From contig NZ_AP025509.1 in NCBI RefSeq assembly GCF_024347615.1, positions 1,612,001-1,676,000 of the forward strand: a stretch of 64,000 bases of DNA, read 5' to 3'. The translations under genes and the position numbers were made by a program. The notes beneath the pieces were generated by a model, which worked only from the letters and a program-made list of their open reading frames with translations, was not told where the DNA came from and did not search any database. This document shows, in pieces, positions 1 to 64,000 of the stretch. How positions within the stretch are numbered: the first letter of the stretch is position 1; each line of letters starts with the position of its first letter. The DNA is from Vibrio splendidus. GTDB taxonomy: Bacteria; Pseudomonadota; Gammaproteobacteria; Enterobacterales; Vibrionaceae.

Positions 1-1
1 A

Positions 2-1234
2 GCACAGAAGCTGATTCGTCAAGAGTTCCCACAATGGCTGCGTAACCGCTCAGACAAGTCGCTAACTTTAACTCAGTCTGAAGAAGAACAAAGAACGCTA
101 CGCAACCTTACGGTTCAACAAAACCTGCAAATCATGCGCAGCCGTATTGAAGAGCTAGGCATCACTGAGGCATCGATTCAACGCCAAGGTGAAAGCCGTA
201 TCCGTATTGAGTTGCCGGGTGTACAAGACCCTGCAGCAGCGAAAGACGTGATTGGTGCTACTGCTTCATTGGCGTTCTATTCGGTGTACGACAATGCCAC
301 TCGCAGTACTCAAACCCTGAAAGATTCAGACGGCAACCGTGTGGTCGTCGACCGCAAGGCTGTGTTGAGTGGCGAACACATTATTGATGCTCGCAGTGGC
401 ATTGGTGAGATGGGCAGTGCAGAAGTCAACATTACGCTGGATTCTTCTGGTGGTAAGAAAATGTCCGAGTTCTCACGTCATAACATCGGTAAGCCAATGG
501 CAACGGTGTACAGCGAATACAGCCGTGATAGAGCGGGCAACAGCAAGCAAGACAGCGAAGTGATTAGTGTGGCAAACATCCAATCTCAACTGGGTAGCCG
601 CTTCAGAATCACTGGCGCAGGCAGTTTGGCAGACGCACAAGAGCTTGCGTTACTGTTGCGTGCGGGGTCATTGACTGCGCCTGTGACCATCATTGAAGAA
701 CGTACTATTGGCCCATCTTTGGGGGCTGAAAATGTAACCAACGGCTTTGCTGCTTTGGCACTTGGTCTTGGCCTTACGCTAACGTTTATGGCGCTATGGT
801 ACCGCCGCTTAGGTTGGGTCGCGAACTGTGCATTGGTGGTTAACATGACCACATTGTTTGGTTTGATTGCGCTGCTACCGGGTGCGGTATTAACTCTGCC
901 GGGTATTGCGGGTCTAGTACTGACCGTTGGTATGGCGGTGGACACTAACGTGCTTATCTTCGAGCGTATTCGAGACAAGATGAAAGAAGGGCGCAGCTTT
1001 GCTAGCTCTATCGATCGTGGTTTCGATAGCGCATTCTCGTCAATTTTCGATGCTAACGTCACTACCATGATCGTTGCTGTGGCTCTATATACCATTGGTA
1101 ATGGACCGATTCAGGGCTTCGCTCTGACACTGGGCTTAGGTCTTCTAACCAGTATGTTTACGGGCATTTTTGCTTCACGAGCGATCATCAATTTGGTTTG
1201 GGGGCGTGACCAACGCCACGATGTAAGGATTTAA
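2..1234 (+). CDS. secD: Protein-export membrane protein SecD, 5' part missing
   Basis: The reading frame is open from base 2, so about 410 C-terminal residues of a roughly 600-residue SecD are visible. SecD works with SecF and the SecYEG channel in the inner membrane, using the ion gradient to drive late steps of protein export. The visible part holds the end of the periplasmic P1 domain and the C-terminal membrane domain, with the conserved GMAVDTNVLIFERI segment that carries the intramembrane Asp. secF follows after 2 bp. Neither the downstream gene nor the replicon context matches the yajC-secD-secF locus. I infer that this is the second Vibrio copy (secD2), but the upstream side lies outside the window. 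Confidence 0.95.
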   Translation, partial: AQKLIRQEFPQWLRNRSDKSLTLTQSEEEQRTLRNLTVQQNLQIMRSRIEELGITEASIQRQGESRIRIELPGVQDPAAAKDVIGATASLAFYSVYDNATRSTQTLKDSDGNRVVVDRKAVLSGEHIIDARSGIGEMGSAEVNITLDSSGGKKMSEFSRHNIGKPMATVYSEYSRDRAGNSKQDSEVISVANIQSQLGSRFRITGAGSLADAQELALLLRAGSLTAPVTIIEERTIGPSLGAENVTNGFAALALGLGLTLTFMALWYRRLGWVANCALVVNMTTLFGLIALLPGAVLTLPGIAGLVLTVGMAVDTNVLIFERIRDKMKEGRSFASSIDRGFDSAFSSIFDANVTTMIVAVALYTIGNGPIQGFALTLGLGLLTSMFTGIFASRAIINLVWGRDQRHDVRI

Positions 1235-1236
1235 GC

Positions 1237-2190
1237 ATGAGTACTTCAAAAATGACTATTTCAAACAGCAATATTTCAGACCGCTATTTTTCAAATAGCA
1301 ATATGACTCGCCTTCGTAAGGTGATGTCTGTGATTTCTATTGTGCTGTTCATGAGCTCTGTGATGCTGGTGGCAGTGAAAGGTTTTAACTGGGGTTTGGA
1401 CTTTACTGGCGGTGTGGTTGCCGAGGTTCAACTCTCTGATCAAGTAACCAAAGATGCGTTAAAAACCAAGCTCGATACGGCTTTTCAACAAGACGTTCAA
1501 GTGGTTGGTATGGCAGAGCAGGATCGCTGGACGATTCGTTACAGCCAACTGACAGACGCTCCACAGCCAAACTTAGTGGATGCTTTGTCTTCTGTAAGTG
1601 ACCAAGTAAAAGTGCTGAACAGCAGCGTGGTTGGCCCTCAGGTGGGTCAAGACATGGTTGATCAAGGTGGCTTGGCGGTATTGGTGTGTTTCTTGATGAT
1701 CATGCTGTACCTGAGTGTGCGATTTGAATGGCGTTTGGCTCTGGGTGCGCTTGCCGCGATCATCTATGACGTGACGCTTATCTTGGGTCTGTTCGCTTTT
1801 ACTCAGTTTGAGTTCAACCTGACCGTATTGGCGGCCGTGCTAGCGATTCTCGGTTACTCATTGAATGACTCGATCATCATCGCCGACCGTGTACGCGAAA
1901 TGCTGCGCGGCAATCCAAACGGTGATACTGATAACCTGCTTAACGAATCGGTTAAAGCGACCTTCTCACGCACCATGGTGACTTCAGGAACAACGCTAAT
2001 CACCGTATCAGCGCTTTGGCTACTGGGTGGCGCTGCGCTGCAAGGTTTCGCTATTGCACTGGTTGTAGGTATTGTCAGCGGTACGTGGTCTTCAGTGTCT
2101 GTCGGCATCACACTGCCTAAGTTACTTGGCTTACAGCCTTGTCACTACCAAGTGAAAGCGCCAGTAGAAGTTGAGGGTGAGTACCTTTAG
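1237..2190 (+). CDS. secF: Protein-export membrane protein SecF
   Basis: 317 residues, a normal SecF length. One N-terminal membrane segment (about residues 30-50) is followed by the conserved GLDFTGG motif, a periplasmic domain, and five C-terminal membrane segments including ILGYSLNDSIIIADRVRE, the SecF counterpart of the SecD proton/sodium-path segment. It forms the SecDF complex with the product of the preceding gene, with which it is evidently co-transcribed (2-bp gap). A strong terminator follows 65 bp after the stop. It is probably the SecF2 paralogue. In V. alginolyticus secDF2 is controlled by the VemP arrest peptide, but any vemP would lie upstream of this window. Confidence 0.95.
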   Translation: MSTSKMTISNSNISDRYFSNSNMTRLRKVMSVISIVLFMSSVMLVAVKGFNWGLDFTGGVVAEVQLSDQVTKDALKTKLDTAFQQDVQVVGMAEQDRWTIRYSQLTDAPQPNLVDALSSVSDQVKVLNSSVVGPQVGQDMVDQGGLAVLVCFLMIMLYLSVRFEWRLALGALAAIIYDVTLILGLFAFTQFEFNLTVLAAVLAILGYSLNDSIIIADRVREMLRGNPNGDTDNLLNESVKATFSRTMVTSGTTLITVSALWLLGGAALQGFAIALVVGIVSGTWSSVSVGITLPKLLGLQPCHYQVKAPVEVEGEYL

Positions 2191-2255
2191 TCAAGCTAAG
2201 CTAGCGTATGCACGATAGGCCGATTTACTTACGCTATTAACCTAAACCAATAATG

Positions 2256-2309
2256 AAAGCCCTTGAACTCACTTAGCCCCCTAAGTAAGTTCAGGGGCTT
2301 TATTTTTTA
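2256..2309 (+). terminator. Rho-independent terminator of secDF
   Basis: A long near-perfect inverted repeat spans 2256-2301, with about 21 paired positions around a CCCC loop. It is followed directly by a T-rich tract (TTTATTTTTTAT). It lies 65 bp downstream of the secF stop. Confidence 0.9.
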
Positions 2310-2425
2310 TAAGAGTCAACTGGTTAGAGAAAAGAGAGCCTATTTCAAAAAACGATGGATTGAGCAGGCAAGCACTCATGATATGAAGTATGTTTAGATG
2401 ACGTTAGTAGAAATGAGGCAAGGGA

Positions 2426-3292
2426 ATGGAATATCGACATCAATGTCATGTAGGCGACCATGGTGATGCACTGAAGCATCCAGTATTGAGTGCACTTGTT
2501 CAGTCATTAATGCAGCAGCATTCACGCCTCAACGTTATCGACACGCACTCAGGTACAGGGTGTTATGACCTCACCACCGCACCAAGTAATCACGCCGGTG
2601 AGTTTGCTGAAGGGGTCGGGTACTTGTGGCGCAATAAGGCTTATCTTCCTCCGGCATTCGCTTCTTTTATGTCGGTACTGGAATACTACAATCCGAATCA
2701 ACTTATCTCTTTGTATCCGGGTTCTGCCGCCATCACTTACCAACAAGGTCGCAGCCAAGATAGCTTCTATTTTTCAGACATTCAGCAAGATGAAGCTGAT
2801 TTACTGCAAACCAATATTGAGAAGTTACAATGTAACCTGGATATTTCAAGCAAGCTTACGATTAGCGCAGGTGATGGGCTTAAAGCGTTACCTGATGACG
2901 TTGCTAAACATGACAACCACCATCTGATTGTTATCGATCCACCCTATGAAACCGATTCAGAATATCTCGCGGTGATTGATGCCTTAGTTAAGGCGTATCA
3001 GCAATCTGAGAAGGTATCTGCACTAATTTGGTACCCGCTCTACACGGATGACAAGAGCTCACTGATTTTGAACCACTGTGTGACCGCAGTGAAAGATGGT
3101 TTGCTGCCAAGTCCGATTAAGTCGGAGCTTCGCCTTCGAGATCCTAAGGGTGATGATCGCCTGATCGGTAGTGGTTTACTGTTGTTCAATCCACCACAAG
3201 GCATTGCTGGAACGGTCGCGGATACGCTTGATTATTTACACAGCCAACTCGCGACTAACGGTGAAGGGTATTGGCAAATGAGAAGTCTATAA
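2426..3292 (+). CDS. rlmJ: RlmJ-family 23S rRNA adenine-N6 methyltransferase
   Basis: 288 residues, similar to E. coli RlmJ (280), which makes m6A2030 in 23S rRNA using S-adenosylmethionine. The N-terminus YRHQCHVGDHGDALKHP matches the RlmJ signature YRHxxHxGxHxDxLKH. DTHSGTG is the SAM-binding loop region, and IDPPYE around residue 170 is the catalytic DPPY motif. It is transcribed alone, between the secDF terminator and a convergent HNH gene. Similarity looks moderate, so this may be a second RlmJ-like paralogue rather than the housekeeping copy. The family is clear but the exact target base is inferred. Confidence 0.85.
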   Translation: MEYRHQCHVGDHGDALKHPVLSALVQSLMQQHSRLNVIDTHSGTGCYDLTTAPSNHAGEFAEGVGYLWRNKAYLPPAFASFMSVLEYYNPNQLISLYPGSAAITYQQGRSQDSFYFSDIQQDEADLLQTNIEKLQCNLDISSKLTISAGDGLKALPDDVAKHDNHHLIVIDPPYETDSEYLAVIDALVKAYQQSEKVSALIWYPLYTDDKSSLILNHCVTAVKDGLLPSPIKSELRLRDPKGDDRLIGSGLLLFNPPQGIAGTVADTLDYLHSQLATNGEGYWQMRSL

Positions 3293-3514
3293 ATCTGATT
3301 TCTATGGATTTTATGATGATTTTCTAGACGTCGTTCACTAAATCACTGTTATTTATGTGGTTTAAATTGACCAAACGCTAACTTTTATCGATTGATTAAT
3401 TGCAGTGAATCATTTAAAAATAGAATATCAATGCGCACAAGTGCATAATGGCTCATAAGTTAAATAATTAATCTTAAGATTAAACTAGATTGTGGTTTAC
3501 CCCCTAAACTGCAT

Positions 3515-3546
3515 AAGGCTCGCACTAGTCATGCGAGCCTTTCTTT
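3515..3546 (+). terminator. Rho-independent terminator in the rlmJ 3' region
   Basis: A 10-bp perfect stem (AAGGCTCGCA / TGCGAGCCTT) with a 7-nt loop is followed by TTCTTTT. It sits 220 bp after the rlmJ stop, next to the convergent HNH gene. Either the rlmJ transcript has a long 3' end or a small RNA ends here. No clear promoter was found in 3293-3500. Confidence 0.7.
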
Positions 3547-3562
3547 TGCCTGTCGGAAATTT

Positions 3563-4384
3563 TTACAACAGTTGCTCTTCAATCTTTAGTGCTTTCTCGA
3601 TGAGTTTTGCATTGAAATCGGCAGCTCCCACTGAGTAGTGCGCTTCACGATGACAAGTCGGACAAAGTGCAATCACATTTTCGGGGCAATCAGCGCCGCC
3701 ATCAGCTAACCGTGTCAGGTGATGCACTTCTAGGTAAGGGCCTGACTTGGTCTCAAAAGGTGAGGGTACTCCACAACCTTCACAGATACCATTTGCCCTC
3801 TTTTTTGCGTAGAGCTTAATGGCTTCACTACGATACTTCACGTGAGTGAGTTGTTCTTTAGGGTCAGCTTGAAGTGGCGTTGAAGCTAAAGCGATGTCTC
3901 GTAATTGCTTCAAGGATTTACTTTTAGTTGGCTTCGTTAGATATGAAGCTTTTGGTGTTTGAATGGTATTGCTGACACTTTGTGGGACGATATCTAGATG
4001 GAAAACTATTGCATCACGAAGTTGATCGTTCTTGTCGGGGCGTTGCTCAATGTGATGACAGATGTAGTTGCAAACTCCGACGAATCTAACAAAACCAGTT
4101 GAGACAGATTCAAACAAGAGAATCTCTTTAAGGTTGTTTTGGTGTTTAAAGATGGCCAAGTTTCCTTTAACCATTTTCATATCACCTTCTTGGCCTTCTC
4201 CTGTATATCGGAAAGTGCCGTCTGCACTAAAACCATCAGAGTAGCCAAATTCTTCACCAGCATCGCTAGTGAAGATAAATACATATGGGTGGGCTGCAGG
4301 CGTAGCTATACCACCATATTGCTGACCTTTGTAGCGACCGTGTATATCTGTGCGTCGATTGTAAACCTGTCCTACGTTGAACAA
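3563..4384 (-). CDS. HNH endonuclease with N-terminal SRA-like (ScoMcrA-type) domain
   Basis: 273 residues. The C-terminus is a complete zinc-supported HNH nuclease: CEGC (201-204), EVHH (HH at 221-222), an Asn in CPENV, and CPTC (241-244). The first 120 residues (VGQVYNRRTDIHGRYKGQQ, then YGGIATP and TGEGQEGDM) resemble a module seen in McrA-like type IV restriction enzymes such as ScoMcrA, where SRA-like domains read modified DNA. The predicted role is cleavage of modified foreign DNA. It is a single gene with no methyltransferase partner, as expected for type IV systems. The upstream region 4385-4435 is very AT-rich and probably holds the promoter. The nuclease assignment is firm; the modified-base specificity is inferred. 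Confidence 0.85.
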   Translation of the reverse strand: MFNVGQVYNRRTDIHGRYKGQQYGGIATPAAHPYVFIFTSDAGEEFGYSDGFSADGTFRYTGEGQEGDMKMVKGNLAIFKHQNNLKEILLFESVSTGFVRFVGVCNYICHHIEQRPDKNDQLRDAIVFHLDIVPQSVSNTIQTPKASYLTKPTKSKSLKQLRDIALASTPLQADPKEQLTHVKYRSEAIKLYAKKRANGICEGCGVPSPFETKSGPYLEVHHLTRLADGGADCPENVIALCPTCHREAHYSVGAADFNAKLIEKALKIEEQLL

Positions 4385-4535
4385 TGGAGAGTCCTCGTTT
4401 CAATTCTAATTATTATTGATATTTTTATAATTTAAATTTGATTTAAAGTTCAAATATAACAGTGGTTTAGGTTAAAATATGCAAGTGAATTTTTGAGTGT
4501 GAAAAGGTATCGAATCGGTCACGTTTCTAAAGAGG

Positions 4536-4562
4536 CAAGCCTGCGGGACTCATGCAGGCTTG
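4536..4562 (-). terminator. Probable terminator of the OYE-MFS-SDR transcript
   Basis: A 9-bp perfect inverted repeat (CAAGCCTGC / GCAGGCTTG) with a 9-nt loop lies just beyond the stop of the flavin reductase gene. The T-run on the minus strand is weak (CCTCTTTAG). Confidence 0.55.
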
Positions 4563-4584
4563 GTGTTTATTTAATGTTTTACCA

Positions 4585-5673
4585 CTACAATGCCGGATAA
4601 TCGGTATAGCCTTTTTCGTTGCCGCCGAACAGAGTGGCGCCATCAAGATCGGATAGTTCACTGCCGCTTTGTAAGCGTGATACGAGATCTGGGTTTGCTA
4701 CAAATGGGCGACCAAATGCGACAAGGTCAGCGTAGCCTTTGCTTAACACTTCTTCGGCGCGTTCTGGTGTGTAGCTGCCAGCGACGATGATTGTGTTGGA
4801 GAATAGTTCTCTTAGCTCTACACGGAAGCTTTCAGGTATCACAGGTGCGTCATCCCAATCGGCTTCTGATAGATGCAGATAAGCGATATTACGAGCTTGC
4901 AGTTCCTTTGACGCTTCTAAAATCGTTGGCACGATGTCTGGGCAGTTCATGTCTTTGAAGGTGATGAACGGAGCTAAACGAACGCCCACCTTATCGGCAC
5001 CAATTGCATCAATCACTGCATCCACCACTTCGATTAGAAAGCGAAGTCGGTTCTCACGACTGCCACCATAGTTGTCGGTACGCTTGTTTGAGTTGGTTCT
5101 TAGGAACTGGTCAATCAGGTAACCATTGCCGCCATGGATTTCCACGCCATTGAACCCTGCCTCGACCGCTTTTTTTGCTGATTCAGCAAAATCTTGAACC
5201 ACACGATCAATATCGGCTTGGGTCATTTCTCTTGGTTGGATGCAATCCACCATGTTGCCGTTTCCATTCTCATCAGAGATCCAAACCTGAGTTTCTACCG
5301 GAGCCAGTGCCGAAGGCGCGATTGGTAGTTCACCTTTTTGGAAGGTTGGATGAGACACGCGCCCCACATGCCATAGTTGGCAGAATATCGCTGCGCCTTG
5401 TTCTTTAGCGGCAGAGGTGACACCTTGCCAACCTTCCACTTGTTCGCTTGTGTAAACGCCGGGTGTGAATGAGTACCCTTGAGAGTCATCTGAGATTTGT
5501 GTCGCTTCAGTGATGATGAGTCCTGCACTTGCTCGTTGTTGGTAGTAAGTCGCCATCATTTCATTTGGCACGTTTCCAGGCTGGCTTGTACGAGCGCGCG
5601 TCATGGGAGCCATAACCACACGGTTTTGTAGTTCTAGATCTTTGAGTTCTGCTGTTTCGAATAATTTGCTCAT
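4585..5673 (-). CDS. nemA: Old Yellow Enzyme, N-ethylmaleimide reductase family
   Basis: 362 residues from the ATG at 5673, which has an AAGGT ribosome site. The reading frame extends upstream to 5808 but overlaps the MFS gene, and that extension looks non-coding. FMN-dependent NADPH reductase of activated alkenes and nitro compounds. Visible OYE features are the N-terminus LFETAELKDLELQNRVVMAPMTR, HVGR, and the active-site stretch HGGNGYLIDQFL with the His/Asn substrate-binding pair, followed by NKRTDNYGGSxENR. VAFGRPFVANPDL closes the phosphate-binding end. It is the last gene of an MFS-OYE unit behind an SDR gene, divergent from a LysR regulator. This suggests electrophile or xenobiotic detoxification. 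Confidence 0.93.
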   Translation of the reverse strand: MSKLFETAELKDLELQNRVVMAPMTRARTSQPGNVPNEMMATYYQQRASAGLIITEATQISDDSQGYSFTPGVYTSEQVEGWQGVTSAAKEQGAAIFCQLWHVGRVSHPTFQKGELPIAPSALAPVETQVWISDENGNGNMVDCIQPREMTQADIDRVVQDFAESAKKAVEAGFNGVEIHGGNGYLIDQFLRTNSNKRTDNYGGSRENRLRFLIEVVDAVIDAIGADKVGVRLAPFITFKDMNCPDIVPTILEASKELQARNIAYLHLSEADWDDAPVIPESFRVELRELFSNTIIVAGSYTPERAEEVLSKGYADLVAFGRPFVANPDLVSRLQSGSELSDLDGATLFGGNEKGYTDYPAL

Positions 5674-5725
5674 GGTATTTACCTTGTGTCGGTCATGTGT
5701 TGATTGATTTAGCGTGCGGTGGTCA

Positions 5726-6964
5726 TTACTTCGATTCCGCAGGGCTGAAGATAGAGTCGTTTTGTGGCTTTTCAGCTCGGTTGGCTTTCGTAATAAGCAG
5801 CAACCCAATCACAGGGACAACAACGGCCGCGAATGGAATCATGCCTGCGCCTAGTTGGCTGTCGAGTACCATGCCGCCTAGGAAACCACCGAAAGCATTG
5901 GCTAAATTAAAGGCTGAGATATTCGCGGTTGCTGCTAGTTCTTGGCCTTCGCCACCGTGGTTCATTACTCGAAGCTGCATAGCAGGAACGTTCGCAAATG
6001 ATGCAATACCAAAGACAAATGCAGCTGCAACGAAGAGGATTTTGTTGTCTACCACAAGGCCAACCACCACCAATGACACGATCATTGCGACAGCCCAAAA
6101 CATTGAAGCTTTGCCTAGGTTTTTATCTGAAGAGCGTCCGCCCAAGGTGTTACCGATGATTAAGCCGACACCAACAATCACTAAGATCCAAGTTACTGAT
6201 TCTTGACCGTAACCCGTGATGTGCATGGCGATTGGCGCAAGGTAGCCGTAAAGCGTCATGAAGCCAGACCAAGCAAAAGCGGTGATTGCTAAGCTGATCA
6301 GTAACATTGGATTTTTGAACGCTAGAAGCTGAGTTTTGATGTCCTTCGCTTCACTGTGACCGGTCGATTTAATCGAAGTCAGAATGGCAAGCATCGCGAT
6401 AGTGCCAAGTGCTGCCACGGTAAAGAAAGTAGTGTGCCAGCCGAATTGTAAGCTGACCCATGTACCCGCTGGAACGCCAAGAACGTTAGCGAGTGTTAAG
6501 CCTGCGAACATTTGGCCAACGGCACGACCTGCCATTTTTTCAGACACTAAGTTGGTTGCAACAACCGCACCGATACCATAAAAAGGGCCTTGCACTAAAC
6601 CTGCGATAACACGGCTGGCAAGTAGAAGTGGGTAGCTAGGAGCAAGGGCTGATAAGACATTACCGATGATGAACAGTGCCATTAAGCCAATAAGCACCAT
6701 CTTCTTGTTAAAGCGAGCAAGGTAGATGGTTAAGATCGGTCCACCGATAACGATAGCCAACGCGTAAGCACTGATAAGGTAGCCAGCTTGGCCTTCTGTG
6801 ATTGAAAGTGATGTGGCGATCTGTGGAAGAATGCCTGCGATAACAAACTCAGCCGTGCCGATTGCAAATGCAGCGAGTGTCAGTATCCAAACTTGGAATG
6901 GAATCTTTTCTTTATGGGTAGTTTCTTTATGGATAGTTTCTTGGTTGACGGTTTCTTGTTTCAT
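5726..6964 (-). CDS. MFS efflux transporter, AraJ/YdhP-like
   Basis: 412 residues, about 12 membrane segments. The first segment AFAIGTAEFVIAGILPQIA is typical of the DHA1 drug-exporter group (AraJ/YdhP/SotB). The motif-A region (YLARFNKKMVLI) and motif C (GPFYGIGAVVATNLVSEKMAGRAVG) are visible. The N-terminal 20 residues form a hydrophilic low-complexity stretch with three ETxxKE-like repeats, mirrored in imperfect DNA repeats near 6905-6960; such a tail is unusual for the family. It lies between the SDR and OYE genes on the same strand, so a linked detoxification role is plausible. The substrate is unknown. Confidence 0.88.
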   Translation of the reverse strand: MKQETVNQETIHKETTHKEKIPFQVWILTLAAFAIGTAEFVIAGILPQIATSLSITEGQAGYLISAYALAIVIGGPILTIYLARFNKKMVLIGLMALFIIGNVLSALAPSYPLLLASRVIAGLVQGPFYGIGAVVATNLVSEKMAGRAVGQMFAGLTLANVLGVPAGTWVSLQFGWHTTFFTVAALGTIAMLAILTSIKSTGHSEAKDIKTQLLAFKNPMLLISLAITAFAWSGFMTLYGYLAPIAMHITGYGQESVTWILVIVGVGLIIGNTLGGRSSDKNLGKASMFWAVAMIVSLVVVGLVVDNKILFVAAAFVFGIASFANVPAMQLRVMNHGGEGQELAATANISAFNLANAFGGFLGGMVLDSQLGAGMIPFAAVVVPVIGLLLITKANRAEKPQNDSIFSPAESK

Positions 6965-7062
6965 GATGATCTACCTATGTAAATTCTTGTTTGTTAGGAC
7001 GTGAGATACACGCCCTAACGATTGTTCTTTATGTCTTTGCTTCTTTGCTTCTTTGCGGAGTG

Positions 7063-7746
7063 TTAGCCGAGTAGAGCGCCGCCATCGATGTCGATGATTG
7101 ACCCTGTGACGTATGGGTTATTAATTGCGAACAGGTAACCCATGGCTATCTCTGAAGGCTCGCCAACCTTACCTGCGGGTAGGTTGTTTTTGGCGTTGTC
7201 GTACATGTTTGCACGAGCGGAATCGTCCATGTTTTTGTAGGCTTCTGTCATGGTCAGGCCGGGGCTAACTGCATTGACTCGAATGGGGGATAGCTCTTTC
7301 GCCAGTATTTTGGTTACGCTTTCTAGTGCGGCGTTGATGGCGGTTTTTACGTAAGTGCCTGCCACAACCTTGCGTGACAACATGCCAGTTGTGAAGGTGA
7401 TAGACCCGTTTGGTGTCATGTAACGAGCGGCATGTTTGGCTACGTTTAAGCTGCCCCAAAACTTAGTGTTAAAAGCTGTCTTAGCGTCTGCGGTTGCTAC
7501 GTCTGTTACTTTTCCTGCGGGAGCGGATGAGCCAGCGGTTACGACTAAGTGGTCAAACACGCCAATCGATTCGAAGTATTCACAAATCGACTTTTCATCG
7601 GTGATATCAACGCCTGTGTGTCGGCTGGCAATATGTACCGTGTTGTTCTCGTTTCTTAGTTGCATCGCTAGTGCTTTGCCGATACCTGATGTGCCACCAA
7701 TGATGACGAAAGTGTGTTTCTCTTGTTTAGTCGATTCGTTAGTCAT
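7063..7746 (-). CDS. Short-chain dehydrogenase/reductase, atypical active site
   Basis: 227 residues with an N-terminal nucleotide-binding motif GGTSGIG (about 17-23) and the C-terminal IRVNAVSPGLTMTEAY and GSIIDIDGG patterns of SDR enzymes. The usual catalytic YxxxK is not present in register: the equivalent stretch reads GTYVKTAINAALES, so the spacing is Y-x-K. Some SDR subfamilies have this alternative arrangement, so it may still be active or may act as a binding protein. It is the first gene of the three-gene minus unit (SDR, MFS, OYE), divergent from the LysR gene at 7920, which probably controls it. The substrate cannot be read from the sequence. Confidence 0.88.
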   Translation of the reverse strand: MTNESTKQEKHTFVIIGGTSGIGKALAMQLRNENNTVHIASRHTGVDITDEKSICEYFESIGVFDHLVVTAGSSAPAGKVTDVATADAKTAFNTKFWGSLNVAKHAARYMTPNGSITFTTGMLSRKVVAGTYVKTAINAALESVTKILAKELSPIRVNAVSPGLTMTEAYKNMDDSARANMYDNAKNNLPAGKVGEPSEIAMGYLFAINNPYVTGSIIDIDGGALLG

Positions 7747-7832
7747 GCTCTGAATTCCTGCGTTGTTCTGTTGATGTTTGCCATTATATTTATTCGACTA
7801 AATTTGATAATTGGTTAAAATATAAATTCATT

Positions 7833-7849
7833 ATTCGGTTAATCTGAAT
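7833..7849. promoter_or_regulatory. Candidate LysR-type operator
   Basis: ATTCGGTTAATCTGAAT is an interrupted dyad with ATTC/GAAT arms, the T-N11-A geometry typical of LysR-type operators. It lies in the 173-bp divergent region between the SDR operon and the LysR gene. The assignment is by position and pattern only. Confidence 0.45.
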
Positions 7850-7919
7850 AGTGTGACTGAGTATTCAAATCGAGCATTAAGATCGAGAAGTAAGACGAAG
7901 AGGTGGAAGCGAGAATCGT

Positions 7920-8849
7920 ATGGATAAGTTTTCAGATATGGCGATGTTCGTCAGTATTGTTAAGCATCACGGGTTAGCGGCGGCGGGGCGAGAGTTAGGG
8001 CTTTCTCCTGCGACCATGACAGCAAGGCTTCAGGCGTTGGAAGAGCGTTATGGTGTGAAGCTGCTGAATCGAAGCACAAGACATGTGTCTTTAACTGACT
8101 CTGGGGAGCTGTATCACAAGGCGTGTCTGGAGATATTGGATAACGTCAGTGAGGCCGAAAATCTGATTCAAAATGGCGTCAAAGAGGTCAAAGGCTCGTT
8201 AAAAATCGCCGCGCCAAAAGACATCGGAAAACAGTACATTCTTCCTATTCTTTCGGAATTTTGTCAGCAGTATCCGGACGTTATTCCTTACCTATATTTG
8301 AACGATAACCTCTCGAACATTGCCGAATCTGGCATGGATATCGTGATTCGTTATGGTGAACTGGTCGACAGTAGTTTGATATCCAGACGTTTGTCGCCAA
8401 GCCGCCGTGTGCTGTGTGCTTCCCCTGAATACCTCGCTAAACATGGAACACCGTTAACACCACAAGACTTGGTTGAGCACGACTGCTTGGCGATGCTGCG
8501 CAGTAATGAAGAGCTCAAGACATGGCACTTCCAAGATAATGATATGAAGAAGTCGGTGACGGTTGTGCCGAAGCGATTTTCAGATGATGGTGAAGTGATT
8601 CGGTACTGGGCATTAAAAGGTGAGGGTATTGCGCTTAAATCGGTGCTGGATGTACAAGACGACATCAATAACCAACGCCTTGTGACTCTGCTTAATGGCT
8701 ACATGAAAAACTTCAATACCGCGATGTCGGTGTCGAGTGCCGACTTGAATGTGGTGTACATCAGCAAGAAATATCAGCCGAAGCGTATCCGACTGTTTTT
8801 GGATTATCTTCTTGAGCACTTCAGTGGTTTGGTCGAGAGGTCAGGCTGA
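7920..8849 (+). CDS. LysR-family transcriptional regulator
   Basis: 309 residues. The N-terminal winged helix-turn-helix (about 3-60: FVSIVKHHGLAAAGRELGLSPATMTARLQALEERYGVKLLNRSTR) is followed by a LysR substrate-binding domain with the Ala/Gly-rich linker and SPEYLAKHGTP. This is the CrgA-like subgroup with RxTRxxxLTDxG. It is divergent from the SDR-MFS-OYE operon across a 173-bp gap, the usual arrangement for a LysR protein controlling its neighbour. The effector is unknown; an electrophile or quinone is a reasonable guess from the target genes. Confidence 0.92.
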   Translation: MDKFSDMAMFVSIVKHHGLAAAGRELGLSPATMTARLQALEERYGVKLLNRSTRHVSLTDSGELYHKACLEILDNVSEAENLIQNGVKEVKGSLKIAAPKDIGKQYILPILSEFCQQYPDVIPYLYLNDNLSNIAESGMDIVIRYGELVDSSLISRRLSPSRRVLCASPEYLAKHGTPLTPQDLVEHDCLAMLRSNEELKTWHFQDNDMKKSVTVVPKRFSDDGEVIRYWALKGEGIALKSVLDVQDDINNQRLVTLLNGYMKNFNTAMSVSSADLNVVYISKKYQPKRIRLFLDYLLEHFSGLVERSG

Positions 8850-9476
8850 GAACAATTATTGTTAATTTATCAATAGTGAAGCCCCAATGATGGCCAGCTT
8901 TGTCTGGCGGCAAATGTTTATGATGAGAGGTCTGTCAGTGAAAAGACCTCTTCATCGTAGATGACACCATTCTTCTCTGTTCGTCACGCGATCGTGTTTC
9001 ATCCACATTGAACACAGTAGCGCATGTATGCCCCCTTTTAACCGCTGAAAATTGAAGTTGGAAGGAAAGGTCAAGTTGTCTTCTCTCAAGTTTAGGTGAG
9101 AGATCGCCCTGCTTTATAAAATATTAATAATCAATATGTTAGTAAGGCAGCCTTTGAATCGTTATTTGAGCTTTTTATGATTTAAAGCGTATGTAATTAC
9201 TTAGGTTTATCAATCCCCTCATCCAGAACCTAAATAAATCACGATATCAAATAAATTCGCGTAGCTCTCTTTTTCTACCCAACTGGTCATTTGTTGTCTT
9301 TTTTATCTATTTAACCCTCTAATATTTATCAGTTTTTTATTTTTCGACGCCTTTCCTATCAATGGTGCATCTCTCACAGAATTAAAATACATAAGCCAAT
9401 AGTTGTGACATCGAATTTGAGATAGATTCTCGTTTGGGAACATTCCCGCTAATAAATATAATAATGGAGAAATATA
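8850..9476. other. 627-bp intergenic region, AT-rich
   Basis: No gene is supported here. There is a small hairpin GCCAG/CTGGC near 8893, and a longer stem at 8922-8956 (GATGAGAGGTCT paired with AGACCTCTTCATC, one bulge) that may end the LysR transcript although it lacks a T-run. From about 9119 the sequence is strongly AT-rich and presumably carries the promoter of the following operon. GGGAACATTCCC near 9436 is a short dyad in its leader. Confidence 0.5.
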
Positions 9477-9881
9477 ATGAAAAACGTTCTTGGCTTCGTG
9501 ACCCTTCTTGCTGCTTCTTTTGTTCACGCCGAAGACGCTATAACTTTCCCAACTCAACAAGCTACTGAGGTGAATGAGGCGATTGTCTTTCCGACCGTTC
9601 AGCATCCAATCGCGTTAGTTGGTGGGTACGAAATAGAAAATGGTATTTTGCATTCTCGCACTTACGATTGCGGAATTAATATCAGTGATCTAAACCTATC
9701 GGCACAACTTGTCTGGGAGGGGGCGACACCGAAAGTGATGATTGTTGGGGATGATCTAATTATGTGTCGTTCACTGGCTAATAGTCCGTTTGAGTTAGAC
9801 ATCAACCCGGTATTAAATCAGCTTCCGAATCACGACCTATATCGTTTAGAACTCGCGAATCATGTCATCTTTAACCGATAG
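9477..9881 (+). CDS. Secreted protein of unknown function
   Basis: 134 residues. An N-terminal signal peptide is evident (MKNVLGFVTLLAASFVHA, cleavage after HA), followed by a short duplicated segment, AITFPTQQ then AIVFPTVQ 15 residues later. Two cysteines occur in the mature protein, in the contexts YDCGIN and MCRSL. I do not recognise the family. It has a GGAG ribosome site and is the first gene of a tight three-gene operon with an FAD oxidoreductase and a polytopic membrane protein, so the product is probably a periplasmic or exported partner of those two. Confidence 0.75.
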   Translation: MKNVLGFVTLLAASFVHAEDAITFPTQQATEVNEAIVFPTVQHPIALVGGYEIENGILHSRTYDCGINISDLNLSAQLVWEGATPKVMIVGDDLIMCRSLANSPFELDINPVLNQLPNHDLYRLELANHVIFNR

Positions 9882-9895
9882 TTTAAGGAGAAAAC

Positions 9896-11458
9896 ATGAC
9901 CTGTCATTATGTAAATGAGAGTGAAAGTGAGGTCGGTGCTAGCACCGGCCCCACGCGGGCCAAAGTTGCCATTTTCGGTGCTGGGATTTCTGGCTTAGCA
10001 GTGGCTCATAATTGTGTAAAACAAGGCTTCGATGTGGCTGTTTACGATAAGGAGCTCTACACCGGAGGAAAATGTGTCGGAACGGTGGATGAGGGAGGCG
10101 TGGTTCATGAGCTTACTCATCGACAGTTTTTCGCCAAAAACTACAACTTGATAAACTTCCTTAAAGAGGTTCCTAGTGAGTCTGGCAATTGTTTAGATTC
10201 ACTATATCCCCAGAATATGGTTCAGTTTTCTTGGGCGCAAAATAATAAGACGATACAGTTTCAACGCGGGTACTTTTCCCGTTTTGAAAAGCTATGGGAC
10301 GACGCAAAGTCTGCTTATTCAATGCTTTATGCTCAAGTACCCATAAAGGACACGCTTTGGTTCAAGCAAAGGCTACAGAAACCGTATTCTATGGAGGAGT
10401 TGCTGGGGGTTCCTGTTAGTGAGTTTTTTGCTTATGAGTCTAGGCCTAGACTTGCCGATTTCCTTCGTTCGGTCTTATTAGGTTGGATTGGAGCTACCGA
10501 TGATACGCCAGCATTGGCAATTTTGGATTTGCTCAACAATAAAGATGGAGGACTGCATGCCTCTGCCCCCGACGCGTACAGTTTGGGAATGAAAGAACCG
10601 ATTAGTGATGCGCTTATTAATCCGTTGACTCACCATCTTAAAAAGCAAGGCGTTAAATTTCACTTAGGCTACAAAGTCAAAGCCATTTATCCCAATAAAA
10701 AACGAACTCGGATTGATAGTGTGCAGCTACATAATGATTGTCGTGTCTTAGCTGATTATTACGTCTTCGCGCTTCCCGCTCACGTTATCAAATCTTTATT
10801 CTCAGAGATCAGTTCAGTATTAAATTATGAGTATGTACTGAGCCACGGGTTTCAGTTCTATTTCTCTCAAGTCCCTTCGGTATTGAAGAATAGGACGGTG
10901 GGATTAGTTCTCGATTCTCCTTGGGGATTGAGTTATCACGTGACGACTCGAAGTACGTCTGAAGGAGAGGTGACATGCCTATCGGTAACAGCGACCGATC
11001 TTGATAAGGCGCTCGGCCTCCTTTACCAAAAGCCGATGTTGTCTTGTACAGAGAAGCAGGTAAAAGATGAATTACTGTTCCAGCTTTTTGGGCAATTAGA
11101 TTTACTCGATCATTCTGCTTATCAAGGTTTCAGAGTTGGCCTTGGTGCGAAAATGGTGACACCTCAAGAATTGGAAACCTTATATTCTGATTACTTTTGT
11201 GGTGATGTGGTGACCAATGAGCGTGGGCAATCCCGTTATTGGATCCTGCAACACGCATTAACTCAGCCAACAGCTCAGAATTCGCTATCAACAACGATGA
11301 ATAACTTTTCTAACGTCTTTTTTAGCGGTGAGTATCTGTCTGATCCAAGACAAACTTGGCGAGTCCCCGTCACGCTGGAACGATGCATTGAAACTGCCAA
11401 TCTATGTGCTGCAGATCTGGTTGAGCGTGTCTCTTCTGAACGCGAGGAGCGTCGATGA
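9896..11458 (+). CDS. FAD-dependent amine oxidase/desaturase-like oxidoreductase
   Basis: 520 residues. After a 20-residue hydrophilic lead, AKVAIFGAGISGLAVAHNCVKQGFDVAVYDKE is a Rossmann FAD-binding motif of the amine oxidase/phytoene desaturase superfamily, followed by GGKCVG. The C-terminus has NVFFSGEYLSDPRQTWRVPVTLERCIETA, the usual second FAD-contact motif. The start has an ideal AAGGAG site 6 nt upstream. The stop overlaps the next ATG (ATGA), so the two proteins are translationally coupled. Relatives act on isoprenoids, amines or hydroxysqualene; which applies here cannot be told. No carotenoid or hopanoid genes are nearby. Confidence 0.82.
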   Translation: MTCHYVNESESEVGASTGPTRAKVAIFGAGISGLAVAHNCVKQGFDVAVYDKELYTGGKCVGTVDEGGVVHELTHRQFFAKNYNLINFLKEVPSESGNCLDSLYPQNMVQFSWAQNNKTIQFQRGYFSRFEKLWDDAKSAYSMLYAQVPIKDTLWFKQRLQKPYSMEELLGVPVSEFFAYESRPRLADFLRSVLLGWIGATDDTPALAILDLLNNKDGGLHASAPDAYSLGMKEPISDALINPLTHHLKKQGVKFHLGYKVKAIYPNKKRTRIDSVQLHNDCRVLADYYVFALPAHVIKSLFSEISSVLNYEYVLSHGFQFYFSQVPSVLKNRTVGLVLDSPWGLSYHVTTRSTSEGEVTCLSVTATDLDKALGLLYQKPMLSCTEKQVKDELLFQLFGQLDLLDHSAYQGFRVGLGAKMVTPQELETLYSDYFCGDVVTNERGQSRYWILQHALTQPTAQNSLSTTMNNFSNVFFSGEYLSDPRQTWRVPVTLERCIETANLCAADLVERVSSEREERR

Positions 11459-12246
11459 AATCAAGTGTCTATTCACCTTTATCATCCGGGCTATTTTTAC
11501 TTATTTTCCTAGTGTACGGCAGTGGCTTCTATCTGCTTGTGCAAAGCTCGATTTGGCTTGCACTAGCTCTGACTTTAGTTTTGCCTGTGTTGTTCTGGCC
11601 GTTGACAAAACCAGTCGAAAACGCCAGTGAGATAAAGCGAATCCTTGGTCTCGAAATGGGGTTTAACCTACTGTGTTTTATGGTGGTGAGTCAGTGGGTG
11701 AGTGTCGAGTATGTCGATAAAGGTTTGGTCGTGTTTTTTGGCGTCCAGTCTGTTGGTTTTGTATTGGTGCAACTCAAAAAACAGGCCTACCTGTCGATGT
11801 TTATCTCGATGGTGCTTACGGCGACAATTGCGTATTGGGTATATACGGGTGAACAAACCTTGCTGTTAGGAGAGGGCAAGATTCTCTTATTTGGTGAAGT
11901 GGTTCCTTGGCAATTAAAAGTGATTTATGGCTTTTGGTTAATTCAATTGCTGTTGGTGGAGTATCGCTCAGTTTTGCCGAAACTTACTCTCGCTATCTGC
12001 CATATTGCATCCTTTATGATAGCGATGGGTGCGGAGGATTTTTTCCATGCTCGTATCGTGACAGCCTGCCACCTTCTGTTTCTCAGCTTATGTTTCGATT
12101 TTAAGCGTTTAGATTGGGGAGGGAGGGACTTTGCTGTATCAAATCGATTGAGCGGATTTATTCAATTGCCAATAATTAGTAAGACGCTCTCTGGACTGAT
12201 TCTGGGTGTCGTTGTTATCACTTATCTCGGAATTTTCTTTATGTAA
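11455..12246 (+). CDS. Polytopic membrane protein of unknown function
   Basis: 263 residues, with about seven or eight hydrophobic segments distributed over the whole length and a short hydrophilic linker around LKKQ and FDFKRLDWGGRDFAVSN. No family recognised. It overlaps the oxidoreductase stop by 4 bp and ends the three-gene operon; no clear terminator follows. It could be a membrane anchor, a substrate transporter or a prenyl/lipid enzyme partner for the flavoprotein. Confidence 0.75.
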   Translation: MKSSVYSPLSSGLFLLIFLVYGSGFYLLVQSSIWLALALTLVLPVLFWPLTKPVENASEIKRILGLEMGFNLLCFMVVSQWVSVEYVDKGLVVFFGVQSVGFVLVQLKKQAYLSMFISMVLTATIAYWVYTGEQTLLLGEGKILLFGEVVPWQLKVIYGFWLIQLLLVEYRSVLPKLTLAICHIASFMIAMGAEDFFHARIVTACHLLFLSLCFDFKRLDWGGRDFAVSNRLSGFIQLPIISKTLSGLILGVVVITYLGIFFM

Positions 12247-12427
12247 ATTGGTTCCGTTTTTCAATATGGAATGACGTGGGTGTTTAACTTGCCTCAAACT
12301 CTCCACGCCATTCCGAGGCACCTCTCTCAACCCATGACGTATCTCTCGAACTCAACACCCGGCTACGGACAGAGAACATTGAACTGGTTATGATACGACC
12401 AACATAAGGATGTGATTGGAGATAGAA

Positions 12428-12820
12428 ATGAAAGTCGTCGGTAACACGGTTATCAAACCTTTTCACAAGGCAACCTGCCATTGTGGTGCAGTTGAATTAG
12501 AGCTCAGCTTACCTAACGGGATAGAAAAACCACGTCGTTGTGATTGTTCTATTTGCCGTCGTAGAGGGGCGATTGTGGGCTCTGTTGCGCTGGATGGCAT
12601 CAAGATCCTCAAAGGTGCGGAGCATCTTAAGCTTTATCAATTCAATACCAACACCGCGAAGCATTACTTCTGCTCAAACTGCGGTATCTATACCCATCAC
12701 CAACGCCGCTCAAGTCCAAATGAATACGGTTTTAACATCGGTTGCTTGGAAGGGGTGAACCCGTTTGATATTGGCGATGTGGTGACCAATGATGGCGTTA
12801 ATCACCCTGCTGATCGCTAA
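12428..12820 (+). CDS. GFA/CENP-V-fold zinc protein
   Basis: 130 residues from the ATG at 12428, chosen because GGAG sits at the proper distance; a TTG at 12416 is the alternative. Zinc ligands typical of the glutathione-dependent formaldehyde-activating (GFA) fold are visible: CHCGAVEL, CDCSICRRRG and FCSNCGIYTHH. Family members are often annotated as formaldehyde-activating enzymes or S-(hydroxymethyl)glutathione synthase, but for most the substrate is unproven. It precedes an osmC-like gene by 29 bp in the same direction, suggesting a small thiol/aldehyde stress operon. Confidence 0.88.
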   Translation: MKVVGNTVIKPFHKATCHCGAVELELSLPNGIEKPRRCDCSICRRRGAIVGSVALDGIKILKGAEHLKLYQFNTNTAKHYFCSNCGIYTHHQRRSSPNEYGFNIGCLEGVNPFDIGDVVTNDGVNHPADR

Positions 12821-12849
12821 GTCGTTACACAATATAAAAGGGATTAATT

Positions 12850-13317
12850 ATGTCTGAATATGGAGCGGTCATTCGCTGGCAAAAAGCGGAAGATGAAGCC
12901 TTTAGCGACAACCAATACAGTCGCGGTCATACGTGGGAGTTCGATGGTGGTGTCACTGTACCTGCTTCGTCTTCTCCTCATGTTGTGCCACTGCCGTTTT
13001 CGGTGGAAGCGAATGTTGACCCGGAAGAAGCCTTTATCGCGGCACTTTCTAGCTGCCATATGCTGACGTTTTTGGGCATTGCTGCAAAGCAGAAGTACGT
13101 GATCGACTCTTACGTGGATGATGCGATTGGTGTACTGGAAGAAGATGAATCCGGTCGCTCATCTGTCACTAAGGTGACTCTGCGACCTGACATTGTGTTT
13201 TCGGGCATTAAGATACCAACTGCTAAACAACTCGACAAACTGCATCATTTGGCGCACAAAAACTGCTTTATCGCGAACTCGGTCAAGACTGAGATAAAGG
13301 TCGAGATGCGAGATTAA
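12850..13317 (+). CDS. OsmC-family peroxiredoxin
   Basis: 155 residues with the two conserved cysteines of the OsmC/Ohr fold, one in LSSCHMLTFL (helix after the beta-domain) and one in HKNCFIANSVKTEI. These proteins reduce organic hydroperoxides using the Cys pair. The length and the DPEEAFIAALSSCHM motif match the YhfA/OsmC-like branch rather than Ohr. It is co-directional with the GFA-like gene and the aminotransferase. Substrate preference is not visible. Confidence 0.92.
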   Translation: MSEYGAVIRWQKAEDEAFSDNQYSRGHTWEFDGGVTVPASSSPHVVPLPFSVEANVDPEEAFIAALSSCHMLTFLGIAAKQKYVIDSYVDDAIGVLEEDESGRSSVTKVTLRPDIVFSGIKIPTAKQLDKLHHLAHKNCFIANSVKTEIKVEMRD

Positions 13318-13439
13318 TTTAAATTAGTCACAAGATTTCTTTGGAAGCTTCGTCTTTTGAGCCTTGTCATCGTCTTAAGGGTATTCAGGCAATCCAGTTG
13401 ATTGCAAAAGAACCAAGCACACTATTTGAGGAACCCTCC

Positions 13440-14672
13440 ATGACAGCGTTTAACAGTGCATCGAATTACGGTGAACATGCGTTTATCAAAAGCAAACCAG
13501 AGATGCTAGAGAGCATTTACAATACTGTCGATGTATTTCCTTACTGGGTAGCCGACATGGATTTTCAGGTAGCCGAACCGATCACTCAAGAGCTGAGTCG
13601 TTTGGTTGAGCGTGGAGTGTACTCGTATGAGTTCAATGAACAGGCGGTGTTTGAGGCGCTATCTCAATGGTATTCAAAGCGTCATGGTTTAAGCCTGTCT
13701 TCTGACAAGTTCGTACAGGTTCCGGGAGTGTTACCAGGCATCGCGTTGTTACTGCGCCAGTTTACTAATGAGGGTGATGGTGTGCTTATTCATACGCCGG
13801 CTTACCATCAGTTCGCTAATTTGGTGAACAAAGCAGGTCGTCAGGTCGTGAATAGCCCGTTGATTAATGACGGACAGAGTTATCAGATTGATTTTGCTGG
13901 TATGGAGCAACAGATCATCGACCAACAAGTGAAGACGATGATTTTCTGCAATCCGCACAACCCAACTGGACGAGTGTGGACACCTCAAGAAATTGAACAA
14001 GTCATCGAAATCGCCAAGCGCCACGATGTGTTGATCATCAGCGACGAAGTCCACTCCGACATTATTTTTGAAGGTCATTCTTTTACGAGCTTAACCAGCT
14101 TTGATTACGACAAGGTCATTGCCTTGATTGGCTCTCCGGCGAAAACCTTCGGTATGCACAGCATCTCAAATGGCTATGTGTACACCAACGATCATGAGTT
14201 ATTTGAAGCGTTCAAAACCAATGTGGTGGCGATGTATCTGGATCATGGTAATGCGTTCAGTACGTTTGCAACCGTGGCGGCCTTTGAGAAAGGTGGAGAG
14301 TGGCTAGATGGCATGTTGGTGTATTTGCAAGACACGGTGAAATGGATCACTGAGTTTGCGGAGCAGCGCATTCCTCAGTTAAAAGTCTTCCAGCCGCAAG
14401 GCACTTACCAAGTGTGGTTTGATTTCTCAGGCTTGGATTTTTCGGAAGAAGAGCTAAAAAATGTGGTGTTTGAGCAGGCTAAAATGGGCTTAACCCCAGG
14501 AGGTTGGTTTGGTGCGCAAAGCCCTAACTTCATGCGAATGAACATCGCGACGTCACGCGATAATATCGAGCAATCATTTACGGCTTTAGCGGACGCGATT
14601 GATGGTTTTGAGCGAGGAAGTCAGACTCGTTCAGCTTGTTGTGATAGCGGCGCTTCAAAAAGCTGCTGCTGA
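13440..14672 (+). CDS. PatB/MalY-type PLP aminotransferase / C-S lyase with Cys-rich tail
   Basis: 410 residues from the ATG at 13440 (GAGGA ribosome site). A TTG-initiated extension to 13341 looks non-coding. Fold type I PLP enzyme of the MalY/PatB cystathionine beta-lyase group. VFPYWVADMDFQ, FCNPHNPTGRVW, SDEVHSDI and SPAKTFG (Schiff-base Lys) are all present, and MRMNIATSRDNIE holds the substrate carboxylate-binding Arg. It likely cleaves C-S bonds in cystathionine or cysteine conjugates. Unusually, the protein ends in a tail with five cysteines (TRSACCDSGASKSCC) that the family lacks, resembling a metal- or thiol-reactive tag. It is followed by a strong terminator. Confidence 0.9.
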   Translation: MTAFNSASNYGEHAFIKSKPEMLESIYNTVDVFPYWVADMDFQVAEPITQELSRLVERGVYSYEFNEQAVFEALSQWYSKRHGLSLSSDKFVQVPGVLPGIALLLRQFTNEGDGVLIHTPAYHQFANLVNKAGRQVVNSPLINDGQSYQIDFAGMEQQIIDQQVKTMIFCNPHNPTGRVWTPQEIEQVIEIAKRHDVLIISDEVHSDIIFEGHSFTSLTSFDYDKVIALIGSPAKTFGMHSISNGYVYTNDHELFEAFKTNVVAMYLDHGNAFSTFATVAAFEKGGEWLDGMLVYLQDTVKWITEFAEQRIPQLKVFQPQGTYQVWFDFSGLDFSEEELKNVVFEQAKMGLTPGGWFGAQSPNFMRMNIATSRDNIEQSFTALADAIDGFERGSQTRSACCDSGASKSCC

Positions 14673-14699
14673 TATCGAGCGTTAGGCTCTAAAGAACGA

Positions 14700-14740
14700 A
14701 AAACCGCGAGGCTGCTTAGTGCATCACTGGCGGTTTTTTT
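14700..14740 (+). terminator. Rho-independent terminator after patB/malY-like gene
   Basis: AAAACCGC at 14700-14707 pairs with GCGGTTTT at 14730-14737, and the stem ends in a T7 run. Confidence 0.85.
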
Positions 14741-14847
14741 ATGTCTGTGTAATCCTACGTATGGTTTTATTGAGTGACAGTTAGAAAGTACTGAGAGATA
14801 GGTAGCGATCTCTTGAATGGTAGGAATAGATTGGTTAGCAGAGAGTT

Positions 14848-15192
14848 ATGTTTAGCGTCCCACTGAATAGTTTTGTACATCGTGTGAGTGATAAAAGCCA
14901 AGTGATGGCGCATGCTGCAGAATGTGGATGCCAGTTGAAGCGAGTTCGTCGTTCGCGCAATTGGCTGTTGGTCGCTCAAGAGCATCAACTCGTTGAATTT
15001 AAAACGATGTTAACTCACGAAAAAGACGGTTGGATAGCAATCGCAATCGACAAAGTGCTGCCTAAACCTGTGGTGTGTTTGGCATCTCTGCTGGCCGCGA
15101 CACCCTCCATGACCGTCGCTCAACTGGTGATGGAATCTGGATGTTCAATGGTAGAGGCAAGGTGTGCCATTGATGAGCATGAAGGGTTGTAA
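14848..15192 (+). CDS. Putative RRF_GI-type protein
   Basis: 114 residues, soluble. The pattern FVHRV, then LKRVRRSRNWLLVAQEHQL, recalls the small Vibrio/gammaproteobacterial family labelled 'ribosome recycling factor family' (RRF_GI), which is not true RRF. The C-terminal half (VAQLVMESGCSMVEARCAIDEHEGL) resembles a short helical DNA- or RNA-binding element. Function is unknown. It is a single gene, convergent with the RRM gene across a shared terminator. Confidence 0.7.
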   Translation: MFSVPLNSFVHRVSDKSQVMAHAAECGCQLKRVRRSRNWLLVAQEHQLVEFKTMLTHEKDGWIAIAIDKVLPKPVVCLASLLAATPSMTVAQLVMESGCSMVEARCAIDEHEGL

Positions 15193-15244
15193 GTGTAAAC
15201 TATAAGTGAGTCGGTCGTGTTGTGAAAAGAGAATCGCGAGCAGC

Positions 15245-15296
15245 AAAAAACCCGTAACGATATTACGTTTTTCAGCGCAATATCGTTACGGGCTTT
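15245..15296 (-). terminator. Bidirectional terminator between RRF_GI-like and RRM genes
   Basis: A perfect 14-bp stem (15251-15264 with 15279-15292) has a 14-nt loop. On the minus strand it is followed by a T6 run (AAAAAA at 15245-15250 on plus), suited to ending the RRM gene. The plus side has CTTTAT. Confidence 0.9.
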
Positions 15297-15354
15297 ATCA
15301 TCTGTGCTTGTGCTGCTTAAGCTAAGCCATGTGGCTTATAAAGCGTTTACTCGA

Positions 15355-15594
15355 TTAAGAGTTAGCTACTTTTACACGAATCGTGTTTTTGCCAAGCTTT
15401 GACAAGTTCAGCTTGTTTAGTGCCGCTTTAGCTTCTTCGTGCTCTGGCATTTCAACAAATGCAAAGCCTTTAGATTCGCCAGTTTCTTGGTCTAAAACTA
15501 GGCTGCACTCTTTTACTGAGCCGAACTCAGAAAATAGAACACGGATGTCTTGCTCTGCAGTAGAGCGCGATAGGTTACGAACTAGAAGTTTCAT
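15355..15594 (-). CDS. Small RNA-recognition-motif protein
   Basis: 79 residues from the ATG at 15594, which has a good AAGG site; the longer frame to 15627 has none. A single RRM makes up the whole protein. KLLVRNLSRSTAEQDIRVLFSEFG contains RNP2 (LLVRNL) and ESKGFAFVEM is RNP1. Such one-domain RRM proteins in proteobacteria and cyanobacteria bind single-stranded RNA and are often cold-induced. It is monocistronic with a strong terminator. The target RNA is unknown. Confidence 0.92.
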   Translation of the reverse strand: MKLLVRNLSRSTAEQDIRVLFSEFGSVKECSLVLDQETGESKGFAFVEMPEHEEAKAALNKLNLSKLGKNTIRVKVANS

Positions 15595-15706
15595 AATAAA
15601 CCTTGAATATGAATTTACGCTGAGCATTGTCGCACACTTTCGTGCTCACCCTCACAAATAATTAGCGGAATAGCTCGGTTTACCTGTTCGCTGCTCTCAT
15701 TAGCCG

Positions 15707-16381
15707 TTAACCGCGGTTTATCGTGATATCTGACACATATCCATGCTCGGTGCTGGTTAACGCCTGCTGCAGCATTTGAGCGGCTTCTTGAGCGGTCATA
15801 AAGCTTGAAGTATCCATTGCTTTGCCGCTGGTTCCCCAAAACTCGGTTGCCATTCCTCCGGGATAAACCGCAACGATTTTCATCGGGTGACCTTTGAGCT
15901 CCAACCTGACCGATTCGATAAAGCCTTTTACTGCCCATTTGGCTGCGCAGTAAGTAGACTCTTCTGCTTTAGCGCCTTGAGCCGCGGTCGACATCACAAC
16001 AGCAATGGTGACGGGTTGATCTTTGTAGCGCTGCACAAGCTCGCGAATCAAAAAGATGGAAGACTCGATGTTGTTTTTCAGCATGTAGCTGATGGCGGCG
16101 GGATCTTGTTGTTCAATTTTACCGAAGTACCCACTGCCTGCGCTATGAACCACCAGCTTTGGTGTTTCAGGCAACGCATCCAATAACTCGCTCACTGATT
16201 GTGGATCACACAAGTCACAGGCTTGGCTAACAGTATTCGCTGGCAGGCTTTTTGCTAATTCAGCTAAACGTTGGGAGCTGCGGCCAGTGATCATTAAGCG
16301 CTGACGGCTGTTCGATGTGTTCGCATATTGCTTGGCTAAAGCTGCGCCTAAACCGCTGCTTGATCCGGTGATTAAAATCAT
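15707..16381 (-). CDS. Short-chain dehydrogenase/reductase
   Basis: 224 residues. ILITGSSSGLGAALAKQYA is the TGxxxGxG cofactor loop, and VVMSTAAQGAKAEESTYCAAKWAVKGF carries the catalytic Ser and YxxxK. It is a classical SDR, probably NADP-dependent judging from TGRSSQRL after strand 2. It lies outside the sigma/ChrR operon but on the same strand, separated by a small-protein gene. The substrate is unknown. Confidence 0.9.
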   Translation of the reverse strand: MILITGSSSGLGAALAKQYANTSNSRQRLMITGRSSQRLAELAKSLPANTVSQACDLCDPQSVSELLDALPETPKLVVHSAGSGYFGKIEQQDPAAISYMLKNNIESSIFLIRELVQRYKDQPVTIAVVMSTAAQGAKAEESTYCAAKWAVKGFIESVRLELKGHPMKIVAVYPGGMATEFWGTSGKAMDTSSFMTAQEAAQMLQQALTSTEHGYVSDITINRG

Positions 16382-16581
16382 GGTGACTCGGAATTATTGA
16401 ATTGAATCGAGATAGTAAGGCTTTGAATACCTGTTTGCTGAGATCTAAGACCAAGATGCAGAGATCCATGAGCAAGATCGATAAAACAGAGGTTTGAGAA
16501 AGTCGTAGGAAGATAGGAAGATAACAAGATAACAAGATAAGCAGAAAGGAAAAAATGCCTAAAGGTAAAGCGCATAAAGGT

Positions 16582-16610
16582 AAAAGCGCCGGCATAGAGC
16601 CAGCGCTTTT
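16582..16610 (-). terminator. Probable terminator of the small charged protein gene
   Basis: AAAAGCGC / GCGCTTTT are 8-bp arms around a 13-nt loop, just beyond the stop at 16620. The minus strand continues with TTTTACCTTT. Confidence 0.6.
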
Positions 16611-16619
16611 GAAATCAGA

Positions 16620-16883
16620 TTACTCTTCGTCGAACTGTTTGGTCGTGAATGAGTCTTCGATTCTGTTGAGTTCTTCTTGATCTTTCACTCGCTGTTCTTC
16701 TTGGCGAATGACTTTTGCTTCATTGAAGCGTTTCTTTTCCGACTTAGTCAGAAATTTTACAGCTTTCTTGTTAGTCAGTGCGTAAGCAACTACGTCTTCG
16801 CCTTTTTCTCTGCGGTCGTTTACACGTTGTGAGAAACGTTCATTGTCGCGAGCTTTACGCTCCGCTGAGGTCAACTTGCTCAT
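16620..16883 (-). CDS. Small charged coiled-coil protein, unknown
   Basis: 87 residues, more than 40 per cent charged, with long helical stretches (KSEKKRFNEAKVIRQEEQRVKDQEELNRIEDS) that look like a coiled coil. No family recognised. A typical Vibrio-style small cytosolic protein; the basic N-terminal half could bind nucleic acid. It sits between the SDR gene and the end of the ChrR-type cluster. The strand, the terminator downstream and a plausible start support it as real. Confidence 0.7.
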   Translation of the reverse strand: MSKLTSAERKARDNERFSQRVNDRREKGEDVVAYALTNKKAVKFLTKSEKKRFNEAKVIRQEEQRVKDQEELNRIEDSFTTKQFDEE

Positions 16884-17213
16884 GCTTTAAAGCCTTTTCA
16901 ATTATTCATGGTAGGGAATCTACGCTTAGCGAAACAACGGGGAAGTGCTCTGAATTGGTGGAACTGTGTATCACATCCGCTCAACTGAGTTTAGCCCATT
17001 TGTATGCTGGTGGCGCATCTTAGCACAAAGGCTTGAGCATGCAGGTATGCTATTCGAGGGATTAAGCAGAGCAACCCACAATTTTCTGTTGTGGGTTGAG
17101 ATTGCATTGTGGGCTGAGATTGTTTGCGGGATGAGATTATATGGTGGGCTGAAAGTGTCTTTCGGGGTAACGGTTACCGCTGATGAAAATGGGAACAGGA
17201 AAGAGAGGTTAAA
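16884..17213. other. 330-bp intergenic region with hairpin and degenerate tandem repeat
   Basis: No gene is supported. It holds a perfect 10-bp stem at 17072-17098 (CAACCCACAA / TTGTGGGTTG) and, overlapping its right arm, four degenerate copies of a 17-18 bp unit related to GTGGGYTGAGATTG, at about 17091-17160. Confidence 0.7.
17091..17160. repeat. Degenerate tandem repeat, 17-18 bp x 4
   Basis: Successive units begin GTGGGTTGAGATTG, GTGGGCTGAGATTG, GCGGGATGAGATTA and GTGGGCTGAAAGTG. The first overlaps the right arm of the 17072-17098 hairpin. Confidence 0.75.
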
Positions 17214-17756
17214 TTAAATCTTCTCGATATATAAGATCACTTCGCCTACTTTAAACCCAAATTTAGACATCTCAGTTTTGTTGAACAAGCGTTTGTCGTC
17301 CATCAAGAACATCCAGTCGTCTAATACGACCTCATAGGTGCTGCCGTCGACTTCGATTTCTAAGTCATATTTCCAATACAGAGCAGAACCTAGAGTCTCG
17401 CCATAAGCGGTACCGACTACATCATTAGCTGTGCCCGAATAGGTGTTTTCGCCGGTTTTTATTAGGTTCCAAACACGTGTTGAGCGCTCGCCATCAGCAA
17501 AAGAGAACCACTCTTTGATTTCTCCTTTGTCACCGTCCCAAGTCGCGACAAGCTTAGCGTCAAAACGGCGTAATAGGTTACCAGAGCGGTCGAGTACCAT
17601 CCCGTAAGCCATTAGCTCGCCATTGAAAAAGGTTTCAAGCTTGAGCTCTGGCGTAGTATCTACGTGGTTTTCTAAACTTGCAGAGCCACAACCCGCTAGC
17701 CAAGTGAGTGAAAACAGTGCCAAAGCAAATTTTGTTATTGTTGTTTTTGGATTCAT
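17214..17756 (-). CDS. DUF3833 family lipoprotein
   Basis: 180 residues with a lipoprotein signal (FALALFSLTWLAGC, lipidated Cys about residue 23). The mature part FFNGELMAYGMVLDRSGNLLRRFDAKLVATWDG matches the DUF3833 pattern: a beta-rich lipocalin-like domain of unknown function regularly found with cfa, DUF1365 and photolyase genes in Vibrio. It is the last gene of the long minus-strand lipid cluster and overlaps the preceding gene by 4 bp. Membrane localisation fits a role in handling modified fatty acids, but this is inference. Confidence 0.88.
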   Translation of the reverse strand: MNPKTTITKFALALFSLTWLAGCGSASLENHVDTTPELKLETFFNGELMAYGMVLDRSGNLLRRFDAKLVATWDGDKGEIKEWFSFADGERSTRVWNLIKTGENTYSGTANDVVGTAYGETLGSALYWKYDLEIEVDGSTYEVVLDDWMFLMDDKRLFNKTEMSKFGFKVGEVILYIEKI

Positions 17757-18340
17757 TTGTTCAAACCTAATAGTTGTTTGCGTAGACCGGGCTCAGATGT
17801 GTTTTCAGATAACCAAATCGCGAGAAAGGCTTCACCAAATTGCTTGTCTTGGATGGTGCCGATGGGTTGCTCATCGAAATAGAAGCGACTTACGTTGTCT
17901 TCAGCAACTCGGATAGTCAGCGTGCTGCCTTCCTCAACGTTGGGCCACATTGCGTACAAAGGCTTCAACCAACGCTGGATATTGTTGTTGGAGTAACCAA
18001 GTTTGCTCCACTGGTCTTTGGTTGCGTCTACAAGGTCTTTGCTGTCAATTGCTCGGTAGTACTCAAGTTTCAAAGCACGCTCAGAGTTAGATGGAGTGGT
18101 GTAGAACTCTGCAGAATACAAAGTCCAAAATAAGTAACTCATCTCACCTTGGCCACGCTTGTTTAAATCATCGACAGCAGAAGCGTTGGCATTCCCGGTA
18201 AAAAGGAGTGCTGCGCAAATAAGGGTTAGGGTGACTAAGCTAAATAGTCGGTTTCTTGATTGCTCGCTTGTTTGAGTGCGAACGCGACTAACATCGCTCT
18301 CAGATTTGAACGCTTGCGTAGGGTTGCGTGGAAAAGCCAT
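17753..18340 (-). CDS. Chalcone isomerase-like exported protein
   Basis: 195 residues. A hydrophobic signal-like segment (LFSLVTLTLICAALLFTGNANASA) follows about 30 polar residues, so the true start may be internal; no better one stands out. The rest (LFWTLYSAEFYT, ALKLEYYRAI, FDEQPIGTIQDKQFGEAFLAIWL) fits the bacterial chalcone-isomerase-like family, whose fold binds fatty acids or small hydrophobic ligands. It sits between DUF2878 and DUF3833 genes with a 3-bp gap and a 4-bp overlap, so it is part of the ChrR-type lipid operon. Probably a periplasmic ligand-binding protein, not a flavonoid enzyme. Confidence 0.82.
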   Translation of the reverse strand: MAFPRNPTQAFKSESDVSRVRTQTSEQSRNRLFSLVTLTLICAALLFTGNANASAVDDLNKRGQGEMSYLFWTLYSAEFYTTPSNSERALKLEYYRAIDSKDLVDATKDQWSKLGYSNNNIQRWLKPLYAMWPNVEEGSTLTIRVAEDNVSRFYFDEQPIGTIQDKQFGEAFLAIWLSENTSEPGLRKQLLGLNK

Positions 18341-18343
18341 AAG

Positions 18344-18865
18344 TCACCTCGTTGTTGCCATTTTGGGTTGTACTAAGTTGGAGTAAGCGGCCACCAGTAA
18401 GGGCAACAAAATCCCCCAACTTATTGCAAGGGCAGCTAACACCGATGCGTCTGGCCAAGTTGTCAGAAGGGCGCCTGCTTTGATGCCTCCCCAATAACTA
18501 CTAGTACCTGCTACGAACCCTATGACAAACAAGATCACTTTCGAGCATTTTAAAAGCCAATTTAGGCTGTGGTTAAAACTGATTAAGAACATGATCCACA
18601 GGCAAACAAGCCACACCGGGAACCACGATTGATTAGCAATTTCAGAGTCGGCGGCAAACACGCCGAAGTGCAGTAAGAGGCTATCAAGCAATAGCCCCAA
18701 AGGTAATAAAATGAGTATTTTCAGATCGCTACTGCGAGTAGGGGAGAGAAGGAAGTGAACGGCCACAATCAGTGGCGCCACGAACGGGGCTTGCGCGGTA
18801 AAGAACGCGCTGCAAACCCAGGTCGCTTGAAACAGAACGAGATTAATAATCCAAAACCGTTTCAT
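18344..18865 (-). CDS. DUF2878 family membrane protein
   Basis: 173 residues from the ATG at 18865 (GGAG site); the frame upstream to 18898 overlaps cfa. About five membrane segments cover nearly the entire chain (WIINLVLFQATWVCSAFF, PLIVAVHFLLSP, LILLPLGLLLDSLLLHFGVF and so on). DUF2878 proteins are uncharacterised inner-membrane proteins recurrently placed next to cfa/DUF1365. It overlaps the cfa stop by 23 bp, implying translational coupling. Confidence 0.85.
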   Translation of the reverse strand: MKRFWIINLVLFQATWVCSAFFTAQAPFVAPLIVAVHFLLSPTRSSDLKILILLPLGLLLDSLLLHFGVFAADSEIANQSWFPVWLVCLWIMFLISFNHSLNWLLKCSKVILFVIGFVAGTSSYWGGIKAGALLTTWPDASVLAALAISWGILLPLLVAAYSNLVQPKMATTR

Positions 18866-20123
18866 CTTTTGCTCCAAAGTAACGAGGTTTTCTAGCAACT
18901 AAGTGATGAGTACTGATCACGCGCTCTTTGAATGCACCTTCACAGTAGCAGAAATAAAAGATCCACAAGCGCTTAAACTCTTCTGAATAGCCGAGAGACT
19001 CTAACTCTTCCCAACTGTTTTCAAAGGCAACGTTCCAGTCGTTAAGAGTACGAGCATAGTGTAGACCGATGTCATCGATTTCTTGAACCACAAGGTCAGT
19101 GCTGGTGGCAAGGTGTTGAGTCATCACGGCTACCGAAGGTAAACAACCACCGGGGAAGATGTACTTCTGAATAAAGTCGACGCCTTTGCGGTATTTATCA
19201 TAACGACTGTCGGCAATGGTAATCGCTTGAATCAGCATTTTGCCTGATGGTTTCAACAGTGAAGAACATTTCTCAAAGAAGGTCTGTAGATACTCATGCC
19301 CAACCGCTTCTATCATCTCGATAGACACCAACTTGTCGTATTGGCCTGACAGATTTCGGTAATCTTCTTTAAGCAAAGTGATCTTGTCGGTTAAGCCGAG
19401 CGCTTTGACTCGCTGTTCTGCCAGCTCGTGCTGAGCATCTGAAATGGTCGTGGTCGTAACGTGGCACCCGTAGTGCTGTGCCATGAATATCGCTAATCCG
19501 CCCCAGCCTGTGCCTATCTCGACCACGTTATCGTTCTCTGACAACTCTAATCGCTCACAGATGGTTTTCATTTTGTTTTGCTGAGCTTTGGATAGGGTTT
19601 CTGCTTCTTCGCTGTAGATAGCGGAAGAGTATTGCATCGAGCTGTCTAAGAAGCGCTCGTACAGTTCGTTGCCAATATCGTAGTGAGCAAGAATATTTCG
19701 CTTAGAGCCTTGCTCGGTGTTGGCATTCTTACGACGCAGCAATAGGTTTTTGATGCGAGAAATCCATTGTGTTTTATCGTCAAGCTCGTCGAGTTGAGAT
19801 TGATTTCGAGCCATTATTTGAATCACTTTGGTGAGGTCTGGGCTTGTCCATTTGCCGTCAATGTAGGCTTCGGAAGCTCCAATACTGCCGTCAATCACGA
19901 CATCTCTAAAAAAGGTTGCATCGTGAATCACGATTCTACCTTTCAAGTCTGCTTCTCGATCGCCGAACACCGAATGCTGATCGCGCTCAATAATCTCAAG
20001 CGTCGCGAATTGCAGGCTTTCTAGAACCTTAAAGATTAAAGCTCGATATTTACAGTTGCTTGAAACAGCAACGGATTTAGCTTGTTGTTCAATGTTGTTG
20101 TTTTGTTTGGCAAGCTGTTCCAT
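18843..20123 (-). CDS. cfa: Cyclopropane-fatty-acyl-phospholipid synthase family methyltransferase
   Basis: 426 residues. SAM-dependent methyltransferase acting on the double bond of unsaturated phospholipid acyl chains. Visible Cfa motifs are NILAHYDIGNELYERFLDSSMQYSSA, VEIGTGWGGLAIFMA (SAM site), SIEMIEAVGHEYL, DFIQKYIFPGGCLPS and ARTLNDWN. The N-terminal membrane-targeting domain is present. It is longer than E. coli Cfa (382). In photosynthetic alphaproteobacteria some Cfa-like enzymes in the sigmaE/ChrR regulon make methylated acyl chains leading to furan fatty acids, so the product here may be a cyclopropane or a methyl-alkene. A 118-bp gap with two palindromes precedes it. Confidence 0.92.
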   Translation of the reverse strand: MEQLAKQNNNIEQQAKSVAVSSNCKYRALIFKVLESLQFATLEIIERDQHSVFGDREADLKGRIVIHDATFFRDVVIDGSIGASEAYIDGKWTSPDLTKVIQIMARNQSQLDELDDKTQWISRIKNLLLRRKNANTEQGSKRNILAHYDIGNELYERFLDSSMQYSSAIYSEEAETLSKAQQNKMKTICERLELSENDNVVEIGTGWGGLAIFMAQHYGCHVTTTTISDAQHELAEQRVKALGLTDKITLLKEDYRNLSGQYDKLVSIEMIEAVGHEYLQTFFEKCSSLLKPSGKMLIQAITIADSRYDKYRKGVDFIQKYIFPGGCLPSVAVMTQHLATSTDLVVQEIDDIGLHYARTLNDWNVAFENSWEELESLGYSEEFKRLWIFYFCYCEGAFKERVISTHHLVARKPRYFGAKDETVLDY

Positions 20124-20159
20124 GTAAACCTCGCTGATAACTCATTCTAATATTTTGTG

Positions 20160-20209
20160 CCAACTAAGCTGGGTTGTGCCCCTTAGTTGGAGCGAACCCA
20201 AGCTTGGGT
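20160..20209 (-). other. Two palindromes in the DUF1365-cfa gap
   Basis: CCAACTAAG (20160-20168) pairs with CTTAGTTGG (20182-20190), and ACCCAAGCTTGGGT (20196-20209) is a perfect 14-bp palindrome. They are the only structures in the only sizeable gap between the downstream cluster genes. They could form a partial attenuator or a processing site that sets cfa expression apart from upstream genes. Confidence 0.6.
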
Positions 20210-20241
20210 CGAGTTCTATTATTTAGTTGCTGTGAAGACAC

Positions 20242-21048
20242 TTAAGATGTTGAGTCTGGATGCCCCACAAACGGTACTTTTTTCAGGAATAATTTGAGAG
20301 CCTGATAATAAATGCCCATCACGACTTTCATCGTCATCGCCGGAATCTTAAATACCGTTCGTCTAATGTTTGTCTTGGTTACTGACTGTTTCGTCAGAGC
20401 CAGTGTCGCATCGAAAAGCTTGTCGTCTCGGCGGCTTTCGATATGAACTAACGTGCGTTTCGCTGGTGGCTTAATCTTCCAAAAATAAGTCATATTCAAA
20501 TCCATGAATGGCGAAACGTGAAACTCTTTCTTAACCTTTAATTCTTGGTGCATGTCGATCAGGTAGTAATGTCGTTGGCGCCAAGGCGTGTTACTCACTT
20601 CTGCCAACATGTACTTACAATCTCCAGTTTCGTCGTAACAGAAGAAACAGTTGATTGGGCTGAAGTAGATGCCTAAACAGCGGCACTGAGCCAGCATCAT
20701 CACACGGTTTGAATCAGGCCAAACCCCACCAAGTTGTTGCACTTTGGAAGCTATACGTTGCTTAAGTGATTTTGGTTCATACGTGGTGACATTTTCTTTT
20801 TTTTCAGCGAGATAATCCGATTCGACAAACCGAATCGGGTTGTACCATCGAGTTCCGAACAGCGCACTACGCGCTGTGGTTTGGGGCAGTTCATCAAGAT
20901 CCAACCCCATCATATACAGCTGATAGCTAAACTCATGAGTGATGTCGCCAAAGCGGCGGTGTCTGACGTTGCCCCAATAGATACCGCTGAGCTCTTCACT
21001 CTTTTCGGATGCGATCTCCATTTCGGATGTCAGGGTTTGACTGTTCAT
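20242..21048 (-). CDS. DUF1365 family protein
   Basis: 268 residues. SGIYWGNVRHRRFGDITHEFSYQLYMMGLDLDELP is the DUF1365 signature, with CLGIYFSPINCFFCYD and EFHVSPFMDLNMTYFWKI further on. These proteins are uncharacterised but are almost always paired with a flavin amine oxidase-like protein and a Cfa-like methyltransferase, as here. In Rhodobacter relatives belong to the singlet-oxygen sigmaE regulon. The 4-bp overlap with the upstream FAD gene shows coupling. Confidence 0.9.
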   Translation of the reverse strand: MNSQTLTSEMEIASEKSEELSGIYWGNVRHRRFGDITHEFSYQLYMMGLDLDELPQTTARSALFGTRWYNPIRFVESDYLAEKKENVTTYEPKSLKQRIASKVQQLGGVWPDSNRVMMLAQCRCLGIYFSPINCFFCYDETGDCKYMLAEVSNTPWRQRHYYLIDMHQELKVKKEFHVSPFMDLNMTYFWKIKPPAKRTLVHIESRRDDKLFDATLALTKQSVTKTNIRRTVFKIPAMTMKVVMGIYYQALKLFLKKVPFVGHPDSTS

Positions 21049-22316
21049 AGCGCTGAACTCGTACTCAAATCTAAACCGAAGCGTTTGGTCACATCGAGTG
21101 CACTGTGGACACCGTCTTCATGGAAGCCGTTGTACCAGTACGCGCCGGCGAAGTGCGTCTGGTTTTTGCCACAAATCTGCTCACGCTTGTGCTGAGCTTC
21201 GACTGTGTTCGAGTCAAGTACCGGGTGATGATAAACAAAGCTGCGAATGATTTTTTCTGGGTCGATGGCTTCGCTTTGATTCAAGGTGACACAGAAGGTG
21301 TCTTGGCTTTCGATGCCTTGCAGAATGTTCATGTTGTAAGTCACACAGGCAGGTCGTTTACTGTCGCCATCCAACATGTAGTTCCAACTTGCCCATGCAA
21401 GCTTTCTGTCTGGTAACAATCGGGTATCAGTGTGCAGAACCACTTCATTGCGGCTGTATGGGATTTCGCCTAGAACCTGTTGCTCTTGCTCGGTCGCATC
21501 GCCGAGTAAACGTAACGCTTGGTCTGAGTGACAAGCAAATATCACTTCGTCGAAGTCTTGTGTAGCGCCATCTTCAAATTCAATCGTGATGCCCGCTTCA
21601 TGGCGAGTGACTTGTTTGATCGATGTGTTCAAAGCGACGGATTTGTTCAAACCTGAAAGGATAATTTCAACGTAAGAACGCGACCCTTTAGGAATTACAT
21701 ACCATTGTGGACGGTTCGCGATGTCGAGTAGCCCGTGGTTGTAGAAGAATTGAATAAAGAATTTAAGCTCAAATTCTTCCATCTCCTCTAGGCTTGTCGA
21801 CCAAATTGCTGCGCCCATCGGTAGGATGTAATGCTGGCTGAAAAAGTCGGAAAACTGGTTTTCACGTAGGAAATTGCCAAGGGTTACGTCTGGTGTGAAT
21901 TCATTACTTTCAAACTGAGCCTTACACAGTTTGTTGAACTTTAGAATGTCAGAGACTAAAGACCAAAATTGAGGTTTGAAAATATTACTTCGTTGAGCAA
22001 ACAGAGAGTTGATGCTGTGGCCGTTGTATTCGAATTTAGTGGTGGTGTTGTGGACGCTGAAACTCATCTCAGTCGGTTGCCTTTCGACACCGAGTTGTTC
22101 TAGAAGCTGATTGAAATTCGGGTAGGTTCGATCGTTGAATACGATGAAACCTGTATCTATCGAAAACGCCGAGCCTTGATGTTCAATATCAACGGTGGCG
22201 GTGTGCCCCCCAACATAATCGTTCTTTTCGAATACGGTCACGTCGTGGTGCTTATCTAATATGTGTGCGCAAGTGAGTCCAGAGATACCTGACCCAATAA
22301 TGGCGATTTTCTTCAT
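21045..22316 (-). CDS. FAD-dependent amine oxidase-like protein of the cfa cluster
   Basis: 423 residues from the ATG at 22316; AAGGATGG is the ribosome site, and a GTG-like extension to 22349 overlaps the SDR. KKIAIIGSGISGLTCAHIL is the FAD dinucleotide motif, followed by VFEKNDYVGGHTATV. SIDTGFIVFNDRTYPNF and GVHSALDVTKRFG are typical of the protein found beside DUF1365. Relatives in the alphaproteobacterial cluster are implicated in desaturation of methylated acyl chains. Here that role is inferred from context only. Confidence 0.9.
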   Translation of the reverse strand: MKKIAIIGSGISGLTCAHILDKHHDVTVFEKNDYVGGHTATVDIEHQGSAFSIDTGFIVFNDRTYPNFNQLLEQLGVERQPTEMSFSVHNTTTKFEYNGHSINSLFAQRSNIFKPQFWSLVSDILKFNKLCKAQFESNEFTPDVTLGNFLRENQFSDFFSQHYILPMGAAIWSTSLEEMEEFELKFFIQFFYNHGLLDIANRPQWYVIPKGSRSYVEIILSGLNKSVALNTSIKQVTRHEAGITIEFEDGATQDFDEVIFACHSDQALRLLGDATEQEQQVLGEIPYSRNEVVLHTDTRLLPDRKLAWASWNYMLDGDSKRPACVTYNMNILQGIESQDTFCVTLNQSEAIDPEKIIRSFVYHHPVLDSNTVEAQHKREQICGKNQTHFAGAYWYNGFHEDGVHSALDVTKRFGLDLSTSSAL

Positions 22317-22318
22317 TG

Positions 22319-23050
22319 TTATACCATCCTTGAAGCGAGTTTTTGCCAAACTGGAGTTGGAAGCATTCTTAGTAGCTTCATCAACATGATGAATCGTCTT
22401 GGGAAATCGATTTCACTCTTTCCTTGAGCAATCCCGTTTACGATTCGCTGAGTTGCGGCCTCACTACTAATAATCATAGGCATAGAGAAAGTATTTCGCT
22501 CGGTTAATGGCGTTTCAACAAAGCCTGGGTGCACAATTGAGACATGAATATTGTGCTCGGCCAGATCAACCGACAGTGTTCTGCCCAAGTAGGTGAGGGC
22601 TGCCTTTGAAGCGCCATAAGCCTCGGCTCTTGGCAAAGGTAAAAAGCTGGCGCTGGAGCTTACTAAAACCAAACGGCCGCCGGGCTTGATGTTTTTTAGC
22701 CAGGCTTTAAGGGCGTAGCCAATTGAAATTAGATTGATGTTGATGACGCGCTCGAAAAGCTCAGCATCAAAATTCACTGGGTCGTTGATGTATTCACAAT
22801 CACCCGCATTTAAAATCAGCAGATCGAGCGGCTTGTCTTGGTCGAGCTCTGGGAAGTTGTGGTAATCGGTTAAGTCGAAACAGAGCGGCGTAATGGATGA
22901 ATGCGCGATGTCTGTCTCGTGAGAATCAACCAAGGCTTGCAGTTTGTCTGGGTTACGGCCACACGCAATTACCTGATGCCCTTGTTGAGCGTAATCGATA
23001 GCGAGTGATTGGCCGATACCTGAGGTCGCGCCTGTGATCATAATACGCAT
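22319..23050 (-). CDS. Short-chain dehydrogenase/reductase of the cfa cluster
   Basis: 243 residues with the cofactor motif TGATSGIG, NAGD, catalytic Ser in LVLVSSSASF and YGASK. It is a classical SDR. A hydrophobic/basic C-terminal end (RRFIMLMKLLRMLPTPVWQKLASRMV) suggests peripheral membrane association, in keeping with a lipid-derived substrate. The 2-bp gap to the next gene and 1-bp overlap (TAATG) with the NTF2-like gene place it firmly within the operon. Confidence 0.92.
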   Translation of the reverse strand: MRIMITGATSGIGQSLAIDYAQQGHQVIACGRNPDKLQALVDSHETDIAHSSITPLCFDLTDYHNFPELDQDKPLDLLILNAGDCEYINDPVNFDAELFERVININLISIGYALKAWLKNIKPGGRLVLVSSSASFLPLPRAEAYGASKAALTYLGRTLSVDLAEHNIHVSIVHPGFVETPLTERNTFSMPMIISSEAATQRIVNGIAQGKSEIDFPRRFIMLMKLLRMLPTPVWQKLASRMV

Positions 23051-23481
23051 TATTGGCTCGCTCTCTTTTTGATGGATTTGATGGCGCAGCCCAGAACTGG
23101 AATGTGTTCGTACAACATAGAGCCGACATCAAGATAGTCTCTGTGATAGACCACTTGACCGTCGAGCATCTTGAGGTGGCTGTGTCCTTGCACTTCGATC
23201 GGCTTTTGACCGTTCAGCTGCTTATGAGAAAATTGCATCGTCCAATACACCGAAGCTTCGTCTTTCACTTCGAAAGTGTGCTCGATATGGAAGTAACAGC
23301 TCGTTACCTGGGTGTAGAGGTTCTCAAAGTAGTGCGTAAGCGCCGAAATACCGCTGACATGATGCAGCGGGTCTTGGAATTCAATATCAGGGTGATAAAC
23401 CGTCTTAAGCACGTCGAAATTGTCGGTTCCGAGTTCTCGATACATGTTGAGAAAGTTATCAAGCCATAGAGAGTTATCCAT
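23050..23481 (-). CDS. NTF2-like (SnoaL-fold) protein
   Basis: 143 residues from the ATG at 23481; a GTG at 23490 is possible. The sequence LDNFLNMYRELGTDNFDVLKTVYHPDIEFQDPLHHVSGI is the usual start of SnoaL-like/NTF2 cone-shaped ligand-binding proteins, with HSHLKMLDGQVVYHRDYLDVGSML later. Found next to photolyase and SDR genes in Vibrio cfa clusters. A small-molecule or lipid binding role is inferred. Coupled to the SDR by a 1-bp overlap. Confidence 0.88.
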   Translation of the reverse strand: MDNSLWLDNFLNMYRELGTDNFDVLKTVYHPDIEFQDPLHHVSGISALTHYFENLYTQVTSCYFHIEHTFEVKDEASVYWTMQFSHKQLNGQKPIEVQGHSHLKMLDGQVVYHRDYLDVGSMLYEHIPVLGCAIKSIKKRASQ

Positions 23482-23495
23482 AATATTCACTCTAA

Positions 23496-24956
23496 TTATT
23501 TGAAGAAGGCTAAGGCTCTCAATCGTGCTTCTTTGTGCTCAACGATGGGTTGCCAGTATTCGCTGTCTATTCCGTTTTTAGCGATAAAGTCATGTGGGAA
23601 ATGAACATGTTTATCTGGGATGTTTTGCAGCTCTGGTATGTACTTACGAATAAAAATTCCTTTTGGATCAAACTTTTCACTCTGAGTGATTGGATTGAAA
23701 ATTCGAAAGTAAGGTTGAGCATCACAGCCAGTACTTGAGGCCCACTGCCAGCCACCATTATTCGCGCTGAAATCACCATCGATAAGGTGCGACATAAAGA
23801 AACGCTCACCCCAACGCCAATCGATCAGCAGGTGCTTGGTTAGGAAGCTTGCCACCACCATTCTTAGCCTGTTGTGCATCCAGCCTGTCTCAACCAATTG
23901 ACGCATTGCTGCATCAACCAATGGATATCCGGTTTTTCCTTCGCACCACGCCTTGAAGCTAGGGTTGTCGTGATACCAATCTAAGCCGTTGTATTTCTGC
24001 TGAAAGTTCGCACCTTTAACCAGTTTAGGATGATGGAACATCAAATGCTTATAAAAATCTCGCCAAATCAATTCATTAAGCCAAGAAAAGGCTGGCAGTT
24101 GTGTGTCAAACAACAAATCGGGTTGTTGCTGTATCAACTGAATCGCTAACCAACGTGGGCTTACAGCGCCAATCGCCAAATAAGGGGATAGTCCAGACGT
24201 GCCTTTTATCGAGGGAATGTCTCTAAGGCGAGAATAATCGTTAACTTTATTGGCTAAGAAATTGGGGATCACGCTCTCAAGGACGTCTTGGCTTAGTGGC
24301 CAACGCTCTGAATCGGTACGCGGAAAGTCGAAATCGTACTCGCCAGAAAAACCACTTAACGATTGATTCAGTGGTGACGGGTTCTGAGGTGATAGGTTCT
24401 GAAGCGAATCCGTTTCAGATGAACCTGCTTGCGCTGATCCTATTGAATGCACTGGAGCGTGGCTGCAAATGATACCTTTCACCTGAACTTCTTTTAACCA
24501 TGCGTTTTTGAAAGGTGTGAAAACCTTGAACATCTCACCTTGTTTATTCAGCACGCTACCTAATGGCAGAATCGTATCGCAGTCGGTTATCTTCAGTTTT
24601 ATACCGCTAGCGATTAAGCGTTTGTCTCTTAACTGCTCATCCACTTCAGGCTCAGAATTAGCGTAAACACACGTCGCATCAAGCTGTTTGTATAGATGAG
24701 TGAGTTGTGCGGCTTGGTCGTCAAAATCGCGGGCTTTGAGGTGCAAAAGATTGATCCCAAATTCAGCGAGTTGGGATTCAAGTTGCTGCAGGTGACGATA
24801 GATTAAATCGGCTTTGATTGGCGCAAGGTGGTGTTGCTGCCATTGCTGTGGCGTTGAAATAAAAACGGCGATAGAGACGCCGTTTTCAACTGCCGCGACG
24901 AGCGCTGGGTTATCGTGAATCCTCAGGTCTCGTCTTATCCATAGAATGTCGCTCAA
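23496..24956 (-). CDS. phrB: Deoxyribodipyrimidine photolyase
   Basis: 486 residues, like E. coli PhrB (472). It repairs cyclobutane pyrimidine dimers using blue light, with FADH- and a folate or other antenna. The N-terminal Rossmann antenna domain starts ILWIRRDLRIHDNPAL. The C-terminal FAD domain carries WLNELIWRDFYKHL, GWMHNRLRMVVASFLTKHLLIDWRWGE, DGDFSANNGGWQWASSTGCDAQPYFRIFNP and KYIPEL, i.e. the class I CPD photolyase signature including the conserved Trp and Asn. A Ser/Pro/Asn-rich insert (about 190-206) is not usual. It is in the predicted RpoE-ChrR regulon, as in Rhodobacter (phrA). Confidence 0.95.
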   Translation of the reverse strand: MSDILWIRRDLRIHDNPALVAAVENGVSIAVFISTPQQWQQHHLAPIKADLIYRHLQQLESQLAEFGINLLHLKARDFDDQAAQLTHLYKQLDATCVYANSEPEVDEQLRDKRLIASGIKLKITDCDTILPLGSVLNKQGEMFKVFTPFKNAWLKEVQVKGIICSHAPVHSIGSAQAGSSETDSLQNLSPQNPSPLNQSLSGFSGEYDFDFPRTDSERWPLSQDVLESVIPNFLANKVNDYSRLRDIPSIKGTSGLSPYLAIGAVSPRWLAIQLIQQQPDLLFDTQLPAFSWLNELIWRDFYKHLMFHHPKLVKGANFQQKYNGLDWYHDNPSFKAWCEGKTGYPLVDAAMRQLVETGWMHNRLRMVVASFLTKHLLIDWRWGERFFMSHLIDGDFSANNGGWQWASSTGCDAQPYFRIFNPITQSEKFDPKGIFIRKYIPELQNIPDKHVHFPHDFIAKNGIDSEYWQPIVEHKEARLRALAFFK

Positions 24957-25900
24957 TATCCGTATCTCAGCTTAAGTTCTTGTGGGTGCGGGTTTAGGTA
25001 AACCTGTGATTCAAGGTACTCGTTTGGATATTCCATCAAGTAGTGGTTAATCAGTGTTAGTGGAACTAACAGAGGAACAAGACCTTCTCTGAATGATGAA
25101 ATCTGATTGGTAAGCTCTTGCTTGTGCGCGCTACTCAATTGTTTCTTAAAGTAACCTTGCAAATGATGCAGAGTATTGGCGTGGCTACCACGGTTCGCGT
25201 GGTGAGATAATGCCGTCATCAAGCCTTCAATATATTGTTTTGCCAACTCATCGATTTCAAGATCGTTGCTTGCTAATAATTTCCCAAGTTTCTTATAGCC
25301 TTCAATGTGGTGACACATTACCAAGTACTTGTGAGCGCTGTGGAATTGAATCAGCTTGTGTTTAGTTACGCCTTCGTCAACAAGGTTTAGCCACTTCTGA
25401 TAAGTGAAGACACGTGTCATGAAGTTTTCGCGCAAAATAGGGTCATTGAGGCGACCATTCTCTTCAACAGGAAGTAATGGGTTGCCTTCCATCACTTGTT
25501 TGGTGAACAAGCCAACGCCTGTCGATTCAGAGCCACGTCCATGGTGGTGGTAAATTTTTACTCGCTCCATGCCACAGGTTGGGCTTTTCTGACACACAAT
25601 AAAGCCAGCGATGTGTTGGTTGTTCTTTGAATAATTTTGACCGAACTCGATCAGTTCATCGGTGACATCGCCAGAACCATCTGGGCGAGAAACATGGATG
25701 ATATCGTCTAACATTCTTGTTTGACGGATGGTTGGTCGAGGCGTTGGAAGACCAATGCCCATCTCTGGGCAAACAGGTTCCAACTCTACGTAATCTGCAA
25801 GATCGTCGGTGCAGAAGCGCGAACGTTTATGACCAGTATCGAACCGAACTTTATGACCGGCGACACATGCACTAATGCCTATTTTTATTTTTTTATCCAT
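24953..25900 (-). CDS. YbgA-like protein, DUF523 plus DUF1722
   Basis: 315 residues. The N-terminal DUF523 domain (IKIGISACVAGHKVRFDTGHKR, VCPEMGIGLPTPR, CQKSPTCGMERVK) has three conserved cysteine sites. The C-terminal DUF1722 domain (FHSAHKYLVMCHH, YLMEYPNEYLESQVYLNPHPQELKLRYGY) is the YbgA region. E. coli YbgA is encoded directly upstream of phrB, the same pairing as here with an ATGA overlap. Molecular function is not established; the Cys pattern suggests metal binding. It starts 144 bp after chrR. Confidence 0.92.
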   Translation of the reverse strand: MDKKIKIGISACVAGHKVRFDTGHKRSRFCTDDLADYVELEPVCPEMGIGLPTPRPTIRQTRMLDDIIHVSRPDGSGDVTDELIEFGQNYSKNNQHIAGFIVCQKSPTCGMERVKIYHHHGRGSESTGVGLFTKQVMEGNPLLPVEENGRLNDPILRENFMTRVFTYQKWLNLVDEGVTKHKLIQFHSAHKYLVMCHHIEGYKKLGKLLASNDLEIDELAKQYIEGLMTALSHHANRGSHANTLHHLQGYFKKQLSSAHKQELTNQISSFREGLVPLLVPLTLINHYLMEYPNEYLESQVYLNPHPQELKLRYGY

Positions 25901-26044
25901 TGGTCAATTCCTTACGCTCATTGCTCGTTGTTATTCTTATGTTGTGTGTTTTGTTGCTTATTAAACATTACTTTAGTTCGGTTTTTACTTTGCTTACTAG
26001 CCAACTCTATGAGTCTTGTGAGGTACCCGGTAAATCTTTTCAAT

Positions 26045-26755
26045 CTAATAAATGTATTTACCCAGTGGGTTGAATAACTGGCTCACACCTTTTGTGAAGT
26101 AAAGCGCATCACTTGAAACAGTTAAACACACACAACCTTCTTTGGTGGCTGGTTGGTGGGTGTGGTCACCATCTAACCAGATGAAGTCGCCTTTGTTGTA
26201 GACGCCCATTTCGTCTTCGAAACTGCCTTCTAAAAGAAGCGTAATCTCAAAGCCTTTGTGGGTGTGGCAAGGCACTTGTCCATCTTTGTCGATGTGCAGC
26301 AAGCTGGTGTGATGAGCTTCGTCATCAAAATCGAGTCGCGCTCGCGAAATTTTGCCTAAGTTCATCCAGTCTTTTCTCGCCACTGAGTTCAACGCGCGAG
26401 GAATAGTGAACGTGGTGTCTGCAACCGTAACTTGCTGAACTTCGGGTGTCACTTCGATAGCTTGAGATGAATCAGCAGTGATCTGGTCGATAGCGTCAAA
26501 ATCAAATTCTTCGTCATCGGATAGGAGCGCATCCATTTCGCTGTCAGACAGTTTTAGCCTTGCTGTGTCGTTTTCAAAGGCAGATGTATCGCTTTCAAAG
26601 ACAGTGTCAGCAGCTTGCGCCGTCAGCATGCTTACTTGTTGTTGGCAGTGTTCACACAGTTCTACATGGCTAGAGACAATCAAAGAAACTGAGTCTGCAA
26701 GTGTGCCATCGACAAAATCTTTCAAAATTGCGGCATTTGGGTGGTGTTTAATCAT
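26045..26755 (-). CDS. chrR: ChrR-type zinc anti-sigma factor with cupin domain
   Basis: 236 residues. The N-terminal ZAS domain has the metal-binding set His4/His5, His30, Cys34 and Cys37 (HVELCEHC). An acidic linker (about 60-100) precedes a C-terminal cupin (about 130-220) with HTHKGFEITLLLEG and HTHQP metal ligands. In Rhodobacter ChrR holds sigmaE until singlet oxygen triggers release; the cupin is required for that response. Both domains are complete here. It overlaps the sigma gene by 8 bp, so the partners are coupled. Confidence 0.93.
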   Translation of the reverse strand: MIKHHPNAAILKDFVDGTLADSVSLIVSSHVELCEHCQQQVSMLTAQAADTVFESDTSAFENDTARLKLSDSEMDALLSDDEEFDFDAIDQITADSSQAIEVTPEVQQVTVADTTFTIPRALNSVARKDWMNLGKISRARLDFDDEAHHTSLLHIDKDGQVPCHTHKGFEITLLLEGSFEDEMGVYNKGDFIWLDGDHTHQPATKEGCVCLTVSSDALYFTKGVSQLFNPLGKYIY

Positions 26756-27395
26756 GATCTTGTTCCCCCATGTGAACCTTAAGTTTGGCTAAAGCGAGTC
26801 TTAGACGTGATTTCACGGTTCCAAGTGGGACGCCAAGTTGTTGAGCGAGTTGCTCTTGTGACAACTCCTGAAAGTAAACGCCTTTAACAATCGTTTTCTG
26901 AGCCAAAGGCAACTTCTCTATTTGAGTCATTACATGGCGGCTCATCAAATGATCACCAAACGGTAATTCATCACTTTGAGATTCCGCGACCATTGCATCT
27001 ATTGGCCAAATGTCGTCAGCGATGGTTTGCTCTGCTTTAGCTTTTACCTTTCTTAGCATGTCGAAAGCAGCGTTTCGCATCACGGTGTAGACCCAAGTAG
27101 TCCCAGCGCCTTTCTCTTCGTTGTAGAGATGCGCTTTCTTCCAAACGTTAGTCATTGTGTCTTGAACTAGCTCGTTTGCAGCAGCCTCGCTGCCCAATTT
27201 GCTGATTCCAAAACGCTTGATCTTAGGTGCGAAGAACTTGAACAAACAGGTGAAGGCTTGTTTGTCTCGGTCTGAACCAACCAAAATCAACCAGCTTGAG
27301 AGCTCTGTAGGTACCTTAATTTCATTAGGTAGTTTGTTGTCGGGGATAATGACATGCTCCTTGCCGTTCCCTGAACTTCTGCTTTCGACTTGCAT
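26748..27395 (-). CDS. rpoE: ECF sigma factor, RpoE of the ChrR type (ECF11)
   Basis: 215 residues. Region 2 is AFTCLFKFFAPKIKRFG with LVQDTMTNVWKKAH and TTWVYTVMRNAAFDMLRK; region 4 is LAQQLGVPLGTVKSRLRLALAKLK. Its pairing with a ChrR cupin anti-sigma identifies it as the singlet-oxygen/photooxidative-stress type, distinct from envelope-stress RpoE. A matching TGATCC-N18-TAGTGC element lies upstream, so autoregulation is likely. The symbol follows Rhodobacter usage. Confidence 0.93.
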   Translation of the reverse strand: MQVESRSSGNGKEHVIIPDNKLPNEIKVPTELSSWLILVGSDRDKQAFTCLFKFFAPKIKRFGISKLGSEAAANELVQDTMTNVWKKAHLYNEEKGAGTTWVYTVMRNAAFDMLRKVKAKAEQTIADDIWPIDAMVAESQSDELPFGDHLMSRHVMTQIEKLPLAQKTIVKGVYFQELSQEQLAQQLGVPLGTVKSRLRLALAKLKVHMGEQDHD

Positions 27396-27425
27396 AGTAC
27401 TTAACCATCATGCGAATTTGAGTGG

Positions 27426-27454
27426 CACTACGTGAAAGGAGAAGGTCGGGATCA
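27426..27454 (-). promoter_or_regulatory. Predicted RpoE(ECF11)-dependent promoter of the sigma-chrR operon
   Basis: Read on the minus strand, TGATCC (27454-27449) is followed after exactly 18 bp by TAGTGC. The alphaproteobacterial sigmaE consensus is, from memory, TGATCC-N18-TAAG. It lies about 30-60 bp upstream of the sigma gene. Confidence 0.75.
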
Positions 27455-27505
27455 CTTTAATTTAAATTAATTTCCACTATACAAAATTATAGTGAAGAAA
27501 AGTGC

Positions 27506-28126
27506 TTATTGCCCCGTAATGATTTGATTCAAAAAAGGAACTAAAGAAGGAAAGCTAGCGGGTTCGGTAAATTCTGTTTTCTTTTCCAATGGGATAGGCA
27601 TCATTTCGAGTAATCGCGCACAGATCCATCGTGGGCTTTCGAAGTCTGGAGTGGGGTAGAGCGTTCTGATTGAATCGTGGTCTTGAAACAGCTGTACTAA
27701 GAATGCAGTAAATACGTTCGGTACTTTGCATTCTAGATCTGGCCAATGAGGTAATAACCTGAACTGGCTTTTTATCAGGTCATCGTCGTCTCGAAATGAT
27801 CCGTGAAGCTGAACCAGTTGTTGACCTTCGACATCGATTTCCAAAATTTGGTCGTCAGACATGTTGAAATCAACGATGGACACTTTGGTTCCCCAAGAAC
27901 TGAGATGTTCAGAGTTGGTGCTGTCTTGGGTGGCAATAATGAACCCATCTCCTTGGGCCGCATGTGCAACCATAGCAAGATATTTTGGTTCAAAGATGCG
28001 TAGCCTCTGGCGACCTCCGGGCAGAAGAAATATCGGAAGGGGAAATACGGCGAGCTCGAGAGAAGACTCTACGAGTGTCTCTGGTTCGGCGTCTGTCCGT
28101 GTGGTCTGGCTCGATGAATTCGGCAC
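27506..28126 (-). CDS. LON substrate-binding domain protein
   Basis: 206 residues, consisting of only the N-terminal LON (substrate-recognition) domain: LAVFPLPIFLLPGGRQRLRIFEPKYLAMV, then GDGFIIATQD and GTKVSIVDFN. No AAA+ or protease domain follows. Such stand-alone LON-domain proteins are thought to bind proteins or small ligands, but the function is not established. It sits directly upstream of the RpoE-ChrR operon on the same strand, with its own promoter region that contains a close match to the sigma-factor box. Confidence 0.88.
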   Translation of the reverse strand: MPNSSSQTTRTDAEPETLVESSLELAVFPLPIFLLPGGRQRLRIFEPKYLAMVAHAAQGDGFIIATQDSTNSEHLSSWGTKVSIVDFNMSDDQILEIDVEGQQLVQLHGSFRDDDDLIKSQFRLLPHWPDLECKVPNVFTAFLVQLFQDHDSIRTLYPTPDFESPRWICARLLEMMPIPLEKKTEFTEPASFPSLVPFLNQIITGQ

Positions 28127-28165
28127 ATAGCACTCCTTAGTTCAAATGTAATTTGAGAAGATATA

Positions 28166-28195
28166 CGCGGAGTCGGTGGTGTTCGATCAATTGAT
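28166..28195 (-). promoter_or_regulatory. Possible RpoE(ECF11)-type promoter of the LON-domain gene
   Basis: On the minus strand TGATCG, 18 bp, then TATATC. It differs from the -35 consensus in one base and keeps the exact spacing found at the sigma gene. About 40 bp lie between the -10 region and the start codon. Confidence 0.5.
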
Positions 28196-28403
28196 TGTGG
28201 TTGTTGTTATTGGGTGATGAGCTCCAGACATGAGCCAAAGCAGATGATTTTTTGTTGCACATGCTCATAAATTCATTGTTTTTACCTTCTTTCATACGCG
28301 TCATTAGGTAATATATGTACGAATAGTAAGCGGATGGGTAGTCGCCAGACGATGCTTCTATCTAACCTTCTTCTTTACCTGACATCGCATCAAAGGAATG
28401 GTC

Positions 28404-28835
<432 letters not shown>

Positions 28836-28873
28836 ATATTCCACTTCAAACATTAGATTTAAAGATTACTGAG

Positions 28874-28901
28874 AGCGGCTTTAGAAAAACACTAAGCCGC
28901 T
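28874..28901. terminator. Probable terminator between tautomerase and metallopeptidase genes
   Basis: AGCGGCT / AGCCGCT arms extend with one bulge (AGCGGCTTTAG against CTAAGCCGCT) between convergent genes. The flanking T content (TTGTTATT) is moderate. Confidence 0.6.
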
Positions 28902-28937
28902 TGTTATTGAACAAGACCAATCGAGAAGGTTAAACCA

Positions 28938-29735
28938 TTAGCTCTCGTCGTTCTCTTTTAGGTAACGGTGCCAGTTGGCATTGATGACATCAAAGTACTC
29001 CACACAGAACTCTTTCCTATCTTTCAAATAGTCGTTTTCCACTTCATCGAGCAAGTTCTTGTAGGCTTCAGGATCGCTGCCATACACCAAGCATAACGTG
29101 GAGAAGTAACGCTGTAGATCAAAGCTGTGCTCATCAATGTATTCACCCAAGTCGTAATACTCAGGGCGGTCTTCTGACTCGAAAGCGAACATGTCAGCGG
29201 CGCTGATTGCGGCATCACCTCCATGTTCTACATAGTTAAGTAAAAGCACGGTCGCGAGGTTATCAACGGCATCTTCCTCTTTTCCCAGTATGGCAATATT
29301 CTGGTCTTCGATATAAGCGTGCCCAGCTTCGTGCAGTAGAGTATGAAGCAAGGTATCGATAGCACCAGTTTGCGCGGTCTTTCCATACTCTTTTTCGTAT
29401 TGATTCTTTTCAAAGTAATTAAGCGACTCAGAGTAGAAGCTATACGGGATAAGCACTTGATGCGTTTGTGGATCGTAGAGTGGACCCTCTTCCCCGCCGT
29501 ATTGAATGGTTAATGGCTTTTCAAACATGAAGAGTTGGTTTGACAGGTCAATCACAGTGTCATTGACGCCACTGTTTTGAATTTCACGTTTGAGCTGCTC
29601 TTCTTCAGTATTTTGTGGTGAAGAGAACTCAACGATCAGGTTATTTTGGGTTGTTTGTTCACTAGATGCATAAGTCGGGGCAAACACTGAGCTAAGGGCT
29701 AGGCTGTAGGTCAGTGTTCGTTTCAATAATGTCAT
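28938..29735 (-). CDS. DUF4344 putative zinc metallopeptidase, exported
   Basis: 265 residues with a signal peptide (LTYSLALSSVFAPTYAS). The zinc-protease motif is HEAGH, in LLHTLLHEAGHAYIEDQNI around residues 136-140, followed by KEEDAVDNLATVLLL. That Glu/Asp-rich stretch commonly supplies the third ligand in this DUF4344 family. Probably a periplasmic or secreted peptidase of unknown substrate. Monocistronic, convergent with the tautomerase gene. Confidence 0.85.
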   Translation of the reverse strand: MTLLKRTLTYSLALSSVFAPTYASSEQTTQNNLIVEFSSPQNTEEEQLKREIQNSGVNDTVIDLSNQLFMFEKPLTIQYGGEEGPLYDPQTHQVLIPYSFYSESLNYFEKNQYEKEYGKTAQTGAIDTLLHTLLHEAGHAYIEDQNIAILGKEEDAVDNLATVLLLNYVEHGGDAAISAADMFAFESEDRPEYYDLGEYIDEHSFDLQRYFSTLCLVYGSDPEAYKNLLDEVENDYLKDRKEFCVEYFDVINANWHRYLKENDES

Positions 29736-30085
29736 CGGCTATCCTTGTGATTATGCTGCGATTCAGGCTCGGTGTTAAGGTGATCCCCCTAAGTCATGTA
29801 ACTCAAGTTACGCGATCCAAGTTATGTACCTTACGCTGTTTAAGCTGTTTAAGCTGTTTAAGCTGTTTAAGTTAATTGAGTTAATTACGGTGGTTAGATT
29901 ACAAGTTTAGACTGAATTTTGAAGCATCGAGGACAGCAATTTTTGAAGTCGACACTCGCTGATTAATGAGTGACCCGCTTTGAGGTTCGGCTACAAAGAA
30001 TTGGCGAGCTGAATGACCAGCGTTGATGTGATTCGTTTCTGTTGGTAATTGATAGATAAATTTCGGTTCAAGTGAACCCTTGTGC
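29736..30085. other. Intergenic region with 9-bp tandem repeats and palindrome
   Basis: No gene is supported. It contains the palindrome GTAACTCAAGTTAC (29798-29811), and four perfect GCTGTTTAA repeats at 29835-29870 followed by related GTTAATTGA and GTTAATTAC units. Confidence 0.75.
29835..29870. repeat. 9-bp tandem repeat GCTGTTTAA x 4
   Basis: Four exact copies in a row in the gap between the divergent metallopeptidase and yibL genes. Confidence 0.9.
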
Positions 30086-30091
30086 TATACT
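30083..30091 (+). promoter_or_regulatory. yibL promoter, extended -10
   Basis: TGCTATACT is an extended -10 element (TG-N-TATACT) about 46 bp upstream of the yibL start. No good -35 hexamer is present, as is common for extended -10 promoters. Confidence 0.65.
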
Positions 30092-30136
30092 CCGCGCCCC
30101 AATCCGAATTGGCTTGTTAAATCTTAGGAAATTATT

Positions 30137-30493
30137 ATGAGTGTTAAAAACGAACTTCAACAAATTAACAACCGTCTAGACAAATGTCGCAACAAGTTAG
30201 CGGCTGCTAAAACTCGTAATGATCGTCCTGTTGTTCGTCAATTTGAAGACGAGATTAAGAAGCTAACCAAGAAAATTGCTCAGTTGAAACACAAAGAAAG
30301 CTTCGATGTAAATCAAGAGCGTAAGTCTTTGGTTGATATGCCATTTAGCCGTGAGATTACAAAAGCTGAGCAAGCGGATATGGGTAAACTTAAGAAGTCT
30401 GTAAAAGGGCTCGTAATTGTTCACCCAATGACGAAGATCGGTAAAGAGCTTCGCATTGAGGTTATGACTGGTTACGCACCGAAAAAATTCTAA
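30137..30493 (+). CDS. yibL: YibL family ribosome-associated protein
   Basis: 118 residues, the length of E. coli YibL (120). The N-terminal 55 residues form a basic coiled coil. The C-terminal half contains the diagnostic MPFSREITKAEQADMGKLKKSVKGLVIVHPMTKIGKE and ends MTGYAPKKF, nearly the E. coli pattern. YibL co-purifies with ribosomes; its function is not settled. It has its own promoter and a strong terminator. In E. coli yibL lies immediately downstream of the mtlADR operon; here the mtl genes are some 7 kb away. Confidence 0.93.
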   Translation: MSVKNELQQINNRLDKCRNKLAAAKTRNDRPVVRQFEDEIKKLTKKIAQLKHKESFDVNQERKSLVDMPFSREITKAEQADMGKLKKSVKGLVIVHPMTKIGKELRIEVMTGYAPKKF

Positions 30494-30515
30494 TTACCAG
30501 TGATGGTGATGAAAG

Positions 30516-30547
30516 AGGAGCTAGTAATAGCTCCTTTTTGCTTTTTT
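30516..30547 (+). terminator. Rho-independent terminator of yibL
   Basis: AGGAGCT / AGCTCCT stem with a short loop, then TTTTTGCTTTTTT. Confidence 0.9.
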
Positions 30548-30809
30548 AGGTATTAAAAAAGCAGAGTCAGCGGCAAGGATACTCACGCCGTTATCAACTT
30601 TTTGGAGGTGATTGTTGTCACAAATCCTTTTATCTCCTATAAAAGTTAACGTGTCACTAACATGGCACTAAGTGAACGCAGTAATGTGTTCGCTTTTCGA
30701 ATCTACAATTTCTCTCCAGTTTGTATAAATATAGGTAGAGCAGCACAGATAATTACAGATAAAACTAGACTCATTAAGGAAGATGAGAACGTAAAAAAAT
30801 AGAGGTTAT
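30548..30809. other. gltS upstream region
   Basis: AT-rich leader. A GC-containing imperfect hairpin (GTGAACGC/GTGTTCGC) followed by TTTTC lies near 30670-30695, and TTTGTATAAATATAGG near 30720 is the best promoter-like stretch. No operator recognised. Confidence 0.4.
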
Positions 30810-32036
30810 ATGAATCAATTAATTTCAATTGGACCACTAGAATCCTTCCTAATCGCGATTAGTGTTTTGTTTCTAGGTCATTTCGTCAATGCAAAGCTTC
30901 CGGTTCTCAAAAAGTACAATATTCCAGAGCCCATTGTCGGCGGCTTGATTGTCGCTTTTGCTATTACAGCCCTGCACTTTAACGGCCTTGATCTTGAGTT
31001 TTCCTTGCCCCTGCAGAACACGTTTATGTTGATGTTCTTTGCAACGGTCGGCCTTGCGGCTAACTACACGCAGCTGATAAAAGGTGGTGCTAAGGTATTC
31101 CTATTCTTAGGGGTGGCTTCGGTTTACATCATTATCCAAAACGGTGTAGGCGTAACACTTGCGACGGCATTAGGCCTTGAACCCTTAATGGGTTTGATTG
31201 CTGGATCTATCACGCTTTCGGGTGGTCACGGCACGGGCGCAGCTTGGTCTCAAACTTTTTCAGACACGTTTGGCATTGCCAATACTCTAGAAATCGCGAT
31301 GGCTTCAGCGACGTTTGGTTTGATTATCGGTGGTATTATCGGTAGCCCAGTAGCACAAAAGCTGATTGATAAAAACCAGCTTGAATCTGAGTACGGCACT
31401 GGCACACAAACCCACGAACGTTTTCCTGAGCTTGTTACTTACAACGAGTATGAAGAAGACAAAGTAACAGCGAAGAAGGTGATTGAAGTATTGTTCATTC
31501 TTCTTATCTGTATCTCGGGGGCGAAATACCTAGAAGAGTGGGTGGCGACTTTTGAAATTTCTTGGTTGATGATTCCTGACTTCGTTTACGCGTTGTTTAT
31601 CGGTGTGTTCATCACTAACGTTTTTGAAGTGACTAAGCTGCATAAAACCGACAGTGAAACGGTCGATATTCTTGGTACGGTGTCATTGTCGCTGTTCCTA
31701 GCGATGGCGCTAATGAGCCTTAAGCTTTGGAACATCTTTGACCTTGCGATTCCGTTTTTGGTTATCCTTGCGGTTCAGGCTGTGGTGTTGGGTATCTTCT
31801 CTTACTTTGTGACGTTCAAAGTAATGGGTTCTAACTATGACGCAGCGGTTATGGCGGGTGGTCACTGTGGTTTCGGCCTAGGTGCAACACCAACAGCGGT
31901 AATGAACATGGGTTCTTTGGTGAACCGATTCGGTCCGTCGCCACAAGCCTTCATGGTTGTGCCAATCGTTGGTGCCTTCTTTATCGATATCGTTAACCTG
32001 ATCATCCTTCAAGGTTACATCTCGTTTATCGGTTAA
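30810..32036 (+). CDS. gltS: Sodium/glutamate symporter
   Basis: 408 residues, about ten membrane segments plus re-entrant loops. ESS-family sodium-coupled glutamate uptake in the inner membrane. The repeated Gly-rich hairpins typical of GltS are present: ITLSGGHGTGAAWSQTF in the first half and VMAGGHCGFGLGATPTAVMNMGS in the second. The N-terminus LFLGHFVNAKLPVLKKYNIPEPIVGG is also a family hallmark. Monocistronic with a strong terminator. High confidence in family; substrate follows from the family. Confidence 0.95.
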   Translation: MNQLISIGPLESFLIAISVLFLGHFVNAKLPVLKKYNIPEPIVGGLIVAFAITALHFNGLDLEFSLPLQNTFMLMFFATVGLAANYTQLIKGGAKVFLFLGVASVYIIIQNGVGVTLATALGLEPLMGLIAGSITLSGGHGTGAAWSQTFSDTFGIANTLEIAMASATFGLIIGGIIGSPVAQKLIDKNQLESEYGTGTQTHERFPELVTYNEYEEDKVTAKKVIEVLFILLICISGAKYLEEWVATFEISWLMIPDFVYALFIGVFITNVFEVTKLHKTDSETVDILGTVSLSLFLAMALMSLKLWNIFDLAIPFLVILAVQAVVLGIFSYFVTFKVMGSNYDAAVMAGGHCGFGLGATPTAVMNMGSLVNRFGPSPQAFMVVPIVGAFFIDIVNLIILQGYISFIG

Positions 32037-32055
32037 TGTTCGCCTGTGCTTAAAT

Positions 32056-32071
32056 GCGATGAGCTCATCGC
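32056..32071. other. 16-bp perfect palindrome after gltS
   Basis: GCGATGAGCTCATCGC, 20 bp after the gltS stop and upstream of the terminator. Possibly a protein-binding dyad or part of the 3' structure. Confidence 0.6.
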
Positions 32072-32088
32072 ACTAAGATGAATACAAG

Positions 32089-32116
32089 AAAGCCAGTCTG
32101 TTGACTGGCTTTTTTT
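32089..32116. terminator. Bidirectional terminator between gltS and norW
   Basis: A perfect 10-bp stem (AAAGCCAGTC / GACTGGCTTT) with loop TGTT, T7 on the plus side and TTTCTTG on the minus side. Confidence 0.92.
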
Positions 32117-32135
32117 GTATTAGCGCCTCTAGAAC

Positions 32136-33305
32136 TTATGCGGGTGAGCTTGCTTGTAGCTCTTTAAGAAGAGGGAACGCGGCTTTGGTGTGTTCTCCAG
32201 TGACGATGAATCCAACCAACTGGTTATCTTCATTGAAGCCTTTGGCGACAATGCCTTTAGGATCGAATCGAGTTTCCCAGCTCTGAGCAGTGTGAATATC
32301 GCGCCCTGCGAGCTGAATAGGGTAACTCGGTGTTTTCACCTTGGTGATCATATGAGGCAAGCTGAGCTTTGCTTCGCCCACTTTGATCTCTCCTTTATCC
32401 TTAGTCAGCTGCTTCGCCAACACGTTTGCCGACAAGATTGCTGGCTGTAAATAGGCCATCACACGACCTTCAATTTCAGCGCAATCACCAATCGCATACA
32501 CATTGCTGGCGCTGGTTTTCATGGTGTCATCGACCACAATCCCTTTGTTTACTTCTATTCCCGCTTGCGTGGCTAACTGCGCGTTTGGTCTTAGCCCTGC
32601 TGCGGCAATCACGATATCTGTTCGTATCAATCGAGAAGAAGTGGTTTGCAACCTCACTCCATCAGACAGGTAAGTCGCTCGACAAATCGCAGAGTCGGTT
32701 TCGACGGTAACCCCTGCTTTTGTCAGCTCCCTTTCCAACTCAAGCGAAACGAAAGGTGGCACAAGGCTATTCAACAGATAACTTGCAGGTTCGATAATCG
32801 TGACATCTTTGCCCGCAGTTTGAAGGTCGAATGCGAGCTCTACCCCAATCAAGCCTCCACCCATTACGGTGATGCGTTGAGCGTCATCGATCTGAGCTTT
32901 GTGTTTCTCGAACTCTTCCAAACTATTTAACGTAATGGTCGCGCTGCGTTTAAGCCCTTCCGCTGGTGGTATAAAAGGCGTCGCGCCCGTTGCTAATACC
33001 AACTTCGAATAATGGATAGTTTGTCCATCAACACGAACACACTGCTGCTTGGTATCGATTTCGCTGACTAAAGCTCCGGTTTTGATGACCACGTTGTACT
33101 GCTCAGCCAATTGCTGAGCGTTATTAACGGCTAAGGCTTGTGGTGTTTGAGCCTGGCTGAATACGTGTGAAAGATTCGGCTTACTGTACTCAACCCCTGC
33201 ATCTGCAGTGATCATGGTTATCGCGATATCTTGGTCAATTTTACGTACCATCTTTATGGTTTGTAGGGCGGCGAAACCACCACCCACAATCACAATGTTC
33301 GACAT
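32136..33305 (-). CDS. norW: NADH:flavorubredoxin reductase NorW
   Basis: 389 residues, the length of E. coli NorW (377). FAD- and NADH-dependent reductase that passes electrons to the rubredoxin domain of NorV. IVIVGGGFAALQTIKMVRK is the FAD motif, TVMGGGLIGVELAFDL the NADH motif, and VYAIGDCAEI the second FAD motif. It follows norV after 1 bp on the same transcript, the standard norVW order. Confidence 0.94.
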   Translation of the reverse strand: MSNIVIVGGGFAALQTIKMVRKIDQDIAITMITADAGVEYSKPNLSHVFSQAQTPQALAVNNAQQLAEQYNVVIKTGALVSEIDTKQQCVRVDGQTIHYSKLVLATGATPFIPPAEGLKRSATITLNSLEEFEKHKAQIDDAQRITVMGGGLIGVELAFDLQTAGKDVTIIEPASYLLNSLVPPFVSLELERELTKAGVTVETDSAICRATYLSDGVRLQTTSSRLIRTDIVIAAAGLRPNAQLATQAGIEVNKGIVVDDTMKTSASNVYAIGDCAEIEGRVMAYLQPAILSANVLAKQLTKDKGEIKVGEAKLSLPHMITKVKTPSYPIQLAGRDIHTAQSWETRFDPKGIVAKGFNEDNQLVGFIVTGEHTKAAFPLLKELQASSPA

Positions 33306-33306
33306 G

Positions 33307-34812
33307 CTACTTCTCCATAAATACTTCTTTGCCTAAATGGCATTCTGGGCAAAGGAAGTCATCCGGCACTTGTGCCCAAGGTGTTCCTGGCTCAACGCCT
33401 TGGTAAGGTTCACCCAACTGTGGGTCATATACCCATTCACACACAGTACAGCGCCAGCAAGTACAGTCTGCGCTGTGGTTTGACTTATCTTGAGCTACTT
33501 CTGTTTCCTGCTCTGTCGTGTCTTTGAGCTCGGCAGTGGTGTTTGCCGGTGCTGGTGTGGCTTCAAGCGGTGTAACATTGCGTGATACTTGCTTTGGTGC
33601 GCTGACTTCGTCTGGATTCACACGCCAAACCTCGGCCAGTGTCATACCGTAATCAATACATTGACGAAGTGCGTCTGTATCTGGTTTCCAGTGGATATGC
33701 TGAGGTGCGCTCACCTCGAAGTTGGCTTCACGTAGGCGAGCGTCGATACGTTTTACTGCGCCACCTGTCCAACCTGAAGAACCAAATGCCGCGGCTCTTT
33801 TACCTGCAAAACGTAAGCCGTGGATCTCTTCTAGTAGTGCAGCGATTTGCGGCATCATCACATTGTTCATGGTCGATGAACCAACAAGCACACCCTTTGA
33901 ACGGAAGATATTGGCAAGGATGTCATTCTTGTCGTGCTTTGAAATGTTGAAGACCTTGATTGCTGTTTCCGGGCTGCCTTTACGGATACCTTTTGCGATT
34001 GCGTCAGCCATCATGCGAGTGTTGTTCGACATGGTGTCGTAAACAATGGTGATACGATCTTCTTTGTACGCTTTAGACCACTCGTAGTATTGCTCAACAA
34101 TTTGCGTCGCGTTGTCGCGCCAAATACAGCCATGAGAGGTTGCGATAACATCGATAGGCACACCTAAGCTCAATACTTCTTCTATCTTCGCTTTCACCAA
34201 AGGTGCGAAAGGTGTGAGGATGTTCGAGAAGTAACGCAGACATTGATCGTGCAGCTCTACTTGGTCTAGCTGATCGTTGAATAGGTTTTCATCACAGTAG
34301 TGCTGACCGAACGCATCGTTGCTGAACAGGATCTCGTCACCAGTGAGGTATGTTGCCATTGAGTCTGGCCAGTGCAGCATTTTCATCTCAACAAAGATGA
34401 GTTGCTTACCGTTACCGACATCGAGCGTGTCGCCTGTTTTAACGGTTCGGAAGTTCCAGTCAGGCTGATGGTGATGGCCAACAATCGAGTTAACGCCAGC
34501 TTCTGTGCAGTAGACGGGTGTGTTTGGAATTTTGGCTAATAGTGCCGAAAGGGCACCTGAGTGGTCTTCTTCAGCATGCTGACAAATGATGTAGTCGATC
34601 TCATTGATGTCGATTTCCATCTCAAGGTTTGCAAGGAATTGTTCAGTAAAGCGATGATCAACGGTATCAACAAGCACCGTTTTCTCTTCACGAATCAGGT
34701 ACGAGTTATAGCTGGTACCTTTGTTCATGTGGTATTCCTTACCATGGAAGTGTTCTGTTTCCCAATCATGGACGCCGACCCAATGAACATTTGATTTAAC
34801 GTGAATAGTCAT
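33307..34812 (-). CDS. norV: Anaerobic nitric oxide reductase flavorubredoxin NorV
   Basis: 501 residues, three domains as in E. coli NorV (479). The N-terminal metallo-beta-lactamase-type di-iron domain has [12 protein letters not shown] (HxExDH). The flavodoxin domain starts [24 protein letters not shown] linker rich in Ala/Thr/Glu (about 400-440) leads to the C-terminal rubredoxin with [13 protein letters not shown] and CPEC. It reduces NO to N2O under anoxia, protecting against nitrosative stress. The upstream region has a sigma-54 promoter and NorR-like sites. The norR gene itself is not adjacent. Confidence 0.95.
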
Positions 34813-34849
34813 AATGATAATACCTTATTTAAATATCTAAGGCTCTCAT

Positions 34850-34865
34850 TGCACTAGTTGTGCCA
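34850..34865 (-). promoter_or_regulatory. Sigma-54 promoter of norVW
   Basis: On the minus strand TGGCAC-AACTA-GTGCA: GG and GC elements with the required 10-bp spacing, one mismatch from TGGCAC-N5-TTGCA. The start codon is about 40 bp downstream. Confidence 0.85.
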
Positions 34866-34920
34866 TGTTTTTAAGTGTCTGTTTTAAATGTGTTTACTTG
34901 GTGTTTATGTTGTTTGGTGA

Positions 34921-34976
34921 GTCATTTTGACGTGCTACATTTTGTGGTTAAAATGAATCTTAGGTGTCTTTATGAC
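34921..34976 (-). promoter_or_regulatory. NorR-type enhancer sites upstream of norV
   Basis: Perfect inverted repeat GTCATTTTGAC (34921-34931), a second site GTCTTTATGAC (34966-34976), and a weaker GTTAAAATGAA (34947-34957). NorR binds GT-N7-AC dyads, typically three upstream of norVW. They sit about 55-125 bp upstream of the sigma-54 promoter, as expected for an enhancer-binding protein. Confidence 0.8.
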
Positions 34977-35185
34977 TTTGTGGATTTGTAGCGGTTTGGC
35001 AAGAAAATTAATGATGTTTGCTCAGAAAGAGCAGGGTGAGGAACCTGTTTCAACAACGGGGATTATAGCGTAACTCCTGCGCTTCGCGAATTAGAACACG
35101 TGGATTGATCAAGTATTGGTGGCCTAAAAAGCGGCTGGAATGGCTAAAGCTGAGATAGACAAGATGGATGCGAAATACATAAATG

Positions 35186-35210
35186 AAAAAGGCCAGACGA
35201 GTGTCTGGCC
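35186..35210 (-). terminator. Rho-independent terminator of nitroreductase gene
   Basis: A perfect 8-bp stem (GGCCAGAC / GTCTGGCC) with a GAGT-type loop, followed on the minus strand by T5. It is 158 bp from the nitroreductase stop. Confidence 0.85.
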
Positions 35211-35290
35211 AAAACAAGGCAGTGTAATTTAACAGTCTGAAGTGCTGTTGAAACTATATTTTGTAAAACGAAAAAGCGTTTTAAAAATTA

Positions 35291-35341
35291 AAGCGTTGTA
35301 GCAGTTAAGCGTTGTAACTGTTTAACGTGTTATAGCTGTTG
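35291..35341. repeat. Degenerate tandem repeat, 16-18 bp x 3
   Basis: Three successive related units (AAGCGTTGTAGCAGTT, AAGCGTTGTAACTGTTT, AACGTGTTATAGCTGTTG) lie 27 bp beyond the stop of the nitroreductase gene. Confidence 0.7.
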
Positions 35342-35367
35342 ATTCATTCGTCATCTTAATCAACGCG

Positions 35368-36024
35368 TTAAAGCGTCGTCACGATTTCATCAAGCGCTAG
35401 ACGCGCTTTTGGTTTACCGTGGTTGTAGTCTTCGCCGTCTTTGTGGAAGCCGATAGCCAGTGCTACATCAACAACGTGACCTTCCAGTTCGTCAGCAAAC
35501 TCTTCACCGATCATAGCGGCATCTACGCCTTCCATCGGTGTTGAAGCAATACCAAGACGAGCCAGTGTGTGCATTGTGTTACCTAGTGCGATGTACACCT
35601 GAGACTTAGTCCAGTTACCGTTGAAACCTGTTTCGTCTGTGTTCATTTCTGCGAATGCGTAAGCCCCTAAGAACTGCTCGTACATTTCAGCGGGTAGGTG
35701 ACCAGAGCTTACTTCTGTGTCAGCACGCTTTGCGAATTTCTCTTTAGTGTACTTAGGATCGTGAGCAAACAGGATCGTATGTGACGCTTCTTTCGCATGC
35801 GGTTGGTTAAACTGGAACATGTTCTCGAAAGTATTGTGGAAGCGTTGTTTTGCTGCGTCACTCTCAATGATGATGAATTTCCAAGGCTGAGAGTTGATAG
35901 AAGAAGCTGACAAACGAAGTGCTTCTTTGATTACTTCCATGTCTTCCGCAGAGATGCGCTTTTCTGCATCGTATTTTTTAGCTGTGTAGCGAGTGTTTAG
36001 ATCTGAAATGATTGGATGAGTCAT
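35368..36024 (-). CDS. nfsB: Oxygen-insensitive NAD(P)H nitroreductase, NfsB type
   Basis: 218 residues, the length of E. coli NfsB (217). FMN enzyme that reduces nitroaromatics, quinones and possibly dihydropteridines. RYTAKKYDAEKRIS, ALRLSASSINSQPWKFIIIES (FMN phosphate/Gln-Pro-Trp) and TPMEGVDAAMI are family motifs. Monocistronic. A paralogue elsewhere cannot be excluded. Confidence 0.93.
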   Translation of the reverse strand: MTHPIISDLNTRYTAKKYDAEKRISAEDMEVIKEALRLSASSINSQPWKFIIIESDAAKQRFHNTFENMFQFNQPHAKEASHTILFAHDPKYTKEKFAKRADTEVSSGHLPAEMYEQFLGAYAFAEMNTDETGFNGNWTKSQVYIALGNTMHTLARLGIASTPMEGVDAAMIGEEFADELEGHVVDVALAIGFHKDGEDYNHGKPKARLALDEIVTTL

Positions 36025-36347
36025 GTTGAATCCTAATATCTATCAATATAAATGTTGTAGGGTTTTATGTTCGGTAACGTCAACAATAAACGGATAACGC
36101 ATTTAGGCTATATCTCTATAGAAGTCGTTTCTAGAACAGTCAGCCTCTAAAAGGCTGAACGCTTAAATGGCTATCGAACATGCCCCAATAAATCGAGTAT
36201 CTGCGGTAGCTCAAGTCGATGGGTGTAAGATAATAGAAGATTGGCTTGGGAAAAATAGCGAACACATCAAATCACTATGGTTAATAATGTCCATAATGAT
36301 TTGATTAGTGTGATCTGGATGTGTGTTGGTTTTCGAAAATCAGCCAG
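36025..36347. other. 323-bp intergenic region with inverted repeats
   Basis: No gene is supported. An inverted repeat CAAATCACTATGG (36268-36280) / CCATAATGATTTG (36291-36303) has one mismatch and a 10-bp spacer. A smaller TCAGCCT/AGGCTGA hairpin lies near 36138. Confidence 0.6.
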
Positions 36348-37214
36348 TTAGTACGCTTTGATTCCATATTGGCGTAATAAAGAGGGAAGTACGCTGTCGA
36401 GGTTTGGGATATCTTCAGGGTTAAGTTCAATCAAGCTAAAACCGTGCTCTTGGTAAACTTTCTTGGTCGCATTTCGTTTGTCTTCTTCTATAGGGCCTGA
36501 ATCTGTTCCCCAGAACTGAATGTATATCTTGCCGCTTGGCAGGTAGAAATCGCTCATTACTTCTTTTGATATCGGGAGCGGACGTTCATAGGCATGAACC
36601 ACTCCCGCCATATAAAGCCAGTTATCGATGATCAGCTCTCCCTTTGAACGCACATAATGTCCGTCTAAGGTTCGGTGTTTCGCCTCAAATTTCTGACGAA
36701 AGCTAGAAAACGAGACATCGGTAGAGTGGCTTTCAGCATCATGCCCTAGAAATTCGACAACAGACTGCTTCAAACGTTTATTGCGAACCAATGAATCGTG
36801 CCATACCACAAATAGGTTTTGAGTCGCTTTATCTTCCCTTTGCTCACCGCCTGCTTGTAAGCCTGTAGAGGTGACGTGCCAGCCGTCGTCTTCTTTTGTT
36901 ATCCAGCCAAGCTCATTGAGCAATAAGTTGATTTTCTTTGCGCTGAGTTGAAAGGCACCGCCGAGCTGAGTGGCGGTCAATGTGTTTCCTGAGAATGAAT
37001 CCAAATCGATAAGCAGTTTCTCTGGCCAGACAATAAAGACACCGAACTTCTTATGTTCGACATATTCCCCACCAAAGCTTTCTCCTCGTTCTGTAAGAAC
37101 CCAGCGCTCTTGTGAGCGCACGATATAACCCGCTGTTTTTAGATCGCTAAATAAAGTTTTAGCTTCTACGCCTTTTTGTTTAGCGAGTGCGGATGTGGAA
37201 ATTTTGTCTGACAT
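36348..37214 (-). CDS. Winged-helix protein fused to a Vsr-like PD-(D/E)XK nuclease domain
   Basis: 288 residues, unnamed. The N-terminus (about 1-50) is helix-turn-helix-like (TSALAKQKGVEAKTLFSDLKTAGYI). The middle (about 80-125: TATQLGGAFQLSAKKINLLLNELGWITKEDDGWHVT) resembles the KilAC/phage antirepressor DNA-binding domain. The C-terminal 100 residues (YVRSKGELIIDNWLYMAGVVHAYERPLP, DFYLPSGKIYIQFWG, GFSLIELNPEDI) fit the very-short-patch-repair-like nuclease fold. Where active relatives usually read xxEyWG, this one has IQFWG, so a catalytic Glu may be Gln. Possible roles are DNA repair, defence, or DNA binding without cleavage. Confidence 0.78.
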   Translation of the reverse strand: MSDKISTSALAKQKGVEAKTLFSDLKTAGYIVRSQERWVLTERGESFGGEYVEHKKFGVFIVWPEKLLIDLDSFSGNTLTATQLGGAFQLSAKKINLLLNELGWITKEDDGWHVTSTGLQAGGEQREDKATQNLFVVWHDSLVRNKRLKQSVVEFLGHDAESHSTDVSFSSFRQKFEAKHRTLDGHYVRSKGELIIDNWLYMAGVVHAYERPLPISKEVMSDFYLPSGKIYIQFWGTDSGPIEEDKRNATKKVYQEHGFSLIELNPEDIPNLDSVLPSLLRQYGIKAY

Positions 37215-37501
37215 AGTCTTTTCTCAAATAGCAGAGTGATCCGCTGATGGGTTTTGGAGAGATACATGATGTGATAGCACTGATGAATACCATATCACAT
37301 CTACTAATGGCAACTGCTGCTCACTGGTCTATGTTTTTAGTCGAAAGTCATGTCTGATTTTGATTTTGTGGGAAATGTGGTTCTTTTTGTAATTAAATTA
37401 CATGATTAGCGATTTTACTCATCTGGGTGCATATTTTCTATACGTGATACGATGTTCTTTTATACGGTTTATATAGATCTTAGATGCTATATTTTATTTA
37501 G

Positions 37502-37517
37502 TGTGATTCTTATCACT
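37502..37517. promoter_or_regulatory. CRP-like site 1 upstream of mtlA
   Basis: TGTGATTCTTATCACT matches TGTGA-N6-TCACA at nine of ten core bases. Confidence 0.7.
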
Positions 37518-37545
37518 ATTTATTTTTAAGTATTACAAAACAAAG

Positions 37546-37561
37546 CGTGATCTAGATCTTG
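37546..37561. promoter_or_regulatory. CRP-like site 2 upstream of mtlA
   Basis: CGTGATCTAGATCTTG has the consensus central TCTAGA and a strong left half, but a weaker right half. Confidence 0.5.
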
Positions 37562-37618
37562 TGTTAATGGTATTTATTCTCATCAATTTGGCTTTGTAAT
37601 TTAAATTCATGGTGTTTT

Positions 37619-37634
37619 TGTGATCTAAAGTGCT
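37619..37634. promoter_or_regulatory. CRP-like half-site 3 upstream of mtlA
   Basis: TGTGATCTAAAGTGCT has a perfect left half only. Confidence 0.35.
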
Positions 37635-37661
37635 CTTGTTAACCCTAAAGTGTTTTTTGTG

Positions 37662-37677
37662 TGTGATGTTTGTCACG
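37662..37677. promoter_or_regulatory. CRP-like site 4, proximal to mtlA
   Basis: TGTGATGTTTGTCACG matches nine of ten core bases. It is 108 bp upstream of the ATG and best placed to activate the mtlA promoter. Confidence 0.75.
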
Positions 37678-37784
37678 AAAGTTGGGCTAAGGTGCATTTT
37701 GGAAATGTTGTGATACATTTTAATCGACTTTTGAGTACACACTTTCGGTCATTTGACCAACCAATACATTACGGGGTTCTACCT

Positions 37785-39677
37785 ATGTTATCACCAGAAG
37801 CAAAGATTAAGGTTCAAAACTTTGGTCGTTTCTTATCCAATATGGTAATGCCAAACATCGGCGCATTTATTGCGTGGGGTTTCATTACTGCACTATTCAT
37901 CCCAACCGGTTGGTGGCCTAACGAAACGTTAGCATCAATGGTTGGCCCTATGATTACATACCTATTGCCACTATTGATTGGTTACACCGGTGGTAAAATG
38001 GTTGGTGGTGACCGCGGTGCGGTAGTCGGCGCTATCACAACAATGGGTGTTATCGTTGGTACTGATATCCCAATGTTCATGGGTGCAATGATTGTAGGTC
38101 CACTGGGTGGTATCGCAATTAAGAAATTCGATGAAGCTGTTCACGGTAAAGTGAAGAGTGGTTTCGAAATGCTAGTGAACAACTTCTCGGCTGGTATCAT
38201 CGGCATGATCTGCGCGATCATTGCGTTCATCGTGATTGGTCCTGCAGTTAAAGTTCTATCTTCTGGCTTGGCGGCTGGCGTTAACGTGATGGTTGAAGCG
38301 GGTGCATTACCTCTTGCTTCTATCTTTGTTGAACCTGCGAAAATCCTATTCCTAAACAACGCAATCAACCACGGTATCTTCTCTCCACTAGGTATCCAGC
38401 AATCTGAAGAGATTGGTCGCTCAATCTTCTTCCTAATCGAAGCTAACCCAGGTCCGGGTCTTGGTCTTCTACTTGCTTACATGGTGTTTGGTAAAGGTAG
38501 CGCGAAGCAGTCTGCTGCTGGTGCATCTATCATCCATTTCCTAGGTGGTATCCACGAAATTTACTTCCCTTACGTTCTAATGAACCCACGTCTAATCCTT
38601 GCTGTAATCGCAGGTGGTATGGCGGGTGTATTCACTAACGTAGTGTTCGATTCTGGCCTTATCTCTCCAGCATCACCAGGTTCTATCTTCGCTATCTTGT
38701 TGATGACACCTAAAGGCTCTTACATCGGTGTTGTACTTTCTGTAATCGCTGCAACGGCTGTGTCTTTCATCGTAGCTTCAATCCTACTTAAGACTTCAGC
38801 TCAAGGTGACGACGAAGATTCACTAGAAAAAGCCTCAGCTCAAATGAAAGACATGAAAGCGTCTTCTAAAGGTGCAGCATCAGGCGCTGATGTAAACCTA
38901 GCGGATGTTAAAGCTGTTTATGTAGCGTGTGATGCGGGTATGGGTTCAAGTGCAATGGGTGCAGGTCTACTACGTAAGAAAGTAGCAACAGCTGGCCTAG
39001 ACATTGAAGTGACCAACTACGCAATCAACAACCTACCGGCTGATTCGCAAATCGTTATTACGCATAAAGACCTAACAGACCGTGCTCGTAGCACTGTGCC
39101 AGGTGCGATGCATATGTCTCTAAGCAACTTCCTAGACGGCGGCGTATACGACCAACTAGTTGCTGAGCTTGTCGATGCTCAAAGTGGTGAAGCGAAAGTA
39201 GAAGCTCCGGCGCCTGCTGCCGCTCCAGCACAAGAAGGCAACAAGCTTGCACTCACTGACGACAGCATCTTCCTTGGCCTAAAAGCGACTCAGAAAGAAG
39301 ACGCAATCAAGTTTGCTGGCGAACAATTAGTAAAACTTGGCAACGTATCACCGGAATACGTAGACGGCATGTTTGCTCGTGAAGAGCTTGTGTCTACTTA
39401 CCTAGGTGAGTCTATCGCTGTGCCACACGGCACAATCGAAGCAAAACAATATGTACAAAAAACCGGCATTGTTTTCTGTCAGTACCCTGAAGGTATTCAG
39501 TGGGGTGAAGATGAAGATGATATCGCGAAGATGGTTATCGGTATTGCCGCACAAGGCGATGAGCACAACATGGTGCTGATGGCTATTACCAATTCACTCG
39601 ATGATGAAGAGGCTGTGGAATGCTTACAGAACACAACAAACCCTGCTGATGTTCTACGTATTCTCAACGGAAACTAA
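37785..39677 (+). CDS. mtlA: PTS mannitol-specific EIICBA
   Basis: 630 residues from the ATG at 37785 (GGGGT site); an in-frame extension to 37650 covers the leader and is not supported. It imports and phosphorylates mannitol. Domain order is EIIC (about 1-340, multi-pass, FLSNMVMPNIGAFIAWGFITALF and GIHEIYFPYVLMNPRL), EIIB (about 375-475, phosphocysteine Cys382 in VACDAGMGSSAMG), and EIIA (about 490-630, phosphohistidine His548 in VPHGTIEAK). All three are complete and the length is close to E. coli MtlA (637). First gene of mtlADR, with cAMP-CRP control likely. Confidence 0.97.
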   Translation: MLSPEAKIKVQNFGRFLSNMVMPNIGAFIAWGFITALFIPTGWWPNETLASMVGPMITYLLPLLIGYTGGKMVGGDRGAVVGAITTMGVIVGTDIPMFMGAMIVGPLGGIAIKKFDEAVHGKVKSGFEMLVNNFSAGIIGMICAIIAFIVIGPAVKVLSSGLAAGVNVMVEAGALPLASIFVEPAKILFLNNAINHGIFSPLGIQQSEEIGRSIFFLIEANPGPGLGLLLAYMVFGKGSAKQSAAGASIIHFLGGIHEIYFPYVLMNPRLILAVIAGGMAGVFTNVVFDSGLISPASPGSIFAILLMTPKGSYIGVVLSVIAATAVSFIVASILLKTSAQGDDEDSLEKASAQMKDMKASSKGAASGADVNLADVKAVYVACDAGMGSSAMGAGLLRKKVATAGLDIEVTNYAINNLPADSQIVITHKDLTDRARSTVPGAMHMSLSNFLDGGVYDQLVAELVDAQSGEAKVEAPAPAAAPAQEGNKLALTDDSIFLGLKATQKEDAIKFAGEQLVKLGNVSPEYVDGMFAREELVSTYLGESIAVPHGTIEAKQYVQKTGIVFCQYPEGIQWGEDEDDIAKMVIGIAAQGDEHNMVLMAITNSLDDEEAVECLQNTTNPADVLRILNGN

Positions 39678-39705
39678 AAAGCTCTAGTCAAGCTCCTGAG
39701 TGAAG

Positions 39706-39735
39706 GAGGCCAGTATCCCCCTACTGGCCTCATTT
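39706..39735 (+). terminator. Stem-loop between mtlA and mtlD
   Basis: A perfect 10-bp stem (GAGGCCAGTA / TACTGGCCTC) with a CCCC loop, followed by ATTTCGG. The T-run is short, so it may be partial termination or 3'-end protection that raises mtlA over mtlD. Confidence 0.65.
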
Positions 39736-39859
39736 CGGTCTTAATCTTTCTTACAAGATTCAGTCTGAATAGCTTACTGCTTAATGCCTAAGGCACATCG
39801 TCAAGGTATGTTGTTGAGCCGTTAGCTATCTAGATTCAAATATTTATAAGGTCAAAATT

Positions 39860-41008
39860 ATGAAAGCGTTACATTTTGGTGCAGGTAATATCGGTCGTGG
39901 TTTCATTGGTAAGCTTCTTTCTGATGCAGGTATGAAGGTTACGTTTGCTGACGTAAATGAAACGGTTGTAAATGCGTTAATTGAACGCCAAGAATACCCA
40001 GTTAAGATTGTTGGCGAAGAGTGTGTTGTAGAAGTGGTTAAGAACGTGACAGCAGTAAACTCAGCGACAAGCGCTGTAGTAGATTGCATCGCTGAGTCTG
40101 ATCTTGTGACGACAGCCGTTGGCCCTACTGTTCTTAAAATCATCTCTAAATCTATCGCTCAAGGCATTGAAAAGCGTGCAGCAGCAAACAACACGGCACC
40201 AATGAACATTATCGCGGCAGAGAACATGGTTCGCGGTACTAGCCAATTAAAAGCAGCAGTGTTAGAGCACCTTTCTGATGAAATGAAAGCCTTCACTGAA
40301 GAGCACATTGGCTTTGTTGATTCAGCGGTCGACCGTATTGTGCCACCGGCAGAAGCGGGCGAAACAGACCCTCTAGCCGTAACCGTTGAAACGTTCAGCG
40401 AGTGGATCGTAGATCAAACACAATTTAAGGGTGAGATTCCGAACATCCCAGGTATGGAATGCACTGACAACCTAATGGCTTTCGTTGAGCGTAAATTGTT
40501 CACGCTAAATACGGGTCACTTGGTAACGGCATACCTTGGTGTACTTGCGGGTCACGAGACAATCAAAGACTCTATCGAAGATGACGTAATCCGAGCTGAA
40601 GTAACAGCAACGATGGAAGAGAGTGGTGCGGTTCTGATTAAGCGTTACGGCTTTGATCCAGAAGCTCACGCTGCCTACATCCAAAAGATTCTTGGTCGTT
40701 TTGCTAACCCGTTCCTGCGTGATGAAGTAGACCGTGTTGGTCGTCAGCCAATTCGTAAACTGAGCCCACAAGACCGCCTAGTTAAGCCTCTGAATGGCAC
40801 ATTAGAGTACGGCCTACCGAATGTTCACTTAGTAAAAGCAATCGCAGCTGCGTTCCATTACAAGAATGAAGACGACCCACAAGCGGTTGAACTTCAAGCA
40901 ATGTTCGCAGAAAAAGGGTTTGCTGAGACATTAGAGCATTATTCTGAGCTGAATAGTGACTCAGAAGTTGTTAAACTAGCGGAAGAAGCTTATCTAGCAT
41001 TGAAATGA
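39860..41008 (+). CDS. mtlD: Mannitol-1-phosphate 5-dehydrogenase
   Basis: 382 residues, identical in length to E. coli MtlD. It oxidises mannitol-1-phosphate to fructose-6-phosphate with NAD+. The N-terminus [20 protein letters not shown] is the NAD-binding loop, and the C-terminal domain has [16 protein letters not shown] (with the catalytic Lys) and [27 protein letters not shown]. It lies downstream of mtlA behind a 182-bp gap with a stem-loop. Confidence 0.97.
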
Positions 41009-41017
41009 TAAACCATC

Positions 41018-41046
41018 AAAGTGCCACACCAGTGGCACTTTCTTAT
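41018..41046 (+). terminator. Terminator-like stem-loop between mtlD and mtlR
   Basis: A perfect 10-bp stem (AAAGTGCCAC / GTGGCACTTT) with loop ACCA, followed by CTTATT. It falls between the mtlD stop and the favoured mtlR ATG at 41059, which argues against the earlier in-frame ATG at 41005. Confidence 0.75.
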
Positions 41047-41058
41047 TGTCGAGCCGTT

Positions 41059-41595
41059 ATGCCAATACAAACTAGCCACGAAACTGAATTACTCGAAGCC
41101 CTATCTGAAGCTGAGAGCGCTAGCGCCTGTCTAATGGCGGCTTACGATGCATTGGACGACACGGTAGATGCCGTATTAAAAAACATTTTCAAGAAAGACG
41201 ACACGGCAATTAAATTTGTTGTTGAACCACTTCTCAACAGTGGCGGTCCGTTGGGCGAGATTATGATCCGCGCTAAGCTGCTATTAGGGCTTGGTGTGAT
41301 CAGTAAAGAGCTCTACGATGATTTAGAGATTTTCGTTACCTTGAAAGAGTGGGCGAAAATACAAGGTGAAGACACTAGCTTCACAGAAGTCGACGTTATA
41401 TTTGAGCTCAACAAGGTGCAGGCGATTCAACGCATAATGCCTATCGAATATGACTCGGAGATGGTGGAAACCATGTCGGGCCCAATGCTTCAAATGTTCT
41501 TGGGTCGACACAATCAGAAAGTGAAGTCGACGATCGTTTTGGCTATCACTGACATTATCACGACCTTATGCCGAGATAACGCACTGAGTTCTTAG
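41059..41595 (+). CDS. mtlR: Mannitol operon repressor
   Basis: 178 residues from the ATG at 41059. An alternative ATG at 41005 overlaps the mtlD stop, but that 18-residue extension would be encoded through a terminator-like hairpin. All-helical MtlR fold: LKNIFKKDDTAIKFVVEPLLNSGGPLGEIMIRAKLLLGLGVISKELYDDLEIF aligns with the conserved core of E. coli MtlR, with VKSTIVLAITDIITTL near the end. MtlR represses mtlADR but lacks an evident DNA-binding domain. The ribosome site is weak, consistent with low expression. Confidence 0.9.
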   Translation: MPIQTSHETELLEALSEAESASACLMAAYDALDDTVDAVLKNIFKKDDTAIKFVVEPLLNSGGPLGEIMIRAKLLLGLGVISKELYDDLEIFVTLKEWAKIQGEDTSFTEVDVIFELNKVQAIQRIMPIEYDSEMVETMSGPMLQMFLGRHNQKVKSTIVLAITDIITTLCRDNALSS

Positions 41596-41682
41596 TTCTA
41601 GTTTGCAGTCCTGCTTATCTTGTTTCACATCCTACATATCTTGTAGCTGTTCGTTCGTTTCAATCCAAAGCTTAAAATGATG

Positions 41683-41719
41683 GCGGTTTCTCTCGTTGGA
41701 GAAATCGCTTTGTTGTTTT
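41683..41719 (+). terminator. Rho-independent terminator of mtlR
   Basis: A 10-bp stem (GCGGTTTCTC / GAGAAATCGC, one G-T pair) with a TCGTTG loop, then TTTGTTGTTTTT. Confidence 0.85.
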
Positions 41720-41780
41720 TGTGTCTATCAAAAACTCTCGACACTTTCCCCCGCTTATCAAATACAAAAGTAGCAGGCAC

Positions 41781-41807
41781 AAAAAAAGCCACGTTCAGTG
41801 GCTTTTT
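41781..41807. terminator. Bidirectional terminator before nagB
   Basis: AAAAAGCCAC / GTGGCTTTTT with a 5-nt loop. A7 on the left gives a T-run for the minus strand, fitting termination of nagB. Confidence 0.9.
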
Positions 41808-41861
41808 CTATTCAAGACGCTCTCTTTATTAAAAACGCCCTGCTATTCAAGACTATGGGGA

Positions 41862-42662
41862 TTATAGGTCTTGGATGTTTTCAGCTTCTAGCTCTTGGAA
41901 GTAGCGTAGAGTCTTAACTTTAAGCTCTTGTTGAGCTGGCTCATCAGCAACGATGATAGCTTTACGGTGCATCTGTAGAGCTGTAACAGTCCACATGTGG
42001 TTTACAGAACCTTCGATAGCCATTTGAAGCGCTTGCGCTTTGTTGTGGCCTAGAGAAAGGATCATTACTTCTTCAGAATCTAGAAGAGTAGCAACACCGA
42101 TAGTTAGTGCGTATTTAGGAACTTGGTTGATGTCGCCATCGAAGAAACGAGAGTTCGCGATACGAGTGTCTTCAGTCAACGTTTTGATACGAGTGCGTGA
42201 AGATAGAGAAGAACCTGGCTCATTGAATGCGATGTGACCGTCGATGCCTACGCCGCCCATGAACAGGTTGATTTTGCCGTATGAACGGATTTTCTCTTCG
42301 TATGCTGCACAGTGAGCATCGATGTCTTCAGCTTTGCCGTCTAGCAGGTTGATGTTTTCTGCTTGAATATCAACGTGGTTGAAGAAGTTCTCGTGCATGA
42401 ATGTGCGGTAAGACTCTGGGTGGTTCGGGTCGATACCAACGTACTCATCCATGTTGAATGTTACAACGTGCTTGAAGCTTACTTCGCCCGCTTTGTAAAG
42501 TTCAATTAGCTCAGCATAAGTAGTTAGAGGTGTGCTACCAGTAGGAAGACCTAGAACAAATGGACGCTCAGCAGTTGGAGCGAATTTTTTGATAGAATCT
42601 GCGATGTGACGAGCAGCCCATTTACCTACTTTTGCTTTGTTGCTTAAAGGAATAAGTCTCAT
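41862..42662 (-). CDS. nagB: Glucosamine-6-phosphate deaminase
   Basis: 266 residues, identical in length to E. coli NagB. It converts glucosamine-6-phosphate to fructose-6-phosphate and ammonia, the last step of amino sugar (and thus chitin-derived GlcNAc) use. Catalytic Asp72 is in [10 protein letters not shown], and the [18 protein letters not shown] segment carries Asp141 and His143. It stands alone here, without nagA, as in V. cholerae chromosome II. Functionally linked to the chitinase at 60.7 kb. Confidence 0.97.
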
Positions 42663-43189
42663 TGATTTTGCCCCTAGAAATTAAATTTTATAGTGTTCTG
42701 AAACATTAATTCGCATTATAAAATAAGTTACCCACTTCCGCTATTGTTTTAGGTCAAGTTTTTACTTTTTTAATGATATCTGTGACTAGAACTCTCAAGA
42801 TTGCACATTTTTTGTATGGATATTTGGTGTCGTTAAACAAGATTAATACGTTTGTCATATATCGTCAGATGGGTTTGATTCAGGGTCTGAAAGATCAACA
42901 AGCTTTGTTGAGTGGATGAGTGGATGAGTGGATGAGTGGATGGTCAGGAGTGCAATGGACGTATGATCAAAGAGTGATACTTATGTGGCACTGCCGCGCA
43001 AAAAAGAGGAGAAAAAGTGAGGAAGTATCACCGACAGGCGTGAATGAGCATGGGTATATTTAAGAATAGTGATTATTCAAAGCTATCACTATGAATTTTC
43101 TATAAATATTGGTAAAACTGGACAGGTTGGCTAAACTTACTCATTACGAAGAAGATGCGTTTTTTTTAAGTTGCCGTTAATATGCTATG
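42663..43189. other. nagB upstream region with 8-bp tandem repeat
   Basis: No gene is supported. AATTCGCATTATAAAATAAG near 42708 weakly recalls NagC operators. The stretch at 42910-42941 is a tandem repeat. Confidence 0.5.
42910..42941. repeat. 8-bp tandem repeat GAGTGGAT x 4
   Basis: Four exact copies in tandem, about 250 bp upstream of nagB and 290 bp beyond the end of maoP. Confidence 0.9.
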
Positions 43190-43222
43190 AAAAAAAGCCC
43201 AAAGTGATTAGGTATCACTTTG
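43190..43222 (-). terminator. Rho-independent terminator of maoP
   Basis: A 9-bp stem (CAAAGTGAT / ATCACTTTG) with a short loop, followed on the minus strand by GGGC and T7. It begins 11 bp past the stop. Confidence 0.9.
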
Positions 43223-43232
43223 AGCAGTTTTA

Positions 43233-43586
43233 CTAATCTTCTAACACTAACTCTCTGTCGTATTCTTCCCTAGGCACTTCACCGCGTTTGCAGCCGTTTA
43301 GGGTATGAAAGCGACGGCGTCCACGAGCCAGTTGAATGTACTTCAACCAAACACGGTCTAACTTGGACTTAGCCTTATGAGGGTGAGCCAATACTTTGAT
43401 GAAATGTCTTTCTTCAGCATTGGTCGGTGTTAGTTCACCAGTCTCAAGTGCAAGCATAGTGTCACCAAACAAGGTTAGGATTTCTTCTTCTGAAAGAGTA
43501 AAATCACCTGACTTAGCGAACCCTCGTGGGAATTTAATGGTGTCATAAAAACGTTTTTTTCCGTGTCGGAATTCGGTCTCAGACAT
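43233..43586 (-). CDS. maoP: MaoP (YifE) macrodomain Ori protein
   Basis: 117 residues. FYDTIKFPRGFAKSGDFTLSEEEILTLFG and RVWLKYIQLARGRRRFHTLNG match E. coli YifE/MaoP (112 residues; PRGFxRxGDFT and KRFHTLSG). In E. coli MaoP acts with the maoS DNA site to organise the Ori macrodomain. It is divergent from hdfR, the same arrangement as in E. coli (hdfR-yifE), so the pair is an old syntenic unit. What MaoP does on this replicon is not visible. Confidence 0.92.
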   Translation of the reverse strand: MSETEFRHGKKRFYDTIKFPRGFAKSGDFTLSEEEILTLFGDTMLALETGELTPTNAEERHFIKVLAHPHKAKSKLDRVWLKYIQLARGRRRFHTLNGCKRGEVPREEYDRELVLED

Positions 43587-43742
43587 ATCAGCCTCAGTAA
43601 TGTGGTTAGATAGAAATTAGTGTTTATTGCTCACGCGAAAATATTGTTAAAAGGCTAAAATAGGAAACAAAACGTTTTTGCCTTTACGATAAACAATCCT
43701 AGATCGGCTAGTTAGCAGATTTATTACAGAGATGTATTTTTG

Positions 43743-44633
43743 ATGGATGTGAAAGTATTTAGAACCTTTCTTGAGGTTGCAAGGGTGCGCCACTTTGGGC
43801 GCGCAGCTGAAAACTTGTATTTAACACAAGCAGCGGTGAGTGCGCGGATCAAACAGCTTGAAGGCTATTTTGATACTCAGCTCTTCATTCGTGACCGCAA
43901 TAACATCAAGCTTACCTCTTCCGGTGAGCGTTTGATTGGTTATGCTGAAGTGATGGTATCCACCTTACAACAAGCTAAGTTTGAGCTGTCGTTAGAGAGT
44001 GGAAAAGCCTTGCAGTTAACACTAGGTGGCACTCCGAATATTTGGGATGCGTATCTGCAAAACTGTTTAAGCGTAGTGACCGATTCTTTTGGTGGTTATG
44101 GCTTCATGGCTGAGGTGATGGGGCGCGAGCAACTGAACCGTAATTTGCTAGAGCGAACCTTAGATATGGCTTTCGCCTTCGATCAAATTAAAGCGGAAGA
44201 GCTAAACTGTAAAAAAGTCGCTGATTTGGTTTTGGTGTTGGTATCAACGCAGCAAGATGATCTGGAATCTGTGTTCCAACATAAGTATGTGTATGTCGAT
44301 TGGGGAACGCGCTTCGGTTCAGAACACGCAGAACGTCACCCTAAAGTTCCAGCTCCGTATTTACGTACCTCTACGGCTCGTATTGCCCTCGATTTCATTT
44401 TAGAGAAAGGTGGCAGTGCGTATTTACCTGTTTCTATGGTTGAACCTTTTATCGACTCAGGTCAGCTGCATAAGGTGAAAGGTGTTGAAGATTGGTATCG
44501 CCCAATTTATCTCAGCTACCGCAAAAGCAGCACCTCGGTTGATGCGATCATGCAGGTCGAGAAGTTGGTTAACGAAATTGATCCATCGACCGCTTATACG
44601 TTGCAACAAGCCGCTGAACAAGCACCAGAGTAG
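43743..44633 (+). CDS. hdfR: HdfR-type LysR regulator
   Basis: 296 residues from the ATG at 43743, preceded in frame by TTG. N-terminal LysR helix-turn-helix VKVFRTFLEVARVRHFGRAAENLYLTQAAVSARIKQLE, then a substrate-binding domain. The divergent maoP neighbour and the length support HdfR, which in E. coli represses flhDC and activates gltBD. Vibrio lacks flhDC, so the targets here must differ. A strong terminator follows. Confidence 0.88.
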   Translation: MDVKVFRTFLEVARVRHFGRAAENLYLTQAAVSARIKQLEGYFDTQLFIRDRNNIKLTSSGERLIGYAEVMVSTLQQAKFELSLESGKALQLTLGGTPNIWDAYLQNCLSVVTDSFGGYGFMAEVMGREQLNRNLLERTLDMAFAFDQIKAEELNCKKVADLVLVLVSTQQDDLESVFQHKYVYVDWGTRFGSEHAERHPKVPAPYLRTSTARIALDFILEKGGSAYLPVSMVEPFIDSGQLHKVKGVEDWYRPIYLSYRKSSTSVDAIMQVEKLVNEIDPSTAYTLQQAAEQAPE

Positions 44634-44676
44634 CGGCATTCGCGGTAAGCAACGGCTTTGTTGATTAGATTCAATA

Positions 44677-44722
44677 AAAAATGGCTCCTAACTAATTGTA
44701 TAGTTGGGAGCCATTTTTGTTT
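44677..44722 (+). terminator. Rho-independent terminator of hdfR
   Basis: An 18-bp stem (44677-44694 with 44701-44718, one G-T pair) and 6-nt loop. The arm ends in T5, followed by GTTTT. Confidence 0.93.
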
Positions 44723-44831
44723 TAAACCAGAGATGATTTTCTTTTCCAAATCAGAGATAACCCTAACTCGGATAAAACCGTTTAAGCCTGGTATGCGTAA
44801 CCTTTTTTAAAAGCCCTATTCTTCGAAAATT

Positions 44832-45035
44832 CTAGAGATTCATTAGATTCTCAATAGACTCTTCAAGAGAGTGTGACAGGTATGAATGGATTTGATTGCC
44901 ATCCGTTGCGTCAATCTCAATTTTAGAAATCCCCTTACTCGCTTCTTCTTCAAGAAAGCTGAGAGACTGCTCGACTGATTGACTGGTGAGAACCTGTTGG
45001 TTTGATAAAACAATACGACACGTGTGAAGAACCAT
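44832..45035 (-). CDS. Small protein of unknown function
   Basis: 67 residues from the ATG at 45035, chosen for its strong AAGGAAAAGG ribosome site; the frame continues to 45071. Soluble alpha/beta-looking sequence (VLHTCRIVLSNQQVLTSQSVEQSLSFLEEEASKGISKIEIDATDG). No family recognised. It lies alone between hdfR and the adaptive-response gene on the opposite strand. Confidence 0.72.
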   Translation of the reverse strand: MVLHTCRIVLSNQQVLTSQSVEQSLSFLEEEASKGISKIEIDATDGNQIHSYLSHSLEESIENLMNL

Positions 45036-45271
45036 AGCCTTTTCCTTTTTATATTCGACAGGTCTCTGCATCTTAGTGTGCTAAGTACCTATCGTTGACG
45101 TTGTGAGAAGAGTTTCTTCTCAAGGTTAAATTTAGTCGAATTGCGTAAAAAGAAAACCCTTTTTTGTGATTTATCTAACCTTCAGTTCCGAAAGTGGCTA
45201 GCGACAATGACAGTTCACGGTAAACTTTTAGGTATCGGAGTAAAAGTTATGGCAAATGGGAAGAGCACAGC

Positions 45272-46702
45272 ATGTCGAGAAATATTCATCACAACAGTAC
45301 GTTAACGAGTGAGCAGTGCCATTTGGCTCGATATGCGCGAGACGCTCGCTTTGATGGGATGTTTTTTACGGCAGTAAAAACCACCGGAATTTTTTGTCGT
45401 CCGATTTGCCCAGCAAGCCCGCCCAAAGAAGAAAATGTCGAGTATTTTTCTCATCAAGCTCAAGCCTTGAAGGCTGGGTATCGCCCATGCTTACGTTGCC
45501 GGCCAGACAGCGCACCTTTTTCTCCAGCTTGGAAAGGTGTTGAAACGACTTTCTTGCGTGCTTTACAGTTGATTGATCATGGTGCGCTGAACTCAGGGTC
45601 AATCGTCGACCTTGCCACTCGATTAGGCATTTCAGACCGCTATTTACGAACCTTATTCGACAATTACATCGGCGTGTCGCCGAAGCAATATAGCCTTTAT
45701 AGCCAATTGATGTTTGCCAAGCAGTTGCTGCACACCAGTAGCATGAGCATTACCGATGTTGGCTTTGCGAGTGGTTTTAATAGCACGCGTCGTTTCAATG
45801 ATGCCTTTCTAAAAGAGCTTCAGCTCTCGCCAAGCCAAATCCGACGAACAAAGCTAAGTGAAAACCTGAGCAATCATATTCAGCTAGTCTTTCACGGCCC
45901 ATTAGACTGGAACCATTTGCTGGGTTTCTATCGACGAAGAATGATTGAAGGTGTAGAGGACGTTGGCGAAGATTATTACAAACGCACAGTGAATGTTAAT
46001 GGGTCAAAGGGTTGGTTCAAGGCTACTTTGGCCAAAGAGAACCGCTTAGATATTGAATTTGAGTTGGACGATATAAGCCAGTTAAGAAGCTTGATTACCA
46101 ACATTCGACGTATGTTCGACCTTGACGTCGATATCGCCAAGGTCGAGGCCTTCTTTACGACTATCGATCCTAACTTGGTGGCTAAGAGTGGCATCCGCAT
46201 TCCTGGCGTGTGGAGTGCTTGGGAAGCAGGAGTAAGAGCGATTCTCGGACAGCAAGTCTCGGTAACCGCGGCCATTGGTCAGCTTAACTTGTTGGTGCGA
46301 GAGATTTCTGGAACGCATTCGGCATCTTCTTTAGAAGATCCTGCTAATTCACAAGAGTCGTCTGTAATCCAAGAGAAAGCCTACTTCCCAACTCCTAAAC
46401 AGATAGCGGAGGCTGATGTCAGCTTCTTAAGAATGCCGGGAAGTCGCAAAGAGACCTTAAAGCGCTTTGCCGAATACATGGTCGACAATGAAGCCGAACA
46501 TCCTTCTAAGTGGATTGAGCTAAAGGGCATTGGGCCTTGGACGATTCAATACGCGCTACTTCGCGGGTTAAGTGAACCTAATCATCTGTTGGTTGGCGAC
46601 CTGGTGGTGAAGAAGTTCATTGAGCATCGCCCAGCCATCAATACAGAGAGTGTTTCGCCTTGGGGAAGTTATGCCACGTTCCATTGTTGGAATCAGTCTT
46701 AA
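45272..46702 (+). CDS. alkA: Ada/AraC/AlkA fusion: DNA-3-methyladenine glycosylase II with Ada N-terminus
   Basis: 476 residues, three modules. The Ada zinc domain (about 12-85) has Cys42, Cys46, Cys73 and Cys76 (CRPICPA, CLRCRP), where the first Cys accepts methyl groups from phosphotriesters. An AraC-type helix-turn-helix follows (about 90-190: IVDLATRLGISDRYLRTLF, SITDVGFASGFNSTRRFNDAF). The AlkA glycosylase (about 205-476) has the helix-hairpin-helix LKGIGPWTIQYALLRG and catalytic Asp near 443 (LLVGDLVVKK). It senses alkylation, regulates transcription and excises alkylated bases in one chain. ogt follows 64 bp later. Confidence 0.93.
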   Translation: MSRNIHHNSTLTSEQCHLARYARDARFDGMFFTAVKTTGIFCRPICPASPPKEENVEYFSHQAQALKAGYRPCLRCRPDSAPFSPAWKGVETTFLRALQLIDHGALNSGSIVDLATRLGISDRYLRTLFDNYIGVSPKQYSLYSQLMFAKQLLHTSSMSITDVGFASGFNSTRRFNDAFLKELQLSPSQIRRTKLSENLSNHIQLVFHGPLDWNHLLGFYRRRMIEGVEDVGEDYYKRTVNVNGSKGWFKATLAKENRLDIEFELDDISQLRSLITNIRRMFDLDVDIAKVEAFFTTIDPNLVAKSGIRIPGVWSAWEAGVRAILGQQVSVTAAIGQLNLLVREISGTHSASSLEDPANSQESSVIQEKAYFPTPKQIAEADVSFLRMPGSRKETLKRFAEYMVDNEAEHPSKWIELKGIGPWTIQYALLRGLSEPNHLLVGDLVVKKFIEHRPAINTESVSPWGSYATFHCWNQS

Positions 46703-46766
46703 TAGAAAGAGCGCCCAAAAACATCTGCAACCCACAAACATATGCAATAGCAGGCTAGGAGATATT

Positions 46767-47249
46767 ATGGCTAACCGTTTTACTTATTATGAGAGCCCGT
46801 TGGGCACGGTGACTTTACAGGCGAACGATGAAGGGCTGCTCGGCCTTTGGTTTGAAACATACACCACCAAGCCAGAACAGTTAGGCGTTCAAGATGATGG
46901 CTTTCCGATCTTTGAATTGGTCGCCGACCAGCTCAATCGTTATTTTTCTGGTGAATCAATCCAGTTTTCTGTGCCGATCGCCGCAAAGGGCACGCCATTT
47001 CAGCAATCGGTTTGGCAGGCTCTTACTACCATTCCTTATGGAGAAACATGGAGCTATGCACAATTGGCCGACGCGATTGGTAACCCCAAAGCGGTGCGAG
47101 CCGTGGGTTTAGCGAATGGAAAAAATCCGGTGTCAGTGATTGTGCCGTGTCACCGTGTGATTGGTAAAAATGGCAAGCTGACCGGGTATGCGGGTGGTGT
47201 AGAACGTAAACAGCGCTTATTGGTGATTGAGGGAAGAGAAGAAGATTAA
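46767..47249 (+). CDS. ogt: Methylated-DNA--protein-cysteine methyltransferase
   Basis: 160 residues from the ATG at 46767 (AGGAG site). It repairs O6-methylguanine by suicide transfer to Cys128 in VPCHRVIG; GTPFQQSVWQALTTIPYGETWSYAQLA, NPKAVRAVG and GKLTGYAGGVERKQRLL complete the family signature. Length is typical of Ogt (171). It is downstream of the Ada/AlkA fusion, so the two probably form an inducible alkylation-response unit in which Ada functions are split over two proteins. Confidence 0.95.
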   Translation: MANRFTYYESPLGTVTLQANDEGLLGLWFETYTTKPEQLGVQDDGFPIFELVADQLNRYFSGESIQFSVPIAAKGTPFQQSVWQALTTIPYGETWSYAQLADAIGNPKAVRAVGLANGKNPVSVIVPCHRVIGKNGKLTGYAGGVERKQRLLVIEGREED

Positions 47250-47407
47250 AGAGTCTTTTTCGGAATGTTTGTTGAAAATTGCGTATCAATTATTGGTGAA
47301 CGTTAAGGGTTCTTAAAGTGTGACTTTGCAATAAAACTGCCACTTGCTGGAAAATACTTATTTGGTTGCATATCCTTTAACCATGTTCTCTAGGCAAGGA
47401 TGCCCAA

Positions 47408-47794
47408 ATGAATAGCCATCATTCACTTATACTCTGCTGCAGTAGCGCACTATTGCTGACGGGCTGTTTAACCGACACCACTCGACCCTTCGAAGTACCA
47501 CAACTTGCTCTGTTCAAAGGTATGTATGAGAACGCAGATAATGACAGCTATCTACTTTTTGAATCCGGGCAAGTGACTTATCAAACAACGGATAATTCCA
47601 TTACTCGAACCTATCGTGTTGATGATGACTTGATCACCATTGAATTTAATTCTGGAAGCAGTCGAACTGACTCTAGACTAGTGATGCGCATTCAACAACA
47701 GGGTGAGATGCTAACTTGCAACCAATGCCCAGCGATACAATTGAGTAACGTCTGGACACTTATTGAGAAGCCTTTGAAAGACAGTTCGAATTAG
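47408..47794 (+). CDS. Putative lipoprotein
   Basis: 128 residues with a type II signal peptide: SALLLTGC, lipidated Cys at about 20. The mature domain is beta-rich (LALFKGMYENADNDSYLLFESGQVTYQTTDNSITRTYRVDDDLITIEF) with a CNQC motif near the end. No family recognised. Convergent with nhaD, 15 bp between stops. Confidence 0.78.
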   Translation: MNSHHSLILCCSSALLLTGCLTDTTRPFEVPQLALFKGMYENADNDSYLLFESGQVTYQTTDNSITRTYRVDDDLITIEFNSGSSRTDSRLVMRIQQQGEMLTCNQCPAIQLSNVWTLIEKPLKDSSN

Positions 47795-47808
47795 AAAAGA
47801 TCTCCGAA

Positions 47809-49248
47809 TTAAAAAAGATCGCCATTCAGCCATAGGTGAGCGGCGATACTGACGGCATAGCCAATCATGATCACTGGCATCCATTTTAAGTGTCCAAAGA
47901 AGGTGTATTTTCCATGCGCCGCCCCCATCAATGCCACACCTGCTGCACTGCCTATAGATAGCAAGCTACCACCGACGCCCGCGGTTAAGGTGATCAGTAG
48001 CCAGTTGCCCATCGACATTTGGGGTTCCATGGATAACACGGCAAACATCACTGGAATGTTATCGACAATAGCCGATAAGATTCCCACCATGACGTTGGCC
48101 CAAATTGGATCCCATTGGCTATACATCACGCCCGAGGCTAATTCCAAGTATCCAAGTAAACTCAAGCCACCGACACACATTACGACGCCGTAGAAGAACA
48201 GCAACGTGTCCCATTCGGCATGCGAAACTCTTCGAAATACATCGAATGGCACAACAGAACCGAGTCGTTTCAGGGCGCCTTCATCGTTATTGGCGATCGC
48301 CACCGCTTTTTTCTTCGCGAGTGAGTTGGGTAAAGTCTTACGTAAGTAATAACCAAAGAACTGCAGGTAGGCGAGCCCCATCATCATCCCCATCACAGGA
48401 GGGAAGTGGAGTACGGCATGGAAAGCAACTGCGGTCGCTATTGTCATGATGAACAAGAATACGATTCGTCTTGCACCACGTTTTAATTCAACGTGTTGAT
48501 GAACTGTGTCGGGCTGAGTCGTGGGTACAAAATAAGACATGATCAACGCAGGGACGAGGTAATTCATCACCGAAGGGATAAACAAAGGAATGAACTCACT
48601 AAAACTCACATAACCAGCCTGCCATACCATGAGCGTTGTGATGTCGCCGAATGGACTGAACGCGCCGCCAGCATTGGCGGCTATCACGATATTCACACAA
48701 GCTAGGTTAACGAATTTAGGATTAGAGCCAGCAACCTTTAGAACAACGGCGCACATCAATAGAGCTGTCGTGAGGTTGTCGGCAATAGGCGAGATAAAGA
48801 AGGCCAGAATACCGGTTATCCAGAACAGAGAGCGGAAATTAAAGCCTTTGCCTACCATCCACGCTTGCAGCGCATCAAACAGTCTTCTCTCTTCCATAGC
48901 ACTAATGTATGTCATGGCGACGAGCAGAAAGAGTAATAGCTCGGCGTATTCCAGAAGGTTGTGCTCGAGCGCTTGTTTGGCGACTTCAACAAGGTTGTGT
49001 TCTTGGTAGGTAAAACCAATGATTATCCAGATCAGGCCCGCTGCAAGTAGAACCGGCTTGGATTTTCGGAGTTTTAGGTATTCTTCCATCATCACCACGA
49101 TGTAGGCGACAACGAAAATAGTCAGCGATAGGTAGCCAGCAAATGAATTGGTTAGCTTAAGTGGCTCTCCCAACTGAGAAGTGGCAGCGCCTGCTACCGT
49201 AGAAAAAAATAATAAAGAGAGAACAGCAGAAAGCTGGATACCTAACAT
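47809..49248 (-). CDS. nhaD: Na+/H+ antiporter NhaD
   Basis: 479 residues, about 12-13 membrane segments with an N-terminal signal-like helix. FISPIADNLTTALLMCAVV, IVIAANAGGAFSPFGDITTLMVWQAG and ILSAIVDNIPVMFAVLSM contain the conserved Asp, Asn and Thr residues that define NhaD. In V. cholerae this protein exports Na+ or Li+ at alkaline pH. Monocistronic. Family certain. Confidence 0.95.
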   Translation of the reverse strand: MLGIQLSAVLSLLFFSTVAGAATSQLGEPLKLTNSFAGYLSLTIFVVAYIVVMMEEYLKLRKSKPVLLAAGLIWIIIGFTYQEHNLVEVAKQALEHNLLEYAELLLFLLVAMTYISAMEERRLFDALQAWMVGKGFNFRSLFWITGILAFFISPIADNLTTALLMCAVVLKVAGSNPKFVNLACVNIVIAANAGGAFSPFGDITTLMVWQAGYVSFSEFIPLFIPSVMNYLVPALIMSYFVPTTQPDTVHQHVELKRGARRIVFLFIMTIATAVAFHAVLHFPPVMGMMMGLAYLQFFGYYLRKTLPNSLAKKKAVAIANNDEGALKRLGSVVPFDVFRRVSHAEWDTLLFFYGVVMCVGGLSLLGYLELASGVMYSQWDPIWANVMVGILSAIVDNIPVMFAVLSMEPQMSMGNWLLITLTAGVGGSLLSIGSAAGVALMGAAHGKYTFFGHLKWMPVIMIGYAVSIAAHLWLNGDLF

Positions 49249-49564
49249 GGATTACGCTCCGAAGTTAATAAGTTATTAACACGGGTAAAAGCGTAGACCT
49301 AAATAACCATGTGCAGTGTGATAGATATCTTAATAATTCAATAGATTATATAGAAAACAGTAGATTGGGTGAAAACGTGAGGTCACAGTGAAAGCCGTTG
49401 ATTATAGGAACCTTGTCGTTCATAGGAAAACGGTCGATCATCGGCAACTCGTTAATCATAGAGAAATAGAGAAATAGAGAAATAGAGATTATAGAGATTA
49501 TAGAGGTTAGGGAAAAAGCCCTACCGGGTTTAGTACCGATAGAGCTTATTCGACATTGCCAATA
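49249..49564. other. 316-bp gap upstream of nhaD with tandem repeats
   Basis: Holds the nhaD promoter region and a tandem repeat at 49459-49507. No RNA or gene supported. Confidence 0.6.
49459..49507. repeat. 8-9 bp tandem repeat (TAGAGAAA, then TAGAGATTA)
   Basis: Three TAGAGAAA units, two TAGAGATTA units and one TAGAGGTTA, i.e. a mixed-period array, within 60 bp of the small gene's stop. Confidence 0.85.
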
Positions 49565-49741
49565 TTATGCAGCATTGAGATCAAACGTCAGTGTTTGTTC
49601 TGCGGCACATACTTCAACAGGCCAGCCGTAGGATTGATATTCCAGCGCAAGTTTGTCTGCTACTGCGCGAGATACCGTTGCAGTGATCCACATGCCTTTG
49701 CCCATTACTTGATATTTAAGCGTTCTCATTTCCATCATCAT
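49565..49741 (-). CDS. Small protein of unknown function
   Basis: About 58 residues. A strong AAGGAG precedes several start candidates (GTG 49747, ATGs 49741, 49738 and 49735). The N-terminus is Met-rich (MMMEMRTLKYQVMGKGMWITATVSRAVADKLALEYQSYGW) and the body is compact and soluble. No family recognised. Codon usage and the ribosome site support a real gene. It lies between nhaD and yjiH on the minus strand. Confidence 0.65.
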   Translation of the reverse strand: MMMEMRTLKYQVMGKGMWITATVSRAVADKLALEYQSYGWPVEVCAAEQTLTFDLNAA

Positions 49742-50270
49742 CACCACCGTTCTCCTTCGATATTGGCAGCGCGAAGTCTATAGCACCTCTAAGGGCTGAA
49801 ATTTCGAATTAAGCTCAAATTCTTTATAAAATGGCTCACGGTTTAGCCACGGTTCAAAACTCAACCTACAATAGGTGAACGATTGCATTTTAGAAGCGTA
49901 ACCATGATTTAAGCCGCTGTATTATAATCGAATTAAAATTGAACAAAAAAAGCATGTAAGAGATCACTTACATCATTATCAGAGATCAGACTAGGTAAAA
50001 ACCTGTCATTTGAAACCTTACTTGTGTGGTGATTGTGTGCGTTTTTGGTTGCGCTGTTGAAGCGAATTTTGTTTAGTTTTGTATGTGAAATATTCTAATT
50101 ATTTTAGCGTATGTCTCTGCTTTTAAATCTAAATCACAGTTTTATATGTTGCTGTGGTTCTTTTGTTCAAACCGATACGCTATTTGATTTTGGTCATTAA
50201 CCTATTGCTCATTAGTTTGCACTATCTATACGTGTTCTGTTCCACATAAACGAGATGTATAGAGGTCCTT
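49742..50270. other. 529-bp region between small gene and yjiH
   Basis: AT-rich. It holds the perfect dyad TGTAAGAGATCACTTACA (separate entry). No gene or structured RNA recognised; the yjiH promoter is presumably at 50100-50240. Confidence 0.5.
49955..49972. promoter_or_regulatory. Perfect VarA/GacA-type dyad
   Basis: TGTAAG-AGATCA-CTTACA is an exact match to the GacA/UvrY/VarA consensus TGTAAG-N6-CTTACA. It is about 300 bp upstream of yjiH and 214 bp upstream of the minus-strand small gene. A TyrR box (TGTAAA-N6-TTTACA) is the main alternative. Confidence 0.6.
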
Positions 50271-51008
50271 ATGACTAATCCAACTAAAACCGATCGTAAA
50301 GTCACGATCGGCAGCTATATCGCACTCGCATTCGCGATTGTGTTCTTTTCAGGCTTAATGCAGTCCAATGAATGGTATGGAGTGCTCGATTTTACAACGC
50401 TCAACGGTTCATTCGGTAAGGTCGCTTACGATGTCAGTGAAACGGCCGATGGTATCCAAGCGGCAACGACGTCACTGCGTGGTAAAGGCGGTAGTGGTGC
50501 TCGCGACGGTTTCATTTTTGCTTTGACACTTATTCCGACCGTGATGTTTGCACTGGGTATGATCAACGTACTTGAGCACTACGGTGCACTGGACGCGGCT
50601 CGTAAACTACTGACACCTCTGCTTCGCCCTCTAATGGGTATTCCGGGTAACTCAGGCTTGGCACTGATTGCTTCTTTGCAAAGTACCGATGCGGGTGCAG
50701 CGATGACGAGGCAGCTGAAAGATGAAGGGCATCTGACTAAGCGTGAAACCGATGTCTTCACCATGTTCCAGTTTACGGCGGGCGCGGCGATCGTTAACTT
50801 TTTCTCTTCAGGTGCGGTTCTGTTCACTCTAACGGCGATAGATGGTTCTTTGGCGGTAACATCGTCAATTGGTTTGGCTGTGGCTGTGATGTTCATCTTC
50901 AAGTTTGTCGGTGCGAACCTGTTCCGTATTTACCTCAACATTACTGAAGGCAAAGAAGACAAACCAAAATCAGACAAAGAACAAAAATTGGCAGAGGAAG
51001 TAGCATAA
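50271..51008 (+). CDS. yjiH: YjiH family membrane protein (nucleoside recognition domain)
   Basis: 245 residues, larger than E. coli YjiH (227). Gate/nucleoside-recognition fold, as in SpmA. FIFALTLIPTVMFALGMINVLEHYGALDAARKLLTPLLRPLMGIPGNSGLALIASLQSTDAGAAMT is the core motif. Several membrane segments and a charged C-terminal tail (EGKEDKPKSDKEQKLAEE). In E. coli yjiH-yjiG precede iadA (isoaspartyl dipeptidase). It is coupled to yjiG by TAATG. The transported substrate is unknown. Confidence 0.88.
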   Translation: MTNPTKTDRKVTIGSYIALAFAIVFFSGLMQSNEWYGVLDFTTLNGSFGKVAYDVSETADGIQAATTSLRGKGGSGARDGFIFALTLIPTVMFALGMINVLEHYGALDAARKLLTPLLRPLMGIPGNSGLALIASLQSTDAGAAMTRQLKDEGHLTKRETDVFTMFQFTAGAAIVNFFSSGAVLFTLTAIDGSLAVTSSIGLAVAVMFIFKFVGANLFRIYLNITEGKEDKPKSDKEQKLAEEVA

Positions 51009-51475
51009 TGAGCGAAGTTAAAGCAAAGAAACCAATGGTTACTGATATTTTCGTTGAAGGTGCTAAGAAAGGCTGGGTTATTGCGACTACCTCTACGGTA
51101 CCGAATGTTCTGATGGCGTTTGTGATCATCAAGGCATTGCAGATCACCGGTGCGCTGGATTTGATGGGCAGTGTCTTTGCTCCAATCATGGCGGTAATTG
51201 GTTTACCTGGCGAAGCGGCAGCAGTATTGATTGGCGCTTGGATGTCGATGGGTGGTGCTGTGGGTGTGGTTATCACGCTGTTTGACCAAGGCATTCTGAA
51301 CGGCAACCATATCGCTATCTTGGCGCCAGCTATCTACTTGATGGGCTCTCAGGTTCAATACATGGGTCGTATTATGGGACCAATTGGTACTGAAGGTCGT
51401 TATATCCCGGTGATGATCGCGATTTCGGTATTGAATGCCTTTGGTGCAATGTTCTTGATGAACATTATTTTGTAA
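51008..51475 (+). CDS. yjiG: YjiG family membrane protein (SpmB-like)
   Basis: 155 residues, as E. coli YjiG (153). TTSTVPNVLMAFVIIKALQITGALDLMG, then GLPGEAAAVLIGAWMSMGGAVGVV and PAIYLMGSQVQYMGR, closely follows the E. coli pattern. Second half of the two-gene YjiHG unit, with starts and stops sharing one base. Together they probably form one membrane complex. The stop is followed 10 bp later by a 17-bp tandem repeat. Confidence 0.92.
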   Translation: MSEVKAKKPMVTDIFVEGAKKGWVIATTSTVPNVLMAFVIIKALQITGALDLMGSVFAPIMAVIGLPGEAAAVLIGAWMSMGGAVGVVITLFDQGILNGNHIAILAPAIYLMGSQVQYMGRIMGPIGTEGRYIPVMIAISVLNAFGAMFLMNIIL

Positions 51476-51485
51476 CGTGACTATT

Positions 51486-51536
51486 AACGGTTAGCTGCTT
51501 TTAACGGTTAGCTGCTATCAACGGTTAGCTGCTAAC
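51486..51536. repeat. 17-bp tandem repeat x 3
   Basis: Three copies of AACGGTTAGCTGCT plus a variable trinucleotide (TTT, ATC, AAC), immediately after yjiG and before the shared terminator. Confidence 0.92.
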
Positions 51537-51552
51537 AGCTTTTAGACGTTAC

Positions 51553-51590
51553 AAAAAAGGAAACCCCCGTTTGGCTTTCACCAAACGGGG
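51553..51590 (-). terminator. Terminator of the CsrB-type RNA (bidirectional)
   Basis: A 10-bp stem (CCCCGTTTGG / CCAAACGGGG) with a 6-nt loop, followed on the minus strand by GTTTCC and T6. It also faces the convergent yjiHG transcript. Confidence 0.93.
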
Positions 51591-51865
51591 TCTATTCTTT
51601 TCGTAGCCATCCTGCTACTGCGCGTTACTTATCTTTCAATAGGTAACTGGTGCTCCCTGCATCGTTCCTTGACGTGGCTAAATCCTTTAACCTATCCAAT
51701 TCATCGCCTTCCTAGCGGTGTCCTTGCTAACTCATCATCCTGACAAGCGACTCTATCCTAGAGCAAAACTTCCTTGCTGATAACTCATCCTAAGCCATCA
51801 AATCTTCATCCTGAAGATACCTAATCCGTTAGGCTTTTTCCTGTTCCTGCCAACTCCCTGTCGAC
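51553..51865 (-). ncRNA. csrB: CsrB-family small RNA, sequesters CsrA
   Basis: No protein gene fits here. Read on the minus strand, the segment starts GTCGACAGGGAG, the same 5' end as E. coli CsrB, and contains 16 GGA motifs in 313 nt. Most are in CAGGATG, CAAGGA, TAGGAT or CAGGGAG form, and several sit in the loops of small hairpins (CTTCAGGATGAAG, CTCTAGGATAGAG, GTAGCAGGATGGCTAC). It ends in a strong GC stem with a T-run. CsrB RNAs titrate the translational regulator CsrA. Vibrio genomes usually carry two to four such RNAs, so the letter (B, C or D) is uncertain. The promoter and VarA-type box upstream complete the picture. Confidence 0.93.
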
Positions 51866-51871
51866 ATGTGT

Positions 51872-51900
51872 ATTAAACACTGCAGAGGCTTTACTCACAA
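51872..51900 (-). promoter_or_regulatory. Sigma-70 promoter of the CsrB-type RNA
   Basis: On the minus strand TTGTGA, 17 bp, TTTAAT, with the predicted +1 G of GTCGAC 7 bp downstream at 51865. Confidence 0.8.
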
Positions 51901-52025
51901 TCCACCTCAAGAAATAAATGTACTCACTAGCCGAAAGAAATATGCGTGGATTCATACAAAACAAGGGGTTGGGTTTGTATTTTAGGAATTTTCTGCGAAG
52001 CTTGATTGTGATCTCTTACGTTCGG

Positions 52026-52043
52026 TGTGAGAGATCTCTTACA
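52026..52043 (-). promoter_or_regulatory. VarA (GacA/UvrY)-type activation site
   Basis: On the minus strand TGTAAG-AGATCT-CTCACA, one mismatch from TGTAAG-N6-CTTACA, centred about 170 bp upstream of the predicted RNA start. This is close to the distance reported for UvrY at E. coli csrB. A second half-site (CGTAAGAGATC) lies 22 bp nearer the promoter. Confidence 0.8.
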
Positions 52044-52133
52044 AGTGCTCGGGCGTGATTATCATTTTATCTTGGCGGTTAATGTCGAAAAGATAGAAAA
52101 GAACACTGAGTTAAGACAAAACAATAGGGAAAT

Positions 52134-52523
52134 ATGATGGTTACAGCACTTTACGCAGCTCTGCTGACGGTCGTAATGATTTGGTTGGCGGTTGAAGTTA
52201 TTAAACAAAGACGAATCAATCTTGTTGCTCATGCCGATGGCGGTGTTGAGTCGTTACAGATAGCACGTTCGGCACAAAGTAACGCGATGGATTACATCCC
52301 AATCACGGTGATTTTGATGGGGTTGCTAGAGATGAATGGGGCTGGTGTGTGGCTTATTCATGTCATTGGTGTGGCGTTTATTCTGGGGCGAGTGATTCAC
52401 GCTAAAGGGATCTTAGCGAAAAACTTCAAAGGCAGAAAAGTGGGTATGGTGTTAACGCTTATCTGCATGATCTCTTTGATTGTCCTAAACTTAGCCTACC
52501 TACCTTTTGATAAAATGTTCTAG
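52134..52523 (+). CDS. MAPEG family membrane protein
   Basis: 129 residues, four membrane segments. NLVAHADGGVESLQIARSAQSNAMDYIPITVILMGLLEMNGAG is the MAPEG signature (conserved Arg/Asn and Glu). Bacterial MAPEG proteins are glutathione-transferase-like, but their substrates are mostly unknown. The start is one of two adjacent ATGs, with AGGGA upstream. Followed after 8 bp by a membrane protein gene, probably co-transcribed. Confidence 0.9.
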   Translation: MMVTALYAALLTVVMIWLAVEVIKQRRINLVAHADGGVESLQIARSAQSNAMDYIPITVILMGLLEMNGAGVWLIHVIGVAFILGRVIHAKGILAKNFKGRKVGMVLTLICMISLIVLNLAYLPFDKMF

Positions 52524-52531
52524 GGAGCATT

Positions 52532-53062
52532 ATGGCATTGCGCCTTCCTCCTGCTTGGGCGATTGTCCTTGCAGGGCTAATACTCAACATCATGGCGATT
52601 GTCATGTCGAGCTTGGTGTTGGACAAAATTGAAGCGGAGAAATCGGAATACAACGATCGTAAATACGGCAATGTGTACTCTATACAACTGTCCTGGAATA
52701 CGATCGAAACCTTAGAGCGTAAGCGTGAAGCGATTCTGATTCACCTTGATAAGCTATCCTCAGAAATCGCTCAACCTGCCACTGTTCTTGATGAAGCGCT
52801 TCGCGGACAACTTCGGAGTTGGGTGAGTGACGAGGTGCCGGCCATCTCGTTGGCTAATTTACCTAAGCTTATGATGCTGATAAACAATGCCCAAGAAGCG
52901 CAACGATCACGAATTGATGACTACTATTTGGATAATCTGACCTTGGTTGAGTTGATCCAAAGGCTTGATGAGAAAATGGCTTTCTATAAGAACATCGCCC
53001 TGTTTCTTCAGGTGTTTGGTTTAGCGCTTATCTTAGCTCGCGACCTAGCAAGAAGACCTTAG
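52532..53062 (+). CDS. Two-helix membrane protein, unknown
   Basis: 176 residues. A membrane segment at each end (about 8-30 and 155-172) brackets a 120-residue helical, charged middle region (LSWNTIETLERKREAILIHLDKLSSEIA and so on) likely in the periplasm and prone to coiled coil, resembling a sensor without output domain. No family recognised. GGGAG ribosome site. It is in the same transcript as the MAPEG gene. Confidence 0.78.
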   Translation: MALRLPPAWAIVLAGLILNIMAIVMSSLVLDKIEAEKSEYNDRKYGNVYSIQLSWNTIETLERKREAILIHLDKLSSEIAQPATVLDEALRGQLRSWVSDEVPAISLANLPKLMMLINNAQEAQRSRIDDYYLDNLTLVELIQRLDEKMAFYKNIALFLQVFGLALILARDLARRP

Positions 53063-53095
53063 TCTTTAACCTTATTTACCTATTTACTTGTACCG

Positions 53096-53731
53096 CTAAC
53101 GAGACTCACTTGGCAGGTTGGGGTGCTGCTGGCCTTGGTATTTTGGTAGCTGTTCTTTCAGCCCCTTAAACGTGCTCAGCGCACTGCCTATCGATAACTT
53201 ATTCATCAACCAATTGGGCAAGATGCCACCTGCGTTCGCATATGCGGTGTAGGTGATGTAAGTATTGCCATTAGTGAGCGGTTGCAGCGTCCAAAGTGCG
53301 TCCACATCGTAAATTCGAATATACCCCGATTCTTTCGCCAAATAGTTAGACGCATCCTTTATCGACAAGACAAACTGCCCATCCTCGATGCTGTACTTTG
53401 AATAGGTCACCATATCGCGATCTCTAGCAGGCCAAGGCGCTTTGAATTGGGTATAGACGATGTTTTCTGCCTCAGATATCTGCATCAAGACACGGCTTTG
53501 CGACACATTGTCTATCCAGTTTGGCACGTTCTCGCTGTCTTCCAGCAACAGTAAAAAACCGGAGTAAGTGGTGGGCGTTTGCATTTGTGCTCGTATCTCT
53601 ACTAAGCCTTCACTGTGAGGTCTCTTATCAATGATGATGCCGTTTTCACTTTTGACGAACTGCCATGGAGCTGCATAAGTCAGTGTTGATAAGGCGCAGA
53701 GCCCAAGTGCAAAAATCCTAGGTAATATCAT
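53096..53731 (-). CDS. START-domain exported protein
   Basis: 211 residues with a signal peptide (FALGLCALSTLTYAA). The body fits the START/Bet v1-like lipid-binding fold: WQFVKSENGIIIDKR, NVPNWIDNVSQSRVLMQI, FKAPWPARDRDMVTY and TAYANAGGILPNWLMNKLSIGSALSTFKGLKEQL. It probably binds a hydrophobic ligand in the periplasm; the ligand is unknown. Convergent with the preceding membrane protein gene. Confidence 0.9.
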   Translation of the reverse strand: MILPRIFALGLCALSTLTYAAPWQFVKSENGIIIDKRPHSEGLVEIRAQMQTPTTYSGFLLLLEDSENVPNWIDNVSQSRVLMQISEAENIVYTQFKAPWPARDRDMVTYSKYSIEDGQFVLSIKDASNYLAKESGYIRIYDVDALWTLQPLTNGNTYITYTAYANAGGILPNWLMNKLSIGSALSTFKGLKEQLPKYQGQQHPNLPSESR

Positions 53732-53895
53732 TATTCTTCCATAAAAAGAAAAGCTTATCTTCTAGGAGTATAGAATAGAAATGGGTTTGATTCGTGCTAA
53801 AGGCTGACGGGTTTTCCTGATTTGAGCAGCGCATCGCCATTTATTGTGGTGATACCAATAGCTGGAGGCTTATTAAGATTTGGAACGTCGAAATG

Positions 53896-53926
53896 AAAAC
53901 GGAAGCGTTCGGTCGCTTCCGTTTTT
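53896..53926. terminator. Bidirectional-looking terminator near the YHS gene
   Basis: A perfect 12-bp stem (AAAACGGAAGCG / CGCTTCCGTTTT) with a 6-nt loop, and A-rich/T-rich flanks. It lies between the YHS gene (minus) and the START gene (minus), ending the YHS transcript. Confidence 0.88.
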
Positions 53927-53950
53927 ATTAATGGGCAATGGATAAAGGTT

Positions 53951-54006
53951 AAAGTTACTAGGCTAAAGCTTGTAGGTTAAAGCTTATAGACTAAAGCTTA
54001 TAGGCT
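53951..54006. repeat. 14-bp tandem repeat x 4 overlapping a stop codon
   Basis: Units AAAGTTACTAGGCT, AAAGCTTGTAGGTT, AAAGCTTATAGACT and AAAGCTTATAGGCT. The last unit encodes the final residues AYKL of the YHS protein on the minus strand, and the other three lie beyond the stop. The array looks like duplications of the gene's 3' end. Confidence 0.88.
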
Positions 54007-54467
54007 TCTACGGTTTTGATCGTCGTCCAGTTGCTGTTGGCGTCTTGGATGAACTCTTGCGTACCTTCCAACCATCGTTTTTGTACTGATTTGTCTAAGT
54101 TCAGATACAGCTTTCCATCTTCGACTTTCCATGCGTTAGGGTCGGTCTCAAATTTCTTACCCATAGCCACACCAAAGGCACAATAGCCACCGTATTGAGG
54201 CGCATAAGCTTCAGGATTGGTGCGGAACTGATCTCGGTTGTCACTGTTTGCGAATTGATAAATAGCGTTCTTATAAGTAGCCGTGAATTCTGATGAACCT
54301 TGAACGGCACCAGAATCAGTAAAGTAAGCCACTGGGTCATAGCCTTTGATCGCGATGTCATTGCTATCAACGCTCATGTCGATGTCTGCTGCCATCAGTG
54401 AAAAGCTGGTTCCTAGTAACGCGGCCAATAGAGTGATTTTTTGACTGGTCGATTTCATGTGTGACAT
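53991..54467 (-). CDS. YHS-domain exported protein
   Basis: 158 residues with a signal peptide (TLLAALLGTSFSLMAAD). The YHS domain is IAIKGYDPVAYFTDSGAVQGSSEFTATYKNAIYQFANSDNRDQFRTNPEAYAPQYGGYCAFGVAMGKKFETDP. YHS domains bind metals (often copper) or act as scaffolds; this short type is common in marine bacteria with no proven function. Ribosome site AAGGAAC. Its 3' end is repeated downstream. Confidence 0.9.
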   Translation of the reverse strand: MSHMKSTSQKITLLAALLGTSFSLMAADIDMSVDSNDIAIKGYDPVAYFTDSGAVQGSSEFTATYKNAIYQFANSDNRDQFRTNPEAYAPQYGGYCAFGVAMGKKFETDPNAWKVEDGKLYLNLDKSVQKRWLEGTQEFIQDANSNWTTIKTVEAYKL

Positions 54468-54577
54468 ATCAAGTTCCTTGTCAGTGTTGGTTATCTTGTT
54501 TGAAATAATTTAGCCCACTCGTCCGGTCTATAGAGGGACAAAAGAACTTAAAAGTAAGCGAATCGTTCGGAGGATGC

Positions 54578-55417
54578 ATGGATCTGCTTTCACAACTAAT
54601 GGAACACTTCTCGATACGTACCGGTGTTTTCTATTCTGGCAATTTGTGCGGAGTGTCGTCATTTAAGCCGCAGCAGGGTAAAGAAGGGCATCTTCATGTA
54701 TTGAGAGCGGGTGAGTTGACCTTGTCTAGTGCGCACACGGAGTACAGGCAACTGTCACAGCCCTGCATTGTTTATCTGCCGAATAGCACACCACATGTGA
54801 TAGAAGGCGTGGGAGACGGTGCTGAGGTCGTATGTGCGAATGTCGAATATCGTTCAGGGCAGATGAATCCTTTATTGTCTGCTCTGCCTGACGTGATAGT
54901 GATTCCGTTTGCGGGTGCACCTAACTTAATGCCAGTGATTGAGGTGCTATTTCGAGAGTCGGGGCAAGCATCTTCAGGACAACAATCGTCAGGGCAACAA
55001 TATCTAATGGATAAGTTAAGTGATGCCTTGATGGCTTTGATTTTTCGTCATCTCATTGAACAGCAGCAAATTGATCAAGGGGTATTCTCAGCCCTAGCTC
55101 ATCCACGATTGGCTTCGGTGGTTACGGCCGTTCACCTACTGCCTGCTCGTCATTTTTCGATTGCGGAAATGGCTTCACTGGCCGCGATGTCTCGAACTCA
55201 GTTTATTGAAGCGTTCAAACGAGAAGTCGGTGAGACGCCCGGAGATTATGTGCAAAAGTGGCGAGTCTCAGTGGCTCAATCCCTGTTATTGCAAAATAAG
55301 CCCATCAACTGGGTCGCTGATGAAGTGGGTTACAGCAGCTATTCGGGATTTTCACGCGCTTTTCAGCATGTTGCTGGGGTGTCACCGCGCCTTTGGCTAA
55401 AGCAAAATGTATCGTAA
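54578..55417 (+). CDS. AraC-family transcriptional regulator with cupin domain
   Basis: 279 residues. The N-terminal cupin_6-type sensor domain (HLHVLRAGELTLSS, LSQPCIVYLPNSTPH) is followed by two C-terminal helix-turn-helices (FSIAEMASLAAMSRTQFIEAFKREVGETPGDYVQKWRV and INWVADEVGYSSYSGFSRAFQHVAGVSPRLW). A Ser/Gly/Gln repeat (ASSGQQSSGQQ) links the domains. Divergent from the YHS gene across 110 bp, so it might regulate it. The ligand is unknown. Confidence 0.9.
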   Translation: MDLLSQLMEHFSIRTGVFYSGNLCGVSSFKPQQGKEGHLHVLRAGELTLSSAHTEYRQLSQPCIVYLPNSTPHVIEGVGDGAEVVCANVEYRSGQMNPLLSALPDVIVIPFAGAPNLMPVIEVLFRESGQASSGQQSSGQQYLMDKLSDALMALIFRHLIEQQQIDQGVFSALAHPRLASVVTAVHLLPARHFSIAEMASLAAMSRTQFIEAFKREVGETPGDYVQKWRVSVAQSLLLQNKPINWVADEVGYSSYSGFSRAFQHVAGVSPRLWLKQNVS

Positions 55418-55648
55418 AACGCTCGGCAACCTTACCCAAGATATGGCTATTCGCATTGGGCTGGTCTATGTTTTAGCGGAAATTGTGCAGAGTTTGTTCT
55501 TTTCTCAAAAGAGGGTCTAAAAAGGTGGACTTTTTAAGCTTGTCGTAACATCCTGCTCGTCCTATTTTATCTAGACACCAATGAGACGAAGTGCCTGCTG
55601 GACATTATTCAGCCTCCCGTATCTCATTAAAGTATTAAGGAGTTCAAC

Positions 55649-56527
55649 TTGAACCTATTTGTAAGAGACCTTACCGTTATCGATTCTTCATACATCTGTG
55701 AACACAGAGGGGTCGTAGGAGATAGTTGGATTTTAGATGTCACCATGTCTGGTGAACTTAATGAAATGAGCATGGTGCTGGATTTTAGTAAGGTCAAAAA
55801 GCAGATCAAACAGCTTGTCGATGAGCACGTTGATCACCGTTTGCTGCTGCCAATGCAAAGCGCTGCAATTGTTCTTCAAGCGAGCAAAGCGGGCTACTCT
55901 AAGGTTGATGTGTTGCGTGGTGACAAGAGTCTTCATCTACATTGCCCTGATGAAGCATATTGCCTGATTGATGCAGAAGCGATCACCATCGAGAGTGTGA
56001 CCGCACACGTTTACAATATCCTTCGCGATAACCTACCAAGTAACGTCACCGGGTTAGAGATCACCCTTCGTCATGAGAACATTAATGGCGCGTTCTACCA
56101 CTATACCCATGGTTTGAAAAAGCATGATGGTAATTGCCAACGCATCGCCCATGGTCACCGTTCTCCAGTAGAAATCGTGGTTGATGGTCAGCGTGACGAG
56201 CAACGCGAACAAGCATTTGCTCAGCGTTGGGAAGACATTTATTTAGGGTCTAAAGAAGACCAAGTTTCAGTTTCATCACTTAACCTGAGTGAACACGCGA
56301 ATAGCGTTAATGATGAAAGCCACTATGGCTTCCGCTACACGGCGCCTCAAGGTGAATTTGAGCTAGCGATTGCTAAGAGTGAAACAGAGATTTTGCCGAC
56401 AGATACCACAGTAGAATTACTGGCAGGCTATATTGCGGATCAAGTTGAGCCGAGCCTAGCAGAGAACCAATCACTACAAATCGTCGCTTATGAAGGTGTT
56501 GGCAAGGGCGCAATGGCGTTCCGATAA
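55649..56527 (+). CDS. Double-domain 6-carboxytetrahydropterin synthase-like protein
   Basis: 292 residues starting at TTG; the strong AAGGAG 9 nt upstream decides this start and no ATG fits. The first half matches the QueD/PTPS fold (FVRDLTVIDSSYICEHRGVVGDSWILDVTMSGELNEMSMVLDFSKVKKQIKQLVDEHVDHRLLL). The second half (LKKHDGNCQRIAHGHRSPVEIVVDG) has the His-rich AHGH zinc motif. True QueD is about 120 residues. This duplicated, longer protein is a Vibrio/marine type and may not make queuosine precursor. Terminator follows. Confidence 0.82.
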   Translation: MNLFVRDLTVIDSSYICEHRGVVGDSWILDVTMSGELNEMSMVLDFSKVKKQIKQLVDEHVDHRLLLPMQSAAIVLQASKAGYSKVDVLRGDKSLHLHCPDEAYCLIDAEAITIESVTAHVYNILRDNLPSNVTGLEITLRHENINGAFYHYTHGLKKHDGNCQRIAHGHRSPVEIVVDGQRDEQREQAFAQRWEDIYLGSKEDQVSVSSLNLSEHANSVNDESHYGFRYTAPQGEFELAIAKSETEILPTDTTVELLAGYIADQVEPSLAENQSLQIVAYEGVGKGAMAFR

Positions 56528-56570
56528 CACTTCAACGAATGACACAGTCTCGTTGCTGACATGATGAAAT

Positions 56571-56608
56571 AAAGGCAAGATAATCCGTTATCTTGCCTTT
56601 ATTTTTTG
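56571..56608. terminator. Bidirectional terminator
   Basis: A perfect 13-bp stem (56571-56583 with 56588-56600) with loop TCCG, followed by ATTTTTTG. It lies between the QueD-like gene and the convergent acyltransferase gene. Confidence 0.93.
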
Positions 56609-56652
56609 TGGCTCTTTAAAGCTGGTTTAGCGGATAGTTTTAGATATAAACA

Positions 56653-57693
56653 CTAACGAAGTAGCACGCGTCGCAGTGGCGTTTTCTCGATCCCAACGAC
56701 CAACAAGAAACTCAGAATAAAGGTACCGAAGAATACGATGCTATCTTTGGCTAATTCGGTGATGCCCAGTATGCCGCAGACATTGAACAGTATGATAATG
56801 ATCAGTAAATGACTTACGTAGATACCCAGCATACGATTCGAAATGGCACGAACCCAAGCGTAGTTACCCATGTTTGGATTTGCTAAAAGCCACATGAACA
56901 CGCCCATCCCCCATAGCGCCGTGCCAAACAAGAAATCATTCATGTTGAATCCGACGTCGAACGTGGTGAGCCATGCCGCCTCAGCAAAGTGAATCAACAT
57001 GCCTAACGCTAATAACCCCAACGCTTTAGTTGATGACACCTTCCATTGATTCTGACGAATAAGGAAACCTAAGGTCACCATTAAAGTGCCAAAGAACGGA
57101 CCATTACGCGTGAAGAAGGGTGCTTCTAACCCGGTTAGCGTTGCGTAGCTTCCTGCCAAAACACCATAGCCATAGAGCGCTATGGCTATCGGTAATAGAA
57201 GTTTGTTGAGCTTCAACTCAACCAATAAAGCAATGATCAACACTGCGCAAACAAGGGCTGGAATGAACCACAAATGCACCAGACCTCCCTCTAAGAATGA
57301 GTTAAGAGGAGTGCTCATTAAGAAACCCCAATAGCCTTCACGTTCACCTAGATAGCCAAACTCTTCTACCTTCGCGAGATTGAATGGCATTACTAAGCAA
57401 ATGATGCTCCATGCCAACCAAACCTTAAGCAGTGGTTTAGAGTAATTAATGACGGTTTCCCATGGCGATGCAGCCAACTTAGGCTGAATAAGATAGCCAG
57501 AAATCAGGAAGAACAGAGGTACCGCAAAACGAGCGGTTTGGTTGAGCACATAACCGATCCAAGGCACTTCATCTATTTGCCAATAAGTGAGTGCCATTTG
57601 GCCGTGTAAACCAATGATCGCCAAGATAGCAATCACTCGGCCTAACTCGATACTGGCGATGTGTTGTGAAGGCGTATGTTGAACGGAAGACAT
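56653..57693 (-). CDS. Acyltransferase family 3 membrane protein (WecH-like)
   Basis: 346 residues from the ATG at 57693; the longer frame to 57744 lacks a ribosome site. About ten membrane segments. ELGRVIAILAIIGLHGQMALTYW carries the conserved Arg/His of acyltransferase-3 proteins, and LFFLISGYLIQPK follows. Acyltransferase-3 enzymes O-acetylate or succinylate surface glycans. Length resembles E. coli WecH (331), the ECA O-acetyltransferase, but Vibrio lacks ECA, so the glycan target is unknown. Confidence 0.88.
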   Translation of the reverse strand: MSSVQHTPSQHIASIELGRVIAILAIIGLHGQMALTYWQIDEVPWIGYVLNQTARFAVPLFFLISGYLIQPKLAASPWETVINYSKPLLKVWLAWSIICLVMPFNLAKVEEFGYLGEREGYWGFLMSTPLNSFLEGGLVHLWFIPALVCAVLIIALLVELKLNKLLLPIAIALYGYGVLAGSYATLTGLEAPFFTRNGPFFGTLMVTLGFLIRQNQWKVSSTKALGLLALGMLIHFAEAAWLTTFDVGFNMNDFLFGTALWGMGVFMWLLANPNMGNYAWVRAISNRMLGIYVSHLLIIIILFNVCGILGITELAKDSIVFFGTFILSFLLVVGIEKTPLRRVLLR

Positions 57694-57816
57694 ATCAGAT
57701 CTCTTAGTAAAATTTTTACGAAATCTAGCAGCCTTTATGCCCAACCAGTTAGTCCTAAATCAAGGCTTATGACCTTTATTTCAGGGCTTGTGTCGGTTTT
57801 TTGAAGCCTGTCGCAG

Positions 57817-58773
57817 CTATATTAAACCCATTGCGGTGAGTGCAAAAATACCTAGCGTGCAAGTGATAAGAGAAACAACGGTCGTGAGCGCGATGATGTT
57901 AGCCGCCAAGGTTGAATTCCCTCCCATCGCACGAGCCATAACATAGCTCGCTGCTGCCGTTGGTGCCGCGCTCATCAAAAAGATAAGCCCGAGGTCGAGC
58001 CCTTCAAACCCTAAGTACCCAGCAGCCAATGTAATCAGTAACGGTGAGGCAATTAACTTGTAGCTAGAGGCGAACCACGTCGACAACTTTTCTTGTTTGA
58101 GCGAGCTAATATCCAGCGACCCGCCAGTACAGAGCAGGGCCAAAGGTAGTGTCATATTGGCAAAGTATTGCCCAGCGTCAGCCACCATTTTTGGAATAGG
58201 AATTGAAAGCGCATAGAAGACGACCGCTAAGAAAATAGCGATGATCAACGGGTTTTTGGTGATGGACTTGACGATTACTTTAATGGCTTTAGCGCCGGTG
58301 TCTTTGCCTTTGGGTGTTAGTGCAATCACGGCTTGAATGTTATACAGCACGGTCAGGGATGCGACATAGATAGCCGCCAATGCCACGCCTTGGTTGCCAT
58401 AGATATTAGCCACATAGGCGAGGCCAATGATCGCGGTATTAGCGCGGAATCCACCCTGGACAATCACACCTTGATCTTTCGAGTCTTTGAATACCAATTT
58501 GGTTGAGAAAATCGTGAATAAGAAAAAGATAAAGTTAGCGATGACGCCAAAGGCAACTAACGTACTACTGGCTGAAAAATTGTGATTTGATTGAACAATA
58601 CTAAGAAATAGCATTGCTGGTAAGGTGACTTGAAATACGACCTTAGATGCGACATCAATGAAATTGTCATTGATCAAGCCGATTCGCTTGAGTATCACAC
58701 CGAGAAACAGCATTAAACAGATAGGGCCTGTTACTGACGCCGAAAACGCAAACTGTTCCCAAAGTGTGTTCAT
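57817..58773 (-). CDS. AEC family transporter
   Basis: 318 residues from the ATG at 58773 (AAAGGAAA site); the extension to 58860 is not supported. Auxin efflux carrier fold with ten membrane segments: two half repeats, GPICLMLFLGVILKRIGLI and the conserved APTAAASYVMARAMGG in the second. Members export or take up malate, malonate and similar organic acids. Divergent from a TetR gene, which likely represses it. Confidence 0.9.
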   Translation of the reverse strand: MNTLWEQFAFSASVTGPICLMLFLGVILKRIGLINDNFIDVASKVVFQVTLPAMLFLSIVQSNHNFSASSTLVAFGVIANFIFFLFTIFSTKLVFKDSKDQGVIVQGGFRANTAIIGLAYVANIYGNQGVALAAIYVASLTVLYNIQAVIALTPKGKDTGAKAIKVIVKSITKNPLIIAIFLAVVFYALSIPIPKMVADAGQYFANMTLPLALLCTGGSLDISSLKQEKLSTWFASSYKLIASPLLITLAAGYLGFEGLDLGLIFLMSAAPTAAASYVMARAMGGNSTLAANIIALTTVVSLITCTLGIFALTAMGLI

Positions 58774-58885
58774 TCTTTTTCCTTTATTAGTCGATTTCAA
58801 TTTCCTTTGAATACTGTCGCATTTTTCCACAATTCTTTGATAAGACAAAATGAATACCAAGGGTTAAGTAAAAAACTTGAAAAAA

Positions 58886-58899
58886 AGTACGAACGTGCT
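58886..58899. promoter_or_regulatory. Candidate TetR operator
   Basis: AGTACGAACGTGCT is an imperfect dyad in the 160-bp divergent AEC/tetR region, 35 bp upstream of the tetR start. Pattern-based only. Confidence 0.35.
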
Positions 58900-58930
58900 A
58901 AAAATAAAGCATCAGATTTATTATTGGTGA

Positions 58931-59527
58931 ATGATGAGCAAAGGAAAGATAACCAAAGAGTATATTTTGAGCCATGCATTTGCACTTGCAAGTGAGAATG
59001 GTCTCGAGAGTTTGACGATTGGCGAATTAGCCAAGCAGTGTGGTATGTCTAAGAGTGGATTGTTTGCGCACTTCAACTCTAAAGAGAATCTGCAACTCTC
59101 TGTACTCGAATATTCCAACGCCATATTCACTGAAAGAGTCATCATTCCGGCGAGAGAGTTGGGCGACGGTGATATTGAAGCCAAGCTTAAACAACTGCTC
59201 GATAACTGGCTGGGCTGGAACCACTCGTTCCAAGGCAGCTGCATGTTCATTGATGCATGGAAAGATGCGGGCAGTGAAACCTCTGTGATTCAGAAGGCAC
59301 TGCAGAAAACGATTTCAGTGTGGATTGATTACTTGACGATTCAGGTAGCAAAAGCGGTTGAAAGCAAACAATTCAGAACTGATTTAGACCCGAAACAGGC
59401 AACCTTCGAGTTGTACGGTCTCTACTTAAGTGCGAACTTGTTCTACTCATTACGAGGCCAACAAGCGAGCCACACTCATTTTTGGAGTGGTGTCGAGCGC
59501 TTGGTAGCCAGTTGGAAAGCGGTTTAA
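58931..59527 (+). CDS. TetR-family transcriptional regulator
   Basis: 198 residues. N-terminal helix-turn-helix ITKEYILSHAFALASENGLESLTIGELAKQCGMSKSGLFAHFNSKENL is typical; the C-terminal ligand domain (FQGSCMFIDAWKDAG, FELYGLYLSANLFYSLRG) resembles the group near QacR/YcdC-like regulators. Divergent from the AEC transporter, and upstream of an alpha/beta hydrolase in the same direction. Confidence 0.92.
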   Translation: MMSKGKITKEYILSHAFALASENGLESLTIGELAKQCGMSKSGLFAHFNSKENLQLSVLEYSNAIFTERVIIPARELGDGDIEAKLKQLLDNWLGWNHSFQGSCMFIDAWKDAGSETSVIQKALQKTISVWIDYLTIQVAKAVESKQFRTDLDPKQATFELYGLYLSANLFYSLRGQQASHTHFWSGVERLVASWKAV

Positions 59528-59600
59528 TACATACAGCAGGTTAACTCGCAAATCATGTGAGTCTTGTTGAAGTAAGGTTTACAACAAAATTTTAGAGAAG

Positions 59601-59640
59601 TGGCGGCAAGCAGTCATAAAAAGCGCTATCGCCATTTTTT
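59601..59640 (+). terminator. Probable terminator of tetR
   Basis: TGGCGG pairs with TCGCCA (one G-T pair) around a 22-nt loop, followed by T6. A weak but well-placed element, about 75 bp past the stop. Confidence 0.55.
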
Positions 59641-59719
59641 ATACTAACAAATAGCACGGTCGTTCGATTTTTGGGCCGAGCTCTATCCGCCAAGATTTAT
59701 GGCGAAACAAGGACAGGTC

Positions 59720-60568
59720 ATGAGTGACAAAATCTATTTCAATACATCGAACAAATTCAGTTTCAAGCGTAGCTTGATTGGCGCTACAACCAATCTGCAC
59801 TACATTTTAGCGCCGAGCCACGCAAAGAAAACGGCACGTAAACTGCTGCTCACTCCGATGCGTACCGAGCAAAAGAATGCCGATCCAAAAGGTTTGATTA
59901 AAAGTGAAATCAAAGGTCGTGACGGTGTATTGAAGACATACTCTCTGGGTACGGGCCCCGTTTGGGTGCTGACCCATGGTTGGTCTGGCACCGCGAGTCA
60001 GTTTTTCCCTCTGATGGAGCATATTGCTGCTAATGGTTTTACGGCCTTGGCTTACGATCATCCTGCTCATGGTGGCAGTGATGGCGTACATGGTCATATC
60101 CCAGCGTTTGTGAATGGTTTGGAAGCTGTTCTAGATTCGGTGGGGGAAGTGGCAGGTTTGGTCGGTCACAGTATGGGTACCGCTTCTGCGTTGGAGTGTA
60201 AGCACGTTAAACTAGAAAACAAACCTTTGTTGCTCATTGCACCTGTGTTGGATTATCTAGAAAACCTATTTGGTAGCGTTGCGCGTTCTGGTTACTCAAT
60301 GAAGTTGTTTGAGGCGGTCGTGGGTGAAGTGGAAGAGCAGTTTAACTACCCAATTCAGTCTGTTGATCCCTATGGAAAGCTAGCGCTTCGTGAGTCTCAG
60401 ACGATCATTGTTCATGACGAGCAAGACAAGTTTACTAAGTTTGATGTGTCTCAGCGTGCTGCTAATGAAATGGGTCGCGTTACCTTGATTGCGACTCAAG
60501 GGCAGGGTCACGGGCGAGTAATGAAGTGCCCACAAGTGTTCGAGAGCTTTGATAACTTGATTGGCTAA
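59720..60568 (+). CDS. Alpha/beta hydrolase
   Basis: 282 residues from the ATG at 59720, preceded by AAGGACAGG; an earlier ATG at 59699 adds seven residues. GPVWVLTHGWSGTASQFFPLMEHI is the oxyanion-hole region, GLVGHSMGTASALE the nucleophile elbow (GHSMG), DEQDKF the acid, and GQGHGRVM the catalytic His. Proteins of this type are esterases or lipases; the substrate is unknown. Confidence 0.9.
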   Translation: MSDKIYFNTSNKFSFKRSLIGATTNLHYILAPSHAKKTARKLLLTPMRTEQKNADPKGLIKSEIKGRDGVLKTYSLGTGPVWVLTHGWSGTASQFFPLMEHIAANGFTALAYDHPAHGGSDGVHGHIPAFVNGLEAVLDSVGEVAGLVGHSMGTASALECKHVKLENKPLLLIAPVLDYLENLFGSVARSGYSMKLFEAVVGEVEEQFNYPIQSVDPYGKLALRESQTIIVHDEQDKFTKFDVSQRAANEMGRVTLIATQGQGHGRVMKCPQVFESFDNLIG

Positions 60569-60639
60569 GTCTAACGAGCGCAAGTCAGTAGGACGCCAGT
60601 AAAAAGATCGTAAGCTCAAAGCTCAGAAAACATAAATAA

Positions 60640-60678
60640 AAAGGCCAACCAGACAGTATCTGGTTGGCCTTTGTTTTA
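60640..60678. terminator. Bidirectional terminator between hydrolase and chitinase genes
   Basis: A perfect 14-bp stem (60640-60653 with 60659-60672), CAGTA loop, T-rich on both sides. Confidence 0.93.
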
Positions 60679-60725
60679 GGGATTTAGTTGATGCTTAGTC
60701 AGTATCTAACTAAGCCCTATCTTTG

Positions 60726-63260
60726 TTAGCAGCTTGCAGGACCGATCTCTTTCCACACGCCCCATTGGCCTGTCGTTGTTGGATCTTCACCTGTTGTCCA
60801 CCACTTCGCTTCCCAAACTTTACCACCTTGAGTTACTTGGTCGCCGCCAGTGTAGACCGCACTTGAATCCCAAGCGTTAGTACACGTACCGCCGCCTGTG
60901 GTTTTCTTAAGAACGTTCACTGAAGTAGCCGCTACCGATGTATCAGTGCCATCGCTGACCGTTACAGAGAAGTTCAGTGTTGTATCTTGCGCGTATTCCG
61001 CCGCGACAAAGCTCACTGAAGAACCTTGAACCGTTGCATCAATACCAGCAGGTACATCCCATGTGAAGGTCAATGTGTCTTGGTCAGCATCGCTCGAAGC
61101 CGAAGCATCAACCACGATTACATCACCCGCATTAACTTCAGTCGGAGCTGAAACAACCGCGACCGGAGCTGTGTTTACTGGACCTGTGTCCTTAGGGGTT
61201 ACTGTTACAACAACGGTGTCAGTTGCAGTAGCACCTTCGTTATCAGTTACCGTTAGACTGAACGTTAGTACTTCTTGTTGAGCGACTTCAACCACATCGA
61301 AGCTTGCAACAGCCGCATTAGCGTTCGCCAGCGTTACTGCCGTACCGCTTACTTGTGACCAAGCGTAGCTCGCAATTGAGCCGTCGCTGTCTTTTGAAGC
61401 GCTACCGTCTAAAGAAACAGAAACTGGGCCTTCAACCGATTGGTCTGCGCCCGCTGCAGCTGTTGGCTTGCGGTTGACAGGATCTGTTGTTCCGCCCGCT
61501 AGGCCTTCATGCATTGCGTTGAGGATGTCGCCGTTATCTGCATCAATTTCCCAAGAGAATAGACCCGCAAGGCCAAGGCTACGAACGTACGCGCCTTTTG
61601 CTTTCACTGAACGGTCATCATCAAATGTGATTAGCTTGCCCGAAGTACGGTTCCAAACGTAAGGTGCTTCTGCCATTTCGTCGTAACCATATTCAAAGCC
61701 GTTGATGCCTTGGTTGTTTGCACCAAGCATGTTCGCCTTAATGCCTTTGTAATCAATAACGCCATCTTCCCATACACCCTGAGCAGAGCTGCCGGTCAGT
61801 TTGCCATTACCTACGCCAGTCATTGGATCACTAGGATCTGAAAGTGATGATGGTAATACGCCTTCCCAACCACGACCGTACATTGCTGCACCTACGACAA
61901 GTTTGTTCGCTGGAACACCTTGCTCAAGCAGCAATTGGATGCCGTTGTCTGTGGTGTAAGCAGGGCCAGTGTACTGTTCGCCATTTTCATCAAGGCCTGT
62001 GCCATCACATTGACCAGGGCGCATGAAGTTACCGCAGTTGAGTGCTGTTTGGTGACCTAACACGTTGTTAAAACCGCCGTAGAAGTCGTAAGTCATTGCG
62101 AAGATGTAATCCATGTATTGGATAGCATCGCCGTAGTTCACGTCTTCAATCTTATCGTGACCAACACCGATCGCTGATGTTAGCTCGTAAGTACGGCCGT
62201 TGTCAGCTTCTAGCTCATCCAACATAACGCGCAGTTCTGCCATCAGTGCAATGTATGCTGGGCCATCATTTTCTGGGTCACCAAGCTCTGGCGCAGCACC
62301 GCCACCACCTTGGTATTCCCAGTCGATATCTACACCATCGTAGAATTTCCATGTGTTGAGGAATTTCTTAACAGACGCAACGAAGGTGTCACGGTTGGCT
62401 TTGGTTGTGAAATCAAAGAACGGGTCAGACAGCGTCCAGCCGCCAATCGATGGGATGATTTTCAAGTCTGGATTACGCTGTTTTAGCGCCATCATCATCG
62501 CGTAGTTACCCTTGATAGGTGAGCTGTATTCGTGACCTGCTTGAGGGAAACTCTTCTGGAAAGCCGCCCAAGGGTCATGAATCACCACTTCGTAATCGTT
62601 AACGCCCTGACACGCTGTCATGAGTGCGTTGTAGCTGTTACCGCCTACTGATTTCACTGATTCATTAGGACCACAAATTGGGATGAAGCCGTAAAGGATA
62701 TGGGTCAAGTTGTCAGCGGGTAGGTTATCGACTGTGTAATCACGGCCATAGATACCCCACTCAACAAAGTAAGTGCCTACTACCGTGTTTGGGTCGGTGT
62801 TGTATGACTTGTTGTTCGGGTCAACGTTCATCGCAAGTGGCGCTAAGTGTGAACCATCGGTATCTGCAATCGTGATCTGAGCAGGAGCACTCTTGGCGCA
62901 GCCTGTTTCGTCACACGCCTCGATTTCCATCTGAAATAAGCCGCCTTGGCCGTATTCGAATGAAGCTGTAGTTTGGCTGCCAGTAATAGGGCCAGTGGCC
63001 ACTTTAACGCCATCGAAGTAGATGTTGTACGTGTTTCCTGACGTTCCGCTCCATTGGTTGAACTTGACGTCGACCTTTGCTTTGTCGTGATATTTAACCA
63101 TCTGGTTGTAGCCTGATGTGGTTTCCATCGCGAGTTCAATTTTAGAAAACTGCAGGTTGTTGGAACCGTACATGTCGATGCTAGGTGCTGTTGGATCAGC
63201 TAATGCTGTACCAGATAGCGCTAGAGCAATGCTCGCCGCACAGGTATTTATACGAATCAT
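60726..63260 (-). CDS. chiA: Secreted GH18 chitinase, ChiA type
   Basis: 844 residues. Signal peptide (ASIALALSGTALAD), then an N-terminal chitinase domain (about 25-140). GH18 catalytic barrel (about 160-590) has IPSIGGWTLSDPFFDF and the catalytic DxxDxDxE motif DGVDIDWEYQ; MTYDFYG and FSWEIDADNG complete the cleft. Two PKD-type domains follow (about 600-690 and 695-785), and a C-terminal CBM5/12-like chitin-binding domain (NAWDSSAVYTGGDQVTQGGKVWEAKWWTTGE). It closely resembles Vibrio ChiA (about 850). Extracellular chitin hydrolysis; products enter the GlcNAc pathway ending in nagB (41.9 kb). Confidence 0.95.
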   Translation of the reverse strand: MIRINTCAASIALALSGTALADPTAPSIDMYGSNNLQFSKIELAMETTSGYNQMVKYHDKAKVDVKFNQWSGTSGNTYNIYFDGVKVATGPITGSQTTASFEYGQGGLFQMEIEACDETGCAKSAPAQITIADTDGSHLAPLAMNVDPNNKSYNTDPNTVVGTYFVEWGIYGRDYTVDNLPADNLTHILYGFIPICGPNESVKSVGGNSYNALMTACQGVNDYEVVIHDPWAAFQKSFPQAGHEYSSPIKGNYAMMMALKQRNPDLKIIPSIGGWTLSDPFFDFTTKANRDTFVASVKKFLNTWKFYDGVDIDWEYQGGGGAAPELGDPENDGPAYIALMAELRVMLDELEADNGRTYELTSAIGVGHDKIEDVNYGDAIQYMDYIFAMTYDFYGGFNNVLGHQTALNCGNFMRPGQCDGTGLDENGEQYTGPAYTTDNGIQLLLEQGVPANKLVVGAAMYGRGWEGVLPSSLSDPSDPMTGVGNGKLTGSSAQGVWEDGVIDYKGIKANMLGANNQGINGFEYGYDEMAEAPYVWNRTSGKLITFDDDRSVKAKGAYVRSLGLAGLFSWEIDADNGDILNAMHEGLAGGTTDPVNRKPTAAAGADQSVEGPVSVSLDGSASKDSDGSIASYAWSQVSGTAVTLANANAAVASFDVVEVAQQEVLTFSLTVTDNEGATATDTVVVTVTPKDTGPVNTAPVAVVSAPTEVNAGDVIVVDASASSDADQDTLTFTWDVPAGIDATVQGSSVSFVAAEYAQDTTLNFSVTVSDGTDTSVAATSVNVLKKTTGGGTCTNAWDSSAVYTGGDQVTQGGKVWEAKWWTTGEDPTTTGQWGVWKEIGPASC

Positions 63261-63714
63261 ACTTTTTCTCTCATTCCTTGAAGGTTACGAGAACCAAATG
63301 GCCCCATAAACGGCTCCAGTCAGTTTTGAAGGAGCTTCCCAGTCAGTATTCGAGAGAGTTTTAATTTTATAACTGAAAATAAATACGTTTTCGATGGACA
63401 ACTAAAAAATAGTATTTCGTTACAATTCTGTTGCTTAATGAGTGAGAGGCTGAGTCCATGTTTTATAAAATAAAACACCCTTCAGAAGTAAAATCTCATA
63501 AGTGAAAATCCACGACATGAAGTTATGAAAAGATGCGACAAACGATAAGAAAGTATCGCAAGTTGAAGCAGTATCACAAAGCGAAATGTGTTGGGTGAGC
63601 GGCGCAGATCGGTAGGTAAATATGAAAGTAGTGATGCGGAGAATACTTTTTACGGAGAAGATTATTATTTAGATGACTGTTATTTAGACGACTGAAGAAG
63701 ACTGAGAAGGGGGG
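63261..63714. other. 454-bp region upstream of chiA
   Basis: AT-rich, with a CCAGTCAG direct repeat (63318-63346). Presumably holds the chiA promoter. No gene or defined operator seen. Confidence 0.45.
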
Positions 63715-63999
63715 TTATCTTTTGAATTGCTCGGCTAAAGAAGCCCGTCTTTGTTGCATCACACTGTGGGTATCACCAACTGCAGTATCCTCGTAGCCTT
63801 CTTTAATAAATTGCTGAGATGGTACGCTTGGCTCTAATCGCTTCAAGCGAGGCGAATCGTAAGTACCACTGATGGTGTAAACGGTGGTTCCAGAGCCAGT
63901 GTTGATCGTGACGATCTTCCCGTCAAAATCGAATGAGGTAGTGATAAGACGATGATTCATCATCACACCGTTTTCTGAAAGTGTCAGGATGTCGGTGTT
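63715..63999 (-). CDS. 3' end of an unknown gene, truncated by the window
   Basis: The frame is open beyond 63966 to the window edge (NTDILTLSENGVMM and onward), so the start lies outside; 94 codons are visible. Beta-rich sequence (SFDFDGKIVTINTGSGTTVYTISGTYDSPRLKRLEP) ending in a charged helix (SVMQQRRASLAEQFKR). The family is not recognisable from this part. It could be an exported protein. Confidence 0.75.
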   Translation of the reverse strand, partial: NTDILTLSENGVMMNHRLITTSFDFDGKIVTINTGSGTTVYTISGTYDSPRLKRLEPSVPSQQFIKEGYEDTAVGDTHSVMQQRRASLAEQFKR

Positions 64000-64000
64000 G

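What the first reader, a model, noticed from the sequence alone, without database searches (positions are those of the whole stretch)
51553..51865. CsrB-family regulatory RNA in an apparently empty 658-bp gap
Seen directly: on the minus strand, 313 nt with 16 GGA motifs (CAGGATG, CAAGGA, TAGGAT, CAGGGAG), several in hairpin loops; a GTCGACAGGGAG 5' end like that of E. coli CsrB; a -35/-10 pair (TTGTGA-17-TTTAAT) at the right place; and a strong terminator. CsrA-titrating RNAs of this design control virulence, motility and carbon storage in Vibrio. It would be missed by protein-based annotation.
Basis: partly seen in the sequence, partly recalled or inferred. Interest (0 to 1): 0.75.

Follow-up and report, generated by a model that had tools for sequence, protein, structure and literature searches.

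The report
Fourth CsrB regulatory RNA, Splendidus-clade Vibrio
The empty-looking gap holds a real gene for a CsrB-type RNA, a sponge that soaks up the global regulator CsrA; it is one of four copies in this marine Vibrio and belongs to a kind already studied in a close relative, and a neighbouring tiny gene carries the same kind of control switch.

Summary
The minus strand at 51865-51553 encodes a CsrB/RsmB-family RNA (RF00018, 67.5 bits, E 7e-16 over 64 kb). That is just under Rfam's cut-off of 71, so the default scan reports nothing. The genome holds four CsrB copies; the box pattern occurs without mismatch at four places, one before each. CsrA and VarA are present. csrB1-4 of Splendidus-clade V. 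tasmaniensis LGP32 are published (PMC6262261), so the kind is known. 14 of 80 named loci have csrB here. Most novel by-product: a second such box at 49955-49972 precedes a conserved 56-aa orphan ORF. It is kept in 27 of 27 ortholog loci and missing in 9 of 9 csrB-positive genomes without the ORF. VarA may thus also switch on a protein gene directly. Nothing here is expression data.

The parts
51553..51865 (-). csrB gene (CsrB/RsmB-family sRNA, about 310 nt), csrB3/csrB4 type of the Splendidus clade
   Evidence: RF00018 match 51836-51555, 67.5 bits, E 7.2e-16; 16 GGA; 5' end as in E. coli csrB
51565..51590 (-). intrinsic terminator of csrB
   Evidence: 11-bp stem, 7 GC pairs, T-rich tail; stem largely kept in orthologs
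51872..51900 (-). -35/-10 pair TTGTGA-17-TTTAAT
   Evidence: read directly; TTG of the -35 kept in 15 of 15 rows and TTTAAT in 14 of 15 rows (not L047) of the ortholog alignment
52026..52043 (-). VarA/UvrY/GacA-type box TGTAAGAGATCTCTCACA, -178 to -161 from the csrB start
   Evidence: 0 mismatches to TGTRAGAGATCTCTYACA, 0.09 matches expected at up to 3 mismatches; box starts at -174 to -178 in the four own csrB genes, from 5' ends that I assumed
49565..49735 (-). 56-aa orphan ORF, candidate direct VarA target (side lead)
   Evidence: codon-position changes 31/28/132 against 10 orthologs; no Pfam or NCBIfam family at E up to 0.1
49955..49972 (-). second VarA-type box, 1 mismatch, 220 bp upstream of the orphan ORF (a palindrome, so it could also face the yjiH-like operon at 50271)
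49775..49785 (-). conserved extended -10-like TGCTATAGACT upstream of the orphan ORF
   Evidence: alignment, position; no start site measured
50271..51475 (+). two-gene unit of Gate/nucleoside-recognition membrane proteins (called yjiH/yjiG type here from recall), convergent with csrB
   Evidence: Pfam Gate for both, NCBIfam PRK10519.1 for the second
52134..52523 (+). MAPEG-family protein gene, divergent neighbour of csrB

Best explanation
A functional csrB gene. Phosphorylated VarA binds the palindrome about 170 bp upstream and activates the sigma-70 promoter. The roughly 310-nt RNA displays many GGA loops, binds several CsrA dimers and so relieves CsrA-controlled mRNAs. It is one of four sibling copies, on the smaller contig (2.0 Mb, presumably chromosome 2), and corresponds to csrB3 or csrB4 of V. 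tasmaniensis. Shown here: sequence, predicted structure and conservation. Inferred from relatives: transcription, VarA activation, CsrA binding and redundancy with the three siblings.
For: RF00018 hit. Four CsrB in the genome, two over and two under the Rfam cut-off. The pattern TGTRMGAGATCTCTYACA has zero-mismatch sites at four places in 5.88 Mb, one before each csrB (spacing). One CsrA gene; VarA at 76% identity to E. coli UvrY (which flags one TAA in the matched stretch) with an open frame of 214 aa ended by a stop. csrB at this locus in 14 of 80 named loci. Full-length hits of at least 85% identity in 34 of 196 Vibrio genomes, the own one included; of the 30 of these fetched as loci, MAPEG and yjiG were found beside it in 30 of 30 (yjiG partial in 3). 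Published: four csrB in V. tasmaniensis LGP32, CsrB4 complements a V. cholerae csrBCD mutant, csrB2-4 levels fall without VarS/VarA (PMC6262261, sections 6-8 read).
Against: 67.5 is below Rfam's gathering score 71. Covariation support is thin because orthologs are similar: 4 of 89 pairs. No transcript data. One named ortholog has an internal deletion (L041) and one locus is reduced to a terminator remnant (L046), so the copy is dispensable in some strains. In LGP32 csrB1 has the box yet is VarA-independent, so the box alone does not prove regulation.
Confidence: 0.96

Rival explanations
1. A decaying csrB duplicate: it looks like csrB but contributes little because three siblings suffice.
For: Internal deletion in L041 and G122; terminator remnant only in V. 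lentus L046; siblings present.
Against: 12 of 14 named orthologs have no large deletion and the VarA box at 0-1 mismatch; of the other two, L041 has the deletion (box 1 mismatch) and L048 two box mismatches. 34 of 196 genomes keep the gene full length.
Confidence: 0.05
2. A chance GGA-rich intergenic stretch with a terminator, not a CsrB.
For: Sub-threshold Rfam score; 11 of 2000 shuffles reach the GGA count.
Against: E 7.2e-16 over the whole model; first 13 nt identical with E. coli csrB and a VarA box at the family spacing; conservation across species.
Confidence: 0.005
3. For the second box (49955-49972): it controls the yjiH/yjiG-like operon on the plus strand, or it is a site of another regulator with a similar palindrome.
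For: It ends 298 bp before the yjiH-like start, and a palindrome has no direction. In E. coli, 19 in-silico box sites near other genes were listed, and for the 5 with known regulators the other factor's motif overlapped the box (PMC4682653 section 32).
Against: The box is absent from 67 of the 79 named loci that reach this position, all chosen for having yjiG (L042 does not reach; the 67 include csrB-positive L041, L043, L044). 6 genomes keep full yjiH and yjiG but have neither ORF nor box (L249, L250, L252-L255).
Confidence: 0.35

Closest known systems
csrB3/csrB4 of Vibrio tasmaniensis LGP32 (PMC6262261; outline, sections 6, 7, 8 and passages read)
   Same: Splendidus clade, four csrB copies, VarA box upstream, extra copies without synteny to other vibrios; another V. 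tasmaniensis strain, 1F-187, has csrB at this locus (L044).
   Different: Which of the two numbers this locus bears could not be read (supplementary tables not available). The locus also holds csrB in V. fortis (L053) and two unnamed Vibrio sp. (L050, L051); V. fortis is not mentioned in that paper. My tree does not settle the csrB3-to-csrB4 duplication.
CsrB, CsrC, CsrD of Vibrio cholerae (PMC6550530, passages read)
   Same: VarA-box promoters with the box starting about 177 bp upstream, many GGA in loops.
   Different: 23-28 GGA there against 16 here. In the other vibrios looked at, the related copy sits beside a rimK-like gene (L181, L196; gene name recalled), not here.
CsrB of Escherichia coli K-12
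   Same: First 13 nt identical, 18-bp box upstream starting at -191, same Rfam family.
   Different: 369 nt with 22 GGA against about 313 nt with 16.

Membership tests
CsrB/RsmB RNA (RF00018) | Covariance-model match at or above the gathering score | tested here: not met
   67.5 against 71 bits; of 20 copies at this locus scored, 12 reach it and 8 (this one included) do not, so the cut-off splits one orthologous group and I do not take it as exclusion
CsrB/RsmB RNA (RF00018) | Significant full-length model match | tested here: met
   model 1-356 of 356, E 7.2e-16 in the window
CsrB/RsmB RNA (RF00018) | Many GGA motifs, mostly unpaired or in loops | tested here: met
   16 GGA, 10 with mean unpaired probability at least 0.85, one at 0.04
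CsrB/RsmB RNA (RF00018) | Rho-independent terminator | tested here: met
   51590-51565
CsrB/RsmB RNA (RF00018) | Promoter with far-upstream UvrY/VarA/GacA palindrome | tested here: met
CsrB/RsmB RNA (RF00018) | CsrA and the response regulator in the same genome | tested here: met
   CsrA; VarA. The sensor VarS was not searched
CsrB/RsmB RNA (RF00018) | Is transcribed; binds and titrates CsrA | not testable with these tools
   needs RNA and protein experiments
Direct VarA target (the 56-aa ORF) | Conserved VarA-type box at near-constant distance from the gene | tested here: met
   27 of 27 ortholog loci, 0-2 mismatches, box ends 216-232 bp before the ATG; none at up to 3 mismatches in 3 of 3 diverged paralogue loci
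Direct VarA target (the 56-aa ORF) | VarA binds and activates | not testable with these tools
   needs footprint or reporter

The most novel reading that the evidence does not exclude
The csrB locus lies in a small VarA-controlled cluster. Besides csrB, VarA directly activates a clade-specific 56-aa protein gene through a box with csrB-like far-upstream geometry (-202 to -185 from a predicted extended -10 promoter). The VarA/GacA-type regulator would then have a conserved direct protein-coding target in addition to Csr RNAs, and the orphan protein would be a new output of the pathway.
Probability: 0.45. Interest if true: 0.5.

Novelty: new member of a known kind. Interest (0 to 1): 0.3.

Why it matters
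As a CsrB it is ordinary, but it shows that Rfam's cut-off splits an orthologous group: 8 of 20 copies scored at this locus fall below it, so counts of csrB copies taken from gathering-threshold annotation can be too low. The neighbouring box plus orphan ORF is a testable exception to the picture that the GacA/UvrY regulator acts almost only through Csr RNAs: in E. coli and Salmonella csrB/C were by far the strongest UvrY/SirA targets and in P. aeruginosa only RsmY and RsmZ were found (PMC4682653, passages). The same paper also lists weaker E. coli sites with negligible or modest effect, which counsels caution.

Tried and rejected
A chance GGA cluster was rejected. The tree of 36 csrB sequences is poorly resolved (7 of 33 inner branches well supported). 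The AU test weakly disfavours the window group plus the tex-side copies as one clade (p 0.041), with the group chosen after similarity was seen, so I draw no conclusion on which copy arose from which. The six other weak Rfam hits in 51200-52200 (best RNase_MRP, 19 bits, E 0.003) lie far below their cut-offs, five of them over or beside the terminator hairpin, and were taken as chance. The 1-mismatch box at C1:434120 lies inside a coding frame (glmS-like, name recalled) and was set aside. The 2-mismatch site at C1:3512540 was fetched (L213) but not examined, nor were L214, L215 and L216. Row choice: the tree used 12 of the 14 named orthologs (L041, L042 left out); alignment A1 used 13 of the 14 (L041 left out) plus the window, L190 and L191; Rfam rescoring used 20 of the 34 full-length genomes. 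Absence of csrB at the other named loci rests on BLASTN with the four own copies at E up to 1e-5; RF00018 was not run on them.

Full report
Observation. The gap 51476-52133 carries no listed ORF of 80 aa or more. On its minus strand, 51865-51553 holds 16 GGA motifs. Shuffles reach 16 in 11 of 2000 (dinucleotide) and 4 of 2000 (mononucleotide) cases; this is the densest GGA cluster of the window (up to 17 per 313 nt; next separate cluster 11). The strand folds at z -4.56 and ends in an 11-bp terminator hairpin. The promoter TTGTGA-17-TTTAAT is as described; the generic promoter scan does not list it, as it wants A at position 2 of the -10.

Identity. At Rfam's gathering threshold nothing is reported. 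At E-value threshold RF00018 CsrB is the only hit with E up to 1 in the 64 kb: 67.5 bits, E 7.2e-16, full model length; the gathering score is 71. Of 20 copies at this locus that I scored, 12 exceed 71 and 8, the window's among them, do not. The first 13 nt are identical to annotated E. coli K-12 csrB.

Control region. A palindrome TGTAAGAGATCTCTCACA lies at -178 to -161. In the whole 5.88-Mb genome the pattern TGTRMGAGATCTCTYACA has zero-mismatch sites at four places, one before each of the four csrB genes; the backwards control pattern has one site per strand at up to 2 mismatches. The boxes start at -174 to -178, with the 5' ends of the siblings assumed by me. E. coli csrB has the same box starting at -191. 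The published VarA site is TGTG[AC]GAGATCTCT[TC]ACA (PMC6262261), and the V. cholerae csrB fusion began at -197, 20 nt before its VarA box (PMC6550530). The genome has one CsrA gene and a VarA at 76% identity to UvrY (one TAA flagged in the matched stretch), with a 214-aa open frame up to its stop. VarS was not searched.

Relatives. Neighbour protein 51008-51475 finds V. splendidus, V. tasmaniensis, V. lentus, V. chagasii and V. fortis at 95-99% (best 80 of 185 loci kept). csrB is found at this locus in 14 of these 80 (L038-L045, L047-L051, L053): V. splendidus, V. tasmaniensis, V. chagasii, V. fortis and strains without a species name. One of the 14 (L041) has an internal deletion. Among the 66 without a BLASTN hit, L046 (V. 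lentus) keeps only a terminator remnant of about 30 bp beside other sequence up to the contig end, and L055 ends 44 bp past the gene and cannot be judged. In 196 Vibrio genomes, 34 (own included) have a full-length match of at least 85% identity and G122 has the deleted form; in the 30 fetched as loci, MAPEG and yjiG flank it in 30 of 30, yjiG partial in 3. RF00018 itself is found in 194 of 196; the two without it are genomes of only 1.0 and 1.1 Mb.

Paralogues. The own genome has four CsrB. The nearest paralogue (79% identity) lies between genes that I recognise as tex and greB (names recalled) on the larger contig; among 30 greB loci examined, csrB sits there in 4, and also in L184, L187 and L189. 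In other vibrios looked at, the related copy sits near a rimK-like gene (L181, L196); the own rimK-like gene is at G000:C2:795, where one search has no CsrB hit. This fits the published scheme of duplication and relocation in the Splendidus clade (PMC6262261, section 6), but the tree is too weak to order the events.

Structure. In 16 orthologs, 4 of 89 predicted pairs show two-sided kept changes, covariation term -2.31 kcal/mol: compatible, not strong. 10 of 16 GGA are mostly unpaired in the single-sequence ensemble.

Mechanism. Best reading: a VarA-activated CsrA sponge, one of four. Sequence, conservation and partner genes are shown; transcription, CsrA binding and physiological role are inferred from relatives. 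For V. tasmaniensis, csrB2-4 levels fall without VarS/VarA while csrB1 does not, and CsrB4 complements a V. cholerae csrBCD mutant (PMC6262261, sections 7 and 8).

Side lead. The window has a second box at 49955-49972 (1 mismatch). Between it and nhaD lies a 56-aa ORF (49735-49565, minus) whose changes against 10 orthologs fall at codon positions 1, 2 and 3 in numbers 31, 28 and 132 (114 synonymous, 55 nonsynonymous codon differences; the comparisons share ancestry and are not independent). It has no Pfam or NCBIfam family, and the protein search returned 10 homologous entries. In 27 of 27 ortholog loci (L217-L243, own included) the box ends 216-232 bp upstream of the ORF with 0-2 mismatches; in 3 of 3 diverged paralogue loci none is found. 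The box columns are better conserved (0.93) than the 40 columns on either side (0.72, 0.74) and rank 5th of 312 windows upstream of the ATG, the better ones lying 152-155 nt further on. Of the 34 genomes with full-length csrB, 25 have the ORF; the other 9, all fetched, have no box at up to 3 mismatches, though 6 of them keep full yjiH and yjiG. Because ORF and box are adjacent, one deletion can remove both, so these losses are weaker evidence than the counts suggest. V. profundi (L076/L243) has ORF and box at this locus but no csrB there. A predicted extended -10 would place the box at -202 to -185. Against it: E. coli has 19 in-silico box sites near other genes, untested, and weaker UvrY sites had negligible or modest effect (PMC4682653). 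Searches for VarA with ChIP-seq, Vibrio and csrB, and for VarA with splendidus and csrB, listed 5 and 2 papers; from titles and abstract starts none describes this ORF.

Noticed in passing
window 49955-49972 and 49565-49735: Second VarA-type box in front of a conserved 56-aa orphan ORF; in the loci examined box and ORF occur together (27 of 27 orthologs) and are missing together (9 of 9 csrB-positive genomes without the ORF).
   Followed up: yes
L046 6500-6985 (V. lentus): csrB reduced to a terminator remnant of about 30 bp next to other, possibly mobile, sequence at the contig end; no other window-type copy was found in that genome.
   Followed up: partly
L041 6498-6735 and G122:C67: csrB ortholog with an internal deletion in the 5' half; the nearby orphan ORF is also truncated there.
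   Followed up: partly
window 51481-51534: About three copies of a 17-bp tandem repeat just after the csrB terminator; the copy number seems to differ between orthologs.
   Followed up: no
G000:C1:126968-127447 and L216: The greB-like gene next to the tex-side csrB is more similar to that of several other vibrios (88-93%) than to that of close relatives such as G006 (78%), and G005 has further greB fragments with stops nearby; looks like allele replacement.
   Followed up: no
L186, L199: csrB pairs about 2.0 kb and 4.8 kb apart in two other Vibrio genomes (G191, G082).
   Followed up: no
G000:C2:366872 and G000:C2:1520455: Two diverged paralogues (61 and 68 aa, 49 and 43% identity) of the orphan ORF in the own genome, without a VarA-type box nearby at 2 or fewer mismatches.
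   Followed up: partly
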